This document shows positions 1-64,000 of a DNA stretch of 64,000 nt, piece after piece. The stretch comes from Rhodoferax sp. AJA081-3 (GTDB lineage Bacteria; Pseudomonadota; Gammaproteobacteria; Burkholderiales; Burkholderiaceae_C). Made by a program: the position numbers and the translations under genes. The stretch covers positions 1-64,000 of the forward strand of contig NZ_CP059068.1 in the NCBI RefSeq assembly GCF_017798165.1, read 5' to 3'. Each line of letters starts with the position of its first letter. Position 1 is the first letter of the stretch. The notes beneath the pieces were generated by a model. It had not been told where the DNA came from. It saw only the letters and a program-made list of their open reading frames with translations, and ran no database searches.

Positions 1-1122
1 ATGGTTGATGAAAAATGTTTGGTGCTGGGCATCGAGTCCTCGTGTGATGAAACCGGTGTGGCCCTGGTCCAATGGCAGGGTCAGGCCATGCCCACCTTGT
101 TGTCACACGCGCTGTACAGCCAGATCGACATGCACCAGGCATTTGGCGGTGTGGTGCCCGAATTGGCCAGCCGCGACCACATCCGCCGGGTATTGCCGCT
201 GACCAACGAGGTGCTGGAAGCCAGTGGTCGGACACTGGCCGATGTGGACATCGTGGCATACACCCGTGGTCCGGGGTTGGCCGGTGCCCTGTTGGTGGGG
301 GCCGGTGTGGCGTGTGCATTGGGCGCGGCTCTGGACAAACCAGTGCTTGGTGTGCACCACCTGGAAGGGCATTTGTTGTCGCCTTTTCTCAGCGCAGACC
401 CGCCGCAGTTTCCGTTTGTGGCCCTGCTGGTGTCTGGCGGGCATACACAACTGATGCGGGTGGATGGGGTAGGGCGTTACGAACTCTTGGGCGAGACGAT
501 TGACGATGCGGCGGGTGAGGCTTTCGACAAGTCCGCCAAGCTGATGGGCTTGGGGTATCCGGGTGGGCCGGCTCTGGCCAAAATGGCGGAGCAGGGTGAC
601 CCCACGGCCTACAAACTGCCGCGACCCTTGTTGCACAGTGGCAATCTGGATTTTTCGTTCGCGGGGCTCAAGACTGCGGTGTTAGTCCAGGCGCAACGTA
701 TGGTGGCGTCGGAGGCGGCCTTGGCGGCCGGTCTGCCCGCACCCAGTGCCCAGCCCAATGGTGGCAGCACCGAAGGTTTTGGGGCCTTGCCCTTGCAGCA
801 GCGCAATGACTTGGCAGCATCTACACAGGCTGCCATCGTCGAAGTGCTGGTGAAAAAATCCCTGGCGGCGCTGAAACAAACCGGTTTGCAGCGTTTGGTG
901 GTGGCCGGTGGTGTGGGAGCTAACCGCAGCCTGCGCGAGCAGCTGAATGCGGCCTGCGCCAAACGCCATGTGCGGGTGCATTACCCGGAGCTGCATTTGT
1001 GCACCGACAACGGTGCCATGATTGCCATGGCCGCTGCCATGCGCCTGCAAAGTGGCCTGCAGCAGGCTACCAGGACCTATGCGTTTGATGTCAAACCGCG
1101 TTGGCCGCTGGATAGCCTGTAA
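1..1122 (+). CDS. tsaD: tRNA N6-threonylcarbamoyladenosine transferase TsaD
   Basis: TsaD is the catalytic subunit of the cytoplasmic complex (with TsaB and TsaE) that transfers the threonylcarbamoyl group made by TsaC onto A37 of ANN-decoding tRNAs. The 373-residue product opens with the ASKHA nucleotide-binding signature [10 protein letters not shown] (residues 10-19), has the metal-binding HxxxH at H120/H124 (HHLEGH) and a further nucleotide loop SGGHTQL. It is longer than the roughly 340-residue E. coli protein because of an Ala/Gly/Pro-rich insertion around residues 234-265. The window begins exactly on the ATG, so the ribosome-binding site and promoter are out of view. It converges on the hsp20 gene with a 6-bp gap. 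Family assignment is certain. Confidence 0.97.
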
Positions 1123-1128
1123 ACAGTT

Positions 1129-1509
1129 TTACTGGATCGCCAGTTCAGCGGCGTTGCTGACGGGAACTTTCTTGACCAGCTTCAGGGTCAACACGCCGTG
1201 TTCCAGCTTGGCTTCGCTGGTGGCGGTGTCGATGTCCAGTGGCAATTCATACGCGGCGTTGTAACGGCGGGGTGCGCCTTCCTTGCTGCTGATGCGTACC
1301 ACAGCGCCTTCGATGGCGATGCTCAGTTGGTCCTTGGCAATGCCGGGCACGTCCAGGGTCAGTGTGAAACTGGTTTCGTCTTGGGTGTAAGTTGCCGCTT
1401 TGTTGGTATTGGCGCGCAGTGCTTCGTCCATGAAACGCTCCAGCGTGCGACCGGTGTTGGCGTAGGCGTGGCGGTTCAGTTGGGGGCGGGCGGTGGTAGC
1501 GAAAAACAT
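1129..1509 (-). CDS. Hsp20/alpha-crystallin family small heat-shock protein
   Basis: Small ATP-independent holdase chaperone of 126 residues that is expected to bind unfolding proteins in the cytoplasm. The alpha-crystallin domain spans roughly residues 38-118, with the usual ending GVLTLKLVKKVPV; a short N-terminal arm precedes it. A C-terminal IxI oligomerisation motif is not obvious, and the protein is shorter than typical IbpA (about 137 residues). A good Shine-Dalgarno (TAGGAG) lies about 8 bases before the ATG on the minus strand. It is divergent from the binding protein at 1604; no sigma-32 promoter or ROSE-type RNA thermometer was recognised in the short gap, but that region was only read by eye. 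Confidence 0.9.
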   Translation of the reverse strand: MFFATTARPQLNRHAYANTGRTLERFMDEALRANTNKAATYTQDETSFTLTLDVPGIAKDQLSIAIEGAVVRISSKEGAPRRYNAAYELPLDIDTATSEAKLEHGVLTLKLVKKVPVSNAAELAIQ

Positions 1510-1603
1510 GGTGGGTACTCCTAGTACACTGCGCGGCTCTCACAGCGAGCGCCGCATGGATCTAAGCTGCGACTCTTCTTCCATTTTTCAAGAAAAAAAT
1601 CAG

Positions 1604-2896
1604 ATGTTTATTCTTAACCGTTGGGTCTTGAAAACCGTATCGGTGGCGCTATGTGCCCTGCCTTTTGCGATGGGTGCAGCCTCTGCGCAAGCGCCGGCTG
1701 CGTCCCCTATCAAACTGGCCATGGTCGAGGCCCTGACTGGGCCAAACGCCAATGCGGGTGAAGCCGTGTTTCGCAACCTGGCCTGGGCGGTGGAGCGTGT
1801 GAATGCGCGTGGTGGGGTGAAACTGCCTGCCGCTGCCGGTGGCAACCAGATGCTGGTGCTGGAGCGCTACGACAGCAAGGGCCAGAACGAAGAAGCCTTG
1901 TCGGTGCTTCGATCGGCCATCGACAACGGCGCGCGGATTGTGCTGCAAGGCAACTCGTCTGCCAATGCAGCGGCCTTGATTGACGCCATCAACAAGCACA
2001 ACGAACGCGATCCGGCGCGCCGTGTGGTGTTCCTGAACTACTCCGCAGTGGACCCGGTGCTGACGAATGAGAAGTGCAGCTATTGGCATTTCCGTTTTGA
2101 TGCCCATGCCGACATGCGAATGGCCGCCCTGATGGACGTCATCAAGGACGACAAGGCACTTAAGGGTGTGTACCTGATTGGCCAGGACTACAGCTTCGGT
2201 CAGTCTGTGTTGCGCGAGGCGCGCCGCCAGTTGGGCGTGCAGCGGCCGGATGTGGCCATTGTTGGTGAGGAGTTGCACCCCATGGCGCGGGTGAAGGACT
2301 TCCTGCCCTATGCCAACAAGATCAAGGCCAGTGGGGCAGGGGCCGTTATCACCGGCAATTGGGGCAATGACCTGACATTGTTGATCAAGGCCGCCAAGGA
2401 TGTGGGTTTTGAAGGCAAGTTCTACACCTTTTATGGCAATGCACTCGGTGCGCCAGCCGCCATTGGCGAGGCTGGTATTGGCAAGGTGGTGGCCGTAGCC
2501 GACTGGTTGCCCAATGTGCAAACCGCCGGCAGCGAAGCCTTTTACAAGTCGTTCCGCGTGCGTTACCCCTTGGCAGCGGACGATTACGTCCACATGCGGA
2601 TGCAGTTGCTGGTCGAAGCCCTGGCGCAGTCCTTGGAGGCTGCGGGCAGTACCGATATCGCAGCGGTTGCGGCGCAACTCGAAAAGGTCAAAGTGAGTCT
2701 GGGCGGCCAATCAGGCAGCATGCGCGCTGCGGACCACCAGTTCCAGCAGCCACTGGTGGTGGGGGTCATGGAGCGCCAGGGGACGCCGGGCGTCAAATTC
2801 GATGTAGAAGGCTCCGGCTACGGATTCCGGGTGGTCAAGACCCTGGCGCCCGAGGCAGCCGAGCTGCCCACCACCTGCAAGATGCAGCGGCCCTGA
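1604..2896 (+). CDS. ABC transporter substrate-binding protein, branched-chain amino acid (LivK-like) type
   Basis: Periplasmic solute-binding protein of the type-I fold (Peripla_BP_6, LivJ/LivK family), which would deliver an amino acid, amide or aromatic substrate to an ABC importer. The 430-residue reading starting at 1604 gives a Sec signal peptide (basic start FILNRW, hydrophobic core, cleavage after GAASAQA). The mature protein begins with the family's typical KLAMVEALTGPNANAGEA region. An upstream in-frame ATG at 1493 would overlap the divergent hsp20 start and bury the signal peptide, so 1604 is preferred. No permease or ATPase gene is adjacent, so it is an orphan here and its ligand cannot be predicted. 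Confidence 0.88.
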   Translation: MFILNRWVLKTVSVALCALPFAMGAASAQAPAASPIKLAMVEALTGPNANAGEAVFRNLAWAVERVNARGGVKLPAAAGGNQMLVLERYDSKGQNEEALSVLRSAIDNGARIVLQGNSSANAAALIDAINKHNERDPARRVVFLNYSAVDPVLTNEKCSYWHFRFDAHADMRMAALMDVIKDDKALKGVYLIGQDYSFGQSVLREARRQLGVQRPDVAIVGEELHPMARVKDFLPYANKIKASGAGAVITGNWGNDLTLLIKAAKDVGFEGKFYTFYGNALGAPAAIGEAGIGKVVAVADWLPNVQTAGSEAFYKSFRVRYPLAADDYVHMRMQLLVEALAQSLEAAGSTDIAAVAAQLEKVKVSLGGQSGSMRAADHQFQQPLVVGVMERQGTPGVKFDVEGSGYGFRVVKTLAPEAAELPTTCKMQRP

Positions 2897-2924
2897 GCCT
2901 TGTGGGCACGGGACTGTGGACGGT

Positions 2925-2955
2925 TTGTACACAGTTTTCCGTATCGGGCTATAAT
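2925..2955 (+). promoter_or_regulatory. Putative sigma-70 promoter of rpsO-pnp
   Basis: A perfect -10 box TATAAT at 2950-2955 is preceded by TTGTAC at 2925-2930 (19-bp spacing, slightly long). It lies 128 bases upstream of rpsO and after the stop of the preceding gene, so it would give a long leader containing the hairpin at 2984-3010. This is a motif match only. Confidence 0.6.
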
Positions 2956-2983
2956 CGACAGGCTTTGCATTCGGCAAGGCGCA

Positions 2984-3010
2984 CGCCAGGAGCAGTTCCA
3001 GCACCTGGCG
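2984..3010 (+). promoter_or_regulatory. Hairpin in the rpsO 5' leader
   Basis: CGCCAGG at 2984-2990 and CCTGGCG at 3004-3010 form a perfect 7-bp stem with a 13-base loop, about 30 bases downstream of the predicted transcription start. Ribosomal protein S15 is known to autoregulate its mRNA through structured leaders in several bacteria. Whether this hairpin is that control element is inference. Confidence 0.4.
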
Positions 3011-3082
3011 CAAGTTCAGAAACCAGGGACTCGCGGCTAATCAATGGTCAGCAGAGGTCCCGACATGACAGGAAATATAGCC

Positions 3083-3349
3083 ATGATCGCATCCAGCATC
3101 AAAGCCGCTGTTGTCAAAGACAACGCCCGCAGCCCATCCGATACCGGCAGCCCAGAAGTGCAAGTTGCATTGCTGACCGCCCGCATCAACGAACTCATGC
3201 CCCACTTCAAGACCCACGCCAAGGACCACCACGGTCGTCGCGGCCTGGTTCGCATGGTTAACACACGTAAGAGCCTGTTGGCCTACCTGAACCGCGTAGA
3301 CCACGACCGTTATGTTGCTCTGATCGCCAAGTTGGGTCTGCGTAAGTAA
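3083..3349 (+). CDS. rpsO: 30S ribosomal protein S15
   Basis: S15 binds the central domain of 16S rRNA and helps start assembly of the 30S platform. The 88-residue protein from the ATG at 3083 has the standard length and hallmark segments: [16 protein letters not shown] near residue 20, [11 protein letters not shown] in the middle, and the GLRK end. An AGGA ribosome-binding site at 3070 supports this start over an upstream in-frame ATG at 3044 or 3065. It is followed by a strong terminator hairpin and then pnp, the classic rpsO-pnp order in which some transcripts stop and others read through. Confidence 0.98.
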
Positions 3350-3382
3350 GCTGCGTATATTTAGCGCTGCATCAAATGACAG

Positions 3383-3417
3383 ACGCCTGAGTTAGTTCAC
3401 TAGCTCAGGCGTTTTTT
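3383..3417 (+). terminator. Rho-independent terminator after rpsO
   Basis: ACGCCTGAG at 3383-3391 pairs with CTCAGGCGT at 3404-3412; the stem continues through a wobble pair and TAG/CTA to a TTCA loop, giving about 13 pairs. It is followed by a six-T run. It lies 33 bases past the rpsO stop and probably sets the rpsO to pnp ratio. Confidence 0.9.
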
Positions 3418-3468
3418 ACTTCGGAGACGGCAAAAACAGAGCGAAGCTGTGTCATTCCACGGAAATTG

Positions 3469-3560
3469 GCGGTTTTTTTGAACCGCAATGTGAGTTTCTC
3501 TGGAATGGCATCGTGTTCTGCGTTGTTGCCTCCGGGCTTGGCAGGTGGCCTTTACCTGCC
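3469..3560 (+). promoter_or_regulatory. Structured leader upstream of pnp
   Basis: Two perfect hairpins precede pnp: GCGGTT/AACCGC at 3469-3486 and GGCAGGT/ACCTGCC at 3540-3560, the second ending 19 bases before the Shine-Dalgarno AGGAG at 3580. In E. coli the pnp leader forms a stem cut by RNase III as part of PNPase autocontrol. A similar role here is inference from position and structure only. Confidence 0.4.
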
Positions 3561-3592
3561 AGCGGGTTCCCGCACTATCAGGAGATAAAACA

Positions 3593-5710
3593 ATGAGCAT
3601 TTTCAACAAAGTCACCAAGACCTTCCAATGGGGTCAACACACCGTCACGATGGAAACCGGCGAAATCGCGCGGCAATCCACCGGCGCCGTATTGTTGGAC
3701 ATGGACGGCACCGTCGTTTTGGCCACCGTGGTTGCCAAGACCGAAGGCAAGCCCGGCCAGGATTTTTTCCCCCTGACCGTTGATTACCTGGAAAAGAGCT
3801 ACGCCGCAGGCAAGATCCCCGGCAGCTTCTTTAAACGTGAAGGCCGCCCCAGCGAATTTGAAACGCTGACCAGCCGCCTGATTGATCGCCCCATTCGCCC
3901 CCTGTTCCCCGAAGGTTTCTTCAACGAAGTGCACGTGGTGATCCACACAGTGTCGTTGAACCCTGAAGTGGACGCTGACATCGCTGCGATGATCGCAGTG
4001 AGCGCAGCTCTGTCCATCTCTGGCGTGCCGTTCAACGGCCCCATCGGCGCAGCCCGCGTCGGTTACGTCAATGGCGAATACGTGTTGAACCCTGGCCAGA
4101 CCCAGCGCAAAGACTCCATCATGGATCTGGTCGTTGCCGGTACCGAAGCCGCTGTGCTGATGGTCGAGTCCGAAGCACAACAGCTGTCCGAAGAAATCAT
4201 GCTCGGTGGTGTGGTTTACGGCCACGAACAAAGCGCGATCGCCATCAACGCGATCCACGAACTGGTGCGTGACGCTGGCAAGCCGGTCTGGGACTGGAAA
4301 GCTCCTGCCAAGGACGAAGCCCTGATCGCCAAGATCGACGGTCTGGCCAAAGCCAAGCTGGAAGCTGCTTACCAAATCCGCAACAAGCAAGCCCGTACGC
4401 AAGCTTGCCGCGCTGCCTACTCCGAAGTCATGGCTGCCCTGAAGGCCGACGGCGCTTCTTTCGACGCAGTGGCCATCGAAGGTCTGCTGTTTGAAATCGA
4501 AGCCAAGATCGTTCGCGGCCAGATTCTGGCGGGCGAGCCCCGTATCGACGGCCGCGACACACGCACTGTGCGCGCTATCGAAATCCGCAACAGCGTGCTG
4601 CCCCGTACCCACGGTTCCGCCCTGTTCACCCGTGGTGAAACACAGGCGCTGGTGGTGACCACCCTGGGCACCGAACGTGATGCACAGCGTATCGACGCAC
4701 TCTCCGGCGAATACGAAGACCGCTTCATGCTGCACTACAACATGCCTCCGTTCGCCACTGGCGAAACCGGCCGTGTCGGTACCCCTAAGCGCCGCGAAAT
4801 CGGCCACGGCCGTCTGGCCAAGCGCGCGCTGGCAGCCGTGTTGCCCTCCAAGGAAGACTTCCCGTACACCATGCGTGTGGTTTCCGAAATCACCGAATCC
4901 AACGGCTCTTCGTCGATGGCTTCCGTTTGCGGCGGCTGCCTGTCGCTGATGGACGCTGGTGTGCCTATGAAAGCCCACGTGGCTGGTATCGCCATGGGTC
5001 TGATCAAGGAAGACAACCGCTTCGCGGTGTTGACCGACATTCTGGGTGACGAAGATCACCTGGGTGATATGGACTTCAAGGTCGCCGGCACCACCAACGG
5101 TATTACCGCGCTGCAGATGGACATCAAAATCCAGGGCATCACCAAGGAAATCATGCAAGTCGCTTTGGCCCAAGCCAAGGAAGCGCGCATGCACATTCTG
5201 GGCAAGATGCAAGAAGCGATGGCTGAAGCCAAGACCGAAGTGTCCAACTTCGCACCGCGTCTGTTCACCATGAAGATCAACCCCGAGAAGATCCGTGACG
5301 TGATCGGCAAGGGCGGTTCCGTGATCCGTGCGCTGACCGAAGAAACCGGCACGCAAATCAACATCGACGAAGACGGCACCATCACCATCGCATCGGCTGA
5401 TCCCGCCAAGGCAGAAGAAGCCAAACGCCGCATCGAGCAGATCACGGCTGAAGTCGAAATCGGCAAGGTCTACGAAGGCCCCATCACCAAGCTGCTGGAC
5501 TTCGGTGCCCTGGTGAATCTGCTGCCCGGCAAAGACGGCCTGTTGCACATCAGCCAGATCGCACACGAGCGTGTGGAGAAGGTGTCCGACTACCTGACCG
5601 AAGGCCAGATCATCAAGGTCAAGGTCATGGAAACCGACGAGAAGGGCCGCATCAAGCTGTCCATGAAGGCCCTGTTGGACCGTCCAGTCCAAACTGCAGA
5701 CCAAGGCTAA
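3593..5710 (+). CDS. pnp: Polyribonucleotide nucleotidyltransferase (PNPase)
   Basis: PNPase degrades RNA from the 3' end by phosphorolysis and is a core member of the RNA degradosome. The 705-residue product has two RNase PH domains (about 1-220 and 310-550) separated by an all-helical linker, then a KH domain ([15 protein letters not shown] near residue 563) and an S1 domain ([18 protein letters not shown] near 622). The ATG at 3593 follows AGGAG by 8 bases and gives the usual start [14 protein letters not shown]. Length is normal for betaproteobacteria. A 708-codon antisense open frame across the gene is a codon-bias shadow. Confidence 0.98.
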
Positions 5711-5730
5711 ATCAACGATCTGCTAGCAAT

Positions 5731-5768
5731 TCGATAGCTCCTCAGGTAATACCGACGGGGGCTATCGG
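5731..5768 (+). repeat. CGGGGGCTA-family repeat, copy 1
   Basis: Contains CGATAGCT at 5732 followed by ACGGGGGCTATCGG ending at 5768; shares the GATAGC...CGGGGGCTA layout with seven other copies in the window. It fills the gap between pnp and the oxidoreductase and ends 5 bases before that gene's start codon. This copy is shorter and more diverged than the others. Confidence 0.55.
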
Positions 5769-5773
5769 TTGAA

Positions 5774-6802
5774 ATGGCTATGAGAGTTATTGAAATTCCA
5801 TCCTTTGGCGGCCCGGACGTTCTGCGTCTGGGGGATCGTCCGTTGCCGGTTGCCGGTGCGGGCGAGGTGCTGGTGCGCGTACGCGCGAGCGGCATCAACC
5901 GGCCAGACGTCTTGCAGCGTGCGGGCATGTACCCTGCGCCTGCCGGTGCGTCTGACATTCCAGGGTTGGAAATTGCTGGCGTCATCGAAGGCGGCGATGC
6001 TGAGGCCATGGCGCAAGCCGGCCTGAGCGTGGGCGACCGCGTGTGTGCCTTGGTGGCAGGTGGTGGTTACGCAGAATACTGCGTGGCGCCCATTGGCCAG
6101 TGTCTGCCGGTGCCCCGGGGGTTGAGTGATGTCGAGGCGGCTTCGCTGCCCGAGACATTCTTCACCGTGTGGAGCAATGTGTTTGACCGTGGTGGCTTGC
6201 AAGCCGGTGAAACCCTGCTGGTGCAGGGCGGCACCAGCGGCATTGGTGTCACGGCCATCCAGATCGCCAAGGCCTTGGGTGCCAAGGTGATTGCCACGGC
6301 TGGCAGCGACAAAAAATGTGCCGCCTGCCTGGCGCTGGGCGCGGACCATGCCGTCAACTACAAGACCCAGGATTTCCAGTCTGAGGCCTTGCGCCTGACC
6401 GAAGGCCGTGGTGTCGACGTGGTGCTGGACATGGTGGCTGGCAGTTATGTTGCCAAAGAGGTGCAATGCCTGGCTGAAGATGGCCGTCTGGTCATCATCG
6501 CCGTGCAGGGCGGTGTGCAGGCTGAATTCAATTCTGCCTTGGTGATGCGCAAGCGTCTGACCATCACCGGCTCGACTTTGCGTGCGCGCCCGGTGGCGTT
6601 CAAAGCTGCGATTGCCAAGGCCTGTTTGCAGCAGGTCTGGCCTTTGCTGGCTGCGGGACGCGTCAAGCCGGTGGTGCACAGCGTGTTTCCGGCGGTGGAT
6701 GCAGAGCACACCAGCGGCAGTGGTGCGTCACGGGCGCATGCCCTGATGGAATCCAACCAGCATGTGGGCAAGATTGTTTTGACTTGGGAAGTACAAGCAT
6801 GA
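5774..6802 (+). CDS. NAD(P)H-quinone oxidoreductase, zinc-free MDR (PIG3-like)
   Basis: Member of the zinc-independent medium-chain dehydrogenase/reductase family (quinone reductase/PIG3 branch), which reduces quinones with NADPH in the cytoplasm. The 342-residue protein has the GroES-like N-terminal half ([12 protein letters not shown] near residue 38) and a Rossmann half with the cofactor motif [19 protein letters not shown]. Structural and catalytic zinc cysteines of alcohol dehydrogenases are absent. Starts at 5774 or 5780 are both possible; the first lies directly behind repeat copy 1 and neither has a strong Shine-Dalgarno. The stop overlaps the tpiA start in an ATGA, suggesting translational coupling. 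Confidence 0.88.
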
Positions 6803-7542
6803 AAAAACAGCTGATTGCAGGTAACTGGAAGATGAACGGCTCGTTGCAGTCCAACGCGGCCCTGGTGGCAGCGCTGGCGGCGGGGGCTGGCAGCGCCCAG
6901 TGTCTGGTCGCAGTCTGTGTGCCTGCGCCATATCTGGCACAGGTGCAACTGCTGGTAGCCGGAACCCGTATCGACCTGGGTGCGCAAGACGTGTCCCAGC
7001 ATGAGTCGGGTGCCTTTACCGGCGAAATGTCGGCCGGCATGTTGCGTGAATTTGCGACCCGTTATTGCCTGGTAGGCCACTCGGAGCGCCGCCAATACCA
7101 TGGTGAAACCGACGCCCTGGTTGCAACCAAGGCGCAGCGTGCGCTGGCCGCTGGCATCACGCCGATTGTGTGTGTGGGCGAGACGCTGGCCGAGCGTGAT
7201 GCAGGGCGTACCGAAGAAGTGGTCAAACGCCAGTTGGCGGCGGTGATCCATACCAACGGCCATTGCATCAGTGAGATCGTTGTGGCGTACGAGCCGGTGT
7301 GGGCGATTGGTACCGGCAAGACCGCCAGCCCGGAAGAAGCCCAACAGGTGCACGCCGTGTTGCGCGCACAACTGCAGGCAGCAACCGCGCACGCGGACCG
7401 GGTGCACATTTTGTACGGCGGCAGCATGAACGCGGCCAATGCCGCGCAACTGCTGTCGCAGCCAGACATCGACGGCGGACTGGTCGGGGGCGCGTCCCTC
7501 AAGCCCGCAGACTTTTTATCCATCATTGCCGCAGCGCGCTGA
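6799..7542 (+). CDS. tpiA: Triosephosphate isomerase
   Basis: Interconverts dihydroxyacetone phosphate and glyceraldehyde-3-phosphate in glycolysis and gluconeogenesis. The 247-residue protein shows the active-site lysine in GNWKMNG at its start, the electrophilic histidine in VGHSERR, the catalytic glutamate in [12 protein letters not shown], and the phosphate-binding LYGGSMN region near the end. The ATG at 6799 overlaps the preceding stop by 4 bases; an upstream start at 6784 would lie inside the oxidoreductase and is not needed. secG follows 41 bases later, an arrangement frequent in Burkholderiales. Confidence 0.97.
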
Positions 7543-7583
7543 ACCAGCGCCTGCAGCGAATTTCCCGTTTTTAGGAGTAGAGA

Positions 7584-7940
7584 ATGAATGTTGTATTGAC
7601 GATTATTTTGACGGTTCAGATGTTGTCCGCCTTGGCCATGATCGGTTTGATCCTGGTGCAGCACGGCAAAGGTGCTGATATGGGTGCTGCATTTGGAAGC
7701 GGTGGTTCGGGTAGCCTGTTTGGCGCCAGCGGCAGTGCCAATTTTCTGTCGCGGACAACGGCTGTGGCGGCCACGGTCTTCTTTGTGTGCACATTGGCCT
7801 TGGCCTACTTTGGCAACCTGCGTCCGGCGACATCCTCCAGTGTTCTGGAGAGTGCTGCTGTTGTGGCTCCTGCCACCGCTGAGGCGGCTTCGGCACCTGC
7901 AGTTGCGGCCTCTGGCGTTGGCCAAATCCCTGCAAAATAA
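7584..7940 (+). CDS. secG: Preprotein translocase subunit SecG
   Basis: SecG is a small inner-membrane subunit that supports SecYE/SecA protein export. The 118-residue protein has two membrane segments (about residues 3-22 and 52-72) joined by a loop with the conserved GKGADMGAAFGSGGSGSLFG. The C-terminal 40 residues are an Ala/Ser/Val-rich tail with no clear function, which varies between relatives. A GGAG ribosome-binding site lies 8 bases upstream. It sits between tpiA and tRNA-Leu. Confidence 0.95.
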   Translation: MNVVLTIILTVQMLSALAMIGLILVQHGKGADMGAAFGSGGSGSLFGASGSANFLSRTTAVAATVFFVCTLALAYFGNLRPATSSSVLESAAVVAPATAEAASAPAVAASGVGQIPAK

Positions 7941-8068
7941 TCACAGAGCAATCCCTGTTTTAATTGCCTTGTCCCCGGAGGGCGAGGGGTAAATTCAGGG
8001 TAAACTCTATGCTTGTCTGAAATGCAAAACACCTTCGGGTTCCTCACGCTACGCAGACAAAAAAAGCC

Positions 8069-8153
8069 GCCGTCGTGGTGAAATTGGTAGACACGCTATC
8101 TTGAGGGGGTAGTGGCGAGAGCTGTGCGAGTTCGAGTCTCGCCGACGGCACCA
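8069..8153 (+). tRNA. tRNA-Leu(GAG)
   Basis: An 85-base class-II tRNA: acceptor arms GCCGTCG (8069-8075) and CGACGGC (8143-8149), encoded ACCA at 8150-8153, D-loop AATTGGTAGA, and an extra variable arm. The anticodon stem CTATC/GGTAG encloses the loop TTGAGGG, giving anticodon GAG at 8103-8105 for CUC/CUU leucine codons. The T arm GCGAG-TTCGAGT-CTCGC is standard. It lies between secG and nuoA and may share a transcript with either. Confidence 0.97.
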
Positions 8154-8214
8154 AATGGTATTTGACCTGCTTCGCACGTGAGCAGGCCTGAAATGGTGAT
8201 AAGAAACGCACAAG

Positions 8215-8574
8215 ATGAACCTCGATCAATATCTTCCTGCTCTCTTGTTCATCTTAGTAGGCGTCGCCATCGGCATCGCGCCACAAGCCATTGGCTACAT
8301 CCTAGGCCCCAATAAGCCGGATGACGCAAAAAACTCCCCCTACGAATGCGGCTTCGAGGCGTTTGAAGACGCCCGCATGAAGTTTGACGTTCGTTACTAC
8401 CTTGTTGCTATCCTTTTTATTCTGTTCGACTTGGAAACTGCGTTTCTGTTTCCGTGGGCTGTTGCGCTCAAGGAGCTGGGGTTGTTCGGTTTTCTGATCG
8501 GTTTGGAGTTTGTGGCTGTGCTGACCATTGGCTTTGTGTACATGTGGAAAAAAGGTGCCCTGGACTGGGAGTAA
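8215..8574 (+). CDS. nuoA: NADH-quinone oxidoreductase subunit A
   Basis: First gene of the complex I operon. NuoA (119 residues, three membrane helices) helps anchor the hydrophilic arm near the quinone site. Conserved elements seen are [21 protein letters not shown] after the first helix and the acidic [14 protein letters not shown] in the second. The ATG at 8215 gives the usual [12 protein letters not shown] start. nuoB follows after 3 bases. A small hairpin (CCTGCT/AGCAGG) precedes the gene, downstream of tRNA-Leu. Confidence 0.96.
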
Positions 8575-8577
8575 CAA

Positions 8578-9057
8578 ATGATTGAAGGTGTACTAAAAGA
8601 AGGCTTTGTCACCACCAGTTACGACTCGGTGATGAATTGGGCCCGGACCGGTTCGGTGTGGCCCATGACCTTTGGTTTGGCTTGCTGCGCCGTGGAGATG
8701 ATGCACTCCGCCACAGCGCGTTACGACTTGGCCCGCTTTGGTGCCGAAGTGTTCCGTGCCAGTCCGCGCCAGTCCGATCTGATGATTGTGGCGGGCACGT
8801 TGACCAACAAGATGGCGCCAGCGTTTCGCAAGGTCTATGACCAGATGTCGGAGCCACGCCGCGTGATCAGCATGGGGTCGTGCGCCAATGGCGGTGGTTA
8901 TTACCACTACAGTTATTCTGTTGTGCGCGGCTGCGACCGCATCGTGCCCGTGGATGTATACGTGCCCGGCTGCCCACCAACAGCGGAGGCGCTGATCTAC
9001 GGCATCATGCAATTGCAACTCAAGATTCGCCGCACAGAAACCATCGCGCGGGCCTGA
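8578..9057 (+). CDS. nuoB: NADH-quinone oxidoreductase subunit B
   Basis: NuoB holds the terminal [4Fe-4S] cluster N2 that passes electrons to ubiquinone. In the 159-residue product the ligands are visible as the tandem cysteines of [10 protein letters not shown], the cysteine of [10 protein letters not shown], and that of [11 protein letters not shown]. Length is normal for alpha/betaproteobacteria. It is tightly spaced in the operon: 3 bases after nuoA and 8 before nuoC. Confidence 0.97.
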
Positions 9058-9065
9058 AGGGGTTT

Positions 9066-9674
9066 ATGACAACATTTTCCGTAACGCCTGAGACCATTCA
9101 GGCGGCCATTGTTGCGGCCTTGGGTGACAAGTTGCAACGTACATCCATTGCACTGGGTGAGGTTGAAGCCGTGGTGTCTGCGGACAACTACCATGCTGCT
9201 GCGCAAATTTTGCGAGATGACTCTGGTTGCAAGTTTGAGCAGCTGATCGACTTGTGTGGCGTGGACTATTCCGAATACAAAGGCGGCGCCTACGAGGGTC
9301 CGCGTTTTTGTGTGGTCCTTCAGCTCTTGTCCGTCAGCCTGAACCAGCGTTTGCGCCTAAAGGTGTTTGCGACCGATGACGCCATGCCGCTGCTGCAGTC
9401 CGTTACCAATGTTTGGGCCGCTGCAGACTGGTATGAACGTGAAGCCTTTGACCTGTTTGGCATCATGTTTGATGGCCACAATGACTTGCGCCGCATCCTG
9501 ACGGATTATGGTTTCATCGGCCATCCCTTCCGCAAAGACTTCCCCACTACGGGTTATGTGGAGATGCGTTATGACGCCGAGCAGGCGCGCGTCGTGTATC
9601 AGCCCGTCACCATTGAGGCGCGCGAAATTACGCCGCGCATCATCCGTGAAGACAACTATGGGGGCCTGCACTAA
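9066..9674 (+). CDS. nuoC: NADH-quinone oxidoreductase subunit C
   Basis: NuoC (30-kDa subunit) packs against NuoD in the connecting part of complex I and carries no cofactor. The start ATG at 9066, behind AAGGGG, gives a 202-residue protein; a longer open frame back to 8880 lies inside nuoB and is spurious. The family signature is [17 protein letters not shown] around residues 126-142 followed by GHPFRKDFP. Separate nuoC and nuoD genes, not the fused nuoCD of enterobacteria, are as expected for this group. Confidence 0.96.
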
Positions 9675-9686
9675 GCGCTTTGAACC

Positions 9687-10940
9687 ATGGCTGAAATAAA
9701 GAACTACACCCTCAATTTCGGACCCCAGCACCCGGCAGCACACGGCGTGTTGCGCCTGGTGCTGGAGCTCGATGGCGAAGTGATCCAGCGGGCCGATCCG
9801 CATATCGGCAATTTGCACCGCGCCACCGAAAAACTGGCCGAGACCAAGACCTATATCCAGAGCCTGCCCTACATGGACCGTCTGGACTATGTGTCCATGA
9901 TGTGCAGTGAGCATGCCTACTGCCTGGCCCTGGAGCGCATGCTGGGCATTGAAGTGCCGATCCGTGCGCAATACATCCGCGTGATGTATGCCGAGATCAC
10001 GCGTCTGCTGAACCACCTGATGTACCTGGGTTCCCACGGCAACGATTGTGGTAGCTCCACCATCCTGATCTACACCTTCCGCGAGCGCGAAGACCTTTTC
10101 GACATGTACGAAGCGGCCAGTGGTGCCCGCATGCATGCGGCCTACATCCGTCCGGGTGGTGTGTACCGCGACCTGCCGGACACCATGAACCAGCACAAGG
10201 CAAGCAAGGTGCGCAACGCCAAGGCAGTTGAAGAACTCAACCGCAACCGCAAGGGTTCGTTGCTGGACTTCATTGATGACTTCACGCAGCGCTTCCCCAA
10301 GTGCCTGGAGGAATACCACACCCTGCTGACAGAAAACCGCATCTGGAAACAACGCTGTGTTGGCATCAGCCCGGTAACCCCCGAGCGTGCCTTGAACCTG
10401 GGTTTCACCGGTGCCATGTTGCGTGCCACTGGACAGGCCTGGGATTTGCGCAAGCAGCAGCCCTACGACGTGTACGACAAGCTGGACTTTGACATTCCAG
10501 TGGGTAGTACAGGTGATGTCTACGACCGCTACCTCGTCCGTATGGAAGAGATGAAGCAGTCCAACCGCATCATCAAACAGTGCGTCGATTGGCTGCGGGT
10601 CAACCCCGGTCCGGTCATCACCGATAACCACAAGGTTGCGCCGCCTTCGCGCGAATCCATGAAGACCAGCATGGAAGAGTTGATCCACCACTTCAAGCTC
10701 TTCACCGAGGGTTTCCACGTGCCCGAGGGCGAGGCCTATGCAGCGGTGGAACACCCCAAGGGCGAGTTTGGCGTCTATATCGTCAGCGAAGGTGCCAACA
10801 AGCCCTACCGCCTGAAGATCCGTGCGCCCGGTTTTCCGCACCTGGCGGGTCTCAATGAATTGGCCAAGGGCCACATGATTGCCGATGTGGTCTCCATCAT
10901 CGGTACCCTGGATATCGTTTTTGGAGAGATTGATCGATGA
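9687..10940 (+). CDS. nuoD: NADH-quinone oxidoreductase subunit D
   Basis: NuoD (49-kDa subunit, 417 residues) forms the ubiquinone-binding pocket with NuoB. Recognised segments are [22 protein letters not shown] at the start (quinone-site His within it), the [15 protein letters not shown] block and the end [10 protein letters not shown]. Family and length are standard. It begins 12 bases after nuoC, and its TGA overlaps the nuoE ATG (ATGA), which suggests coupled translation of adjacent subunits. Confidence 0.97.
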
Positions 10941-11425
10941 TCTCTGAATCTACCAAGGCACGTTTTGCCAAAGAAGTGGCAAAGTACCCCGCCGACCAAG
11001 CCCAATCCGCCGTGATGGCCTGCCTGGCCATCGTGCAGCAGGAGTTGGGTTATGTCAGCACCGACAGCGAAGCCCAGGTGGCCGAATACCTGGGTATGCC
11101 ACCCATGGCCGTGCACGAGGTCACGACCTTCTACAACATGTACAACCAGCGACCCGTTGGCAAGTACAAGCTCAACGTGTGCACCAATTTGCCATGCCAG
11201 TTGCGCGAAGGCCAAAACACGCTGCACTATCTTGAAAAAAAGCTGGGTATCTCCATGGGGCAGACCACGCCAGACGGCATGTTTACGCTGCAACAGAGCG
11301 AATGCCTGGGCGCGTGTGCCGACTCTCCCGTCATGCTGGTCAATGACCGTTCCATGTGCAGCTTCATGACACCGGAGAAGCTGGACCAGTTGGTGGACGG
11401 TTTGCGGGCGGTGGAGAACAAATGA
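10937..11425 (+). CDS. nuoE: NADH-quinone oxidoreductase subunit E
   Basis: NuoE (24-kDa subunit, 162 residues) is part of the NADH dehydrogenase module and holds a [2Fe-2S] cluster of the thioredoxin-like ferredoxin fold. The four ligands appear as CTNLPC in the middle and CLGAC near residue 125. The N-terminal helical bundle is present. It overlaps both neighbours by ATGA junctions (nuoD stop and nuoF start). Confidence 0.97.
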
Positions 11426-12777
11426 TGACGGCCCAGCATATCCTTTCCCAGTTTCGCGCCACCGGCGTGCAAACCTGTTTCCATGATCGCCACATCAACC
11501 CCCAGATTTTTGCTGGCCTGAATGGTGCCAACTGGCGCCTGAAAGACTACGAGGCGCGGGGAGGTTACCAGGCCCTGCGTAAGGTATTGGGTATCGGTGG
11601 CGGCGAGCCCATGACGCAAGACCAAGTCATTGCAACGGTCAAGGAGTCCGCCTTGCGCGGCCGGGGCGGTGCGGGCTTCCCCACGGGACTGAAGTGGAGC
11701 TTCATGCCCCGCCAGTTCCCCGGTCAAAAGTACCTGGTCTGCAACTCGGACGAGGGTGAACCGGGCACGTGCAAAGACCGTGACATCATGGAGTTCAACC
11801 CCCATATCGTCATCGAAGGCATGGCCATTGCCGCCTTTGCGATGGGCATTTCGGTGGGTTACAACTACATCCACGGCGAGATCTTTTCGACTTACGAGCG
11901 CTTTGAAGAGGCGCTCGAAGAAGCCCGTGCGGCGGGTCTGCTGGGCAATAACATCCTGGGCAGCAACTTCAGCTTCCAGCTGCATGCGGCCCATGGCTTT
12001 GGTGCCTATATCTGTGGGGAAGAAACGGCTCTGCTGGAATCGCTGGAGGGCAAAAAAGGCCAGCCGCGCTTCAAGCCACCATTTCCTGCCAGCTTTGGCC
12101 TGTACGGCAAGCCGACCACGATCAACAACACCGAAACCTTTGCGGCGGTCCCCTGGATCATTCGCAACGGCGGACAAGCCTATTTGGAATGCGGCAAGCC
12201 GAATAACGGCGGCACCAAGATCTATTCCGTCAGTGGTGATGTGGAAATGCCCGGCAACTTTGAAGTGCCCATGGGTACGCCTTTTTCCAAGCTGCTGGAG
12301 CTCGCCGGTGGCGTGCGCGCCGGTCGCCAGCTGAAGGCCGTGATTCCTGGTGGATCCTCATCTCCCATCCTGCCTGCCTCCATCATGATGGACTGCACCA
12401 TGGATTACGACTCCATCGCCAAGGCCGGCTCCATGCTCGGTTCAGGCGCGGTGATCGTGCTGGACGACAGCCGTTGCATGGTCAAGAGCCTGCAGCGCTT
12501 GAGCTATTTCTACATGCATGAATCCTGCGGCCAGTGCACACCCTGCCGCGAAGGCACCGGGTGGTTGTCTCGCGTGGTGGATCGCATTGAGACCGGCCAT
12601 GGACGCCCGGCCGATATGGACCTGCTGGACAGCGTTGCCAACGACATCATGGGTCGCACGATTTGTGCATTGGGCGACGCTGCGGCCATGCCGGTGCGCG
12701 CCATGATCAAGCACTTCAGACACGAATTTGAGCACCACGTAACGCACAAGACCTGCATGGTCCCCGCCTACGTCTAA
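11422..12777 (+). CDS. nuoF: NADH-quinone oxidoreductase subunit F
   Basis: NuoF (51-kDa subunit, 451 residues) oxidises NADH; it binds FMN and one [4Fe-4S] cluster. Visible motifs are the NADH/FMN loop [13 protein letters not shown] near residue 75, [15 protein letters not shown] for FMN contacts, and the cluster ligands [15 protein letters not shown] around residue 370 with a fourth cysteine in TICALGD. Start at 11422 overlaps the nuoE stop; an alternative ATG is the next codon. The longer frame from 11356 lies in nuoE. Confidence 0.97.
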
Positions 12778-12789
12778 ACGAGTGACAAG

Positions 12790-14940
12790 ATGATCGAAAT
12801 CGAACTCGACGGTAAGAAGGTTGACATTGTCGAAGGCAGCATGATCATGCATGCGGCCGAAAAGGCGGGCACCTACATTCCCCATTTCTGCTACCACAAG
12901 AAACTCAGCATTGCGGCCAACTGCCGCATGTGCCTGGTTGATGTGGAAAAGATGCCCAAGCCCATGCCGGCTTGCGCAACGCCCGTGACGCAGGGCATGA
13001 TTGTCCGCACCAAGAGCGACAAGGCGATCAAGGCACAAAAGTCTGTCATGGAGTTTTTGCTGATCAACCACCCACTGGATTGCCCGATTTGCGACCAGGG
13101 CGGTGAGTGCCAGTTGCAGGATTTGGCTGTGGGCTACGGTGGTTCGTCCTCGCGGTACGAGGAAGAAAAACGCGTGGTGTTCCACAAGGATATCGGCCCG
13201 CTGATTTCCATGGAAGAAATGAGTCGCTGCATCCATTGCACACGCTGCGTGCGTTTTGGACAGGAGATTGCAGGCGCCATGGAGTTGGGCATGTCCCACC
13301 GTGGTGAGCACGCTGAGATTGAATCCTTTGTTGGCCTGACCGTTGATTCGGAATTGTCGGGCAACATGATTGACATTTGCCCGGTGGGTGCGCTGACCAG
13401 CAAACCTTTCCGTTACAGCGCCCGTACCTGGGAACTGTCGCGCCGCAAGTCGGTCAGCCCCCACGATTCCACCGGAACCAATCTGGTGGTCCAGGTGAAG
13501 AACAACACCGTTATGCGGGTTGTTCCCTTGGAAAATGAAGCCGTCAACGAATGCTGGATCGCCGATCGTGACCGTTTTTCCTATGAAGCCCTGAACAGCA
13601 GTGAGCGGCTCACCACGCCTATGCTCAAGCAAGGCGGCGAGTGGAAGAGTGTGGACTGGCAGACTGCGTTGGAGTATGTGGCCCATGGTTTGCAGGGCAT
13701 CAAGTCTTCACATGGCGCAGGCTCCGTTGGTGCCTTGGTCAGCCCCCACAGCACGCTGGAAGAGCTGTACTTGGCCGGCGCCTTGGTGCGTGGTCTGGGT
13801 AGCGAAAACATTGATTACCGCCTGCGTAACGCCGACTTCAGCCACAGCGCGAGTGGCGCGCGTTACCTGGGCATGTCGATTGCAGATTTGTCCAATCTGG
13901 AGCGTGTGCTGGTTGTCGGGTCTAACTTGCGCAAGGACCATCCCCTGTTTGCCCAGCGCATTCGCCAGGCCAACAAACGCGGATGTGTGATCAGCGTGGT
14001 CAATACGAATACTTCCGATTGGGGCATGCCCATCCGCAATCACCTGCTGGCTCCTGCTGCGCAGTGGGTGCAGGCCCTGGCCGATATTGCGTCGGTCATT
14101 GCAGCAGAGAAGGGCGTTTCGGCCCCGCTCAGCGGCCAGGCAACCGATACCGCGAAAAGCATCGCCCAGTCCCTGTTGGGTGGCGAGCGCAAGGCAATTT
14201 TGTTGGGCAATGCAGCAGCACACCACGCACAGGCCAGCCAGATTCTCGCGTTGGCCAACTGGATTGGCGCACAAACAGGCGCTGCCTTTGGATACCTGAC
14301 CGAAGCAGCCAACACCGTTGGTGCGCAATTGGCGGGTGCTCTGCCAGGCAACAAGGGTCTGAATGCTGCACAAATGTTGGCTGGCGGCTTGAAAGCCGCG
14401 ATCCTATTGAACAACGAGCCCGAGTTTGATTCGGCTGCCGGAGCTGCTGCTGTTTCTGCCTTGAAGCAGTGCGAGATGGTCGTGACCCTGAGTCCGTTCA
14501 AGGCCAATATGGAATGCAGCGATGTGCTGTTGCCGATTGCGCCATTCACGGAAACTCCGGGCACGTTTGTCAGCGCTGAGGGACGTGTGCAAAGCTTTTA
14601 TGCCGTCGTCAAGCCTTTGGGTGAGACACGTCCCGCCTGGAAGGTGTTGCGTGCCTTGGCCAATGTTTTGGGTCTGCCTGGATTCGAGTTTGAATCTGCG
14701 CAAGAGGTCTTGCAACACATGCATGCGCAAAACGAGGGTGGCGTACCAAGCCAGGTACCGGCTGAGCGGCTGAACAACAGCTGTGCATGGCAGGCGGCAT
14801 CTGCAGCCAGCACGGCAGAGCCTTGCGTGGCTGGTATTTACCAGTTGGACAGCATTGTCCGGCGTGCCTCGTCCTTGCAACTGACAGCGGACGGCCGAGC
14901 GGCTCACCAGGCAGGTGTGGCGCAGGAGGTGCTGGCATGA
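12790..14940 (+). CDS. nuoG: NADH-quinone oxidoreductase subunit G
   Basis: NuoG (716 residues) carries several iron-sulfur clusters that wire NuoF to NuoI. The N-terminal ferredoxin-like domain has ligands in [15 protein letters not shown] and CATPV; the His/Cys cluster is in [18 protein letters not shown], and a 4Fe-4S site in [12 protein letters not shown] molybdopterin-oxidoreductase-like domain without cofactor function follows. The protein is clearly shorter than the roughly 900-residue enterobacterial NuoG, which is normal for betaproteobacteria. Its TGA overlaps the nuoH ATG. Confidence 0.96.
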
Positions 14941-16025
14941 TCGACGCACTGTTCAACTTTGGTCTGGGCTTGGTTGCTGCGCCGTGGTGGGGCGAACTGG
15001 CTTGGCCCGTCATCTGGGCCTTGATCAAGATTCTTGCCATCGTGCTTCCGCTGATGGGCGTGATCGCCTACACCACCTTGTGGGAGCGCAAACTGTTGGG
15101 CTACATGCAAGTGCGCCATGGTCCCAATCGGGTGGGGCCGTTTGGCATGTTGCAGCCGATTGCAGATGCACTGAAGTTGATGACCAAGGAGATCCTGGTT
15201 CCGGCAGCGGCCAATAAAGGGCTGTACTTTCTGGGCCCTGTGATGACGATTGCGCCAGCTTTGGCCGCCTGGACCGTGATTCCCTTTGGCCCGGAAGTGG
15301 CCTTGTCCAACATCAATGCGGGATTGCTGTTTTTGATGGCGATTGCAGGAATGGAGGTCTACGGGATCATCATCTCTGGCTGGGCTTCCAATTCAAAGTA
15401 CGCTTTTCTGGGGGCGATGCGGGCTTCCGCACAAATGGTCAGTTATGAGATCGCCATGGGCTTCTGCTTCGTTGTTGTCCTGATGGTGTCGTCCAGCATG
15501 AACATGACAGACATTGTGATGGGCCAAGGCCAGGGGCACTTCGCTGGGATGGGGTTGACCTTCCTGTCATGGAACTGGTTGCCGTTGCTGCCTATTTTTG
15601 TGGTCTATGTGATCTCCAGCATGGCCGAGACCAACCGCCATCCATTCGACGTGGTGGAAGGTGAGGCTGAAATTGTTGCCGGCCATATGGTTGAGTACTC
15701 GGGTATGTCGTTTGCGATGTTCCAGTTGGCCGAGTACGCCAATTTTTACCTGGTATCCCTTCTGGGCACACTGTTGTTCCTCGGCGGTTGGATGTCGCCC
15801 ATCGACACACCGCTGTTGAACTGGATTCCCGGTTGGATATGGCTGGGTCTCAAGGCATTCATGTTCATGTCGTTCTTCATTTGGGTGCGTGCGACGTTTC
15901 CGCGCTTTCGCTTTGACCAGATCATGCGCTTGGGCTGGAAAGTATTCATACCCGTGACCCTGGTTTGGTTGGTCGTAGTAGGCGCATGGATGCAGTTGCC
16001 GGCTCCCTACAACATTTGGAAGTAA
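14937..16025 (+). CDS. nuoH: NADH-quinone oxidoreductase subunit H
   Basis: NuoH (362 residues, about eight membrane helices) lies at the junction of the two arms and forms part of the quinone tunnel. Conserved segments include the loop [20 protein letters not shown] near residue 50 and [20 protein letters not shown] near 230, rich in the acidic residues tied to proton coupling. The start at 14937 overlaps the nuoG stop; the longer frame from 14787 lies in nuoG. Confidence 0.96.
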
Positions 16026-16035
16026 GAGCACATCT

Positions 16036-16557
16036 ATGTCTGCAAATACCGTTGCCCAAAAACCGTTGGCGTTTTCGCTGAAGGATTTTCTGAGTAGCTT
16101 TTTGATGTGGGAGCTGTTCAAGGGCTTGGCCCTGACAGGGCGTTATGCGTTCCGCCGCAAAGTCACGCTCCAGTATCCGGAAGAAAAAACACCGTTGTCA
16201 CCCCGCTTTCGCGGGCTGCATGCCTTGCGTCGTTATGAGAACGGCGAAGAACGTTGTATTGCCTGCAAGTTATGTGAAGCCGTATGCCCCGCCATGGCCA
16301 TCACGATTGAGTCCGAAATGCGGGACGACGGTTCGCGCCGTACGACCCGGTATGACATCGATCTGAACAAATGCATCTTCTGCGGCTTTTGCGAAGAGAG
16401 CTGCCCGGTTGATTCGATTGTGGAGACGCAAGTATTTGAGTACCACGGTGAGTCGCGTTCTGACTTGTATTTCACCAAAGAGATGCTGCTTGCGGTGGGA
16501 GATCGCTACGAGGGGCAGATTGCGGCCAATCGACAGCTTGACGCCAAATACCGCTGA
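16036..16557 (+). CDS. nuoI: NADH-quinone oxidoreductase subunit I
   Basis: NuoI (173 residues) is the ferredoxin-type subunit with clusters N6a and N6b that pass electrons to NuoB. Two [4Fe-4S] motifs are plain: [12 protein letters not shown] and [12 protein letters not shown], about 40 residues apart. The N-terminal amphipathic region that lies on the membrane is present. It starts 10 bases after nuoH. Confidence 0.97.
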
Positions 16558-16582
16558 TCCGTCGCAAGAAAGAATTTGAATC

Positions 16583-17227
16583 ATGAGTGTCACGACTGGT
16601 CTGTTTTATGTGTTCTCCGCGGTCATGCTGTTGGCAGCATTCCGTGTGATCACAGCCCGTAACCCCATTCACGCCGTCCTGTTCCTGGTGCTGACGTTTT
16701 TCCAGGCATCCATGATCTGGATGCTGTTGAAGGCAGAGTTTTTGTCCATCACACTGATTCTGGTCTACGTCGGCGCGGTGATGGTGTTGTTCCTGTTTGT
16801 TGTCATGATGATGGACATCAATCTGGAAAACTTGCGCCGTGATTTCTGGAAGCATTTTCCCTTTGCGGCGCTCATTGGTGTGGTCATCGCCCTGGAAATG
16901 TCTGCCGTGTTGATGGGTGGGTTCCGCGTGGTCGAAGAGCCCAGTACAGCGGTGGTGGCGGGCGCATCCAATACCAAAGAATTGGGCAAGTTGCTGTACA
17001 CGCAATATATCTATCCGCTGGAAGTCGCCGCTGCCATTCTGCTGGTTGCCATGATTGCCGCGATTGCACTGACCCTGCGTGCACGCAAGGATTCCCGATT
17101 CATCCATGTTTCCGACCAGGTGCGCGTCAAGGCCAAAGACCGACTCTCTGTGGTCAAGTACGCCGCAACCCAGGCAGCCGTTCCAACACCCGCAGCTGAC
17201 GCCGCTTCAGAGGAGAAAAAAGCATGA
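16583..17227 (+). CDS. nuoJ: NADH-quinone oxidoreductase subunit J
   Basis: NuoJ (214 residues, five membrane helices) belongs to the proximal membrane arm; its third helix takes part in coupling. The conserved [15 protein letters not shown] stretch is present near residue 60. A hydrophilic, charged C-terminal tail of about 45 residues follows the last helix. Its TGA overlaps the nuoK ATG by 4 bases. Confidence 0.95.
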
Positions 17228-17532
17228 TCTTGACACTGGGTCACTTCCTGTCCTTGGGCGCCATTCTGTTTGCCTTGTCCGTCGTGGGTATTTTCCTGAA
17301 CCGGCGCAATCTGATTGTTCTGCTGATGGCGATTGAACTGATGTTGCTGGCAGTCAATACAAATTTCGTTGCGTTTTCCCATTACCTGAATGACATGCAC
17401 GGGCAGATATTTGTGTTTTTCATTCTGACGGTGGCCGCAGCCGAATCCGCTATTGGCCTGGCCATTCTGGTGCTGCTGTTCCGCAACAAGTCGAGTATCA
17501 GCGTGGACGAACTCAATACGCTCAAGGGTTAA
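17224..17532 (+). CDS. nuoK: NADH-quinone oxidoreductase subunit K
   Basis: NuoK (102 residues, three helices) is an antiporter-like subunit of the membrane arm. The two intramembrane glutamates important for proton transfer are seen in [13 protein letters not shown] and [11 protein letters not shown]. Length is standard. It is followed by the only sizeable gap in the operon (96 bases), which holds a palindromic repeat. Confidence 0.97.
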
Positions 17533-17542
17533 GCAGATATGT

Positions 17543-17623
17543 ACCCCCACGCTTTCCACTTCGTGTTTTCGCTGCCCCCCGAGGGGGCGCATCCCGCCCT
17601 TGGGGCGGCCCTTCGGGCGGTCT
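17543..17623 (+). repeat. REP-like GC-rich palindromic element between nuoK and nuoL
   Basis: An 80-base segment with nested inverted repeats: GCCCCC/GGGGGC around 17574-17588, CCGCCC/GGGCGG pairs at 17594-17620, and GCCCTTCGGGC near its end. The context CTTCGTGTTTTCGCTGCCCC resembles intergenic repeats I know from Comamonadaceae genomes, but only one copy is visible here. It ends about 6 bases before the nuoL ATG. Confidence 0.6.
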
Positions 17624-17628
17624 AACAT

Positions 17629-19653
17629 ATGAGCCAAACCCTGTCTGCTTCTACGCTGCTGTGGGTGCCCCTGGCGCCTTTGGTGGGTTCCATACTCGCT
17701 GGCGTGCTGGGAACCCAGTTCGGCGGCAATGTGATGGGCCGCCGTGCCAGCCACTCCGTGACGATTCTGGGCGTGTTAATCGCCTTCGTGTTGTCGGTCA
17801 TGACACTGAAGTCGGTCGCCATGGATGGTGCCCGTCTGAATGAGACCCTCTACACCTGGATGGTGGTGGGTGGCCTGAAAATGGAGATCGGATTTCTGGT
17901 CGATGGCCTGACCGCGATGATGATGTGTGTCGTCACCTTCGTGTCCCTGATGGTGCACCTGTACACCATAGGCTACATGGAAGAAGACGAGGGGTACAAC
18001 CGTTTCTTCTCCTACATTTCGTTGTTCACCTTCTCCATGTTGATGCTGGTCATGAGCAACAACATGCTGCAGTTGTTCTTTGGTTGGGAAGCGGTGGGCC
18101 TGGTGTCGTATCTGTTGATCGGCTTCTGGTACAACAAACCCACGGCTATTTTCGCCAACATGAAGGCCTTCTTGGTCAACCGTGTGGGTGACTTTGGTTT
18201 CATCCTGGGCATTGGTCTGATTGCTGCCTATGCTGGCACTCTGAACTACACCGAAGCTTTTGCCAAGTCTTCTGAACTGGCCAGCTTGACGCTGCCAGGC
18301 ACGGAGTGGATGCTGATCACGGTCATCTGCATTTGCCTGTTTATCGGTGCCATGGGGAAGTCGGCCCAGTTCCCCTTGCATGTCTGGTTGCCTGACTCCA
18401 TGGAAGGTCCTACACCGATCTCTGCCTTGATTCACGCGGCCACCATGGTGACAGCCGGCATCTTCATGGTGACCCGTATGTCGCCGCTGTTTGAACTGAG
18501 CGACACTGCATTGAGCTTCATCATGGTGATCGGCGCTATTACAGCCTTGTTTATGGGCTTTCTGGGCATCATCCAGAACGACATCAAACGTGTCGTGGCC
18601 TACTCCACGCTATCGCAGTTGGGTTATATGACGGTCGCGCTGGGAGCCTCCGCGTACTCCGTGGCGGTCTTCCACTTGATGACACACGCTTTCTTCAAGG
18701 CGCTGCTGTTCCTCGGAGCCGGTTCGGTCATCATGGGTTGCCACCACAACCAGGACATCCGTTGGATGGGTGGCCTGCGCAAGTACATGCCCATCACCTG
18801 GATCACGTCTCTGCTGGGTTCCTTGGCCTTGATCGGAACACCATTGTTCTCTGGCTTCTTTTCCAAAGACAGCATCATTGAAGCAGTGATGGAGAGCCAT
18901 CTGCCCGGAGCAGGCTTTGCCAAGTTTGCGGTTATGGCGGGTGTGTTTGTGACGGCGTTTTACTCCTTCCGCATGTACTTCCTGGTGTTCCATGGCAAAG
19001 AGCGTTTTGACCAGAACCCGGACGCACACCACGACGACCACCATAGCGACCACGGACACCATGGTGATCACCATGTGCCGCACGAGTCGCCTTGGGTGGT
19101 GACTGTGCCTCTCATTCTGCTGGCGATACCGTCTGTGCTGATTGGTTATTTGACGATTCAGCCCATGCTGTTTGGCGATTTCTTCAAAGATGCCATTTTT
19201 GTGAACGCGCAATTGCACCCGGCGATGAAAGAGTTGGGCGAGGCATTCCATGGCCCCGTCGCAATGGCCGTGCATGGATTGTCTACCTTGCCTTTCTGGT
19301 TGGCCGTGGCCGGTGTGGCTTTGTCTTACGTGTTCTACATGCTCAAGCCTGAGTGGCCCGCAGCAATCAAGAAGACCTTCCTGCCGGTTTTCAACCTGCT
19401 GGAAAACAAGTACTACCTGGATTGGATCAACGAGAACATTTTGGCCCGAGGCGCCCGCGGGCTGGGCACCGTTTTGTGGAAGGGTGGAGACCAAGCCATC
19501 ATCGATGGCACCGTGGTGAACGGTTCCTGGAAACTGGTGGGTTGGATTTCGGGCTCGGTGCGCAAGGTTCAGACCGGTTTCCTGTACCACTACGCCTTGG
19601 TCATGATCCTGGGGATCTTTGTGCTCATGACGTATTTTGTTTGGCTCAAGTAG
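17629..19653 (+). CDS. nuoL: NADH-quinone oxidoreductase subunit L
   Basis: NuoL (674 residues) is the distal antiporter-like proton-pumping subunit with the long lateral helix at its C-terminus. Hallmarks are FFGWEAVGLVSYLLIGFW (glutamate of helix 5), KSAQFPLHVWLPDSMEGPTP, and HLMTHAFFKALLFLGAGSV. A loop around residues 464-487 is extremely His/Asp-rich (DAHHDDHHSDHGHHGDHH), unlike the E. coli protein. The ATG at 17629 directly follows the palindromic repeat, and no strong Shine-Dalgarno is visible before it. Confidence 0.96.
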   Translation: MSQTLSASTLLWVPLAPLVGSILAGVLGTQFGGNVMGRRASHSVTILGVLIAFVLSVMTLKSVAMDGARLNETLYTWMVVGGLKMEIGFLVDGLTAMMMCVVTFVSLMVHLYTIGYMEEDEGYNRFFSYISLFTFSMLMLVMSNNMLQLFFGWEAVGLVSYLLIGFWYNKPTAIFANMKAFLVNRVGDFGFILGIGLIAAYAGTLNYTEAFAKSSELASLTLPGTEWMLITVICICLFIGAMGKSAQFPLHVWLPDSMEGPTPISALIHAATMVTAGIFMVTRMSPLFELSDTALSFIMVIGAITALFMGFLGIIQNDIKRVVAYSTLSQLGYMTVALGASAYSVAVFHLMTHAFFKALLFLGAGSVIMGCHHNQDIRWMGGLRKYMPITWITSLLGSLALIGTPLFSGFFSKDSIIEAVMESHLPGAGFAKFAVMAGVFVTAFYSFRMYFLVFHGKERFDQNPDAHHDDHHSDHGHHGDHHVPHESPWVVTVPLILLAIPSVLIGYLTIQPMLFGDFFKDAIFVNAQLHPAMKELGEAFHGPVAMAVHGLSTLPFWLAVAGVALSYVFYMLKPEWPAAIKKTFLPVFNLLENKYYLDWINENILARGARGLGTVLWKGGDQAIIDGTVVNGSWKLVGWISGSVRKVQTGFLYHYALVMILGIFVLMTYFVWLK

Positions 19654-19665
19654 GAGAAGAAGAAC

Positions 19666-21138
19666 ATGGGATTGTTGAGCCTGGCGATTTGGACGCCGAT
19701 TGCGTTCGGTCTGGTTTTGCTGGCGCTGGGGCGTGACGAACAAGCGCGGGCCGTGCGCTGGTTGGCGCTGGTTGGCGCAGTAGTTAGTTTCCTGGTGACC
19801 CTGCCGCTGTACGCGCAGTTTGATACGTCCACCGCTGCCATGCAGTTTGTGGAAAACGCCGCCTGGATTGACCGCTTCAACGTCAAGTACCACTTAGGTG
19901 TGGATGGCATCTCGTTGTGGTTTGTGCTGTTGACCGCCTTTATCAATGTGATCGTAGTGATTGCCGGTTGGGAGGTCATCACCCGCCGTGTCAACCAGTA
20001 CATGGCTGCGTTTCTGATTCTCAGCGGCCTGATGATTGGTGTGTTTTCCACATTGGACGGTCTGCTGTTCTACGTGTTCTTCGAAGCCACACTGATCCCC
20101 ATGTACCTGATCATCGGCATTTGGGGTGGTCCGAACAAGATTTACGCGGCGTTCAAGTTCTTTCTGTACACGTTGATGGGCTCGCTGTTGATGCTCATCG
20201 CACTGATATTCCTGTACACCAAATCGGGCGGCAGTTTTGATCTGGCCACCTGGCATGCCCTTCGCCTCGACAGTCGTAGCCAGACACTGCTGTTTTTTGC
20301 CTTCTTTGCTGCGTTTGCCGTTAAGGTTCCAATGTGGCCGGTGCACACCTGGTTGCCCGATGTGCACGTCGAAGCCCCTACGGGCGGCTCTGCCGTGTTG
20401 GCGGCCATCATGTTGAAGCTGGGTGCCTATGGTTTTCTGCGTTTCTCGCTGCCAATAGCACCTGACGCGGCCCACGAGTGGGCCTGGTTGATGATTGCCT
20501 TGTCTTTGACTGCTGTGGTCTACGTGGGTCTGGTAGCCATGGTCCAGGAAGACATGAAGAAGCTGGTGGCCTATTCCTCGGTCGCCCACATGGGGTTTGT
20601 GACTCTGGGCTTCTATATCTTCATCGACCTGGGCATGTCGGGCGGTTTGGTGCAGATGATTGCCCACGGTTTTGTGTCGGGCGCCATGTTCCTGTCCATC
20701 GGTGTGTTGTATGACCGCGTGCATTCGCGCGAAATTGCAAGTTATGGTGGCGTGGTCAACACCATGCCCAAGTTTGCGGCTTTCTCGCTTTTCTTCGCCA
20801 TGGCCAATTGCGGTTTGCCCGGTACTGCCGGTTTTGTCGGCGAGTGGATGGTGATATTGGCTGCCATCAAGTTCAACTTCTGGATTGGCGCTGCGACCGC
20901 CACGGCCCTGATTTTTGGTGCCGCCTACACCTTGTGGATGTTCAAGCGGGTGTACCTGGGCCCGGTTGTCAACGACGATGTGAAGGCCTTGAAAGACATC
21001 GACGCCCGCGAGTTTCTGATGCTGGCGTTGCTTGCTGCCGCCGTGTTGTGGATGGGGGTGTACCCCAAGCCTTTCACCGACGTCATGGACGTTTCGGTAG
21101 CGCAGCTGCTCAAGCACGTTGCGATTTCCAAGTTGTGA
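19666..21138 (+). CDS. nuoM: NADH-quinone oxidoreductase subunit M
   Basis: NuoM (490 residues) is the middle antiporter-like proton pump of the membrane arm, with about 14 helices. Conserved pieces are FFEATLIPMYLIIGIWGG (glutamate of helix 5), KVPMWPVHTWLPDVHVEAPT and the helix-12 region. An AGGAG site lies 9 bases upstream. It begins 12 bases after nuoL and ends 29 before nuoN. Confidence 0.97.
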   Translation: MGLLSLAIWTPIAFGLVLLALGRDEQARAVRWLALVGAVVSFLVTLPLYAQFDTSTAAMQFVENAAWIDRFNVKYHLGVDGISLWFVLLTAFINVIVVIAGWEVITRRVNQYMAAFLILSGLMIGVFSTLDGLLFYVFFEATLIPMYLIIGIWGGPNKIYAAFKFFLYTLMGSLLMLIALIFLYTKSGGSFDLATWHALRLDSRSQTLLFFAFFAAFAVKVPMWPVHTWLPDVHVEAPTGGSAVLAAIMLKLGAYGFLRFSLPIAPDAAHEWAWLMIALSLTAVVYVGLVAMVQEDMKKLVAYSSVAHMGFVTLGFYIFIDLGMSGGLVQMIAHGFVSGAMFLSIGVLYDRVHSREIASYGGVVNTMPKFAAFSLFFAMANCGLPGTAGFVGEWMVILAAIKFNFWIGAATATALIFGAAYTLWMFKRVYLGPVVNDDVKALKDIDAREFLMLALLAAAVLWMGVYPKPFTDVMDVSVAQLLKHVAISKL

Positions 21139-21167
21139 ACTGATCAAACTGAACTGAGAGACGAAAG

Positions 21168-22658
21168 ATGATTGACAAAATCAGTTGGATCGTAGCCTTG
21201 CCCGATTTGGTGCTCTTGGTGATGGCCTGTGTCATCGCCTTGATGGACCTCGGCGTCAAGACCGCCTTGCGGGGTAAAACCTATGTGCTGACACTGGCGA
21301 CTTTGGCTGTGGTGGCGTATCTGCAGGCAGAACGGGCCCTCAGCGGCGCTACGCTGTACGGCTTTGGCAATATGGTGGTCAGCGATGCCATGGGCAACTG
21401 GCTGAAGTGTTTTGCGACCATCGCCGTGATGGTGACCCTGGTCTATGCGCGTGGTTATTCAGCGCACCGTGGCATGTTGCGCGGTGGTGAACTTTTCACC
21501 CTCAGCATTTTTGCACTGTTGGGCATGTCAGTCATGATCTCCGGCAACAACCTGTTGGTGATCTACATGGGTCTCGAATTGCTGACCCTGTCCAGTTATG
21601 CGCTGGTTGCGCTACGGCGTGACAATGCAACAGCCACCGAAGCGGCGATGAAGTATTTTGTGCTGGGGGCCATGGCCTCCGGTTTCCTGTTGTATGGCAT
21701 GTCCATGGTGTACGGGGCTACCGGTTCGCTGGATATCACCGCCATCTTCAAGGCCATCGCTTCCGGTCAAATTCGCCACCAGGTGTTGGTGTTTGGACTG
21801 GTGTTCATCGTGGCGGGTCTGGCCTTCAAGCTGGGCGCGGTTCCTTTCCATATGTGGATTCCCGACGTCTACCAGGGCGCACCCACGGCCATCACCTTGA
21901 TGATTGGTGGTGCTCCCAAACTGGCGGCGTTTGCGATGATCATGCGACTACTGGTGGAGGGCATGCTGCCCCTGGCCATGGATTGGCAACAGATGTTGCT
22001 GATGCTCTCGGTGGGATCTTTACTCGTTGGTAATCTGGCTGCCATCGCGCAGACCAATGTCAAACGCATGCTGGCGTTCTCCACCATTTCACAAATGGGT
22101 TTTGTGTTGCTGGGCATCATGTCGGGCGTGGTCAGCGGGGATTCGCTCACGTTCACCGCCAACGCCTATAGCTCGGCGATGTTCTACGTCATCACTTACG
22201 TCTTGACCACACTCGCGAGTTTCGGCATCTTGCTGCTGTTGTCGCAAGAAGGTTTTGAAAGTGAAGAAATCGCCGATCTGGCAGGCCTGAACCAGCGCAG
22301 CCCCTTGTATGCCGGTGTGATGGCGGTATGCCTCTTGTCGCTCGCGGGTATTCCTCCACTGGTGGGTTTCTATGCCAAGCTGGCGGTCCTGCAGGCCTTG
22401 GTGGCGTCGGGTCAGGCTTTCCATCTGGGGATCGCCGTATTTGCCGTGTTGATGTCGCTGATTGGCGCCTTCTATTACCTGCGCGTCATCAAGGTCATGT
22501 ACTTTGACGAACCCATCACCGCCAGCAGCGTGGTGGCGCCACTGGATGTACGGGTGGTGTTGTGTATCAACGGTGGCCTGGTGCTGGTGTTGGGCTTGTT
22601 GCCCGGTGGCTTATTGGCCCTGTGCGGTAATGCCATTCGCCAGATGCTGGGCACCTGA
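21168..22658 (+). CDS. nuoN: NADH-quinone oxidoreductase subunit N
   Basis: NuoN (496 residues) is the third antiporter-like pump and the last nuo gene here. Seen are [41 protein letters not shown] and the broken-helix region ending [14 protein letters not shown]. Length is normal. It is followed after 15 bases by the DUF1178 gene, which may be cotranscribed. Confidence 0.97.
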
Positions 22659-22673
22659 CCGAGGCTGTACCCC

Positions 22674-23105
22674 GTGAAAGTGCTGGATCTGCAGTGCACG
22701 CTGGGGCATGTATTTGAAGGCTGGTTTGGCTCCGAGGCGGATTTTGTGGAACAGCACCAGAAGTCACTGGTGCATTGCCCACTGTGCGGTGATCCTGCGG
22801 TTTCCAAAAAACTGAGCGCACCACGCCTCTCACTCTCAGGTTCGCGCGAAGCACCACAATCCCCCAGCGAAAAAAGCGCCGCACCCAGCGATGCACTGCA
22901 GGCGCTGGTCAAAAAACTGGTTTCTGAAACGACCGACGTGGGCAGCGATTTTGCAGAAGAAGCCCGCAAAATCCACTATGGTGAGACAGAGTCGCGCGGT
23001 ATTCGAGGCACCGCAACGGTGGACGAAACACAGGCCTTAGCGGACGAAGGCATTGAGGTCCTGGCCTTGCCCCTACCGATGGTGCCCAAAGAGCGATTGC
23101 AGTAG
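22674..23105 (+). CDS. DUF1178 family protein
   Basis: A 143-residue cytoplasmic protein of the DUF1178 family, function unknown. The N-terminal part looks like a small zinc site: CTLGHVFEGWFGS followed by HCPLCGDPAVSKKLSAPRL, with Cys10 and a CxxC pair. The middle is a low-complexity Ser/Pro stretch, and the conserved block GSDFAEEARKIHYGETE lies near residue 85. Translation starts on GTG. It lies directly behind nuoN, an order common in Burkholderiales, but no link to complex I is established. Confidence 0.85.
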   Translation: MKVLDLQCTLGHVFEGWFGSEADFVEQHQKSLVHCPLCGDPAVSKKLSAPRLSLSGSREAPQSPSEKSAAPSDALQALVKKLVSETTDVGSDFAEEARKIHYGETESRGIRGTATVDETQALADEGIEVLALPLPMVPKERLQ

Positions 23106-23109
23106 CGTT

Positions 23110-23520
23110 TCAGGCGCTTACATTCACAATCCGGCCGGTTGCCTGTCCCTGTGAATTGACGACGGCAGCGGCATGTACATCGGTCTTGAGGGGATTGCCG
23201 TTTTCGGCACGCTTTTCACTGGTGGCGCTGTACATCTGTTCAATCAATTTTTGCACTTTCAGCGGTACTTCGCTGGTGCTGCTGGCGCGCGGTTGGGAGT
23301 AGGTTGCCGCCTCCTGCTGGATACGGGCAGAGACTTTGCGAACATTCTGTTGGCTGTCCTGTGCTTGCCGCTCGGCTTCGTCGGCTTGGGCGCGCAGATC
23401 TCTGGCATTGGCTTCGGCTTGGTCGGCTTCGCGCCGCGCCTGCGCCAGCCGCGCCCGCCCCAGACTCGCCTGGGTCGACGGGGTTGTACTGTTGGTGGCG
23501 GTAATGGCAACCATGGCCAA
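23110..23520 (-). CDS. Hypothetical protein with coiled coil and conserved C-terminal tail
   Basis: A 136-residue protein without recognised family. Residues about 18-65 are Ala/Arg/Glu-rich and should form a coiled coil; the rest is polar. It ends in VVNSQGQATGRIVNVSA, which matches the last residues of the small protein encoded just upstream (VINAQGQVTGRSLNVTA). No signal peptide or membrane segment is visible. Start could be the first or third codon (MAM). It is the second gene of a two-gene unit and converges on DUF1178 with only 4 bases between. Confidence 0.6.
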   Translation of the reverse strand: MAMVAITATNSTTPSTQASLGRARLAQARREADQAEANARDLRAQADEAERQAQDSQQNVRKVSARIQQEAATYSQPRASSTSEVPLKVQKLIEQMYSATSEKRAENGNPLKTDVHAAAVVNSQGQATGRIVNVSA

Positions 23521-23541
23521 GCCTCAATGGCAGCGCGCCTG

Positions 23542-23739
23542 TCAGGCGGTCACGTTGAGGCTGCGCCCTGTGACCTGTCCCTGCGCGTTAATGACAGGTT
23601 TGGGTGGTGGCTGTACTTCCTTGCGGGCCTCGGTCTCACGGGGTTTGTTCTCACGCTCTGGTTCGGGACGGGCTTGCTCGGTGCGCTTGGGCGGGGGCGC
23701 TGCTTGCACAGCAGGCTTGTTGACGGAGTTGACTTCCAT
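23542..23739 (-). CDS. Small Pro/Glu/Arg-rich hypothetical protein
   Basis: A 65-residue protein, strongly charged and proline-rich (KPAVQAAPPPKRTEQ, ERENKPRETEARKE), probably disordered apart from its end. Its last 17 residues resemble those of the neighbouring 136-residue protein, which starts 21 bases downstream. A GGGAG ribosome-binding site precedes the ATG. Function is unknown; the shared tail argues that both are real genes. Confidence 0.5.
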   Translation of the reverse strand: MEVNSVNKPAVQAAPPPKRTEQARPEPERENKPRETEARKEVQPPPKPVINAQGQVTGRSLNVTA

Positions 23740-23834
23740 AACGATCTCCCAGTGTGGATAAGTCCATTTTACGGGTGCAATGCAGCAAATTCAACCCCGG
23801 TTTTCCGGGCCGTACCCGGCGGCGCCATGCACTT

Positions 23835-25610
23835 TCAGGCGTTGAATTGCAGTGCCGCCAGCCCGGCATAGACGCCGCCGTGTGTCACCAGTTCGGCATG
23901 TGTGCCCTGTTCCACCAGCCGCCCGTGGTCCAGCACCACGATCTGATCGGCCTTTTGCACCGTTGCCAGCCGGTGCGCGATGACCAATGTGGTGCGGTCG
24001 CGCATCGCAGATTCCAGTGCCGCCTGCACCATGCGTTCGCTCTCGGCGTCCAGCGCGCTGGTGGCCTCGTCCAGCAGCAGCAGCGGCGGGTTTTTCAGCA
24101 TGGCACGGGCAATGGCGATGCGCTGGCGCTGGCCGCCGGACAGGCGCACGCCCCTTTCTCCCAAAAAGGTGTTGTAACCATCGGGCAGGGCGGTGATGAA
24201 CTCGTCCGCGAAGGCCGCAGTGGCGGCGGCTTTGACCTCGTCGTCCGTTGCGGTGGGTTTGCCATAACGTATGTTCTCCAGTGCGCTGCTGGAAAAGATG
24301 ACCGCATCTTGCGGCACGATGCCAATGCGCTGGCGCAAGGCCTCCAGCGACATGTCGCGGGTGCTCACACCATCCAGCACAATGCGCCCCCGGGCCGGGT
24401 CATAAAACCGCAGCAGCAACTGGAACACCGTGCTTTTGCCGGCCCCGCTGGGTCCCACAATGGCGACCGTCTGGCCGGGTTGGATGTCCAGCGAAAAATC
24501 CGACAGCGCCTTTTGCTGCGGTCTGGAGGGGTAGTTGAAGTCGATTGCTTCAAATTTGATAGCGCTACCACTAGCAGGAACGGGGGCTAGAGCCGGATTC
24601 TGCGGTGAGCGTATGGGCGATTGGGTACCCAGCAGCTCCATCAGGCGCTCGGTAGCGCCCGCTGCGCGCAGCAAGTCGCCGTAAACCTCGCCCAAGATCG
24701 CAAAGGCACTGGCCAGGATGATGACGTAGACCACGGTTTGCCCCAGATGCCCGGCCGTGATGCGGCCGGCCACCACCGCTTGTGTGCCCTGGAACAGCCC
24801 CCACAGCAGTGCAGCCGACGTGGCAATGATGATGAAGGCCACAAGCACCGAGCGTGCCTTGGAGCGGCGCACCGCGGTATCAAAAGCGTTGTCGGTCGAG
24901 GTGGTGAAGCGCTGCGTCTCCCGCCCCTCGGCCGTATAGCTCTGCACCACGGGAATGGCGTTCAGAATCTCCGCGGCAATGGAGCTGGAGTCGGCAATGC
25001 GGTCCTGGCTGGCTCTGGAGAGCTTGCGCACGCGCCGGCCAAACCACACACTGGGCAGCACGATGAGCACCAGCACACCCAACACCTGGAACATGACAAA
25101 GGGGTTGGTCCACACCAGGATGCCCAAAGCTCCAATCCCCATAACCAGGTTGCGCAGGCCCATGCTCAATGAAGAACCCACCACGGTCTGCACCAGGGTG
25201 GTGTCGGCGCTCAAGCGTGACAACACCTCACCCGTTTGTGTGGTCTCGAAGAATTCAGGGCTTTGTTTCAGCACATGGCTGTAGACTGCATTGCGCAGGT
25301 CGGCCGTAACCCGTTCTCCCAGCCAACTGACCATGTAAAACCGTGCTGCAGACGACAGGCCCAGGGCAACAGCGACACCAAACAACAAGGCGAAGTGCTC
25401 GCGCATGGCCATGATCTGATCGCCCTGGTTGCCCTTCACCAGGCCACCGTCTATCAGGCCGCGCAAGGCCAGTGGAAAGGCCAGGGTGGCCAGCGCCGCC
25501 GTAACCAGAAATACAAAGGCCAGAACGATGCGGCCCCGGTAAGGCCGTAAAAAAGGGATCAGACCAGACAGAGACTTCGGATTCTGGGATTTGGCGCGTT
25601 CTGTGGTCAT
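23835..25610 (-). CDS. ABC exporter, fused permease/ATPase (MsbA-like)
   Basis: A 591-residue half-transporter of the ABCB type, expected to export lipid or hydrophobic substrates from the inner membrane as a homodimer. The transmembrane domain with six helices covers about residues 1-320; the nucleotide-binding domain has Walker A GPSGAGKST, signature LSGGQRQRIAIARA, Walker B LLLLDEATSALD and a switch histidine (VIAHRLATV). The linker around residues 339-356 is encoded by an in-frame copy of the CGGGGGCTA repeat family. The substrate is unknown; this is probably not the essential MsbA itself but the related group found in many proteobacteria. Confidence 0.9.
   Translation of the reverse strand: MTTERAKSQNPKSLSGLIPFLRPYRGRIVLAFVFLVTAALATLAFPLALRGLIDGGLVKGNQGDQIMAMREHFALLFGVAVALGLSSAARFYMVSWLGERVTADLRNAVYSHVLKQSPEFFETTQTGEVLSRLSADTTLVQTVVGSSLSMGLRNLVMGIGALGILVWTNPFVMFQVLGVLVLIVLPSVWFGRRVRKLSRASQDRIADSSSIAAEILNAIPVVQSYTAEGRETQRFTTSTDNAFDTAVRRSKARSVLVAFIIIATSAALLWGLFQGTQAVVAGRITAGHLGQTVVYVIILASAFAILGEVYGDLLRAAGATERLMELLGTQSPIRSPQNPALAPVPASGSAIKFEAIDFNYPSRPQQKALSDFSLDIQPGQTVAIVGPSGAGKSTVFQLLLRFYDPARGRIVLDGVSTRDMSLEALRQRIGIVPQDAVIFSSSALENIRYGKPTATDDEVKAAATAAFADEFITALPDGYNTFLGERGVRLSGGQRQRIAIARAMLKNPPLLLLDEATSALDAESERMVQAALESAMRDRTTLVIAHRLATVQKADQIVVLDHGRLVEQGTHAELVTHGGVYAGLAALQFNA
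24545..24594 (-). repeat. CGGGGGCTA-family repeat, copy 2 (in frame inside ABC exporter)
   Basis: Reads TTGATAGCGCTACC...CGGGGGCTAGAGCC on the + strand and shares the 14-mer CGGGGGCTAGAGCC exactly with copy 4. It is translated on the minus strand as part of the flexible linker between the membrane and ATPase domains (ALAPVPASGSAIKF), a site that tolerates insertions. Confidence 0.7.
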
Positions 25611-25804
25611 GGCGGACTAAATGGGGTCAAAAGCTCGGGATGCAAGCACGCACCGCGGGCCCCGATGATAGGCGGGCGGGCCAGCGTGGCGCGGGCGACT
25701 CTGCTATTCTTGGGCGGCGCAGAGGTCAACCAATGAACCCTGCACGCCGTTGAAGGACTGCGGCGCATGTGCTTGAGCCCCATCTAACCCAAGAGGATAA
25801 AGAA

Positions 25805-26119
25805 ATGAAACGTACGATTTTGGCTATTTTGTCAGCTGCTGCCACCCTGGCGGTGACCAGTCCTGCATTTGCTGATGAGGCGTTGGCGAAATCCAAGAAC
25901 TGCATGGCCTGCCACGCTGTCGACAAAAAAGTTGTTGGCCCCGCCTACAAGGATGTCGCCAAAAAGTACGCCGGTGATGCCAAGGCGGCCGACATGTTGG
26001 CCTCCAAGATCATCAAGGGTGGTTCCGGTGTTTGGGGCCCAGTACCCATGCCAGCCAATGCGCAGGTCAGCGATGCCGAAGCCAAAAAGCTGGTCTCCTG
26101 GATCATGGCCATGAAATAA
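25805..26119 (+). CDS. Class I cytochrome c (c551/c552 type)
   Basis: Soluble periplasmic electron carrier of 104 residues. It has a Sec signal peptide (cleavage after SPAFA), the haem-binding CMACH near residue 35, the conserved KVVGPAYKDVAKKY segment, and the distal methionine in GPVPMPAN. The ATG at 25805 follows AGAGGATAAAGAA; a longer frame from 25769 would spoil the signal peptide. A rho-independent terminator follows 20 bases after the stop, so it is likely monocistronic. Probable role: donor to a terminal oxidase or peroxidase. Confidence 0.94.
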   Translation: MKRTILAILSAAATLAVTSPAFADEALAKSKNCMACHAVDKKVVGPAYKDVAKKYAGDAKAADMLASKIIKGGSGVWGPVPMPANAQVSDAEAKKLVSWIMAMK

Positions 26120-26138
26120 GTCCCACAGGCACCCCCAA

Positions 26139-26164
26139 AAGCCCGCAGCCTGCGGGCTTTTTTG
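26139..26164 (+). terminator. Rho-independent terminator after cytochrome c
   Basis: AAGCCCGCA at 26139-26147 pairs perfectly with TGCGGGCTT at 26151-26159 around a GCC loop, followed by a run of Ts to 26164. Confidence 0.92.
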
Positions 26165-26185
26165 TGGGCGTCAACCTGGCTCGTC

Positions 26186-27304
26186 TCAGAGGCGCATGGG
26201 TGCGGCATACCCCGTCATCTCCAGATAACCGCGCCCCACGGGTTTGTTGTTGCTGTCCCATACCTCACACAGACCTTCCCAGTAGATGGCGCCTGTGGAC
26301 ATACGGCTGTCCAGTTCCTGGTTGTCCAGCACGGCGCGTACGGTGTAAAAGTCTGCCGGGGTGCGCACCACCCATTCCACCGGGTAGCTGGCCTGGCTCA
26401 CTGGGCTCTTCCAGATGCGTTGGGGTTTGAACACCACTTCACCGCGGCGGAACGTAAACAACTGGTCTTTCGCACGGAAAGAGCCACCATCCCAGACGGC
26501 ATTGCCCGCCTTGTCACGCAAGCGAAATGCCGTCAATGCACTGCCGTCGAACAGGTTGATGCCCATCCAGTCCCACCCCACGGCCTGAGGCGGCATGACT
26601 GCCTGGCTCCATTCATGGTCCAGCCAGGCGGTGCTACCCGCGCCTACGGTGTGGCGCTTGCCGCGCAGTGTCAGCTCCCCGCTGACCCGCAAGTGGGGCA
26701 GACTGTAGTAGTAGCTGCTGTGTTCGGGGTCTGGCCCTTTTTGTGACAAACCCTTGGCACCCTGCAACAACACGGGTTGGGTGGCGGCCAGCGTCAAAGT
26801 CAACGAAAAATCGGCAGACTTGACCTTCGCCTGCAAATGGCCATCCGCCTGGCGCAGCAGTGACCAGTCTTGCAACGTGACGCCTGTATCGGTCGTGCTC
26901 GCCGACGCCGTATCCATTGGGTTTTGTCCCGGCTCCGCACCCGATGCCCGCGCCATGCGTTGGTCGTGCCACAGCTTTTTGCCCTGGATGTCGGTGATGG
27001 CTGCATGCGCAAAAATGAGCTGCTTGGCCGCCAGCCTGGACTGCATGCCCTGGGTCTTGGCGACCCGGCTGCGAAAGAAGGTGACCTGAAACCCGAACAG
27101 CGGTTCGCTCCCGTCGCCGTTGATATACCCCGTGGCGTACCACCACTCGGTGGTGGTGTCGGGGTGGGCACCGGCATCCCGGGGGAACTGCAGCCGTTTG
27201 GGCGCCAATGCATGGACAGCGGGGTGCAAGGCCAATCCCACCCCCACCCCGAGACCCGTACCCAAAAAACTGCGACGCGGCCAAGCCGGTGGAGACGTGT
27301 TCAC
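26186..27304 (-). CDS. AttH/CrtC-like lipocalin-domain secreted protein, Tat signal
   Basis: A 372-residue protein of the AttH/carotenoid 1,2-hydratase-like (lipocalin-like) group often called predicted secreted hydrolase. The N-terminus has a twin-arginine signal ([14 protein letters not shown]) pointing to folded export to the periplasm. Typical family segments are EWWYATGYI near residue 55, WLDHEWS near 225 and [11 protein letters not shown]. The start codon is GTG and overlaps the stop of the upstream PLP-enzyme gene by 3 bases, so the two are likely translationally coupled. Family members elsewhere sit beside FtsX-type permeases; here a permease of that class lies 8 kb away. Substrate unknown. 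Confidence 0.8.
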
Positions 27305-28380
27305 GCTGCGGCATCCTGGCCCATGGCGCGCTGCACGCGCTGTTCAGCTTGTGTGCAGTCCCCCAGATTACTGCTGACCCACTCGGCGCTGTGGTAGCTA
27401 GGCAGGTAGCGTTCACCGGCATCACACAACAGCGACAGTATGGAACCGGCCTCTCCCGTGTTGCGCATTTCCTGGGCCAGCGTCAGCATGCCTATGAAGT
27501 TGGTACCGGTGGACGGCCCGACCTTGCGCCCCAACAGGGTGGACAGCGCACGCATGGCCGCAATCGACTCCACGTTGGGCACTTCGATCATGCGGTCCAC
27601 CAGGGTGCGGATGAAACTGGCCTCCACCCGCGGGCGGCCTATGCCTTCGATGCGCGAACCCACACCCGTCACGCTGGCGTCGCCGCTGCGGTGGTAGGCC
27701 CCGAACACCGAGCCCGTGGGGTCCGGCACACACACCTGGGTGGCAAAACGCTGGTAACGGATATAGCGGCCAATGGTGGCACTGGTGCCACCCGTGCCCG
27801 CACCCACCACCACCCAGCGGGGGATGGGGTGGCGTTCACGCGCCATCTGGCTGAACATGCTTTGGGCAATATTGTTGTTGCCCCGCCAGTCGGTGGCGCG
27901 CTCGGCATAGGTGAACTGGTCCATGTAATGTCCGCCGGTTTGTTGTGCCAGCGCCTGGGCTTGCGCGTACACCTCGGCTGCGCTGTCCACCAGGTGGCAG
28001 CGGCCACCGTAGAAGGTGATCTGTGCAATTTTTTCGGGCGATGTGCTACGCGTCATCACTGCAATGAAAGGCAAGCCCAGCAGCCGCGCAAAGTAAGCCT
28101 CGCTGACCGCCGTGGAGCCGCTGGAGGCCTCTACGATGGTCGAGCCTTCACGCACCCAGCCATTGCACAACGCATACAGAAACAACGAGCGGGCCAGACG
28201 GTGCTTCAGGCTGCCCGTGGGGTGGGTGGACTCGTCCTTCAGGTACAGGTCTATGCCGTGGCGTGCGAAGGCGGGCAGGGGCAGCGGTATCAGGTGGGTG
28301 TCCGCGCTGCGCAGGTAATCGGCCTCTATCAGGGCGATGGCCTGGTTCAGCCAGCTCGTTTGGGGTGTGGCGTTTTGCAT
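27301..28380 (-). CDS. PLP-dependent cysteine synthase-family protein, Cds1-like cysteine desulfhydrase
   Basis: Fold-type II PLP enzyme of 359 residues related to cysteine synthase and especially to the L-cysteine desulfhydrase Cds1 group, which releases sulfide from cysteine. The PLP lysine is in [13 protein letters not shown], the substrate loop in [12 protein letters not shown], and a phosphate-binding Gly-rich loop in [14 protein letters not shown]. The ATG at 28380, after AGGA at 10 bases, is preferred to a TTG at 28425. It overlaps the AttH-like gene. A biosynthetic cysteine synthase role is less likely because the sequence departs from CysK/CysM, but this is a judgement from memory. 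Confidence 0.75.
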
Positions 28381-28563
28381 GGCTAGGGGTTCCTGGGTGG
28401 AGGGAGGCGCCGGATGCACTGGCAAGGCTCTGTTCGGTAACTGACAGACCCTGCCTGCGCCGCACCGTAGTGTGCAGGTTGGCGCAACACCGGCCCGTGC
28501 CCAACTTTACAAGATTTCATCTGTGTGCATATTGCAGACACGGGACCCCAGAACAATAAGACC

Positions 28564-29997
28564 GTGAAACATTCTTTACACCTGATCGCCGCAGCCTTGG
28601 CCTTGTCGGGCTGCGCAAAGCCAGTCCTGTCGCCCGTAGCCCTGCCGGACACATCCGTGCCAACACAATGGTCGGCAGCGGCGGCCCAGCCTGTTGCGCA
28701 AGAGGCTGTTCCCTTGCTGGCCGCCTGGTGGCAACGCTTCAACGACCCCACGCTGAGCGCTCTGGTCACACAAGGCCTGCTGCGCAATACGGATGTACGC
28801 TCAGCGCAGGCGGCCTTGCAACAATCGCGCGCCATGCGGGACGTCAAGAACGCCGGCCTGGGCCCCAATGCAGGGGGCTCGGCATCGGCGCAGCGCAGCC
28901 GGGCCGGCAGCAACGATGCCACCGACTCCTTCCAGCTGGGTTTTGACGCCAGTTGGGAGCCCGATGTATTTGGTGGCAAACGCAGTGCATTGCGTGCCGC
29001 AGAGGCTGACACCCAAGCCACCCAGGCCAGTTTGGCCCAGGTGCAGGTGTCCCTTGCAGCAGAAATCGCTGTGACCTACATCGAACTGCGCGGACTGCAG
29101 GCCCGGTTGGCCATTGCCCGCAGCAACCTGGCCGCGCAGACCGAGACCATGCAGATCACGCAGTGGCGCGCGCAGGCCGGCCTGGTGTCGTCGCTGGACG
29201 TGGAGCAGGCGCTCGCCGCCAGAGAGCAGACGGCCGCCCAAATCCCTGCACTGTCCACCAGCGTGGCCCAGTCCATCAGCAGCTTGGCCGTGCTGACCGG
29301 CCAGGCACCAGGCGCTTTGCAGAACAGCTTGATGGCAAATGCTGCGACAAATGTTGTTGCAGCAGCCGACGCCATTCCGCAAGCGCCTGCAGGTATCGCC
29401 GTGGCCATACCCGCACAAACCTTGCGCCAGCGGCCGGATATCCGCGCCGCGGAGTACCGCATCGCTTCAGCGCTGGCCCAGGTTGCACAGGCGGATGCGG
29501 CGCGGTACCCCAGTTTTCAGATATCGGGCTCTTTGGGCTTGCGTGCACTGACGCTGGGCGCCTTGACCAATGGCGCGTCGTTGATGCAATCCCTGCTGGC
29601 TGGTGTATCGGTGCCGTTGTTTGACGGTGGCGCTGCACGGGCCCAGGTACGCGCCCAAGAGGCCTCTCTGGAGCAGGCCCGCGTGGCCTATGAAGCCACT
29701 GTGCTGCAGGCGCTGAAGGATGTGGAAGACGCGCTAGTGGCGCTGCAAAACGACAACGAGCGCGCCCAGCGCCTGCAGGCCGCATCCACCGCGGCCGCCA
29801 ATGCAGACCTGATGGCACGCCAGCGTTATGCCAGCGGCCTCATTGACTTTCGCGCCGTGCTGGACGCCCAGCGCACGCTGCTTTCCACACAGGACAGCGT
29901 TGCCGCTATCCGGGCCAGCATAAGCGCCGACCACGTTCGCCTCTACAAGGCCCTGGGCGGTGGCTGGACGCCTGAAACTGAACCCTCCGCACCGTGA
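28564..29997 (+). CDS. Outer-membrane efflux lipoprotein, NodT family
   Basis: TolC-like outer-membrane channel subunit of a tripartite efflux pump (477 residues). A lipoprotein signal with lipobox LSGC places the acylated cysteine near residue 18. Two repeated OEP domains follow, with long helical stretches and conserved segments such as WWQRFNDPTLSALV and LRQRPDIRAAEYRIA. The GTG at 28564 fits the signal peptide; another in-frame GTG lies at 28525. First gene of the efflux operon, 16 bases before the adaptor gene. Confidence 0.9.
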   Translation: MKHSLHLIAAALALSGCAKPVLSPVALPDTSVPTQWSAAAAQPVAQEAVPLLAAWWQRFNDPTLSALVTQGLLRNTDVRSAQAALQQSRAMRDVKNAGLGPNAGGSASAQRSRAGSNDATDSFQLGFDASWEPDVFGGKRSALRAAEADTQATQASLAQVQVSLAAEIAVTYIELRGLQARLAIARSNLAAQTETMQITQWRAQAGLVSSLDVEQALAAREQTAAQIPALSTSVAQSISSLAVLTGQAPGALQNSLMANAATNVVAAADAIPQAPAGIAVAIPAQTLRQRPDIRAAEYRIASALAQVAQADAARYPSFQISGSLGLRALTLGALTNGASLMQSLLAGVSVPLFDGGAARAQVRAQEASLEQARVAYEATVLQALKDVEDALVALQNDNERAQRLQAASTAAANADLMARQRYASGLIDFRAVLDAQRTLLSTQDSVAAIRASISADHVRLYKALGGGWTPETEPSAP

Positions 29998-30013
29998 AGA
30001 AGCGCGACACCCC

Positions 30014-31366
30014 ATGACCATCCCTGACAACACAACACCAACAGCAACAACCAAGAGCGGCCCTACTGCGACCGATATGCAGGCCATACTGGGCGATGAG
30101 CACACCCGCAGCTGGTGGCAAAAGCCCAGCCTGTGGATCGCCCTCGCTGCACTGGTCTTGCTGGCCGCTGGTGTGGCCTATTGGCAGAAGCAAAAAAATG
30201 CCGACGCCCAACCGGTCTATGTGACCGAGCCCGTGCGCAAGGGCAACCTGACCCTGACCGTTCTGGCCAATGGCACGTTGCAACCCACCCGCGCAGTCAA
30301 TATCGGCAGTGAACTCTCCGGCACCGTCAAGCGCGTAGCCGTGGATGTGAATGACCGTGTAACCAAGGGCCAGCTCCTGGTGGAGCTGGACACTGCCAAG
30401 CTGTCGGACCAGGTGCTGCGCTCGCGGGCCGGTTTGGCCGCTGCGCAGGCCCAGCAGGCACTGAGCACGGCTTCCCGCAAAGAGGCCCAGGCCGGTCTGG
30501 CGCGGTTTGAAGAAGTGGCCCGCCTGTCCGGGGGCAAGGTGCCGTCGGCCACCGAGCTGGACACCGCCCGAGCCAATGTGGAGCGGGCTGTTGCGTCCGA
30601 GGCCAGTGCCATCGCCAACGTGGCCGAGGCCCGTGCAACCGTCTCCACCGATGAGACCAATCTGTCCAAGGCCTCTATCCGCTCACCTATAGACGGTGTG
30701 GTGCTGACCCGCACCGTGGACCCGGGCAATGCCGTGGCTGCCTCGTTGCAAGCGGTGACGCTGTTCAGCATTGCTGAAGACATTGCCAAGCTGCGCCTGG
30801 AGGTCAGTGTGGACGAGGCCGATGTGGGCTCCGTACAGCCGGACCAAAAGGCCAGCTTCACCGTCAGCGCTTACCCGGCGCGACGTTACCCCGCCAAGAC
30901 CACCCGTGTGGCCATTGGCTCCACCAAGACGGACAACGTGGTCACCTACACCACCACCCTGGCCGTGGACAACACCGACCTGAGCCTGCGCCCGGGTATG
31001 ACGGCATCTGCCACCATCATTTCCACCGAGCGCACTGGCGTGCTGCTGGTGCCCAACACAGCCCTGCGGTTTTCCCCCTCGCGCGATGACAAAGAGGTCG
31101 GCGCAGGCGCACCTGCGGCTTCGTCCGGTGGAGGTGTGGTCTCCAAGCTGGTGCCGCGCATGCCACGGGGTGGCGGTGGACGCAAATCCGCCGGTGGGGC
31201 AGGTGTAGCGGCCAAACAGGTCTGGGTGCTGAAGGATGGGCAAGCGGTTGCCATACCGGTCACGGTAGGCATCACAGATGGCCGCATGACCGAGATCAGT
31301 GGTGACGGCATACAGGAAGGCCTGGCCGTCATAACAGACCAGCGCGCGGCAGGGGCTGAAAAGTGA
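30014..31366 (+). CDS. Periplasmic adaptor subunit of efflux pump (MacA-like)
   Basis: Membrane-fusion protein of 450 residues linking the inner-membrane ABC permease to the outer-membrane channel. One N-terminal membrane anchor (WIALAALVLLAAGVAYW, about residues 38-55) is followed by the lipoyl/hairpin region (VNIGSELSGTVKRVAVDVND), a coiled coil rich in Ala/Glu/Arg, and beta-barrel domains. A Gly/Pro-rich segment near residues 370-395 is unusual but often seen in MacA relatives. The gene's stop overlaps the next GTG start. Confidence 0.9.
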   Translation: MTIPDNTTPTATTKSGPTATDMQAILGDEHTRSWWQKPSLWIALAALVLLAAGVAYWQKQKNADAQPVYVTEPVRKGNLTLTVLANGTLQPTRAVNIGSELSGTVKRVAVDVNDRVTKGQLLVELDTAKLSDQVLRSRAGLAAAQAQQALSTASRKEAQAGLARFEEVARLSGGKVPSATELDTARANVERAVASEASAIANVAEARATVSTDETNLSKASIRSPIDGVVLTRTVDPGNAVAASLQAVTLFSIAEDIAKLRLEVSVDEADVGSVQPDQKASFTVSAYPARRYPAKTTRVAIGSTKTDNVVTYTTTLAVDNTDLSLRPGMTASATIISTERTGVLLVPNTALRFSPSRDDKEVGAGAPAASSGGGVVSKLVPRMPRGGGGRKSAGGAGVAAKQVWVLKDGQAVAIPVTVGITDGRMTEISGDGIQEGLAVITDQRAAGAEK

Positions 31367-32135
31367 CCGAACAAGCAACCGAACCGCTCATCCGCCTACG
31401 CGGCATCACCAAGACCTATGGTGAGGGCACGACCGCATTCCAGGCACTGAAGGGTGTCAACCTCGACATTGAGGCAGGTGATTTTGTCGCCGTCATGGGC
31501 CCCAGCGGCTCAGGCAAGTCCACGGCGATGAACACACTCGGTGGTCTGGACACACCCACCACTGGTGAATACCTGTTCCAGGGCATGCATGTGGAAACGC
31601 TGACGCGCGACCAGCGTGCGCGGCTGCGGCGACGCTTCCTTGGTTTTGTGTTCCAGGGCTTCAACCTGCTGGCGCGTACCTCGGCGCAAGAGAATGTGGA
31701 GCTACCTTTGTTGTACCGAGGCGAATCGGCGGCCAACCGCCACGCCATGGCGGCCAAAGCATTGGAGTCGGTCGGCCTCAAGGGCTGGGAACACCACACA
31801 CCGGCCGAGCTCTCCGGCGGGCAGCAGCAACGTGTGGCCATTGCCCGCGCCATCGTTACCGAACCGGCCGTGTTGCTGGCCGATGAGCCCACCGGCAACC
31901 TGGATACCCAGCGCAGCCGAGAGATCATGGAGCTGCTGTGGGGCCTCAATGTCAACCACGGCATCACCGTGCTGATGGTCACGCACGAGCCCGACATGGC
32001 GGCGTATGCCCGACGCATTGTGCGATTTGTGGACGGTGTGGTGGCCAGCGATGAGCGCAACCCGCACCCTGCTGGCATGAAAGATGGCCTGCAAAACGCT
32101 GCCACGCAAGAGGCCACCGCGCCCCAGGTGCACTG

Positions 32136-32136
<1 letters not shown>
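31363..32136 (+). CDS. ABC transporter ATP-binding protein (MacB/LolD type)
   Basis: ATPase of 257 residues for the efflux system. It has Walker A GPSGSGKST, the Q-loop VFQGFNLL, signature LSGGQQQRVAIARA and Walker B ADEPTGNLD followed by the H-loop VTHEPDMA. In E. coli MacB this domain is fused to the permease; here it is a separate gene, as in many betaproteobacteria. Translation starts on GTG, overlapping the adaptor stop (GTGA), and its own stop overlaps the permease start by one base. Confidence 0.92.
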
Positions 32137-33340
<1,204 letters not shown>

Positions 33341-33341
<1 letters not shown>

Positions 33342-33401
33342 ATTGCTATTAAGTTTATAGCTATACAACTATATTTTTCGGGGGCTACAGCCATTATTTG
33401 C
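33341..33401 (+). repeat. CGGGGGCTA-family repeat, copy 3
   Basis: GATTGCTATTAAGTTTATAG followed by CTATACAACTATATTTTTCGG and GGGCTACAGCC. It fills the space between the permease stop and the convergent GGDEF-EAL gene, whose stop codon (33394-33396) lies within its edge. Confidence 0.7.
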
Positions 33402-35454
33402 TTGTATGGTTTTGCATAAAGACCTCAAAAGCCGCCACCGCCATTGGCCGGGCAAACCAGTAACCCTGGCCAAAATCGCAACCTGCGGCCAGCAGCAAAT
33501 CACGTTGCTCTTGTGTCTCCACCCCTTCGGCCACCACCCGCATACCCAGGTCATGGGCCAGCAAAATGATGGCCTTGCACAGTGCCAGGTCGGTGGAGGC
33601 GGGCTTGAGGTTGCGAACGAAAGACTGGTCGATCTTGATGAAGTCGATGTCAAATTTCTGCAGATAGGTCAGCGACGAATAACCGGTGCCAAAGTCGTCC
33701 AGCGACACGGCCATGCCCGCCGCGCGCAGTGCGCCCAGTTGTTGGGTCACATCCTCATTGGTATCCAGCAACAGGCCTTCGGTGATCTCGACCGCAATGC
33801 TGGAGCCACTTAAACCCAAAGACTGCAGGTGCAGGCTCCAGGCATCGAGGGTCTTTTCTGACCGGTGGAACTGCACCGGCGATTTGTTGATGCTGATCTG
33901 AAAATCGCTGCCATAGGGGCCACGCCACTGCACCACCTGCTGCGCTGCTTGCTGGAACACCCACTCGCCAATACCAATGATCAGGCCCGTGGACTCGGCA
34001 ATGGGAATGAACTGCGCCGGGCTTACCGTGCCCCGCTGGGGGTGGTGCCAGCGCAGCAGGGCCTCGGCCTTGTGGATATGGCCCGTGGCCAGGTGCACGA
34101 TGGGCTGGTACAACAACTCAAACTGCTGCTGTTGCAGCGCCGTGCGCAGGTCTGCCGCCAGGCGGGCACGCAACTGCGCGGCCTCTTGCAAGGCGGGTGT
34201 GTAAAAGCTGAAACGGTTGCGCCCCGCGCCCTTGGCCACATACAGCGCCTGGTCGGCGTGTTTGAGCAACTCTTCCACCACGGTGGCGTTGTGTGGGTAC
34301 TGGGCCACACCAATGCTGGCGGACACAAAAACCTGCTCGCTGCCGAGCTGGAAGGCGCTGGCCAGGCGGGCCAGAATGTTGTGCAGCACCACCTCCACCT
34401 GCCGGGCATCGTGTGCACCACACAGCACCACGGTGAACTCGTCGCCGCCCATGCGCGCCACCGTGTCGTCGGGCCCTACGCAGTCCAGAATGCGCTGCGC
34501 GGCCTGTACCAGCAGCAGGTCGCCGTTGTCGTGGCCCAGTGTGTCGTTGACCTCCTTGAAGTGGTCCAGGTCGATGAACAACACGGCAAGGTCCTGTTGC
34601 GACTGCTGGCAGTGCTGTATGGCGGCGTCCAGCCGCTGGCGCAGCATGCGGCGGTTGGGCAGGCCGGTCAAGCTGTCGTAGTGGGCCTGCTTCCAGATCA
34701 GTGCCTCGGCGTTTTTGCGGTCTGAGATGTCGGTGTGGGTGCCCGTCATGCGCAGGGGTTTGCCCTGAGCGTCGCGGCTGATCACCATGCCGCGGGTCAG
34801 CACCCATTTCCAGGTGCCGTCCTTGCACAGAATGCGGTGCTCGTTGGTATAGGTTTCGGTCTCGCCGTCGAAATGCGCGTCGCGGTCGCGCTGCATCTGG
34901 GCCACGTCGTCGGGGTGGGTGCGGCCGTCCAGCGCGTCGGACCGGTTGGGAATCTCGTCTTCGGCAAACCCGTAAATCTCTTTGCAGCGGCGGGAGTAAA
35001 ACTCAACGCCGGTCTGCACATACCAGTCCCATACGCCGTCGCCGGTGCTCTCCAGGGCCAGCTTCCAGCGTTCTTCACTTTCTGTCAGCGCCACCTGGGC
35101 CAGATGGCTGGCGGTGATGTCTTCTATCGTGCCTTCGTAGTAGAGCAGGGTGCCATCGGCGTCGCGCACCGCGTGTGCGGCCTCGCGCACCAGAATCTGG
35201 CCGCTGCGCCGCGGGCTCTGCACTTCGGACACAAAGTTGATGATGGCACCATCTCGGTCCAGCAGATCGCGCAATTCCTTGCGCCGCCGCGGGTCCACGT
35301 ACCAGGCGTCGGAATCGGTGTTGATGGCCTCCAGCCATTGGGCTTCGGTTTCGTAACCATTCATGCGCACCAGCGCCGAGTTGGCGCGCAGCACCGCGCC
35401 GCTGGGGCTGGTGCGGTAGGCACCAATGGGCAAAAACTCGAACAGTGTGGACAT
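33394..35454 (-). CDS. PAS-PAS-GGDEF-EAL cyclic-di-GMP signalling protein
   Basis: A 686-residue cytoplasmic protein with two PAS/PAC sensor domains (about 1-120 and 125-250), a diguanylate cyclase domain (about 255-420) and a phosphodiesterase domain (about 430-680). The cyclase motif is intact (MGGDEF, FIDLDHFKEVNDTLGH), but the inhibitory I-site reads GPDD where RxxD is expected. The phosphodiesterase keeps EAL (KAEALLRW), DDFGTGYSSL, IKIDQSF and AEGVET, with INKSPVQF in the NxSP position, so both activities could be real. No membrane segment is present; the sensed ligand is unknown. It lies 9 bases downstream of nothing cotranscribed except the FtsX permease's 3' neighbour, facing the same way as that gene. 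Confidence 0.93.
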   Translation of the reverse strand: MSTLFEFLPIGAYRTSPSGAVLRANSALVRMNGYETEAQWLEAINTDSDAWYVDPRRRKELRDLLDRDGAIINFVSEVQSPRRSGQILVREAAHAVRDADGTLLYYEGTIEDITASHLAQVALTESEERWKLALESTGDGVWDWYVQTGVEFYSRRCKEIYGFAEDEIPNRSDALDGRTHPDDVAQMQRDRDAHFDGETETYTNEHRILCKDGTWKWVLTRGMVISRDAQGKPLRMTGTHTDISDRKNAEALIWKQAHYDSLTGLPNRRMLRQRLDAAIQHCQQSQQDLAVLFIDLDHFKEVNDTLGHDNGDLLLVQAAQRILDCVGPDDTVARMGGDEFTVVLCGAHDARQVEVVLHNILARLASAFQLGSEQVFVSASIGVAQYPHNATVVEELLKHADQALYVAKGAGRNRFSFYTPALQEAAQLRARLAADLRTALQQQQFELLYQPIVHLATGHIHKAEALLRWHHPQRGTVSPAQFIPIAESTGLIIGIGEWVFQQAAQQVVQWRGPYGSDFQISINKSPVQFHRSEKTLDAWSLHLQSLGLSGSSIAVEITEGLLLDTNEDVTQQLGALRAAGMAVSLDDFGTGYSSLTYLQKFDIDFIKIDQSFVRNLKPASTDLALCKAIILLAHDLGMRVVAEGVETQEQRDLLLAAGCDFGQGYWFARPMAVAAFEVFMQNHTSK

Positions 35455-35463
35455 ATCCGCTGT

Positions 35464-38193
35464 CTACCAATCTTCTTTCACCGCCAGCACGGCGTCACGC
35501 CCGGCCGCCGCACGCCCGGCCAGCCAGGCCGTCAGTGTGCCAGCCACCACCACCGCAGCCGCCAGTGCCAACAGTCTAAGCGTGGGCAAGCTTAATTCCA
35601 TACTCCAGTGGAAGCTTTGCGGGTTGACCACATGCACTAATACTACTGCCACCGCCAGCCCCAGGGCTATGCCGGCGATCGCGCCCAGCGTGGTCCAGGC
35701 CATGCCTTCGGCGGCCACCACCCGCAGCACCTGGCGGCGTGTCAGGCCCAGGTGTACCAAGAGGCCAAACTCCTTGCGCCGCGCCAGCACCTGGGCGCTG
35801 AAGGATGCGGCCACGCCAAACAGGCCTATGCCAATGGCCACGGCTTGCAGCCAGTAGGTCACTGCGAAGCTGCGGTCAAAGATTCGCAGCGTGGTGGCCC
35901 GTATCTCGCGCGCCGAGCCAAAGTCCATCAGGCGGCCGGCTTCACCACCCGGCGTGCCGGCCTGTGTGTTGGCCAGCTGGCGCAGTGATTGCTCGATGGC
36001 GGGGACATCGGCGTCGGGCTCCAACCAGAAGGCCAGGTCGTTGACCCGTCGGTCGCCGCTGAGCCGCTCAAAATCTGCTTGGTCGATGGCGATGGTGCCA
36101 AACTGGCGGGCATAGTCGCGCCACACGCCTGCTATGAAAAACGTAGCGTTACCGTTATATTTCTCGGGGGCTAGAGCCCTAAAATGCTCAGAAAGTGCCG
36201 GGTAAACGGTGCCAGGTCTGGCGCCGTGTAAGTCGGCCATGGCTTCGCTGACGTAAATGCCAATCTGGCCCGGTGGCACGGGCAGTGGCTCGCCTATCAA
36301 TGGCAAGCCGTGTTTGGCTGCCGTTTTGCGCTCCAGGAATCTGGGCGGCAGAGCGCTCTGCTTCGTGTCCCCCGCCCGCTGCACGGGCTCCTCCTTTACC
36401 TGCGCAGAACGCTCTGTCGCCCAGATTCCCAGCGGTCTGGCGATCAACGAGACGGCAGGCAGTGTGGGGTCCGGCAGAAACTGCTGGTTGCGTTGGGTGG
36501 TCAGCCGCACCACACCGGGCAGGCGGGCCGCGGCCTGCACAAAGGCGGGCTCGAAGTAGGCCGTGTCTTGTGTGCTTGCGCTGGCCGCGCTGCGCACGTA
36601 CAGCTCGGCGGGCAGCACGGTGTCCAGCCACTGGGTGATCGATGTGCGAAAGCTGGCCACCATCACCGTCAGCGCCACAGCCAGGCTGAGTGCAGCCACC
36701 ACGCCGCTCACTGCCACCGCCGCACTGCCGCGCACGCGGCGCGCGCGCTCTACCGCCAGCAGCGGCAGGGCCTGGCGTGCCACCAGGGGTGCCACCCGGT
36801 CCAGCACCACACCCACCAGCCAGGGCAGGCCGGTGATACCGCCCACCAGGATCAGACCCACGCTCACATAGGCGGCCAGGGGCACACCGCCTATGGGCGG
36901 CAGCAGCGCCAGCAGTCCGCCGGCCAGCAGCAGACACACCGCCAGCACCACATGGTTGGGGTTGGACTGGGCCGTGCCCAGGCCTTTGAGCGTCTGCGCC
37001 GCCGGCAGGCCCTGCGCCCAGCGCGCCGGCCACCAGGCGCCCACCAAGGCGGCTGCCACGCCCAGCGCCGCAAACACAACCGCCGCCAGCGGGTTCCACT
37101 GCAAGGCCGGCGTGGCGCCAGAAAAATAGCCACCGCCCAGATCACCCCCCAAAAGCCGCAGGGCCAGTGCCGCCAGGCCACTCCCTAGTGCGATGCCCAG
37201 GGCGCTGCCCACCAGACCCAGCACCAGTGCTTCCAGCAGCACCAGGTGCAGGCGTTGCCGCCCAGTAAGCCCCAGTACACCCAGCAGCGCCAATTGGGGC
37301 GCACGCCGGCTCACGCTCAGGGCCAGCACCGAAAACACCAAAAAACCGCCGGTGAACAGCGCCACCAGTGCCAGCACTGTCAGGTTGACCCGGTAGGCGC
37401 GCGACAGGGTGGACATACGCTCCAGCGTGTCGCCCGGCTCCACCAGTTGGGCATTGCTCGGCCAGTCGGGAGCGGCCTGCACTGTGCGCACAAAGGCTGC
37501 GCGGTCCACACCTGCGCGCAGGCGTATGTCCAACCGGGTCAGGCGGCCGTTTTTTTCAAAAAGGTCTTGTGCCGCGGCAATGTCCATCACCGCCAGTGGT
37601 GGGCCCGCCGCGCGCACGCTGCCTGCTATCCGCACGGTCTTGGTCTGCAGGCCCCACTGCAGTTGCACCGTGTCGCCCGCGATGCGGCTGCGGGCGCTGG
37701 CGTTCAAAAAAACGTTGTCTGGCGCAAAAATGTCCAGCCGGTCGGCCGTAGCAGAGGGCAGGGGTATCAGATCGGGGTTGAGCTGCCCCACCTGTATGGC
37801 GTCCACACCCACCAAACGCAATTGCACCCGGGAGGATTCGCCGAGTTTGGAAGTCGCAGCCTGGGTGTCCTGTGCATTGAGCGCATAACTGCTGAGCTCC
37901 AGCACCGGGCTGGCCAGCGCCACATCGGGGTGTCGGGCCATGCGCGCCAGCAAGGCTTCGTCAATGCCTGCAGTGGCACCGGTGCGGGCACGTAGCTCCA
38001 GATCAGGCTGGCCACCCACTGAGCGCACGGCCTGCGCAAACTCGTCCAGGGCCGATGCATTGATCACATGCACCGCAAACGCCAGCGCCACACCCAGCAT
38101 CACCGACACCACGGCCGCCGCATTGCGCCAGGGGTGTTTGCGCAACTCTTGCCAGGAAAAGGTGGTCAGCAGGGGCCAAAGCGGAGAAGACAT
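35464..38193 (-). CDS. FtsX-family ABC transporter permease with two in-frame repeat insertions
   Basis: Large inner-membrane permease of 909 residues with two FtsX domains and extracytoplasmic loops, the class that works with a LolD-like ATPase on lipid or lipoprotein transport (AttG/LolC-like). The start at 38193 gives WQELRKHPWRNAAAVVSVML at the N-terminus; the frame extends upstream without need. Residues about 589-620 are encoded by a 94-bp palindromic element also present at 62062, and residues about 669-688 by repeat copy 4. No ATPase gene is adjacent. The GGDEF-EAL gene follows on the same strand after 9 bases. Confidence 0.85.
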   Translation of the reverse strand: MSSPLWPLLTTFSWQELRKHPWRNAAAVVSVMLGVALAFAVHVINASALDEFAQAVRSVGGQPDLELRARTGATAGIDEALLARMARHPDVALASPVLELSSYALNAQDTQAATSKLGESSRVQLRLVGVDAIQVGQLNPDLIPLPSATADRLDIFAPDNVFLNASARSRIAGDTVQLQWGLQTKTVRIAGSVRAAGPPLAVMDIAAAQDLFEKNGRLTRLDIRLRAGVDRAAFVRTVQAAPDWPSNAQLVEPGDTLERMSTLSRAYRVNLTVLALVALFTGGFLVFSVLALSVSRRAPQLALLGVLGLTGRQRLHLVLLEALVLGLVGSALGIALGSGLAALALRLLGGDLGGGYFSGATPALQWNPLAAVVFAALGVAAALVGAWWPARWAQGLPAAQTLKGLGTAQSNPNHVVLAVCLLLAGGLLALLPPIGGVPLAAYVSVGLILVGGITGLPWLVGVVLDRVAPLVARQALPLLAVERARRVRGSAAVAVSGVVAALSLAVALTVMVASFRTSITQWLDTVLPAELYVRSAASASTQDTAYFEPAFVQAAARLPGVVRLTTQRNQQFLPDPTLPAVSLIARPLGIWATERSAQVKEEPVQRAGDTKQSALPPRFLERKTAAKHGLPLIGEPLPVPPGQIGIYVSEAMADLHGARPGTVYPALSEHFRALAPEKYNGNATFFIAGVWRDYARQFGTIAIDQADFERLSGDRRVNDLAFWLEPDADVPAIEQSLRQLANTQAGTPGGEAGRLMDFGSAREIRATTLRIFDRSFAVTYWLQAVAIGIGLFGVAASFSAQVLARRKEFGLLVHLGLTRRQVLRVVAAEGMAWTTLGAIAGIALGLAVAVVLVHVVNPQSFHWSMELSLPTLRLLALAAAVVVAGTLTAWLAGRAAAGRDAVLAVKEDW
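36130..36187 (-). repeat. CGGGGGCTA-family repeat, copy 4 (in frame inside FtsX permease)
   Basis: GCTATGAAAAACGTAGCGTT, then TTATATTTCTCGGGGGCTAG and AGCCC; the 14-mer CGGGGGCTAGAGCC is identical to copy 2. The minus strand reads through it as HFRALAPEKYNGNATFFIAG without a stop. Confidence 0.7.
36336..36429. repeat. Long palindromic element, copy A (inside FtsX permease)
   Basis: A 94-base near-palindrome. Outer arms GGAATCTGGGCG (36336) and CGCCCAGATTCC (ending 36429) pair perfectly; the inner part contains CCGCCCGCTG...GGGC. Its 57-base core at 36352-36408 matches 52 of 57 positions with copy B at 62079-62135. Arm sequences differ between copies but stay self-complementary. Confidence 0.85.
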
Positions 38194-38283
38194 GGCGCGA
38201 TTGTGATGGGAAACCCAGGGCTGCAGGCGCGGCGCACTATAGTGCGGGCTGGTCAAAAGGGCACTGGCAAGGATAAAAAGACG

Positions 38284-39390
38284 ATGAAGGTCATGGTACT
38301 GGGGGGTTATGGGAATTTTGGGGCGCGCATCAGCCGCGCCCTGGGCGGGGATGACCGCATCGAATTGCTGGTGGCCGGGCGTGATGGCAAGCAGGCTGCC
38401 GCATTTGCCGCCGCGCTGCCAGGCCGGGCGCAGGGTGTGGCCGTGGACATGCACAGCGCGGGTTTTGCCCAAGCGTTGCAAAACCACGGTGTGGGCTTAT
38501 TGATCCACACCGCGGGACCCTTCCAGGGGCAGGACTATGCCGTGGCGCGCGCCTGTGCGCAGGCCGGCGTGCACTACATCGACCTGGCCGATGGTCGCCG
38601 TTTTGTGTGCGACTTTCCAAGGGCATTACACGCTGCGTTTGTGGACACGGGCCGTGTGGCCATATCCGGCGCCAGCACCGTACCCGCCTTGTCGTCAGCC
38701 GTGGTGGATGCGCTGTGCAAGGGCTGGCAGCGTGTGGACAGTATCGATATCTGCATTGCCCCGGCGCAGACAGCGCCGCGCGGCGTCGCCACTTTGCGTG
38801 CGGTGCTGAGTTACTGCGGCGGCCCCATCCAGGTCTGGAACGGCGGGCAGTGGCAGACCCATATTGGCTGGGCCAACCCGAAGCGTGTGGCGTTTCAGCG
38901 CCTGCGCCCCCGGCTGGGTGCGCTGTGTGATATCCCTGACCTGGAGCTTTTTCCGGCCCGATACCAGGTGCGGGAACGCATGGATTTTCGCGCAGCAGTA
39001 GAGGTGGGCCTGGCCCAACGGGCGTTTGCCGTGCTGGCCTGGCTGCGGCAAATTGGTCTGTTGAAGAATCCTTCAAGCTTGGCCGGTCTTCTCAACACCA
39101 CCGCCAAGCTGTTTGACCCCTTGGGTTCTGCACTTGGCGGCATGGTGGTGCGCGTGGCGGGGCTGGATGCCGCTGGTAATCCCGCCAAACGTGCCTGGCA
39201 TATTGCCGCCGACAACGACCATGGCCCCGAGATCCCCTGCATGGCCGCCATCTTGTTGGCGCGGCGCCTGGCCGGCGGTGAACCCATGGCCTGCGGTGCC
39301 TACGCCTGTGTGGGCTTGAACACGCTGGCCGACTTCGCGCCTGAGTTCGCCAAATGGGGCATGGTGACCGACGTGGTGGAAGAGGGCTGA
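38284..39390 (+). CDS. Saccharopine dehydrogenase-family oxidoreductase
   Basis: A 368-residue NAD(P)-binding protein of the saccharopine dehydrogenase-like family. The Rossmann motif is at the very start (MVLGGYGNFGARISRALGG), followed by the family's HTAGPFQGQDYAVARACAQAGVHYIDLADG block near residue 80. The C-terminal part resembles no enzyme I can name; no evidence supports true saccharopine chemistry. The ATG at 38284 is preferred to an upstream open frame overlapping the divergent permease. First of four closely spaced genes; the next begins 4 bases after its stop. Confidence 0.82.
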   Translation: MKVMVLGGYGNFGARISRALGGDDRIELLVAGRDGKQAAAFAAALPGRAQGVAVDMHSAGFAQALQNHGVGLLIHTAGPFQGQDYAVARACAQAGVHYIDLADGRRFVCDFPRALHAAFVDTGRVAISGASTVPALSSAVVDALCKGWQRVDSIDICIAPAQTAPRGVATLRAVLSYCGGPIQVWNGGQWQTHIGWANPKRVAFQRLRPRLGALCDIPDLELFPARYQVRERMDFRAAVEVGLAQRAFAVLAWLRQIGLLKNPSSLAGLLNTTAKLFDPLGSALGGMVVRVAGLDAAGNPAKRAWHIAADNDHGPEIPCMAAILLARRLAGGEPMACGAYACVGLNTLADFAPEFAKWGMVTDVVEEG

Positions 39391-39394
39391 GCCT

Positions 39395-39883
39395 GTGTCG
39401 CACCGCAGTTTTGACTTTGCCATGCCTGCACCTGCCGCGGTGGTTTTTGACGCCTTCCATTACCACCACTGGCGCCACCGCTGGGACAGTCTGGTTAGTG
39501 CCACTGCGGTGGAGGGGGGCGCGCCGTGCCCCTATGTGGGTGCGGTCACGCAAAACGCGGGCGGCGGCTGGATGCGCAACCTGTCCATGCGCACGCAGTT
39601 TGTGGCCTATGACCGGCCGCGCCTAGCCGCCGCGTCCATGCTGGGCCAGTCGTTTCCCTTTACACGCTGGGCTGCGTCCATGCGCCACAAGGATCTGGAT
39701 AACGGGCAGTCTGTGCTGGTGTACACCTACACCTTTGAGGTGGGGCCGCGTTTTTTCGCCTGGATCATCCGGCCCTTTGTGGAACGCATGTTTGAGTACC
39801 AGACGCGCAAACGTTTTGGGCGCCTGCGCACCTATTTGGCAAGCCACGCGGGCGACATCACGCGTTGGCAGCAGGAGCAATAA
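39395..39883 (+). CDS. SRPBCC-like hypothetical protein
   Basis: A 162-residue protein whose layout (MPAPAAVVFDAFHYHHWRHRWDSLV at the start, alternating strands, a long C-terminal helix FVERMFEYQTRKRFGRLRTYL) fits the START/SRPBCC ligand-binding fold. The specific ligand is unknown. Translation starts on GTG 4 bases after the preceding stop. It is the second gene of the cluster and is likely cotranscribed. Confidence 0.65.
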   Translation: MSHRSFDFAMPAPAAVVFDAFHYHHWRHRWDSLVSATAVEGGAPCPYVGAVTQNAGGGWMRNLSMRTQFVAYDRPRLAAASMLGQSFPFTRWAASMRHKDLDNGQSVLVYTYTFEVGPRFFAWIIRPFVERMFEYQTRKRFGRLRTYLASHAGDITRWQQEQ

Positions 39884-39886
39884 AAC

Positions 39887-40264
39887 ATGGTGAAAAACGC
39901 TGAGCCCTTGGAGCAACGGTACCTGCGCCTGAGCCTGGTTATTGTCTGGCTGTGGACGGCGGTAGTGAGTGTGTGGGAGCTGCAAGGCCAAAGCCGTGGG
40001 CTTTTATTTGCAGGCGGTGTTTCAGACACGGGTGTGGCCAACGTCCTGGTGTTGGCAGGCGCCGCGCTGGACGCGATCTTGGGCTTGTGGCTGTTGCTGC
40101 GCCCCACGCGCCCAGCCTATCTGCTCGCTCTGGCCACCATGGTGGTGATGACACTGGTCGCCACGCTGCTAAGCCCTTACCTGTGGCTGCACCCGCTTGG
40201 CCCCTTGAGTAAAAACATTCCCATCGCCGTGGTGCTGTGGCTGCTGGCGCGCAAACCCGTATGA
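39887..40264 (+). CDS. DoxX-like membrane protein
   Basis: A 125-residue inner-membrane protein with four predicted helices, similar to the DoxX-like family (PF13781 type) found beside saccharopine-dehydrogenase-like genes. Segments such as LVLAGAALDAILGLWLLLRP and the final KNIPIAVVLWLLARK are typical. Its function is not known; relatives have been linked to redox or lipid homeostasis without clear proof. Its stop overlaps the start of the next gene. Confidence 0.7.
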   Translation: MVKNAEPLEQRYLRLSLVIVWLWTAVVSVWELQGQSRGLLFAGGVSDTGVANVLVLAGAALDAILGLWLLLRPTRPAYLLALATMVVMTLVATLLSPYLWLHPLGPLSKNIPIAVVLWLLARKPV

Positions 40265-40731
40265 ACACCTATTTGATTGTGAAGTGGCTGCACATCCTGT
40301 CCAGCGTGGTGCTGGTGGGCACGGGGTTTGGCACCGCGTTTTACCTGTTTTTTGCCAACCGCAGTGGCGTGGTTGCGGCGCAGGCCGTGGTGTCGCGCCT
40401 GGTGGTGCGGGCAGACTGGTGGTTCACCACACCGGCCATTGTGTTGCAGCCCGCCACCGGCCTGTGGCTCATGCACCTGATGGGTCTGCCCCTGAGCACT
40501 CCCTGGATTGTGTGGACGCTGGCCCTGTACGGCATGGCAGGCGTATGCTGGATTCCAGTGGTGTGGTTGCAGCTGCGCATGACCGCCATGGCGCAAGCCG
40601 CCCACGCCAGTGGCCAGGAGCTGCCCGCGTTGTACTGGCGGTATGCCCGCTGGTGGGAGTGCCTGGGTTACCCTGCGTTTGTGGCCATGCTGGCCATCTT
40701 CTACCTGATGGTCGCCAAGCCCGACCTGTAA
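40261..40731 (+). CDS. DUF2269 family integral membrane protein
   Basis: A 156-residue protein with four membrane helices of the DUF2269 family. The start KWLHILSSVVLVGTGFGTAF carries the conserved histidine of the first helix, and the last helix is preceded by WECLGYPAF. The ATG at 40261 overlaps the DoxX-like stop (ATGA). Functions of the family are unknown. The four-gene unit (dehydrogenase, SRPBCC, DoxX-like, DUF2269) recurs as a block in proteobacteria, which suggests one shared membrane-related task. Confidence 0.78.
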   Translation: MNTYLIVKWLHILSSVVLVGTGFGTAFYLFFANRSGVVAAQAVVSRLVVRADWWFTTPAIVLQPATGLWLMHLMGLPLSTPWIVWTLALYGMAGVCWIPVVWLQLRMTAMAQAAHASGQELPALYWRYARWWECLGYPAFVAMLAIFYLMVAKPDL

Positions 40732-40765
40732 GCGCCCAATGCCTCACCTCGAAATCGGATACCGC

Positions 40766-41809
40766 ATGAAGCACAGCATTCAATCGTTGATGGTTGCAGC
40801 AAAACTTGTCTTGTTGCTGGCCCTGGGCTGCAGCGCCGCCCACGCTGCAGAGCTGCGGGTGTTGACCCACGCCTCATTTGCCCTGCCCAAACCCCTGCTC
40901 GCGCAGTTTGAAAAAGAAGCCGGCGTGACACTGCGCATCACCAAGGCGGGCGATGCCGGTGAGATGCTGAACAAGCTGATACTGACCCGCGCCAAGCCGG
41001 TGGCCGATGTCGTGTTTGGCATTGACAACGTGCTGGCCGCCAAGGCGCTGGGTGCGCAGGTGCTAGATGGTGTGGAGAGCCCGCCATCGGTCAAGCCACT
41101 GGGCGGTGTCAATACCGTCACGCTGCCTGCCGGCCTGGTTCCTGTGGACTATGGTTATGTCACGCTCAATTACGACAAGGCCTGGTTTGCCAAAAAGGGC
41201 CTGGCACTGCCGCGGTCGCTGGACGACCTGACCCAACCCGCCTACGCCAAGCTGCTGGTGGTGCAGAACCCAGCCACATCCAGCCCCGGCAACGCCTTCC
41301 TGCTGGCCACTATTGGCGCCATGGGTGAAGACAAAGCCTTTGCCTGGTGGGCGCGCATGCGTGCCAATGGCGTCAAGGTGGCCAAGGGCTGGAGTGAAGC
41401 CTATTACACCGACTTCACCCACAGCGGCGGCTCGCGCCCGCTGGTGGTGAGTTATGCCAGCAGCCCGGCGGCCGAGCTGTTCTACAGCAAGAACAAGCTG
41501 ACCGAGCCGCCCACGGCCAGCCTGGCCTTGGCGGGAGCGGTGTTCCGCCAGGTGGAGGGTGTGGCCCTGGTCAAGGGTGGCAAGGAGCGCGCGGCGGCTA
41601 TCAAGTTTATCGAGTTCTTGCGCGCGCCCGCCGCGCAGCAGGGCCTGCAAACCGAGATGTGGATGTTCCCCGCCGATGCCACTGTGCCGCGTGTGGAAGC
41701 CCTGCGCCAGGCCGTAGAGCCCACCCGGCACGACAGCCCCGGCGCACAAGCCATTGCCGACAAGGGCGCCGAGTGGGTGCGGCGCTGGACCAAGGTTGTG
41801 CTGAAGTAA
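40766..41809 (+). CDS. thiB: Thiamine ABC transporter, periplasmic binding protein
   Basis: Binds thiamine, thiamine phosphate and pyrophosphate in the periplasm. The 347-residue protein has a Sec signal peptide (cleavage after SAAHA) and the family blocks ADVVFGIDN, VPVDYGYVTLNYDK, QNPATSSPG, VAKGWSEAYY, SYASSPA and EMWMFP, several of which line the thiamine pocket in E. coli TbpA. The ATG at 40766 fits the signal peptide. It lies 34 bases after the DUF2269 gene and no TPP riboswitch was recognised in that gap. Confidence 0.92.
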   Translation: MKHSIQSLMVAAKLVLLLALGCSAAHAAELRVLTHASFALPKPLLAQFEKEAGVTLRITKAGDAGEMLNKLILTRAKPVADVVFGIDNVLAAKALGAQVLDGVESPPSVKPLGGVNTVTLPAGLVPVDYGYVTLNYDKAWFAKKGLALPRSLDDLTQPAYAKLLVVQNPATSSPGNAFLLATIGAMGEDKAFAWWARMRANGVKVAKGWSEAYYTDFTHSGGSRPLVVSYASSPAAELFYSKNKLTEPPTASLALAGAVFRQVEGVALVKGGKERAAAIKFIEFLRAPAAQQGLQTEMWMFPADATVPRVEALRQAVEPTRHDSPGAQAIADKGAEWVRRWTKVVLK

Positions 41810-41818
41810 TCCACCACC

Positions 41819-43384
41819 ATGGTGTCAACAAACCGCACACGCCTGGCCCTTGCCGCCTTTCCGCTGGCATTTTTGCTGGTGGTGCTGGTGGCACCCGCGC
41901 TGCGCCTGTTGTTGGAAGGCGGGCAAGTCTCACTGTTGGCGCCGCTGCAAGAAGCCTATTTGCGTTGGCGTCTGGCCTGGTCTTTTCTGCAAGCGGCAGT
42001 TTGTTGCGTGGTGGCCTTGGGCCTGGGTCTGCCGGTGGCCTGGGTGCTGGCGCGGTTTGACTTTGCGGGCCGCACGCTGGTGCTGCGCGCGCTGATGCTC
42101 CCGTTTGTGGTGCCCACCCTGGTGGCGGCTATGGGTGTGCTGGCGCTGCTGGGGCCGCAGGGCCTGCTGCACAGCTGGGGCGGACCCGATTTGCAGGGTG
42201 GCCCGTGGCTGCTGATCTACGGCAATCTGTTTTTCAACCTGTGCCTGGTGGTGCGTGCCGCCACCGAGGCACTGGGCCAGGTCAGCGCATCGCGCGTGGC
42301 GGCAGCGCGCACGTTGGGTGCCACGCCGTGGCGGGTGTTTGTGCGGATTGAGTGGCCGGCCATTGCGCCCTGGCTGGCGTCTGCCATGTGCCTGGTGTTC
42401 CTGTACTGCGCCTGCGGGTTTGGTCTGGCGCTGGTGCTGGGCGGGCAGGAATATGCGACGGTGGAGGTGGAGATTTACACCCTGGTCGCGCACGAGCTGC
42501 AGCTGGCACAGGCCGCGTCGCTTGCGCTGTGGATGCTGGCGCTGACTGGTTTGGTGGCACTGGCCTATGCCCTGATCGAGCGGCGCCTGGCCGCTCCGGC
42601 GCGGGCGGACACCATCGCCCGACGCAGGCCGCAGGGTGTGCTGCAGTGGGCCAGCCTGTGGGCGGCGCTGGCCGTGTTGGCCCTGTTCTGCGCGGCACCC
42701 TTGCTGGCCATTGTGTGGCGCGCACTGGCCGCGGGCGCGGTGGCCTGGAGCGTCTTGTGGGACGCCGCCACGCTGGCCGCGTTGTGGAACAGCCTGCGCT
42801 TCACCGTGCTGGCCGTGCTGCTGGCAACCGCGCTGGGCCTGGCCCACGCACTGGCTGCACGCAAGTCTTTGCTGCTGCGCACGCTGGTGTTTTTGCCCTT
42901 TGTGGTGTCACCTGTCATGGTGGCCTTTGGCCTGCTGCTGCTGTACCCCACGTGGACCGCCAGCTTTGGCTTGCTGGTCTGTGCCTATGCCTTGCTGGCC
43001 TATCCGTTTGTGGCCAAGTCGATAGCAGCGGGGCTGGACAGCATGCCCGTGCACCTGGCCCAAGCCGCGCGGTCTTTGGGTGCCACGCCCTGGCATGTGT
43101 TCAGCCGCGTGACGCTGCCACTGCTGCGCCCAGCCCTGCGCAGGGGCATGGCGTTTGCCGCCGCTACTGCGGTGGGCGAGTTTGCGGTCACGCTGTTCTT
43201 GTCGCGCCCCGAGTGGGCCACGCTGACCACCCTGGTGTACGAATACCTGGGCCGCCCCGGCGCCACCAACCGCGATGCGGCGCTGGTGCTGTCCTGCCTG
43301 CTAATGGGGCTGGCGCTGCTGGCTTTTGTGTTGATTGAGTGGGCGGCCCCGCCCCGTGACCGGGATGTTTTGCTCCATGCTTGA
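41819..43384 (+). CDS. thiP: Thiamine ABC transporter, permease
   Basis: Inner-membrane permease of 521 residues with about twelve helices and two binding-protein-dependent transport domains, each with an EAA-type loop (VAAARTLGATPWRVF near residue 160; AQAARSLGATPWHVF near 415) that contacts the ATPase. Length matches E. coli ThiP (536). It starts 9 bases after thiB and overlaps thiQ by 8 bases, indicating one operon. Confidence 0.93.
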   Translation: MVSTNRTRLALAAFPLAFLLVVLVAPALRLLLEGGQVSLLAPLQEAYLRWRLAWSFLQAAVCCVVALGLGLPVAWVLARFDFAGRTLVLRALMLPFVVPTLVAAMGVLALLGPQGLLHSWGGPDLQGGPWLLIYGNLFFNLCLVVRAATEALGQVSASRVAAARTLGATPWRVFVRIEWPAIAPWLASAMCLVFLYCACGFGLALVLGGQEYATVEVEIYTLVAHELQLAQAASLALWMLALTGLVALAYALIERRLAAPARADTIARRRPQGVLQWASLWAALAVLALFCAAPLLAIVWRALAAGAVAWSVLWDAATLAALWNSLRFTVLAVLLATALGLAHALAARKSLLLRTLVFLPFVVSPVMVAFGLLLLYPTWTASFGLLVCAYALLAYPFVAKSIAAGLDSMPVHLAQAARSLGATPWHVFSRVTLPLLRPALRRGMAFAAATAVGEFAVTLFLSRPEWATLTTLVYEYLGRPGATNRDAALVLSCLLMGLALLAFVLIEWAAPPRDRDVLLHA

Positions 43385-44021
43385 GTTGTTTTCCATTTCC
43401 AAAGACTGGCAGGCCCGCGTGCTGCTGCGCGATGTCAGCCTGAGAGTGGCTCCCGGCGAGACGGTGGCCACTCTCGGCCCGTCCGGCAGCGGCAAGAGTA
43501 CGCTGCTCAAAATCATCGCCGGGCTGGAGCCGCTGGACGCGGGCCGCGTTGTGTTTGATGGTGAAGACATCACCCAGCAACCACCCGAACGCCGCCGCTT
43601 CGCGCTGATGTTCCAGGACTTTGCGCTGTTCCCCCACCTGGACGTGCAAGACAACGTGGCCTTTGGCCTGGTAGAGCAGGGCCTGCGCAAGCCGGAGGCC
43701 CGAACGCAAGCGCGGGCCATGCTGCAGCGTTTTGGCCTGCAGGACTTTGCCCATGCGCGTGTGACGCAGCTATCGGGTGGCGAGCAGCAGCGCGTGGCCC
43801 TGGCCCGCGCGCTCATCACCCGCCCGCGAGTGTTGCTGCTGGACGAACCGTTCTCTGCGCTGGATGCCGAGATGCGCCTGCAACTGCGTGAAGAGTTTCG
43901 CCAGCGTATTGCGGAGTTCAATATGGCAGCGATTCTGGTGACGCACGACGAGGCCGAGGCGCGGGCCATGGGGACGCGGGGGTATCGGGTGGTGCAGGGT
44001 GGGCTGCAGGTTGTTTGGTGA
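43377..44021 (+). CDS. thiQ: Thiamine ABC transporter, ATP-binding protein
   Basis: ATPase of 214 residues powering thiamine uptake. Walker A GPSGSGKST, signature LSGGEQQRVALARAL, Walker B LLLDEPFSALD and the switch region VTHDEAEA are intact. It is short for an importer ATPase but normal for ThiQ. The ATG at 43377 inside the end of thiP is preferred; ATG at 43365 would add four residues. A CGGGGGCTA-family repeat begins 20 bases after the stop. Confidence 0.93.
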   Translation: MLELFSISKDWQARVLLRDVSLRVAPGETVATLGPSGSGKSTLLKIIAGLEPLDAGRVVFDGEDITQQPPERRRFALMFQDFALFPHLDVQDNVAFGLVEQGLRKPEARTQARAMLQRFGLQDFAHARVTQLSGGEQQRVALARALITRPRVLLLDEPFSALDAEMRLQLREEFRQRIAEFNMAAILVTHDEAEARAMGTRGYRVVQGGLQVVW

Positions 44022-44041
44022 GGTGCTTGTATGGAAAATGT

Positions 44042-44100
44042 GTCGCTAGCCCCCGTGGAATATGACGGTATCGCTATGGTTGTTGTAGCGTTTGCCTGCG
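44042..44100 (-). repeat. CGGGGGCTA-family repeat, copy 5
   Basis: On the + strand GTCGCTAGCCCCCGTGGAAT is followed by ATGACGGTATCGCTATGG and TTGTAGCG; the complement has the family layout CTA...GATACCGTCATATTCCACGGGGGCTAGCG-like order. It lies just downstream of thiQ. Confidence 0.65.
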
Positions 44101-44662
44101 GTTGTTAGCGTTGCACGCCAAGATGTGGGCGGGGCTGGCAGACCGGGTATCCGTTCTCTTGGCCCACGCTCGCGGGCGGCTGTTGCGGGTGTGCGGGCGT
44201 TGATTCGTTAACGCTTTGGTTGGCAGGAATGCTTTGTGGCAACCGCGAATCGGGCCGATGAACGGATACCCGGTCCGCCAGCCTTGGGGTGTTGTTGGCG
44301 GGGATAAGATTCGGTGGGGCGCAGCGGCGCTTTAGTCGGTTGCGGGGCGGAAGCGGGCATTCGTCGAGCACCTCCAATTTGACGGTTTTGCAGGGTTTGT
44401 TGCCTTTGTCATACCTGTAAAAAATCACGCAACTGTGGAAAAGCAAATGAAATCAACGTCTTGCAGGAGACTTGTCTCCGTTTGATCCAGCAGCACCCAG
44501 TTTTAATCAGTGCCTTTGCAGAGTCTGTCCTCATTTTATTTTGGGTCACGATTGGACCTGTTGGCAAACCAGTTATAAATCAACGACTTATAAATACTGG
44601 GAGTGAAATCATGGTTCAAGACGGCTCTGTTGATAAGACAGCTTTCACTGAGATAACACGTT
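44101..44662. other. Gene-poor segment between thiQ and the cassette array
   Basis: No convincing gene. The first half is occupied by a large imperfect palindrome (44133-44283). Two small open frames (44105-44446 minus, 44461-44673 plus) show no family, signal or good ribosome-binding site. GTTATGC at 44660-44666 resembles an integron crossover core and could mark the left boundary of the first cassette. No integrase reading frame or remnant was recognised on either strand. Confidence 0.5.
44133..44283. repeat. Large imperfect palindrome
   Basis: Arms at 44133-44155 and 44261-44283 match in 22 of 23 positions (GGCTGGCAGACCGGGTATCC on the left; complementary on the right). Pairing continues inward discontinuously (GGCCC...GGGCC, CTCGCGG...CCGCGAA) to a small central hairpin GCGTT/AACGC. 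The element is about 150 bases; nature unknown. Confidence 0.7.
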
Positions 44663-45022
44663 ATGCGGTCTGATGCGTGTGTGTGGCTTCCGATTGCGTT
44701 TATCGGGACGGCCGTTTCTATGTTGATCATCATCCCTCTCGGTTGTGGTCTTTGGCAATGGCTAAAAGTGAAGGATCGCACCAGTTCCTATTTCCTGCTG
44801 TCCGGCTCGTTGTTGTTGATGGTTGGACCTGTTCAATACTTCAGTTTTCGCTCGTTGGGCACCGTTGGACTAATCATGGAGCTCAGTGCTGGCGTTGGTG
44901 CGATATTGGTCCTTACAGGGTTCTTTCGTGGTTCCTCTGTATATACACTCCCCAAATGGCTGCCGGTTCTTGTCTTTTCAATTCTTGGTGTGTTTGGCTA
45001 CTTTGTGATCGGGTGCCTATGA
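44663..45022 (+). CDS. Cassette 1: membrane protein of unknown function
   Basis: A 119-residue protein with four predicted helices (about residues 7-30, 42-57, 67-87, 97-116) and short charged loops; no family recognised. The ATG at 44663 overlaps the possible core GTTATGC. It has lower GC than the flanking chromosome and is followed 76 bases later by attC site 1, as expected for a cassette gene. An alternative is that it is an ordinary orphan gene beside the array. Confidence 0.6.
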   Translation: MRSDACVWLPIAFIGTAVSMLIIIPLGCGLWQWLKVKDRTSSYFLLSGSLLLMVGPVQYFSFRSLGTVGLIMELSAGVGAILVLTGFFRGSSVYTLPKWLPVLVFSILGVFGYFVIGCL

Positions 45023-45098
45023 CCAAGTCCATTGTCAGCTGCGTTGGCCCCGCTTGCTCTAGGCACTCCACCGCGAGCCAGCGTCAGACGGGCGTCCT

Positions 45099-45185
45099 GC
45101 ATAACAGGTTGCTCGTCGCGGACACGCAACCGAGGGCTGCCGCTGCGCGGCACGGGTTGCGCGCCGGGCAGCGTCAACAATAGAC
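45099..45185 (+). other. attC site 1 (right core degenerate)
   Basis: Left core GCATAAC at 45099-45105, body with AACAGGTTGCTCGTCGCGG and CCGCTGCGCGGC, and right end AATAGAC at 45179-45185 where GTTAGAC would be expected. The G and T needed for exchange are replaced, so this site may no longer recombine. Confidence 0.75.
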
Positions 45186-45222
45186 GGCCCTTTCATGTTC
45201 ACGCGCGCCAGCTTGTAAACCC

Positions 45223-45600
45223 ATGACTGAATCCGAACTCTCCCAACAAGTCGAGTGGTTCCACGAGTTTGCCAAGCAGTCAGTTGAGCAATTGGTACTG
45301 CAAGCAACTGAAGAGAACCGAAGGCTATTTGTGCAGTACGTGTGTACCTGCCTGCCCAATCACTCCCCGCCAGAAGGTCAATCGTCTGAAGAGTTCGCTC
45401 GCACCGTTGTCGAACTCAGAGAGAACGAACGCCAATGGAATCAGGCCCTTATGTCAGTGCTGATCAAGGCGGATGATCTGTACAAAGCACAAGAGTGGCA
45501 AAGTGCAGTCACAAAGCTGAAGTCATTCGCTCAGTCTTGCCCGTGGAAGCGCTTTGAAGAAATAGCCATCGATCAAGCCTGCAACTACAAGCCTCAATAA
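45223..45600 (+). CDS. Cassette 2: soluble hypothetical protein
   Basis: A 125-residue, mostly helical, acidic protein with no signal peptide or membrane segment. Features are an aromatic N-terminal helix (VEWFHEFAKQSVEQLVLQ), a Glu/Arg-rich middle and two cysteines near the end. No domain recognised. It lies between attC sites 1 and 2; the ATG is 37 bases after the degenerate core, a longer leader than in the other cassettes, with no obvious Shine-Dalgarno. Confidence 0.65.
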   Translation: MTESELSQQVEWFHEFAKQSVEQLVLQATEENRRLFVQYVCTCLPNHSPPEGQSSEEFARTVVELRENERQWNQALMSVLIKADDLYKAQEWQSAVTKLKSFAQSCPWKRFEEIAIDQACNYKPQ

Positions 45601-45640
45601 ACATGCCACTCTCATTCAAGGCCGTACCGTGCGTACAGCC

Positions 45641-45727
45641 GTCTAACAAGTCGTTCGTCACGGAAAAGCCGCGGCTGAATGCCGCTGCGCGGCGTGTGCT
45701 GCCCGCCGTACAACGCCAACGTTAGCC
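45641..45727 (+). other. attC site 2
   Basis: GTCTAAC at 45641-45647 and GTTAGCC at 45721-45727 form the outer pair; inner boxes TCGTTCGTCACGG and ACAACGCCAAC flank the stem CCGCTGCGCGGC. This is the best-formed site in the array and meets the RYYYAAC/GTTRRRY consensus closely. Confidence 0.85.
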
Positions 45728-45733
45728 TGCGCG

Positions 45734-46075
45734 ATGCGTTCCGATATCGAATACATCCTTGTGCATGCGGCACTGGTCGGACTTTCGGCAATGCTTCTCG
45801 TGTCGGTCTTTGCCATTCGCCTTCAGCGGGTCAACGGACCGGTGACCTCTCTGACCTTTGGCAGAGCCTTTGCCATCGCAGGTTTGAGCTTGACGCTTGC
45901 TCTCGCCGCCGCCGCAGCGGTCGGAATACTAGTCATGTTCGGCCCTCCGCATTTCACAGGTGACTTCATTGGTCTTCCCTGGTATACGATGTTCCCGGCG
46001 TGGCTTCTCGCCGCGTTTGTAGGCGTGTGGGTCTACATGCGACTCTCCCGTTCACTTGTCCGCGGACCCGTCTAA
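45734..46075 (+). CDS. Cassette 3: small membrane protein
   Basis: A 113-residue protein with three predicted helices (about residues 8-28, 43-68, 84-104) separated by polar loops. No family recognised. The ATG follows the GTTAGCC core by 6 bases and the stop lies 17 bases before the left core of attC site 3, so the gene fills its cassette. It begins MRSD like cassette 1, but the rest is not similar. Confidence 0.65.
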   Translation: MRSDIEYILVHAALVGLSAMLLVSVFAIRLQRVNGPVTSLTFGRAFAIAGLSLTLALAAAAAVGILVMFGPPHFTGDFIGLPWYTMFPAWLLAAFVGVWVYMRLSRSLVRGPV

Positions 46076-46091
46076 TGAACATGGACACACA

Positions 46092-46178
46092 GGCTAACAG
46101 GTTGCTCGTTGCGGGCACGCAGCAGCAGGTTGCCGCTTTGCGGCGTGCGCTGCGTGCCGGTCAGAATCGACGTTACAC
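46092..46178 (+). other. attC site 3
   Basis: GGCTAAC at 46092-46098 and GTTACAC at 46172-46178 are the outer cores; the body AACAGGTTGCTCGTTGCGGG and CCGCTTTGCGGC parallels sites 1 and 4. The right core deviates from GTTRRRY at one position. Confidence 0.82.
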
Positions 46179-46184
46179 CTCGAC

Positions 46185-46466
46185 ATGAAGTACCTCCCAA
46201 TTTGGCTGGCATGGCTGGCTGCTCTGGCTTCAAACGGGTTCATCGTCTATTTGTGGGTTGTCTTTGGACTCGCGGCAGCAGGCGGACAGGGGTCTGATGC
46301 ACGAGGTTTTATTGAATCAACAGTGGCTGGCGTAGGCTTGTCATTTTTGATCTCAGCTATTTTGATGGCGAGAGACAAACTGGCAGCTGGCATCGTCAGC
46401 GTGTTTTCCATGATGCCGTTGGTCATTGCATTTACAGTTGCTTATGGGAAGTTCATCAAGGTGTAA
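46185..46466 (+). CDS. Cassette 4: small membrane protein
   Basis: A 93-residue protein with three predicted helices (about 4-33, 47-63, 67-87). The N-terminus KYLPIWLAWLAALASNGFIV could also act as a signal anchor. No family recognised. Its TAA stop lies inside the left core of attC site 4 (GTGTAAC), a typical cassette arrangement that gives very compact units. Confidence 0.65.
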   Translation: MKYLPIWLAWLAALASNGFIVYLWVVFGLAAAGGQGSDARGFIESTVAGVGLSFLISAILMARDKLAAGIVSVFSMMPLVIAFTVAYGKFIKV

Positions 46467-46547
46467 CAGGTTGCTCGGCTCGGACACGTAGCCGCGGAAT
46501 GCCGCTTCGCGGCGCTTGCTGCGTGCCGGGCAGCGCCAACGTTGCCA
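46461..46547 (+). other. attC site 4 (last in array)
   Basis: GTGTAAC at 46461-46467 and GTTGCCA at 46541-46547, with AACAGGTTGCTCGGCTCGG and CCGCTTCGCGGC inside. After it the sequence shows no further site and runs into the decayed DUF1232 gene, so this is probably the right end of the array. Confidence 0.82.
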
Positions 46548-46690
46548 CTGACTGCTTGGGAGCGAAGTGGAAGTCGGCTATGTGTCTTAAGCACGCGTTC
46601 GATTTCCCACGTAATGCTGCCGCCCGTCTTGCGTGAGTTCTTTGGCTGGCAGTACAGTTGCAGCAATGCTCAAACTTAGGCCTATGCCCC

Positions 46691-47055
46691 ATGCTCGCCA
46701 CCCTAAAAGCCCAAGCCCGGCAACTCAAGCAACACACGCTCACGGTGTACTACGCCGCGCGTGATCCGCGCACGCCGGCCTATGTGCGGGTGCTGGCCCT
46801 GCTGGTGGCGGCGTATGCGCTCAGCCCCATCGACCTCATTCCCGATTTCATTCCCGTCATTGGGATTTGCTGAACGTGCCGATGGGTCTGGCGTTGGTAG
46901 TGCGGCTCACGCCGCCCGAGGTGTTGGAGTCTGCACGGGCCTAAGCGCTGCAGGCCGCCAGCAAGCCGGTCAGCTACGCAGCCGCAGTGAACTTCGTTTT
47001 GCTGTAGCTGGTGGTGGCATGGCTTGCCCGCACGGCGGATAACTGGTGTTTTAGG
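46691..47055 (+). pseudogene. Decayed copy of DUF1232 gene
   Basis: Nearly identical over its first 55 codons to the intact gene at 47928 ([20 protein letters not shown] and following), then a 10-base deletion after ATTGG shifts the frame and ends translation at 46873. Further on, in the original frame, GCC-CAA has become GCC-TAA and CTG-TGG has become CTG-TAG. So one frameshift and two nonsense changes mark it as a relic. Similarity resumes beyond the deletion and continues to the repeat copy that follows. Confidence 0.9.
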
Positions 47056-47112
47056 TCTCCAGCCCCTGTGGAATATATCGATTGAGCTATTTATTTTGTA
47101 GCTATTTGATAG
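47053..47112 (-). repeat. CGGGGGCTA-family repeat, copy 6
   Basis: CTCCAGCCCCTGTGGAATAT followed by ATCGATTGAGCTATTTATTT and TGTAGCTATTTGATAG. It sits right behind the decayed DUF1232 gene in the same relation as copy 7 behind the intact gene. Confidence 0.65.
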
Positions 47113-47167
47113 AAAAAACCTTTGAAGGTATGTGCCTGTTGGGATAGAGGATATGTTAAACATGCAG

Positions 47168-47196
47168 TTGACGAAATATTCCATGGAGGCTATATT
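47168..47196 (+). promoter_or_regulatory. Putative sigma-70 promoter of the toxin-antitoxin genes
   Basis: TTGACG (47168-47173) and TATATT (47191-47196) with an ideal 17-base spacer. Transcription would start about 47203, on the start codon of the toxin gene (47202), giving a leaderless or nearly leaderless message. A GGAGG at 47185 would serve only a transcript from further upstream. The AT-rich TATATTCGTATA part is partly palindromic and could be an operator. Confidence 0.6.
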
Positions 47197-47201
47197 CGTA
47201 T

Positions 47202-47561
47202 ATGACTTGGGACGTTGAATACACCGACGAATTTGGTGAATGGTGGGGCAGTCTCACCGAGGAAGAGCAAGTGTCCTTGGCTGCTTCGGTGCAACTGCTG
47301 GAAGAGCGAGGTCCAGCGTTGGGACACCCCCATAGCAGCGGCATCAATGGCTCCAAACACGGCCACATGCGCGAGCTGCGTACGCAACATGGCGGTCGAC
47401 CTTTTAGAACGCTATACGCTTTTGACCCGCGCCGAATGGCCATTTTGTTGATAGGTGGCGACAAGACGGGCGACAACCGTTGGTATGAAATACATGTCCC
47501 CGTTGCGGACCGACTGTATGACGAACACCTGGAACAACTTCGACGAGAAGGAGAGAGATAG
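47202..47561 (+). CDS. Type II toxin, HigB/RelE-like (Gp49 family)
   Basis: A 119-residue protein of the phage Gp49-like/HigB branch of the RelE superfamily, predicted to be a ribosome-dependent or free mRNA interferase. Typical segments are the start WDVEYTDEFGEWWGSLTEEE, the middle HGHMRELRTQHGGRPFRTLYAFDPRR and GGDKTGDNRWYEIHVPVADRLYDEH. The toxin-first order and zero-base spacing to the HTH gene are characteristic of HigBA. It lies between the two DUF1232 copies just outside the attC array. Confidence 0.88.
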   Translation: MTWDVEYTDEFGEWWGSLTEEEQVSLAASVQLLEERGPALGHPHSSGINGSKHGHMRELRTQHGGRPFRTLYAFDPRRMAILLIGGDKTGDNRWYEIHVPVADRLYDEHLEQLRREGER

Positions 47562-47891
47562 ATGGCTAAGAAATTTTCTGAACTGCGCGCCAACATGAGT
47601 GCACCCGCACGTGAAAAGTCGGACAGCAAGGCCAAAGTGATGTTGGCGGAAATGCCTCTGCATGAGCTTCGTCAAGCGCGTGGCCTGTCTCAGAAGATGC
47701 TGGCTGAGGTGCTGCATGTGCAGCAACCGTCTATTGCCAAAATCGAGAAACGGACAGACATGTACTTGTCCACTTTGCGCAGCCACATCGAAGCAATGGG
47801 CGGTGAGCTGGATGTGATTGCGCGGTTTCCGGATGGATCGGTAAAGATCAATAACTTTTCTGACTTGGGTAGTACTGCATCTTCGCGATAG
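47562..47891 (+). CDS. Type II antitoxin, HigA-like XRE-family regulator
   Basis: A 109-residue antitoxin with an XRE helix-turn-helix (LHELRQARGLSQKMLAEVLH followed by VQQPSIAKIEKRTDMYLSTL, residues about 32-72). The HTH would bind the promoter upstream of the toxin gene for autorepression, and the rest would neutralise the toxin. Its ATG directly follows the toxin stop without a spare base, so the genes are cotranslated. Family assignment is firm; the exact target of the toxin is not. Confidence 0.9.
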   Translation: MAKKFSELRANMSAPAREKSDSKAKVMLAEMPLHELRQARGLSQKMLAEVLHVQQPSIAKIEKRTDMYLSTLRSHIEAMGGELDVIARFPDGSVKINNFSDLGSTASSR

Positions 47892-47927
47892 GCGGGGTTG
47901 CAGTCCCAACTGCAAACCAACAATCCC

Positions 47928-48317
47928 ATGCTCGCCGCCCTAAAAGCCCAAGCCCGGCAACTCAAGCAACACACGCTCACGGTGTACTACGCCGCGCGTG
48001 ACCCGCGCACACCTGCCTATGTGAGAGTGCTGGCCCTGCTGGTGGCGGCCTATGCGCTCAGCCCCATAGATCTCATTCCCGATTTCATTCCCGTTATTGG
48101 TTATCTGGACGATCTGCTGATCGTGCCGCTGGGCCTGGCCCTGGTGGTGCGGCTCACGCCGCCCGAGGTGTTGGAGTCTGCGCGGGCCCAAGCGCTGCAG
48201 GCCGGCAGCAAGCCGGTCAGCTACGCAGCCGCAGCATGTTTTGTGCTTCTGTGGCTGGTGGTGGCGTGGTTTGCTGTACGGTGGGGCTTAAGCGTTTTTG
48301 GCCACTACCCCCCGTGA
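47928..48317 (+). CDS. DUF1232 family membrane protein
   Basis: A 129-residue protein of the DUF1232 (YkvA-like) family, function unknown. The hallmark [20 protein letters not shown] followed by IPVIGYLDDLLIVPLGLAL is complete, and a C-terminal membrane helix (AACFVLLWLVVAWFAVRWGL) follows. A truncated, frameshifted copy lies 1.2 kb upstream, on the other side of the toxin-antitoxin pair. The intact copy is followed by repeat copy 7, which runs into the 3' end of yihY. Confidence 0.85.
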   Translation: MLAALKAQARQLKQHTLTVYYAARDPRTPAYVRVLALLVAAYALSPIDLIPDFIPVIGYLDDLLIVPLGLALVVRLTPPEVLESARAQALQAGSKPVSYAAAACFVLLWLVVAWFAVRWGLSVFGHYPP

Positions 48318-48352
48318 AATATGGTGTATGCGCTATTGATTTGGTAGCGTCT
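48303..48352 (-). repeat. CGGGGGCTA-family repeat, copy 7 (degenerate)
   Basis: TACCCCCCGTGAAATATGG, then TGTATGCGCTATTGATTTGG and TAGCG; matches copy 6 in position and layout. It overlaps the last 15 bases of DUF1232 and provides the last codons and stop of yihY on the other strand. Confidence 0.6.
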
Positions 48353-49214
48353 GTGGGATGGTGGTAGCCTTCAACCGCCGCGAGCCAAAGGTGTTGGCAT
48401 AGATCCACGTGAACTCTGCCCCGATCAGAAATATCTGGGCCGAGTAATACACCCACAGCATCACCACCACCAGCGAGCCCGCCGCGCCAAAGCCTGTGAC
48501 CACGCCGCTGCGCCCGATGTAGAGGCCGATCAGGGATTTGCCCAGCGTGAATAGCAGGGCGGTGACCACCGCACCCACCCACACGTCGCCCCATTTGATT
48601 TGCACCGTCGGCATGGTTTTGTAGATTAAGGCAAACAGGATCGCCACCACGACAAAACTGCTCAGCGAATCGGCGACCGTGGCCAGCAGTTGCCATTCAC
48701 CAAACAGCGGCCCCCACCAGCGGCCGGCTACGGCCAGCGCCGCGCTGAATACCAGCGAGACGACCAGCAGAAACCCCAGCGCCATGACCATGCCAAAAGA
48801 CAGCACGCGTGAGCGCACCAAAGCGATCCAGCCGCCCACCCTGTTGCGTGCAGGTACTTTCCAGATGCGGTTTAAGGTGTCTTGTAATTCGCCAAATACG
48901 GTTGTCGCGCCTATCAACAACAAGCAGACGCCGATGATGGTGGCGGTCACTCCCTCTGCAGGCTTGCGCACACTGGTCAGCATCTCCTGCACGGCCAGCG
49001 CGCTGCCTTCGCCCATCAGGGAGCGCAGTTGCGCTTCTATCTCACCGCGTGCTGCGTCTTGGCCAAACACCAGACCGGCGATGGCAATCACGATGAGTAA
49101 CAGTGGCGCCAGCGAAAACAGGGTGTAGTAGGCCAGTGCGGCGCCCATGCTGGGCACGTAGTCGTCTGACCAGGCTTCAAACATCTGACTAAACATGCCC
49201 CACACTTTGTTCAT
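48333..49214 (-). CDS. YihY/BrkB family inner-membrane protein
   Basis: A 293-residue protein with six predicted helices of the YihY/virulence factor BrkB family. Conserved blocks are the start WSDDYVPSMGAALAYYTLFS, LIGATTVFGELQDTLNRIW and FGAAGSLVVVMLWVYYSAQIFLIGAEF. Despite the old name it is not an RNase; the biochemical role is unclear. Its final residues and stop are encoded by repeat copy 7, suggesting that the element reshaped the C-terminus. Confidence 0.9.
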   Translation of the reverse strand: MNKVWGMFSQMFEAWSDDYVPSMGAALAYYTLFSLAPLLLIVIAIAGLVFGQDAARGEIEAQLRSLMGEGSALAVQEMLTSVRKPAEGVTATIIGVCLLLIGATTVFGELQDTLNRIWKVPARNRVGGWIALVRSRVLSFGMVMALGFLLVVSLVFSAALAVAGRWWGPLFGEWQLLATVADSLSSFVVVAILFALIYKTMPTVQIKWGDVWVGAVVTALLFTLGKSLIGLYIGRSGVVTGFGAAGSLVVVMLWVYYSAQIFLIGAEFTWIYANTFGSRRLKATTIPQTLPNQ

Positions 49215-49290
49215 GGGGGCACATCATCCATGCGCGAGGCGGGTGCTTCCGTGCTGTGGCGCACGGAGCCAGCGCCGCGCGGGCGCTCGG

Positions 49291-49704
49291 TCAAGTCTGG
49301 CGGGCTGCCCAGTCCATGGCTGCCTTGCCGCCCGCTGCGGCCATGGCACTGACAAAGGTACCCCAGAGCACATCGATCAGCGACAAGGTCCACGGCCAGC
49401 CGCGCAAAGTGGCAAGGTTGGTGAGGTCGTAGGTGGCGTAAGCAAAGAAGCCGAACAGGGCGGCCATGGTGATGGTCTTGGCCCAATCTGCGCCGCCCGT
49501 TTGGGGGCTCACCGCAAAGATGACGACGCCCAGCGCATAGAGCAGGTAGAACAACACCGCAACCGGGATATTGGGCGTGTCCGCCATCAGGTGCCCAATG
49601 CCTTGCTGGTACAGCGGCTTGGCGATCAGCCCCAGCCACACCATGTCCATTGCAACCATGGCGATGGCTGTGCCAGCGTAAGCGGCCAGATACTTGGTGT
49701 TCAT
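49291..49704 (-). CDS. DUF2177 family membrane protein
   Basis: A 137-residue protein with four predicted helices of the DUF2177 family. Segments seen are AMDMVWLGLIAKPLYQQGIGHLM near the start, AALFGFFAYATYDLTNLATL in the middle, and SLIDVLWGTFVSAMAA at the end. Function unknown. The start at 49704 is preferred to an upstream ATG at 49782 that overlaps the palindromic region of the divergent ParD-like gene. Confidence 0.82.
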   Translation of the reverse strand: MNTKYLAAYAGTAIAMVAMDMVWLGLIAKPLYQQGIGHLMADTPNIPVAVLFYLLYALGVVIFAVSPQTGGADWAKTITMAALFGFFAYATYDLTNLATLRGWPWTLSLIDVLWGTFVSAMAAAGGKAAMDWAARQT

Positions 49705-49753
49705 GGTGGGTACTCTTTCTTGCGAGCAGGGTTTGCTGCGTTGTTGATTATAC

Positions 49754-49780
49754 GAAGCATATACAATACGTATACGTTTC
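49754..49780. promoter_or_regulatory. Palindromic operator candidate upstream of the ParD-like gene
   Basis: GAAGCATATAC (49754-49764) and GTATACGTTTC (49770-49780) form an inverted repeat matching in 9 of 11 positions, 15 bases before the ParD-like start codon. Ribbon-helix-helix proteins commonly bind such short AT-rich palindromes, so autoregulation is plausible but unproven. Confidence 0.5.
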
Positions 49781-49795
49781 ATATGGAGTTAACGG

Positions 49796-50050
49796 ATGGG
49801 TATCGTCAAAATTTCGGATCAGATGCACGAGAACTTGCGGGTGGTGGGCACTGCGCTGAGCCGGTCTATCAATGCACAGGCAGAACACTGGATGCGGGTT
49901 GGCATGCTGACCGAGATGCACCCGGAATTGGACCACCGCGAAATCTGCCAACTGCTGATTCGGGCCGAACTTAATGGGGGGCTGGACATTGCCGGGGCGG
50001 TCAATCCCCCGCCGAGCAAGCGCGCGGCATCTACGGTTGAAAAGCACTGA
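49796..50050 (+). CDS. ParD-like (ribbon-helix-helix) protein
   Basis: An 84-residue protein of the ParD-like family (PF11903 type). The N-terminal IVKISDQMHENLRVVGTALSRSINAQAEHW fits a ribbon-helix-helix DNA-binding unit; the rest is an acidic helix and Pro/Lys tail. No ParE toxin gene is adjacent; instead its TGA overlaps the map ATG by one base. This ParD-like/map pairing is known to recur in proteobacteria. It likely represses its own operon via the palindrome at 49754. Confidence 0.78.
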   Translation: MGIVKISDQMHENLRVVGTALSRSINAQAEHWMRVGMLTEMHPELDHREICQLLIRAELNGGLDIAGAVNPPPSKRAASTVEKH

Positions 50051-50859
50051 TGGCTTTCGACGTAGTCATCAAGTCCGCCGAAGGCATATCCAAGGCGCGG
50101 CGGGCCGGCCAGCTGGCTGCAGAGGTGCTGGCCATGATCGAGCCCCACGTGGTGCCGGGGGTCAGCACCGAGGCACTGGACCGCCTGTGCCACGACTACA
50201 TCGTGCAGGTGCAGGGCGCCATTCCGGCCAACGAGGGTTATCTCGGCTACACCAAGACCATACTCACGTCAGTCAACCAGGTGGTGTGCCATGGCCTCCC
50301 GTCGCCCGACCAGATTCTGAAAAAAGGCGACATCGTCAACATTGACGTGGCGGTCAACAAGGACGGCTGGTTTGGTGACACCAGCCGCATGTTTTTTGTG
50401 GGCGAACCCAGCCCGCTGGCCCGCCGCCTGGTGGAAACGACCTACGAAGCCATGCTGGCCGGCATCCAGCAGGTCAAGCCCGGCGCGACGCTGGGCGATG
50501 TGGGCCATGCCATCCAGTCGGTTGCGCACCGGGAGCATTTCAGCGTGGTGCGCGAATACTGCGGACACGGCATAGGGCAGGTCTACCACGAAGACCCGCA
50601 GGTGTTGCACTACGGGCAGCGCGGGCACGGGCTCAGGCTGGAGGTGGGCATGGTGTTCACGATAGAGCCCATGCTCAACGCAGGCAAACGCGACACCAAA
50701 CAACTGGCCGATGGCTGGACCGTGGTGACCAAGGACCGGTCACTCTCAGCCCAGTGGGAACACATGGTGGCGGTGACGCCTGAAGGGTACGAAGTGCTGA
50801 CCGCCTGGCCTGGCGGCACAGGAGCCTACGCGCCAGTATCTGCCCGCGTTGTGGCGTAG
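50050..50859 (+). CDS. map: Type I methionine aminopeptidase
   Basis: Removes the initiator methionine from new proteins; a two-metal cytoplasmic enzyme. The 269-residue product keeps the full metal and catalytic set: His in VCHGLPS, Asp in VNIDVAV and GDTSRMF, His in CGHGIGQ, Glu in FTIEPML and Glu in SAQWEHM. Coupled to a ParD-like gene, this is likely an additional, regulated map paralogue and not the rpsB-linked housekeeping copy. Its 3' end overlaps that of the convergent AI-2E gene by 34 bases. Confidence 0.95.
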   Translation: MAFDVVIKSAEGISKARRAGQLAAEVLAMIEPHVVPGVSTEALDRLCHDYIVQVQGAIPANEGYLGYTKTILTSVNQVVCHGLPSPDQILKKGDIVNIDVAVNKDGWFGDTSRMFFVGEPSPLARRLVETTYEAMLAGIQQVKPGATLGDVGHAIQSVAHREHFSVVREYCGHGIGQVYHEDPQVLHYGQRGHGLRLEVGMVFTIEPMLNAGKRDTKQLADGWTVVTKDRSLSAQWEHMVAVTPEGYEVLTAWPGGTGAYAPVSARVVA

Positions 50860-51902
50860 ATGTGCCAGACCGCCATGAACATGGCGGCAATCGCAGGGCC
50901 GATCACAAAGCCGTTGATGCCAAACACCACCATGCCGCCCAGCGTGGTGATCATCACCACGTAGTCGGGCATACGGGTGTCTTTGCCCACCAGAATGGGG
51001 CGCAGCAGGTTGTCGACCAGGCCAATCACCAGCACACCCCAGGCGCACAGCGCAATGCCTTGCCAGATGCCACCCGTTACGAAGAAGTACAAGGCCACCG
51101 GCAGCCACACCAGCCCTGCGCCTATGGCCGGCAACAGCGATAAAAATGCCATCAGCACCGCCCACAACAAGGCGCCGCCCACGCCCAGTACCCAAAATGC
51201 CAGACCGCCCAGCGCGCCCTGGATAACTGCCACCAGCAGGTTACCTTTGACCGTGGCACGGATCACGGTGGTGAACTTGCTGATCAACTCTCTTTTGTGC
51301 TCTGGTGCCAGTGGCACCGCATTGCGCAGGGTGCGGGCCAAGCTCTCGCCATCGCGCAGCAAAAAGAACGCCAGGTACAGGGAGATAAAGAGACTGGTGA
51401 TGAATTCAACCGTCAACTGGCCAATGCCCAGCGCCTGTGTAGCCAGAAACTGACTGCCCTGCGCCAGCGCGGCGCTGACGCGGCGCTGCAGGGCCGAGAA
51501 GTTGACCAGGCCAAAGCGGTCCAGCAGCGCGCCCACCCAGTCGGGCAGGGCGTTGAACACATCGCGGAAGTAGCGGGTGGGGTTGACCTCGCCCGACTGC
51601 ACCAGTGTGTAGAAGTGGGAAACCTCTTGCGCCAGGGCGGCCATCAGCAGCGCAAACGGAAGAATCAGCACCACCAGAATCAAGGCCATGGTGAGCAGGG
51701 CAGTCGGCGTGCGCTGCCACTTGTACCGGGCCAATAGCCGCCGGTGCACGGGCATGAACAACAGCGCAATGATGGCGCCCCACATGATGGCACCGTAAAA
51801 CGGCACCAGTATCCAGCCCAGCGCCAGAGTTGCCACCACCATCAGCGGCAGCAGGGCGCGGTTCTGGCTTACACCGTGGGCTTGTTCGTCGCTGGGGGTC
51901 AT
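50826..51902 (-). CDS. AI-2E family transporter (PerM/YdiK-like)
   Basis: A 358-residue inner-membrane protein of the AI-2E exporter superfamily (about seven to eight helices). Members export autoinducer-2 or act as Na+/H+ antiporters; the substrate is not predictable. Typical segments are PFYGAIMWGAIIALLFMPVH near the start, QGALGGLAFWVLGVGGALLW, and the end VDNLLRPILVGKDTRMPDYV. The ATG at 51902 gives a normal N-terminus; the open frame continues upstream through the acetyltransferase region but is spurious there. Confidence 0.88.
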   Translation of the reverse strand: MTPSDEQAHGVSQNRALLPLMVVATLALGWILVPFYGAIMWGAIIALLFMPVHRRLLARYKWQRTPTALLTMALILVVLILPFALLMAALAQEVSHFYTLVQSGEVNPTRYFRDVFNALPDWVGALLDRFGLVNFSALQRRVSAALAQGSQFLATQALGIGQLTVEFITSLFISLYLAFFLLRDGESLARTLRNAVPLAPEHKRELISKFTTVIRATVKGNLLVAVIQGALGGLAFWVLGVGGALLWAVLMAFLSLLPAIGAGLVWLPVALYFFVTGGIWQGIALCAWGVLVIGLVDNLLRPILVGKDTRMPDYVVMITTLGGMVVFGINGFVIGPAIAAMFMAVWHIYATTRADTGA

Positions 51903-51992
51903 GGGTGGTCTCACGGAGTAGCCGGGATTGGCCTCGCCATCGTACCCGCTCAAACCAAGGCTATGCTTGCGCCCAAAACTGCAAACGACCCC

Positions 51993-52526
51993 ATGCCCAC
52001 AGAACTCAGCATTCGCCCAGCCACGCTTCATGATGTACCCCATCTGGTGGAGCTGGCCACCAATACCTTTCGCGACACCTACCGCCTGCTGGATGATCCG
52101 GATGACATAGAGGCTTATGTTGCGGAAGCCTTCACGGCCGACAACTTCACGGCCCTCGTGCAAGACCCGTCTTCCGTGTTGTTGGTGGCTCTGGCCGGGG
52201 AGGGGCAGTACGTGGGTTACGCCCACATCGCCCACACCCAGCCACCGCCCTGTGTAACGGGACCGGCACCGGTGGAGTTGTCGCGCCTCTACCTGAGCGA
52301 AAGTGTCATTGGCAATGGCTATGGCGCTGCGCTGATGCAAGCCGTGCACGCCGTGGCCCGGCGCGCTGGCTGCCAGACGGTCTGGCTGGGCGTCTATGAC
52401 CGCAATGAACGTGCGCGCAAGTTCTACACGCGCTGGGGTTTTGTGGATGTGGGGACCAAGGATTTTTTGTTTGGTGGAAAGTTATATGCGGACCCCATCA
52501 TGGCGGCGGCGGTGCCAGATTTTTGA
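51993..52526 (+). CDS. GNAT family N-acetyltransferase
   Basis: A 177-residue acetyl-CoA-dependent N-acetyltransferase, substrate unknown. Motif A is seen as LYLSESVIGNGYGAALMQAV (CoA loop IGNGYGAA) and motif B in LGVYDRNERARKFYTRWGF. The N-terminus IRPATLHDVPHLVELATNTF is typical. Starts at 51963 or 51993 are both possible; neither has a clear Shine-Dalgarno. It is divergent from the AI-2E gene. Confidence 0.88.
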   Translation: MPTELSIRPATLHDVPHLVELATNTFRDTYRLLDDPDDIEAYVAEAFTADNFTALVQDPSSVLLVALAGEGQYVGYAHIAHTQPPPCVTGPAPVELSRLYLSESVIGNGYGAALMQAVHAVARRAGCQTVWLGVYDRNERARKFYTRWGFVDVGTKDFLFGGKLYADPIMAAAVPDF

Positions 52527-52650
52527 ATCGTCTGAGCAGGAGTTCCCCCGTGATGATGAAGGCAGCATCTCTATGCTCGAACGCTACTCAATGCTTATCA
52601 CAGTGATCGGCTGCCATTCAAACGGTTATATCTGCGTCATTTTTTAGTGG

Positions 52651-53232
52651 CTATTGCTTGATAGCCTCAATGGCGATGCTGATGGTCACCTCGTCCCCCA
52701 CATTGGGCGCGTATTTGCCAGCGCGGAAGTCGGAGCGTTTGATAACGGTGGATGCATCTGCACCAATGGCATCGCGCTTGAGCATGGGGTGCACGGTGTT
52801 CACATAACTGGCGACCTTGAGAGTGACGGGTTTGGTCACGTCCTTGATCGTCAGGTCACCCTCTATCGCCGTGGGTTTGTCGCCGTCAAACACCACCTTG
52901 GTGGATTTGAAGGTGGCGGTGGGGTATTTGGCCGTGTCCAAAAAGTCTTCACCCTGGATGTGTCCATTGAAAACGGCCAGACCGGTGTCCACACTCTTCA
53001 TGTCGATGACCACGTCGACCGAGCCGGTCTTTGCAGCCTTGTCCAGCACGACGGTGCCGGTCGTCTTGCTGAAGCGGCTCAGTTGGGTAGACAAACCCAT
53101 GTGGCTGTACGAGAAGCGGGGGAAGGTGTGGCCGCTGTCGATGGTGTAGGTCTCGGGCGCGGCAACTGCCGGGGCGTGGACGCCGCAAACAAGGGCGAGG
53201 ACGGCGGCGCTGAGGAATGCTGTGGGTTTCAT
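52651..53232 (-). CDS. YceI family periplasmic protein
   Basis: A 193-residue secreted protein of the YceI family, a lipocalin-like barrel that binds polyisoprenoids. A Sec signal (cleavage near HAPAVA) precedes the domain, with YTIDSGHTFPRFSYSHMGLS at its start and KRSDFRAGKYAPNVGDEVTI near the end. It is the last gene of a four-gene minus-strand unit and follows another YceI paralogue after 20 bases. A small hairpin overlaps its stop codon. Confidence 0.92.
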   Translation of the reverse strand: MKPTAFLSAAVLALVCGVHAPAVAAPETYTIDSGHTFPRFSYSHMGLSTQLSRFSKTTGTVVLDKAAKTGSVDVVIDMKSVDTGLAVFNGHIQGEDFLDTAKYPTATFKSTKVVFDGDKPTAIEGDLTIKDVTKPVTLKVASYVNTVHPMLKRDAIGADASTVIKRSDFRAGKYAPNVGDEVTISIAIEAIKQ

Positions 53233-53252
53233 GGTGTGTTTCGCTTTGGGTT

Positions 53253-53837
53253 TTAGATTTTTGCCACGCCAGCCAGGGCCAGCTTGAATTTGATTTGTAC
53301 GTCGTCGGCCACCATGGAGGTGTCGGCCCACTCGTTTTCGCCAATCTTGAAGGCCAGGCGCTTGATGGTGAAGACGCCGTTGGCCGTGGTGGTGCCGCCG
53401 CTTTGGGCCAGCGACACGGGGACGATGGCATCGCGCACATTGCCCTTGATGGCCAGCTTGCCGGCTACCTCAAACTTGCCGCCACCCAGGCTTTTAATGG
53501 CCGTGGATTGGAACGTGGCCTGTGGAAACTTGACCGTGTTGAACCAGGTGGCCTTGGGCAGCTCGGCATCGGTCTCAGCCGCTCCCAGTGTGGCGCTGGC
53601 AATGTCGATGGTGAAAGCAATATTGCCGCTCTCTGGCTTGGCCGGGTCAAACGCGATTTGCGCATCGAACTTCTTGAAGCGACCTTCCAGCGGCACGCCC
53701 ATTTGTTTGGTCACAAAGCTGATGTCGCTTTGCGGTTGCAGCAGTTTCTGTTGGGCCTGTGCGGATGTGCCTGCCAGAGTGGCCAGCAGCACCCAGGCCG
53801 CGGTGCGTGCAAGGCTTGAATAGTTCATCTTCATCAT
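53253..53837 (-). CDS. YceI family protein, second paralogue
   Basis: A 194-residue secreted YceI-family protein with a signal peptide (WVLLATLAGTSAQA). The domain contains SDISFVTKQMGVPLEGRFKK near the start and LAFKIGENEWADTSMVADDV near the end. Three clustered ATGs (53837, 53834, 53828) are possible starts; GGAA at 7 bases favours the first. Sequence identity to the neighbouring YceI is low, so the pair is an old duplication. It is likely cotranscribed with cytochrome b561. Confidence 0.9.
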   Translation of the reverse strand: MMKMNYSSLARTAAWVLLATLAGTSAQAQQKLLQPQSDISFVTKQMGVPLEGRFKKFDAQIAFDPAKPESGNIAFTIDIASATLGAAETDAELPKATWFNTVKFPQATFQSTAIKSLGGGKFEVAGKLAIKGNVRDAIVPVSLAQSGGTTTANGVFTIKRLAFKIGENEWADTSMVADDVQIKFKLALAGVAKI

Positions 53838-53889
53838 TGGGGTATTCCAGTTCTGTATCGTTTGTTCAGGCAAGGGCCTGGGCGGCTGC

Positions 53890-54450
53890 TCAACGCTTGC
53901 CGGGCAACATGCGCAGCAGCAGGCCATCGCGGTCCACCACGTGGTGCTTGAGTGCAGCGGCCACATGCAGGGCGGCTATGCCGGCAAGTGCATAGGCGCT
54001 GTAGGCGTGCCACGGCTTGATGGTCTCTGCCAGTGCCTTGTTGGCTTCCACCAGGTCGGGCAGTGGCAACACGCCCAGCAGCACGATGGGAAAGCCCGCC
54101 GCTGAGCTGTAGGCCCAGCCCAGCAGTGGCACGGCAAAGAACAGTGCATACAACATGCCGTGGGTTGCGTGGTAGGCCCGTGTCTGCCAGCCCGGCATGG
54201 CAGATGCAATCGCAACCGGTAGCGCGGGTGGGCGTTGGACCAGCCGGGTGGCCAGGCGGGCCACCGATAGCAGCAGGATAAAAACTCCGGCCCACTTGTG
54301 CCAGTTGTACAGCTTCAACCGCTGGGGTGAAAACGGCAGGTCCGCCATATACAGGCCCACGGCAAATATCGATGCCAGGGCCAACGCCAGTATCCAGTGC
54401 AGAGCCATGGCCACCGGGTGGTAGCGGGCTTCAGCGGACGCGGAGTGCAT
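53890..54450 (-). CDS. Cytochrome b561
   Basis: A 186-residue di-haem membrane cytochrome of the bacterial b561 family with four helices. Histidines suitable as haem ligands appear in AMALHWILALALA, YNWHKWAGVFIL, RAYHATHGMLYA and AALHVAAALKHH. It can pass electrons between quinones and periplasmic partners. Its pairing with YceI genes is widespread. It lies 5 bases after the TPR gene and 52 bases before the first YceI gene. Confidence 0.92.
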   Translation of the reverse strand: MHSASAEARYHPVAMALHWILALALASIFAVGLYMADLPFSPQRLKLYNWHKWAGVFILLLSVARLATRLVQRPPALPVAIASAMPGWQTRAYHATHGMLYALFFAVPLLGWAYSSAAGFPIVLLGVLPLPDLVEANKALAETIKPWHAYSAYALAGIAALHVAAALKHHVVDRDGLLLRMLPGKR

Positions 54451-54455
54451 GTTGC

Positions 54456-54923
54456 TTATTGCGCGGGTTTGTAGTCGGCAATGGCCTTGGCCAGCTGTTT
54501 GGTCTCGTCACAGTTGGCGCAGCTGGTTTGCAGCTTGGCCAGTTGGGCCTCGGCCTTGGCCTTTTGACCGGTCTTCAGGTAAGAGATGCCAGAGTAATTG
54601 AGCGCGCCCTTGTGGGTGGGGTCCAGCGCCAGGGCCTTGTCATAGGCCGCAAAGGCTGCGTCGTAGCGGCCCAGCCAGCGGTTGGAGAAGCCCAGGTAGT
54701 TGTATGCATCTGCGTTCTTGGGGTCTTGCGCCACCACCTTGTCGAAGCTGGCCACGGCCAGTTCCCAGTTCTTGGCGTCAATGGCGTTTTTGCCAGCGAC
54801 AAAGCTGTCGACCTGCGCGTTTTGCACCGGTGCGGCTTCGGCCGGTGCGGCCAGGGCAGCGCCGGCCATGGCGAGGCTCAGCGCGGACGTGAGGAACAGA
54901 TTGCGGATAGAGATTGAGGACAT
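54456..54923 (-). CDS. Secreted tetratricopeptide-repeat protein
   Basis: A 155-residue exported protein: signal peptide (cleavage around ALAAPAEA), then about three TPR units (NWELAVASFDKVVAQDPKN, GRYDAAFAAYDKALALDPTH, GALNYSGISYLKTGQKAKAE). A CANC motif near residue 138 in the C-terminal part could form a disulfide or bind metal. It is the first gene of the unit TPR-b561-YceI-YceI. TPRs mediate protein contacts; the partner is unknown. Confidence 0.85.
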   Translation of the reverse strand: MSSISIRNLFLTSALSLAMAGAALAAPAEAAPVQNAQVDSFVAGKNAIDAKNWELAVASFDKVVAQDPKNADAYNYLGFSNRWLGRYDAAFAAYDKALALDPTHKGALNYSGISYLKTGQKAKAEAQLAKLQTSCANCDETKQLAKAIADYKPAQ

Positions 54924-55043
54924 GTTTGACTCCCGGTAATAAATAAGGGGTTAAAGGTTCGCGCTGCATTGCGGCACCTAAGACAAACGATGGATCTCCT
55001 CAAACGGATGCAAATTATCTGAAAATACTTTGTGGTGGCGACT

Positions 55044-56084
55044 TCAGAACTCAGTCACCACGGTTACGCCGGCCACGTCGAACCTGTCCATGTTCATCAA
55101 TGCATGGATGGATTGCTCCAGGTTGATCTGTTTGCCTATGAGTTTTTCGGGCGCCAGTTTGCCGGACTGCACCATGTCCAGCATCGCGCCGTAGCGGTGT
55201 GCCTGCATGCCGTGGCTGCCCAGGATTTCCAGCTCGTGGGCGATGACCTTGGCCATGGGGATGGCGGGTGTGCTGTTCTCCGCCAGCATGAGCCCGACCT
55301 GTATGTGTTTGCCGCGCCTGCGCAGGTTGCTGATCGAATTGAAGCAGGTGGTGGGGTGGCCCAGTGCATCCAGCGAGACGTGGGCGCCGCCTTGGGTGAT
55401 GTCGGTCACGGCCTCCACCACGTTGGCCACCTGGGTCGCGTTCACGGTGGCAACCGCACCCATGGCCCGCGCCATGGCTAGCTTTTCATCCGAGATGTCG
55501 ATGGCAACCACGTTGGCCCCCACCGCGTTGGCAATCATGATGGCCGACAGGCCCACACCTCCGCAGCCGTGCACCGCCACCCACTGCCCGGCGGACGTTT
55601 TGCCCTGGTCTACCACCGCGCGGAACGAAGTCACAAAGCGGCACCCCAGGCTGGCAGCGGTGGCAAAGTCCAGCGTGTCGGGCAAGGCCACCAGGTTGAG
55701 ATCTGCCTTGTGGATGGAGACGTATTCGGCAAACGAACCCCAGTGGGTAAAGCCGGGTTGAAACTGCCTTTCGCAAACCTGCTGGTTGCCCGAGTGGCAC
55801 TCTGGGCAGGTACCGCAGCCCCCTACAAATGGCACGGTGACCCGGTCGCCCACCCGCCATTTGTATACGTCTTTGCCGACCGCCTCCACAATGCCCGCCA
55901 ATTCATGGCCAGGAACATGGGGGAGCACGATGTCGGTGTCATGCCCAACCCAGCCGTGCCAATCACTGCGGCAAACACCCGTGGCCTGCACCTTGACGAC
56001 AACACCATGTGCCTCGGGTGTGGGGTCCGGCACGGTTTTCAGTTGGGGTGGGGCGGAAAAGGCTTCATAAACTACGGCTTTCAT
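55044..56084 (-). CDS. Zinc-dependent alcohol dehydrogenase
   Basis: A 346-residue medium-chain NAD(P)-dependent alcohol dehydrogenase. The catalytic zinc ligands C38 (GVCRSDWHG) and H60/E61 (GHE), the structural zinc cysteines C90, C93, C96 and C104, and the cofactor loop [11 protein letters not shown] are intact. It acts on an unidentified alcohol or aldehyde in the cytoplasm. It is divergent from an Lrp/AsnC regulator with two palindromes in the 110-base gap, so it is probably controlled by that protein. Confidence 0.93.
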
Positions 56085-56139
56085 GGGGGATGCTCCTTAT
56101 ATCTGGGGGTGGTTTGAGTTTTGCGGTCCAAAAATTATG

Positions 56140-56220
56140 GGTGATTTCGTCTGAAATTACCTTTCCTTCTTCACTACCAAACACGGCATTTTGTGGAGCT
56201 ATATTTCTACAATGTAGAAA
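56140..56220. promoter_or_regulatory. Two palindromic operator candidates between adh and the Lrp-type regulator
   Basis: Site 1 at 56140-56161: GGTGATTTC-GTCT-GAAATTACC, arms matching in 8 of 9 positions, with the central ATTTC...GAAAT perfect. Site 2 at 56204-56220: TTTCTACA-A-TGTAGAAA, a perfect 17-base palindrome. Lrp/AsnC dimers bind short AT-rich palindromes of this size. The second lies inside the upstream part of the regulator's open frame, so it probably overlaps its promoter or leader. Confidence 0.6.
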
Positions 56221-56720
56221 AACTGGAAGGATCCACTCAAATAGCTGATTTTGATAAAACAGATGCCGAAATCCTGGATCACCTGCAACGTGACGGCCGC
56301 CTGTCCAACGCCAAACTCGCCGAGCAGCTCTCGCTGAGCGAAACGCCTTGCTGGCGGCGTGTGAAGCGGCTGGAAGAGCAGGGCGTCATCGAGGGATATC
56401 AGGTCATGCTGAACCGCCGCAAGTTGGGCTTCGGGGTGATGGCGTTTGTGCAGCTGTCTTTTACGCGGCACAGTGAAGAGTCGACCGCTGCGTTCGAGAA
56501 AATCATTCAGGCCAGCCCCAATGTGCTGGCTTGCCACAACACGACCGGCGAGGCCGACTTCCTGCTGCAGGTGGTCGCCAGAGACCTTGATGACTACAGC
56601 CGTTTTGTGGAAACGGTGCTTAGAAAGTTGCCATTCGTGTCGAGCATCCGGTCGAACTTGTCCTTGCGGGAGATGAAGGCGTCGAATCGCTTGCCCGTGG
56701 TGGATATGTTTTCCGTCTGA
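56193..56720 (+). CDS. Lrp/AsnC family transcriptional regulator
   Basis: A feast/famine-type regulator. The winged HTH (DKTDAEILDHLQRDGRLSNA, recognition around LSETPCWRRVKRLEEQGVI) is followed by the RAM effector domain with HNTTGEADFLLQVV and the end SSIRSNLSL. The frame opens with GTG at 56193 (175 residues), but this start lacks a Shine-Dalgarno and covers a palindrome; typical Lrp proteins start close to the DKTDAEIL block. GGAAGGA at 56225 is a good ribosome-binding site, but the codon at the right distance is ATA (56241). The true start is unresolved. Confidence 0.88.
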   Translation: MELYFYNVEKLEGSTQIADFDKTDAEILDHLQRDGRLSNAKLAEQLSLSETPCWRRVKRLEEQGVIEGYQVMLNRRKLGFGVMAFVQLSFTRHSEESTAAFEKIIQASPNVLACHNTTGEADFLLQVVARDLDDYSRFVETVLRKLPFVSSIRSNLSLREMKASNRLPVVDMFSV

Positions 56721-56828
56721 TTGGTGTTGGTGGCTTGGGGGACATCACCAGCGTCGGCGGGCCACTTCAGCGTGTACCACCCGCCCATTATGGAACGGCT
56801 GGTTGAGGATCAGACGGAGTTCATTACT

Positions 56829-56886
56829 ATGTATTTGATAGCTAAGTAGCTATATTGCACGGGGGCTATAGGCAGATTTTGCTTAA
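56829..56886 (+). repeat. CGGGGGCTA-family repeat, copy 8
   Basis: CTATGTATTTGATAGCTAAG, then TAGCTATATTGCACGGGGGC and TATAGGCAGATTTTGCT. It fills most of the gap between the Lrp-type gene and the convergent acetyltransferase. Confidence 0.7.
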
Positions 56887-56890
56887 GCCG

Positions 56891-57430
56891 TTAGCTGGTG
56901 GCGGTGTTTGGAGTGATCCAGTAGCGTTGCACCACTTCGCCCCTGTCGGGCAGAAACTCTTCGGACTCCAGCACACCGCCATTGCGCACAATCACGCCCG
57001 CAGACGCCACGTTTTGCTTGGCGCAGGTGAGCAGTGCGCGCCCCACGCCCAGATGCGCGGCCCGCAACAACGACAGCCGCAAGATGGCAGTGCCCAGGCC
57101 TTGGCGGCGCGCGGTGGGGCGGATCCCGTAGCCTATGCTGCCGCCATCGCGCAGCAGCGCGGGCGTCAGGCTGTGGCGGATGTTGGATACACCCACCACT
57201 TCGGTCCAGTCGCGTACCAGCCAGAAGGTGGAGTGGGCGACAAAACCTTCGGGCACGCTCACGCCTTTGGCGCAGTCGGCCAGCTGGCTCAAAAAGGCGT
57301 CGAAGTCCGTGTGGTCAAACGACAGGGTGAACGGGACCAGTGCATTGCCGTAGGCAACAAACTCCGCAACCAGCGCGCGGTACGAGTCGCGCAGGTGGGC
57401 GCTTGGGGGTACGAGTACTAGGGCAGACAT
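56891..57430 (-). CDS. GNAT family N-acetyltransferase
   Basis: A 179-residue acetyltransferase of the GNAT fold. The CoA-binding motif is RPTARRQGLGTAILRLSLLR and the following segment ALLTCAKQNVASAGVIVRNGG is typical. The start RDSYRALVAEFVAYGNALVP resembles the YjdJ/predicted acetyltransferase group acting on small molecules. Substrate unknown. It follows the DUF6151 gene on the same strand after 12 bases. Confidence 0.85.
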   Translation of the reverse strand: MSALVLVPPSAHLRDSYRALVAEFVAYGNALVPFTLSFDHTDFDAFLSQLADCAKGVSVPEGFVAHSTFWLVRDWTEVVGVSNIRHSLTPALLRDGGSIGYGIRPTARRQGLGTAILRLSLLRAAHLGVGRALLTCAKQNVASAGVIVRNGGVLESEEFLPDRGEVVQRYWITPNTATS

Positions 57431-57442
57431 AACAGGCCCGGG

Positions 57443-58045
57443 TCAGGATGCGGTGGATGCTTTTGCCGCGCGCAGCTCATTCGCCGACAGCACGGTGGGT
57501 ACTGCCACCGCAACACCGGTGTCTTGTTGAAAGAAGGGATTGCGCCGGTAGGCGCCGTTCAGGCGTGCCTTCAGGATCATGGCCATGGTTTTGGCGATGC
57601 CACTGAACAGCCCCTTCTGCACGGGCTTGTCTGCACCGATTGCGGTCTTGACGCCCACCACCATGGTCACCGGGCCGAACGCGGCTTCTCGGCCTGCAGC
57701 GTCACCTAGGCAGGTGTGGATCAGGCCTACAAAGGACATACCCTGTTTGGCGGGTGTGTTGCCAATGGGGGTGTTGCAGCAGGCTGCGTACCAGCGCAGC
57801 ATACCGGTGTCGGTCAGGCGCAGGCAGGCCAGCTTGTCGGCGCCCTGGGTGAACTGCAGGTTGGAGGGCGGTACCTGGATGATCTCAGTGCCGCCCTGCG
57901 TGTCCAGTGTGCGGTGGGCTTGCAAGTGCCGTGCAAAAGCCTGGCAATCGTCGCAGTAACAAACGCAGCGGTTGGAGGGTATGGTGGAAGAGAGCAGGCC
58001 CCGGATCTGGCCGCATTGGCATTGAATGGTGTGAATATTTGGCAC
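57443..58045 (-). CDS. DUF6151/GFA-like zinc-binding protein
   Basis: A 200-residue protein resembling the DUF6151 branch of the glutathione-dependent formaldehyde-activating (GFA) fold. Zinc ligands are suggested by QCQCGQIRG near residue 9, CVCYCDDCQAFA near 28, and CCNTPIGNTP near 90. No activity is established. It lies 3 bases after the VOC gene and 12 before the acetyltransferase, a three-gene minus-strand operon. Confidence 0.75.
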   Translation of the reverse strand: MPNIHTIQCQCGQIRGLLSSTIPSNRCVCYCDDCQAFARHLQAHRTLDTQGGTEIIQVPPSNLQFTQGADKLACLRLTDTGMLRWYAACCNTPIGNTPAKQGMSFVGLIHTCLGDAAGREAAFGPVTMVVGVKTAIGADKPVQKGLFSGIAKTMAMILKARLNGAYRRNPFFQQDTGVAVAVPTVLSANELRAAKASTAS

Positions 58046-58048
58046 GTG

Positions 58049-58528
58049 TCACCCTCGGAGTGCGATTTCAATGGCGGCTATGTCAATCTTGGTCATCTCC
58101 ATCATGGCCTGGAATGCGCGTTTGGCGGCCACGGGGTCGGGGTTGCTGATAGCGGCCATCAGCATACGCGGGGTGATCTGCCAGGAGAGTCCCCATTTGT
58201 CTTTGCACCAACCGCAGGCGCTGGCCTGGCCGCCGTTGTCGATGATGGCGTTCCACAGGCGGTCGGTCTCTTCCTGTGAGTCGGTAGCCACCTGGAACGA
58301 GAACGCCTCGGTGTGTTTGAAGGTTGGCCCACCGTTCAAGCCCAGGCAGGGAACGCCCATCACTGTGAACTCAACCGTCAGTACATCGCCCTGTTTGCCC
58401 GACGGGTAGTCACCCGGTGCGTGGTGCACGGCGTTTACGGTGCTGTCCGGGAACGTCTTGGCGTAGAACGTGGCGGCATCGAGCGCGGTGCCGTCGTACC
58501 AAATGCAGACCGTGTTTTTGCTGGCCAT
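58049..58528 (-). CDS. VOC family protein (PhnB-like)
   Basis: A 159-residue protein of the vicinal-oxygen-chelate superfamily, PhnB/3-demethylubiquinone-methyltransferase-like domain (PF06983 type). Segments are ICIWYDGTALDAATFYAKTF-like start (VCIWYDG), EFTVMGVPCLGLNGGP and CGWCKDKWGLSWQITP. It is probably a small-molecule binding or metabolising protein; the old methyltransferase label is not supported. ATG at 58528 follows AGGAG by 6 bases and is preferred over an upstream frame to 58603. Confidence 0.85.
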   Translation of the reverse strand: MASKNTVCIWYDGTALDAATFYAKTFPDSTVNAVHHAPGDYPSGKQGDVLTVEFTVMGVPCLGLNGGPTFKHTEAFSFQVATDSQEETDRLWNAIIDNGGQASACGWCKDKWGLSWQITPRMLMAAISNPDPVAAKRAFQAMMEMTKIDIAAIEIALRG

Positions 58529-58912
58529 GGTGGTTCTCCTGAATTGAGAGATGAGCCATTCTCGCAAATTGAGCGACGTTAGAGTGCAGGCACTCAGAAG
58601 CATCGTCCATCGTCACTTGCAGGGGCAACTGTTTGCCCTTGCGCCATAGGCGGACGGGTTGGCGGCGATGCGGGTCATACCGGGTAGCGGCAAGCCCATG
58701 GTGGCCAGTGCCCAGTCCACGGTGAAAACCTGGAGGGGCAGGGGGCGGCACTGGGGCTTGGGGTGATGGGGCTTTTGCATGCCCGTAAACTGAAGCTGAA
58801 GCTGAAGTGCAGGTAAAGGCAGTGCCTTGCGGGTGGCTAGGGGTGTCACCGGATGCGGCGTGCTGCAACTTGGCGCAAAATCCTAAGTTTTCCTCACAAG
58901 GGTTTGCTCTCC
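58529..58912. other. Intergenic region between VOC and thioredoxin genes
   Basis: About 380 bases separating divergent genes. I see only a short tandem AAGCTG run near 58793 and no hairpin, RNA gene or strong promoter. Open frames here are shadows without family matches. Confidence 0.5.
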
Positions 58913-60511
58913 ATGACACGTTTAGCATTGCTTGCCACCATCCCCGCTGTATTGCTGGCTTGCTCCAAGGCGCCAGAAGTCGCCGTAGTACCCCCCGCCA
59001 AACCGGCCGCCGCTGTGGCGCCTGCCACCATAGGCTGGGTCAAGCCCGAGGGCGCAAGCTTGGATGCGGTCTTTACCAAGGCCAAGGCAGAAAACAAGCC
59101 AGTGTTTTTATATTGGGGCGCCGTGTGGTGCCCTCCGTGCAACCAGATAAAGGCGACGGTGTTCAACCGGCCAGACTTTGTGGAGCGCAGCAAAGGCTTC
59201 ATTCCCGTCTATCTGGATGGCGACACGCCCGGTGCGCAAAAACTGGGCACGCAGTTCAAGGTGCGTGGTTACCCCACCACCATTTTGTTCAAACCCGACG
59301 GCACGGAGCTGACACGCCTGCCCGGGGAGGTGGACGCAGCGCAGTACATGCAGATCCTGAAGATGGGCATGAGCGCGACACAACCGATCAAGGAAACACT
59401 GACCGCCGCCATGGCCGCGCCCGGTGCAACACCTGCACTGAGTGCCGATGATTGGCGCATGCTGGCTTATTACGCATGGGACATTGACGAGGCGCAGTTG
59501 CTACCCAAGAAAGACCTGGCGTCCACCGTTCATCAGCTGGCGCAGAAATGCCCGCCCGAGCAGCAAGAGGCCTCCGCGCGGCTGACGCTGCGGTCCGTGG
59601 CCATGGCCGCCCAGGATAAGACGACCGGTCTGGACAAAGCGCAGGCCTTGGCCCAAGTGCACAAGATTCTGGGTGACGCACCGCGTGCGCGGGAAAACGG
59701 CGATATTTTTGTCAACTACTCCAACGACATCGCGACCGTGCTGACCACGGCTGGCACGGCGGAGCGCACCACGCTGTTGGCCGCCCTGAACGCTGCTTTG
59801 GATAAATTGTCAGTCGATGCCGGTTTGTCCAAGGCCGACCAACTGGGCGCTGTGCAGGCCAAGGTGGCACTGGCGTTGATGGACCAACCCAAGGGCGCCA
59901 AACCCGAGCTCGCACCCGAACTGGTGGCACAAGCCCAGGCGGCAGCCACCAAGGCCGACACCAGCAGCACGGACAAATACGAACGCCAGGCGGTCATCCC
60001 ATCGGCCGCGCACCTGCTGAGCCAGGTGGGCCTGATCGACGCATCGGACGCCATGCTGAAGACCGAGCTGCCCAAGGCCGTGTCCAGCTACTACCACATG
60101 CTGGTGCTGTCATCCAACGCCAAGCTGCGCGATGACAAGGTCTCTGCGCTGGACTGGGCCGAGAAGGCCTACGCTGGCTCCCAGGGCCCGGCCACCCGCC
60201 TGCAGTGGGGCAGTGGTTACGTGCAGAAGCTGATCACCATGGCGCCACAGGACAGCGCCCGCATCGAGAAGGCTGCCGCACAGGTGATTGGGGAGTTGGA
60301 CGCTGCGCCTGAGACTTTTTATGAGCGCAACCGCCGCAGCCTGGAGAAGATGGGTGCACAACTCAACACCTGGAATGCCGGTGGCAAACACACACCGGTG
60401 GTGCAAAAACTTACGGCTCAGCTGAATGCGGTGTGCGCCAAACTGCCCGAGAAGGACAGCGCGCGTGACGCCTGTACCGGCGTGTTTGCCAAGGCAGGTA
60501 AAAAGGCTTGA
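58913..60511 (+). CDS. Thioredoxin-family lipoprotein
   Basis: A 532-residue lipoprotein (lipobox LLAC near residue 17) with a thioredoxin-like domain in its first 170 residues. The redox motif CPPC is at C73/C76 (GAVWCPPCNQI) and the cis-proline region GYPTTILFKPDG follows. The remaining 350 residues are helical, Ala/Lys/Asp-rich and without recognised domain, perhaps TPR-like. It probably acts in periplasmic thiol-disulfide exchange. Start at 58913 gives the signal peptide; an upstream ATG at 58853 would not. Confidence 0.85.
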   Translation: MTRLALLATIPAVLLACSKAPEVAVVPPAKPAAAVAPATIGWVKPEGASLDAVFTKAKAENKPVFLYWGAVWCPPCNQIKATVFNRPDFVERSKGFIPVYLDGDTPGAQKLGTQFKVRGYPTTILFKPDGTELTRLPGEVDAAQYMQILKMGMSATQPIKETLTAAMAAPGATPALSADDWRMLAYYAWDIDEAQLLPKKDLASTVHQLAQKCPPEQQEASARLTLRSVAMAAQDKTTGLDKAQALAQVHKILGDAPRARENGDIFVNYSNDIATVLTTAGTAERTTLLAALNAALDKLSVDAGLSKADQLGAVQAKVALALMDQPKGAKPELAPELVAQAQAAATKADTSSTDKYERQAVIPSAAHLLSQVGLIDASDAMLKTELPKAVSSYYHMLVLSSNAKLRDDKVSALDWAEKAYAGSQGPATRLQWGSGYVQKLITMAPQDSARIEKAAAQVIGELDAAPETFYERNRRSLEKMGAQLNTWNAGGKHTPVVQKLTAQLNAVCAKLPEKDSARDACTGVFAKAGKKA

Positions 60512-60523
60512 GTTGTTGAGAAA

Positions 60524-60549
60524 GGCCCCGCAGAACGCAAAGCGGGGCC
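60524..60549. terminator. Hairpin between convergent genes
   Basis: GGCCCCGC at 60524-60531 pairs with GCGGGGCC at 60542-60549. On the minus strand it is followed by CTTTCTC, on the plus strand by no T run. It may terminate the NlpC/P60 transcript and slow the opposite one. Confidence 0.6.
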
Positions 60550-60562
60550 GTAAAGCAGGGCG

Positions 60563-61111
60563 TTAAGGAACGCTGGGAGCGGGGGCGTCCTCTACCGCAA
60601 CGCGTCGGGCGCCATCAAACCGGCGTGCCCAATAGGCAACAGACAAGCTTTCGACCCGAACTTCAGCGCCCGGTTTGGGGGCGTGGATGAATTTGCCTTC
60701 GCCAACATAAATGCCCACATGGCTGAAAGCGCGGCGCATGGTGTTGAAGAACACCAAGTCTCCGGGTTGCAGATCTGCGCGTTCGATTTTTTGGGATGCT
60801 GCGGCTTGTTCCACAGCCTTGCGGGGCAACACTAGCCCGGCGGTTTGCTCAAAAATCGCACGGACAAATCCGCTACAGTCAAAACCGGTGGAGGCGTCGG
60901 TACCGCCGCGTTTGTAGGGTACACCGAGGAAAGTCATCGCATTTACCACTAACTCGGATGCTTTTGCCTCCATTTTGTGGCTAACTTCGCCGATTCGTCC
61001 TAAGAGGCCTCGTTCTGCCAGGAGTGTGTTTATGTCGTCAGGTTGGGTTTGGGGCTTGGCGTATGCACTAAAGGCTAGGAAAAGGAGCGTAAGAACGAGG
61101 ATAATTCGCAT
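60563..61111 (-). CDS. NlpC/P60 family cell-wall hydrolase
   Basis: A 182-residue exported peptidase expected to cut peptidoglycan stem peptides. A signal peptide (cleavage near FSAYA) precedes a short linker and the catalytic domain: Cys in GFDCSGFV, His in FSHVGIYV and the third residue in FIHAPKPG. Conserved LGVPYKRGGTD precedes the cysteine. No substrate-binding SH3 or LysM domain is present. It is divergent from the small zinc-ribbon gene. Confidence 0.93.
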   Translation of the reverse strand: MRIILVLTLLFLAFSAYAKPQTQPDDINTLLAERGLLGRIGEVSHKMEAKASELVVNAMTFLGVPYKRGGTDASTGFDCSGFVRAIFEQTAGLVLPRKAVEQAAASQKIERADLQPGDLVFFNTMRRAFSHVGIYVGEGKFIHAPKPGAEVRVESLSVAYWARRFDGARRVAVEDAPAPSVP

Positions 61112-61170
61112 CGATGGAGCTTAACCCGTGGTTTTCACGGCGTCAAGCCAAGGCTAAAGAGGGTAATTAC

Positions 61171-61422
61171 ATGGCAAAAGCAGAATCAAAGACAACCGTT
61201 TTACCGGACGGACTGCGGTACAAATCCAAGGTTTCCGGCTCCCCATTCATGGCCGCTGCGTCGTTTGGTGGCGCCACCATGTCGTGTTTCCTGTGCGGTA
61301 AGCACCGGGCGCGTTCGCTGATGACAACCCGCAAGGTGCTGGGCAAATCGCAGGCCGTGTGTTCCCCGTCCTGCAAGGCGCTGGACGAGGCTACCGCCGC
61401 CGCCGCGGCCGAGCGTTCTTAA
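61171..61422 (+). CDS. Small protein with two CxxC-type pairs
   Basis: An 83-residue protein without named family. FGGATMSCFLCGKHRARSLM and AVCSPSCKALDE supply four cysteines (CxxC and CxxxC) that could form a zinc ribbon. The N-terminus TTVLPDGLRYKSKVSGSPF is polar. The ATG at 61171 follows AGAGGGTAA. The isochorismatase gene begins 20 bases later, so the two may be cotranscribed. Likely a conserved Burkholderiales hypothetical. Confidence 0.7.
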   Translation: MAKAESKTTVLPDGLRYKSKVSGSPFMAAASFGGATMSCFLCGKHRARSLMTTRKVLGKSQAVCSPSCKALDEATAAAAAERS

Positions 61423-61442
61423 ACCAATCCTGGCCACGCAGC

Positions 61443-62057
61443 ATGCTGTTAGATATAGAAGACTCCCAGCTGGTGCTGGTGGATTACCAGGAACGCCTGA
61501 TGCCCGCATTGCTGGACGGCCCCGTCGTGCTGGCCAATGCAGTGCGCCTGGCCCAATTGGCCGCGCTCTTGCGCGTGCCGACCTTTGCTACCGAACAAAA
61601 TCCTTCCAAGCTAGGGGGCAGCGTGCCTGAACTGGCGGCTGCCTTGCAGCAGGCTGGTGCGCGCGTCTTGTCCAAGATGCAGTTCAGCGCGGTGGAAGAG
61701 GGCCTGGGCGAATGGTTGCGCCCTGAGCCCAAGCCGGTGCAGGGCAATGCCCGCAGCCTGCCCAAACATTTGCAAAAACCGCCCCCTGGCAGTGAGCCGC
61801 GTGGCACGATTGTGCTGGCCGGTTGTGAAGCCCATGTCTGCCTGCTGCAGACGGCGCTGGATCTGATGGAAGATGAGTTTGAGGTCTGGGTCGTCACCGA
61901 CGCCTGCACTTCACGTACCGAGCGCAACCGAGATGCCGCCTTTGACCGTCTGGCTGGCGCTGGCGCGGAGCTGGTGACCACCGAAATGGTGGCCTTTGAG
62001 TGGATCCGCAGTGCCGAGCATCCAGATTTCAAGGCGATGCAGGCGCTCATCAAGTAA
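61443..62057 (+). CDS. Isochorismatase-family cysteine hydrolase (YcaC-like)
   Basis: A 204-residue hydrolase with the Asp-Lys-Cys triad of the family: Asp in VLVDYQERL, Lys in LSKMQFSA and Cys in LAGCEAHVCLLQTAL. Members hydrolyse amides or vinyl ethers; the substrate here is unknown. An insertion of about 20 residues (EPKPVQGNARSLPKH and following) is not usual for YcaC. The ATG at 61443 gives the best N-terminus. Palindromic element B begins 4 bases after the stop. Confidence 0.88.
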   Translation: MLLDIEDSQLVLVDYQERLMPALLDGPVVLANAVRLAQLAALLRVPTFATEQNPSKLGGSVPELAAALQQAGARVLSKMQFSAVEEGLGEWLRPEPKPVQGNARSLPKHLQKPPPGSEPRGTIVLAGCEAHVCLLQTALDLMEDEFEVWVVTDACTSRTERNRDAAFDRLAGAGAELVTTEMVAFEWIRSAEHPDFKAMQALIK

Positions 62058-62061
62058 CTCC

Positions 62062-62157
62062 GGGAGCATGGGCGGTAAAGCGCTCTGCTCCGTGTCCTCC
62101 GCCCGCTGCGCGGGCTCCCCGTTTACCTGCGCAGAGCGCCTTACCGCCCAAGCTCCC
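62062..62157. repeat. Long palindromic element, copy B
   Basis: A 96-base near-palindrome with arms GGGAGCATGGGCGGTAA and TTACCGCCCAAGCTCCC (one mismatch) and an inner CCGCCCGCTGCGCGGGC hairpin. Core 62079-62135 matches copy A in 52 of 57 positions. This copy lies between genes; a 30-codon frame across it (62068-62160) ends on a TAG at its right edge. Confidence 0.85.
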
Positions 62158-62250
62158 TAGCGGGTCGGCGGACGAGTGTGGCGCGTCAGGCGCCTGCAAG
62201 CTGCATGCTCATAATTATGAATTCAGTTTTACTGATTCTAGGGATGCACG

Positions 62251-64000
62251 ATGACCGCCTACGCAGATTTCTACCGCCGCTCCATAAACGACCGCGACGG
62301 CTTTTGGGCCGAAGAGGCCAAACGCATTGACTGGCAGACGCCGCCCCAACAGGTTTGCGACTACAGCAACCCGCCATTCGCGCGCTGGTTTGTCGGTGGC
62401 ACCACCAATCTGTGCCACAACGCGGTCGACCGCCACCTCAAAGACCGGCCCGACCAGCCCGCGCTGATTGCCGTCTCCACCGAAACCAATACCGAGCAGG
62501 TCTACACCTTCACCCAACTGCATGCCGAGGTGCAGCGCATGGCCGCCGCGCTGCTGGAGCTGGGAGTGCAAAAAGGCGACCGGGTCTTGATCTACATGCC
62601 CATGATTGCAGAGGCTGCGTTTGCGATGCTGGCCTGCGCCCGTATTGGCGCCATCCATTCCGTGGTGTTTGGTGGTTTTGCGGCCGGTTCTTTGGCCTCG
62701 CGCATTGAAGACGCCAGCCCCACGGTCATCGTCAGCGCCGATGCGGGCTCGCGGGGGGGCAAAGCCATCGCCTACAAGCCGCTGCTGGATGAAGCGATCA
62801 GCCTGTCCAGCCACAAACCCACAGCCGTGCTGCTGGCCGACAGGCAACTGGCTGCTATGGAAATGGTAGCGGGACGCGACCATTCCTGGGGGGCTCTGCG
62901 GCAAAAACATCTGAACACCGTTGTCCCCTGCGTGTGGCTGGAATCCACTCACCCCAGCTACACGCTGTACACCAGCGGCACCACCGGCAAGCCCAAAGGT
63001 GTGCAGCGCGACACCGGCGGGTACGCCGTGGCGCTGGCGGCCAGCATGGAGCACATCTTCTGCGGCAAGGCAGGCGAGACCTATTTCTCGACCAGCGACA
63101 TCGGCTGGGTGGTGGGCCACAGCTACATCATCTACGGCCCGCTGATCGCCGGCATGGCCACCATCATGTATGAGGGCCTGCCCACGCGACCCGATGGCGG
63201 CATCTGGTGGAGCCTGGTCGAAAAGTACAAGGTAACGGTCATGTTCAGTGCCCCTACCGCTGTGCGGGTGCTGAAGAAACAAGATCCGGCCCTGCTCACC
63301 AAATACGATCTGTCCAGCCTGCGTGCACTGTTTCTGGCGGGTGAACCGCTGGACGAACCCACCGCACAGTGGATCAGCCAAGGGCTGGGCGGCAAACCCA
63401 TCATCGATAACTACTGGCAGACCGAAACCGGCTGGCCGATTCTGAGCATTGCCAACGGTGTCGAATCCAAGCCCAGCAAATTCGGCAGCCCGGGCGTGGC
63501 CATGTACGGCTACAACGTCAAGCTGCTGGACGAGAACACGGGTGAAGAACTGATGGGTGCCGACCAGAAGGGTGTGGTCGCCATCGAAGGCCCATTGCCG
63601 CCCGGCTGTATGCAGACGGTCTGGCGTGACGATGCCCGTTTTGTCAAAACCTATTGGAGCAGCATTCCCGGCAAGCAGGTCTACAACACCTTCGACTGGG
63701 GTGTGCGCGACAAAGATGGCTACTTCTTTATCCTGGGCCGTACCGACGACGTCATCAACGTCGCCGGCCACCGCCTGGGCACACGTGAGATTGAAGAGAG
63801 CATCTCCAGCCATCCCAATATCTCCGAGGTTGCCGTGGTGGGTATTGCAGATGCGCTCAAGGGCCAGGTGGCCGTCGCCTTTGCCGTGGTCAAGGATGCC
63901 AGTGCACTGGTAGATGACGCGGCCCGCGCCAAGCTGGAGGCCGAAGTGATGAAGGTGGTGGACAACAGCATTGGCGCGGTGGGTCGCCCGGCCCGTGTGC
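62251..64000 (+). CDS. prpE: Propionate--CoA ligase, partial (cut by window end)
   Basis: ANL-superfamily acyl-CoA synthetase converting propionate, ATP and CoA to propionyl-CoA, feeding the methylcitrate cycle. At least 583 residues are present; the frame is open at the window end. Motifs: start ADFYRRSINDRDGFWAEEAK, P-loop TSGTTGKPKGVQRD, DIGWVVGHSY, NYWQTETGWP and GRTDDVINVAGHRLGTREIEE. The VQRD and GWP contexts point to PrpE, not to acetyl-CoA synthetase. The catalytic lysine region lies beyond the window. ATG 62251 follows AGGGATG weakly. Confidence 0.9.
   Translation, partial: MTAYADFYRRSINDRDGFWAEEAKRIDWQTPPQQVCDYSNPPFARWFVGGTTNLCHNAVDRHLKDRPDQPALIAVSTETNTEQVYTFTQLHAEVQRMAAALLELGVQKGDRVLIYMPMIAEAAFAMLACARIGAIHSVVFGGFAAGSLASRIEDASPTVIVSADAGSRGGKAIAYKPLLDEAISLSSHKPTAVLLADRQLAAMEMVAGRDHSWGALRQKHLNTVVPCVWLESTHPSYTLYTSGTTGKPKGVQRDTGGYAVALAASMEHIFCGKAGETYFSTSDIGWVVGHSYIIYGPLIAGMATIMYEGLPTRPDGGIWWSLVEKYKVTVMFSAPTAVRVLKKQDPALLTKYDLSSLRALFLAGEPLDEPTAQWISQGLGGKPIIDNYWQTETGWPILSIANGVESKPSKFGSPGVAMYGYNVKLLDENTGEELMGADQKGVVAIEGPLPPGCMQTVWRDDARFVKTYWSSIPGKQVYNTFDWGVRDKDGYFFILGRTDDVINVAGHRLGTREIEESISSHPNISEVAVVGIADALKGQVAVAFAVVKDASALVDDAARAKLEAEVMKVVDNSIGAVGRPARV

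What the first reader, a model, noticed from the sequence alone, without database searches (positions are those of the whole stretch)
36336..36429. A 94-96 bp palindromic element occurs twice, once in frame inside a protein gene
Copies at 36336-36429 and 62062-62157 share a 57-base core (52 of 57 identical). Their outer arms differ in sequence (GGAATC/GATTCC versus GGGAGC/GCTCCC; CAGA/TCTG versus TAA/TTA) but remain self-complementary, so the fold, not only the sequence, is preserved. Copy A is translated on the minus strand as about 32 residues (589-620) of an FtsX-type permease without a stop. In-frame palindromic insertions of this size are known from Rickettsia (RPEs); I know of no described counterpart in Comamonadaceae. 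It could be a non-autonomous mobile palindrome.
Basis: partly seen in the sequence, partly recalled or inferred. Interest (0 to 1): 0.8.

Follow-up and report, generated by a model that had tools for sequence, protein, structure and literature searches.

The report
Dispersed hairpin element inside bacterial genes
A roughly 95-base DNA hairpin is scattered through this bacterium's genome and those of its relatives, sometimes in frame inside ordinary protein genes; its centre stays nearly constant and is found in either orientation at the same site, while its two arms change freely but still match each other.

Summary
Each copy has a conserved asymmetric internal loop, a variable tip stem and a long outer stem whose sequence differs between copies but stays complementary. 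Copy A is a clean 96-bp (32-codon) in-frame insertion: 29 of 29 orthologous loci lack it; a word-based search of 5.8 billion proteins finds the segment in no other FtsX, but the same peptide in HrpA and an oxidoreductase. At mpl 25 of 30 fetched loci hold an in-frame copy: core about 95% identical where third codon positions are 52-58%, arms different, core orientation changed at least twice on the tree. Close neighbours form inverted pairs of one polarity (28 of 31). No transposase is linked; Y1/RAYT gives no support. Closest kinds: RPEs, intragenic REPs, and perhaps BRE (2011), whose sequence I could not compare. Best reading: a non-autonomous hairpin element, new variant of a known kind; mobilising agent unknown.

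The parts
36336..36429 (+). Copy A: whole hairpin, class I; C-strand of the element on +, so its G-strand is the sense strand of the permease
36336..36361 (+). Left arm of copy A
   Evidence: 24 of 26 complementary to the right arm
36364..36401 (+). Conserved internal loop of copy A enclosing the variable tip stem (CGTGTCCCCC..tip..CTCCTCCTTTACCT)
36404..36429 (+). Right arm of copy A
35464..38193 (-). FtsX-type ABC transporter permease gene (PF02687) interrupted in frame by copy A (residues 589-620)
62062..62157 (+). Copy B: class I hairpin, intergenic, 3-4 bp after a stop codon
61446..62057 (+). Isochorismatase-domain gene just upstream of copy B (ORF listed from 61359)
62251..63999 (+). AMP-binding acyl/acetyl-CoA synthetase gene downstream of copy B (runs off the window)

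Best explanation
A family of non-autonomous hairpin elements, of the same broad kind as REP/MITE/RPE repeats. SHOWN: each copy is an outer stem of variable, self-complementary sequence, a conserved asymmetric internal loop, and a variable tip stem; whole hairpins, arms included, are present in one species and absent at the same site in others; copies in genes that I read are open, in-frame inserts (32 codons at copy A, about 29 at mpl), in either orientation; close neighbours are inverted pairs of one polarity; at the mpl site of related species the core is almost constant as DNA, occurs in both orientations, and the arms differ while remaining complementary. INFERRED: the recognised form is a folded single strand, the G-strand (GCAGGTAAAGGAGGAG..CGGGGGACACGGAGC), because wobble-type departures from pairing fall on that strand about 2:1 to 7:1; a trans-acting factor recognises the internal loop while the stem need only fold; the whole hairpin spreads as a unit through a single-stranded DNA or RNA form; opposite orientations at one site come from inversion in place, by recombination or template switching between the arms. 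UNKNOWN: the enzyme that moves it.
For: 78 places in the genome and at least 80 of 100 genus genomes (77 with the exact motif; G007, G046, G107 with variant copies). Arm covariation: 23 of 28 outer pairs change on both sides, 0 of 500 shuffles reach the covariation score, slides of 1-3 columns drop pairing to 32-47%. Empty sites: FtsX 29 of 29, net 96 bp in the closest; the 4076412 copy absent in G022 and G076; the 3105447 copy absent in the one relative read, G109. 12 of 78 copies in frame in genes by a strict coding test, 16 of 78 by a looser gene model; same peptide in unrelated proteins. Pair polarity 28 of 31 in named loci and 8 of 9 in this genome. mpl: core identity 0.925-0.965 in the four divergence bins against 0.45-0.74 at third codon positions; in seven copies that share arms, hence surely orthologous, core 0.966 against 0.772 third and 0.892 first plus second positions. 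Orientation changes at least twice on strongly supported branches; one of seven cobB copies is also inverted. Wobble bias, counted on the C-strand, G.T against A.C (A.C there = G.T on the G-strand): 7:50 in 43 copies, columns 8 inward and tip stem; 60:122 in 72 own copies; 146:280 in 125 copies from named contigs; 20:34 in 23 mpl copies. Counted on the G-strand in 25 mpl copies, G.T 35 and A.C 13.
Against: No transposase is linked: no element within 30 Y1_Tnp loci or beside this genome's single Y1 gene. Target-site duplication could not be fixed: copy A allows up to 4 bp (CCAG), other copies end in CTAG or CCAG/CTGG, which a palindrome gives anyway. Arms are alike among class I copies but unrelated between many mpl copies, so divergence after insertion and repeated insertion at one site are hard to tell apart. 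Wobble counts are not independent between copies and binomial p values are naive; in the mpl set and in the gene-sense and class III subsets the bias does not reach significance. Persistence of core and of pairs at orthologous sites suggests a local function that pure mobility does not need.
Confidence: 0.6

Rival explanations
1. It is primarily a functional structured nucleic acid (RNA hairpin or protein-binding hairpin) kept by selection at each site, for instance a 3'-end structure or a binding site for a conserved factor; dispersal is secondary.
For: Core more conserved than first plus second codon positions in surely orthologous mpl copies, although inverted copies encode another peptide; inverted pairs found at the orthologous intergenic site in 5 of 10 and 4 of 6 relatives, with changed arms and spacers; one pair polarity, 17 of 28 spacings at 100-107 bp; 19 of 62 intergenic copies between convergent genes against 9 divergent.
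Against: Copies lie in either orientation in genes and beside genes; 4 of 24 genus genomes have no BLAST match; some copies are absent in relatives, and the same two pair sites are empty in 3 of 10 and 2 of 6; no match to the element in Rfam at gathering threshold and only weak miRNA matches at copy A.
Confidence: 0.25
2. It is a REP/REPIN system mobilised by a Y1 (RAYT) transposase.
For: Hairpins, inverted pairs of one polarity, intergenic majority, strand-biased fold, and use as an IS110 target as reported for REPs. Y1_Tnp is present in 94 of 100 genus genomes.
Against: Y1 is there whether or not the exact motif is (22 of 23 genomes without an exact match have Y1, though at least three of these carry variant copies); 5 genomes with the motif have no detected Y1 (all drafts); Spearman 0.12, p 0.25 on exact-motif counts; none of 30 Y1 loci carries a copy within 1.5 kb. 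Hairpins are longer than the 20-40 bp of REPs (PMC3733652 abstract) and I saw no GTAG tag.
Confidence: 0.1
3. At mpl and cobB the copies are repeated independent insertions into a tolerant hot spot rather than one inherited copy; constancy of the core then only reflects recency, and opposite orientations are new insertions.
For: Arms are unrelated between many species; the mpl loop holds other sequences in G103 and G093 and differs in the solved relative 3hn7; of 20 copies sampled from the best BLAST hits in G007, G001 and G020, 19 have TGAC as their mpl copies do, where 61 of 72 own copies have TTTACC.
Against: A ten-species clade with two shared arm types shows core 0.971 against third positions 0.771; presence is clustered on the tree; G074 has TTGACC in mpl but TTTACC in cobB, so cores are not simply replaced genome-wide.
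Confidence: 0.3
4. It is simply the published BRE repeat of Betaproteobacteria seen in another genus.
For: Length 75-91 bp full and 40-60 bp partial, GC-rich, intergenic and sometimes within coding sequences, listed in Rhodoferax, Polaromonas, Acidovorax, Delftia and Azoarcus.
Against: In the parts of the paper I saw, palindrome, hairpin and inverted are not used for BRE, and tandem arrays are described; I could not obtain a BRE sequence.
Confidence: 0.5

Closest known systems
Rickettsia palindromic elements (RPE)
   Same: About 100-150 bp hairpins dispersed in and between genes, in-frame open reading frame, unrelated host proteins
   Different: Other lineage; here the arms change while an internal loop is fixed, both orientations are read, and both orientations occur at one site. 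RPE features are from reviews (passages); sequence not compared
BRE, Beta-proteobacterial repeat element (Hot et al. 2011, PMC3110155)
   Same: Size, GC richness, taxa, intergenic plus some intragenic copies
   Different: Reported as tandem arrays, palindromy not mentioned in what I read; sequence not available to me, so identity is open
REP / REPIN / BIME and intragenic GTAG/CGTC REPs (PMC3733652)
   Same: Hairpins, inverted dimers, some in coding regions, targets of IS elements
   Different: REPs are 20-40 bp with a tag; here 90-110 bp, no tag seen, no RAYT link
MITEs such as ERIC, Correia/NEMIS, YPAL (PMC2229807)
   Same: Non-autonomous palindromic repeats, in-frame fusions known
   Different: MITEs share terminal repeats with an autonomous element (recalled definition); none found, and here the ends are the variable part
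Coding palindromes of nematomorph mitochondria (PMC6649704, abstract and outline read)
   Same: Inverted repeats read through in coding genes
   Different: There the arms encode conserved protein regions; here a dispersed insert with a fixed loop

Membership tests
RPE-like protein-coding palindromes | In-frame insertion absent from orthologues | tested here: met
   29 of 29 orthologous FtsX loci lack the core; one search finds the segment in no other FtsX although another 41-residue stretch of the same protein finds 275 proteins
RPE-like protein-coding palindromes | Same peptide in unrelated proteins | tested here: met
   HrpA x2 and a PF01266 protein, 10 of the 120 listed proteins (184 found) have no Mur-ligase domain, among them three MutL-type, a xanthine dehydrogenase small subunit, two AraC-type
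RPE (Rickettsia families) | Sequence homology to RPE consensus | not tested
   no RPE sequence was fetched
BRE | Sequence homology to published BRE | not testable with these tools
   sequences are in a figure and a supplement that could not be read
BRE | Size, taxon range, coding and non-coding location | tested here: met
BRE | Direct tandem arrays with few bases between repeats | tested here: not met
   of 31 close neighbours in named loci 30 are inverted and 1 direct; in this genome 9 of 9 inverted. Orientation within BRE arrays is not stated in what I read
REP/RAYT | Flanks or tracks a Y1 transposase gene | tested here: not met
   copy counts rest on the exact motif only
REP/REPIN | Inverted dimers of one polarity | tested here: met
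MITE | Ends shared with an autonomous element | tested here: inconclusive
   48 arm-like matches in this genome; the one pair 1.3 kb apart is an IS110 inserted into a copy; only one arm type searched
MITE | Target-site duplication | tested here: inconclusive
   up to 4 bp compatible at copy A
Known Rfam RNA | Match at gathering score | tested here: not met
   five loci with copies give one match, 5_ureB_sRNA at L192 368-657, not at the copy; copy A only weak miRNA matches below gathering

The most novel reading that the evidence does not exclude
A hairpin element with two uncoupled layers: an internal loop conserved as nucleic acid across Betaproteobacteria and able to flip in place, and arms that are sequence-free but obliged to pair. 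A trans-acting factor would read the folded G-strand loop, so that genes such as mpl, cobB, hrpA and mutL carry long-lived, orientation-flipping coding hairpins that alternate between two unrelated peptides of about 30 residues at the same protein site.
Probability: 0.3. Interest if true: 0.78.

Novelty: new variant of a known kind. Interest (0 to 1): 0.64.

Why it matters
Protein-coding palindromes were presented as a unique but recurrent feature of Rickettsia (title of Ogata et al. 2002, seen in a reference list), and how they spread is unknown as far as I know. Here is a lineage with many genomes, empty and filled sites, orthologous copies in opposite orientations, and a clear conserved loop to fish with. 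That makes three open questions testable: what moves such hairpins, why the loop is conserved inside genes, and what a switch between two peptides does to enzymes such as Mpl and CobB.

Tried and rejected
Chance repeat: rejected. Known RNA family: none. Phage or plasmid cargo: 0 exact matches in IMG/VR; no BLAST match for class I copies in phages or plasmids; two weak plasmid hits with other queries proved copies by the covariance model, in Burkholderia anthina and Variovorax. Autonomous IS with the same ends: the only candidate, 82-84 kb, is an IS110 element sitting inside a copy. RAYT: no support as partner; note that the exact motif misses variant copies (G007 has none exact, yet 9 of 9 sampled copies are variants). 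Integron attC: not tested by a tool; the R'/R'' boxes as I recall them are absent. Peptide-level selection as the cause of core conservation: rejected, because three inverted mpl copies keep the DNA but encode another peptide. Full concerted evolution of cores: not upheld (G074 mpl and cobB differ). Structure of Mpl with the insert: single-sequence model useless, mean pLDDT 38. Sequence-string search of papers: 24 papers, none on this element among the 20 listed; name searches gave BRE and intragenic REPs as nearest. I first numbered the protein region wrongly (another stretch of the permease), kept it as a control and repeated it correctly. My notebook says 14 in-frame copies; the listing holds 12.
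Full report
OBSERVATION. Folding is far below shuffles. BLAST of copy A found 45 distinct places in this genome with 40 of 75 candidates scored. A covariance model built on 43 own copies gives 78 distinct places at E <= 10, the weakest at 26 bits; 150 of 2646 candidates were scored.

ANATOMY. Written with copy A on the + strand, a copy reads: outer stem; TTYTGC; internal loop TCCGTGTCCYCC; tip stem and loop; internal loop CTCCYCCTTTACCTGC; GCARAA; outer stem. In 43 aligned copies 90.4% of pair cells are standard pairs against 70.4% with 3' letters shuffled, 26 of 34 pairs have changes on both sides, and sliding the partner by 1-3 columns drops pairing to 32-47%. The tip stem also changes on both sides (3 of 6 pairs). 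I sorted copies by eye into three arm classes: class I singles (GAGNCTGGGCGGCAGAGCG), class II inverted pairs, class III with other stems. Among copies from other species the outer stem reaches about 40 bp and differs between copies of one genome, for example Oxalobacteraceae CAVE-383.

STRAND. Departures from Watson-Crick pairing are not symmetric. On the C-strand of the 43 copies, columns 8 inward and tip stem, G.T occurs 7 times and A.C 50 times, so on the other strand (the G-strand) the wobble G.T/G.U occurs 50 times. A free alignment of arms gives 60 against 122 in 72 of the 78 own copies, 146 against 280 in 125 of 131 motif matches from named contigs (copies failing the length or score filter were dropped), and 20 against 34 in 23 of 25 mpl copies, the last not significant; subsets by gene sense and class III are also not significant alone. 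A fixed-register count in 25 mpl copies gives 35 G.T and 13 A.C on the G-strand. I read this as a fold of the G-strand as RNA or single-stranded DNA. Copies share ancestry, so the p values are naive.

INSERTION. At the permease, 29 of 29 loci from other genomes of the genus (of 100 searched; those fetched with both flanks) lack the core; the closest are 96 bp shorter, exactly 32 codons. In a database of 5.8 billion proteins a 41-residue query over the insert finds four proteins among five candidates: this permease, two HrpA helicases (one named Rhodoferax sp.) and a PF01266 protein, whereas another stretch of the same permease finds 275 among 277 candidates, the 120 listed with the FtsX domain. 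The method needs shared 5-residue words and similar length, so it is not exhaustive.

IN GENES. 12 of 78 own copies pass a strict test (open frame through the copy, coding score on both sides); a looser gene model places 16 of 78 inside genes. Frames recur: with the G-strand as sense 5 of 7 read like AQVKEEPAQRAGDTEQN and 2 of 7 in another frame; with the C-strand as sense 5 of 5 read like SAPCPPPALRAPPLPAQN. Hosts include mpl (TIGR01081), cobB (NF002204) and hrpA twice (TIGR01967), and mutL, which is further split by an IS110 element inserted into the copy. A search with the mpl insert returned 184 proteins of 389 candidates; of the 120 listed, 110 carry Mur-ligase domains, some named Hydrogenophaga, and 10 are unrelated, MutL among them.

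ORTHOLOGOUS SITES. Of 30 mpl loci fetched (this genome included; the best matches among 100 genomes searched) 25 hold a copy and 5 do not, and the reading frame is open through all 30; two further loci that I read are empty, with a few residues in its place. In 22 of 25 the G-strand is sense, in 3 (G003, G088, G065) the core is inverted. On a tree of the flanks the inverted state needs 2 changes and strongly supported branches force 2. Across 300 pairs the 36-nt core is 0.925-0.965 identical in the four divergence bins, third codon positions run from 0.74 down to 0.45 and arms are 0.57-0.69. In seven copies that share arms the core is 0.966, arms 0.889, first plus second positions 0.892, third 0.772. 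Since inverted copies keep the same DNA with another peptide, conservation is at the nucleic-acid level. 18 of 22 arm positions show changes on both sides, and pairing is 0.853 against a mean of 0.603 (maximum 0.684) with right arms shuffled. The cobB site is occupied in this genome and in 6 further species that I read (chosen because two matches lay about 2.2 kb apart, so not a random sample), one of the seven with the core inverted. Two intergenic pairs were followed: at one, 5 of 10 relatives have a pair, 2 a single hairpin, 3 none; at the other 4 of 6 have a pair and 2 none; arms and spacers differ.

PAIRS. In loci L134-L253 I counted 147 cores with palindromic arms; 31 neighbours lie within 400 bp, 28 of them C-strand then G-strand, 2 the reverse, 1 direct; 17 of the 28 spacings are 100-107 bp. 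In this genome 8 of 9 close neighbours have that polarity, at 19-102 bp between model matches. A covariance search found such pairs in Hydrogenophaga, Janthinobacterium and Variovorax too.

RANGE. Exact motif: 77 of 100 genus genomes, 0-41 copies; three more (G007, G046, G107) carry variant copies, so at least 80. By BLAST 20 of 24 other genus genomes and 0 of 16 genomes of other families. In the order sample of 399 genomes 4 have the exact motif, this genome included. The window's organism is probably a Rhodoferax (inference).

MACHINERY. No partner found. Y1_Tnp occurs in 94 of 100 genus genomes, among them 22 of the 23 without an exact match (at least three of which carry variant copies); 5 draft genomes have the motif without a detected Y1; rank correlation with exact counts 0.12 (p 0.25); no copy in 30 Y1 loci or beside this genome's Y1 gene. 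This test is weaker than it looks because Y1 is nearly universal. The IS110 element at 82-84 kb is inserted in the conserved loop and looks like a parasite of the element, as IS elements are of REPs (PMC1525189, seen as a search listing only).

LITERATURE. Hot et al. 2011 (section 14 and passages read) name BRE, the most likely published relative; its sequence was out of reach. Di Nocera et al. 2013 (passages) report REPs inside genes in several species, and Delihas 2007 (passages) in-frame MITEs; Cozzuto et al. 2008 (passages) list Bordetella stem-loop families. The MITE review of 2024 (passages) treats RPEs as the extreme case and says that a similar process elsewhere is conceivable. So coding palindromes as such are known; what I did not find described, in searches of an open-licence library, is a family with a fixed loop, free arms, both orientations at one site and G-strand bias.

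VERDICT. A real, widespread, RPE-like hairpin element of Betaproteobacteria; new variant of a known kind, possibly BRE; mechanism of movement unknown.

Noticed in passing
L081 (G000:C1:81700-84400), beyond the window: IS110-family element (DEDD transposase, 327 aa) inserted in the conserved loop of a copy that itself lies in mutL, so mutL is read as two separate frames in this genome.
   Followed up: partly
L331 and L343 (mpl of G103 and G093): The mpl loop that holds the element elsewhere holds other sequence here, in L331 a different GC-rich palindromic-looking repeat (CTGCCCCCCGAGGGGGC..GCCTTGGGGCGGC).
   Followed up: no
L380 (G074) and L381 (G095): An inverted pair of copies read in frame, C-sense then G-sense, at the N-terminus of a BtuF-like protein near cobB (name recalled from sequence, no family search).
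   Followed up: no
L289 (G003), pair locus 3119666: Next to the orthologous hairpin pair G003 carries an extra stretch that looks like a toxin-antitoxin pair (by sight only).
   Followed up: no
G000:C1:777171, 1907222, 2154216, 2194921, 3017631, 3406038, 3410931, 4037867, 4068243, 4878000: Class III hairpins with their own end motif (CCGCAGCAG..CTGCTGCTCG), 9 of 10 lying 15-37 bp after a stop codon by my gene model.
   Followed up: partly
core, C-strand: CTCCTCCTTTACC resembles the 16S rRNA 3' end (recalled), and the G-strand a strong Shine-Dalgarno; the CTCCCCC variant weakens the match.
   Followed up: no
G001 contig 1 (3763024 bp): Same length as AP026970.1, Comamonadaceae bacterium OS-4, so the unnamed genus probably contains that strain.
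   Followed up: no
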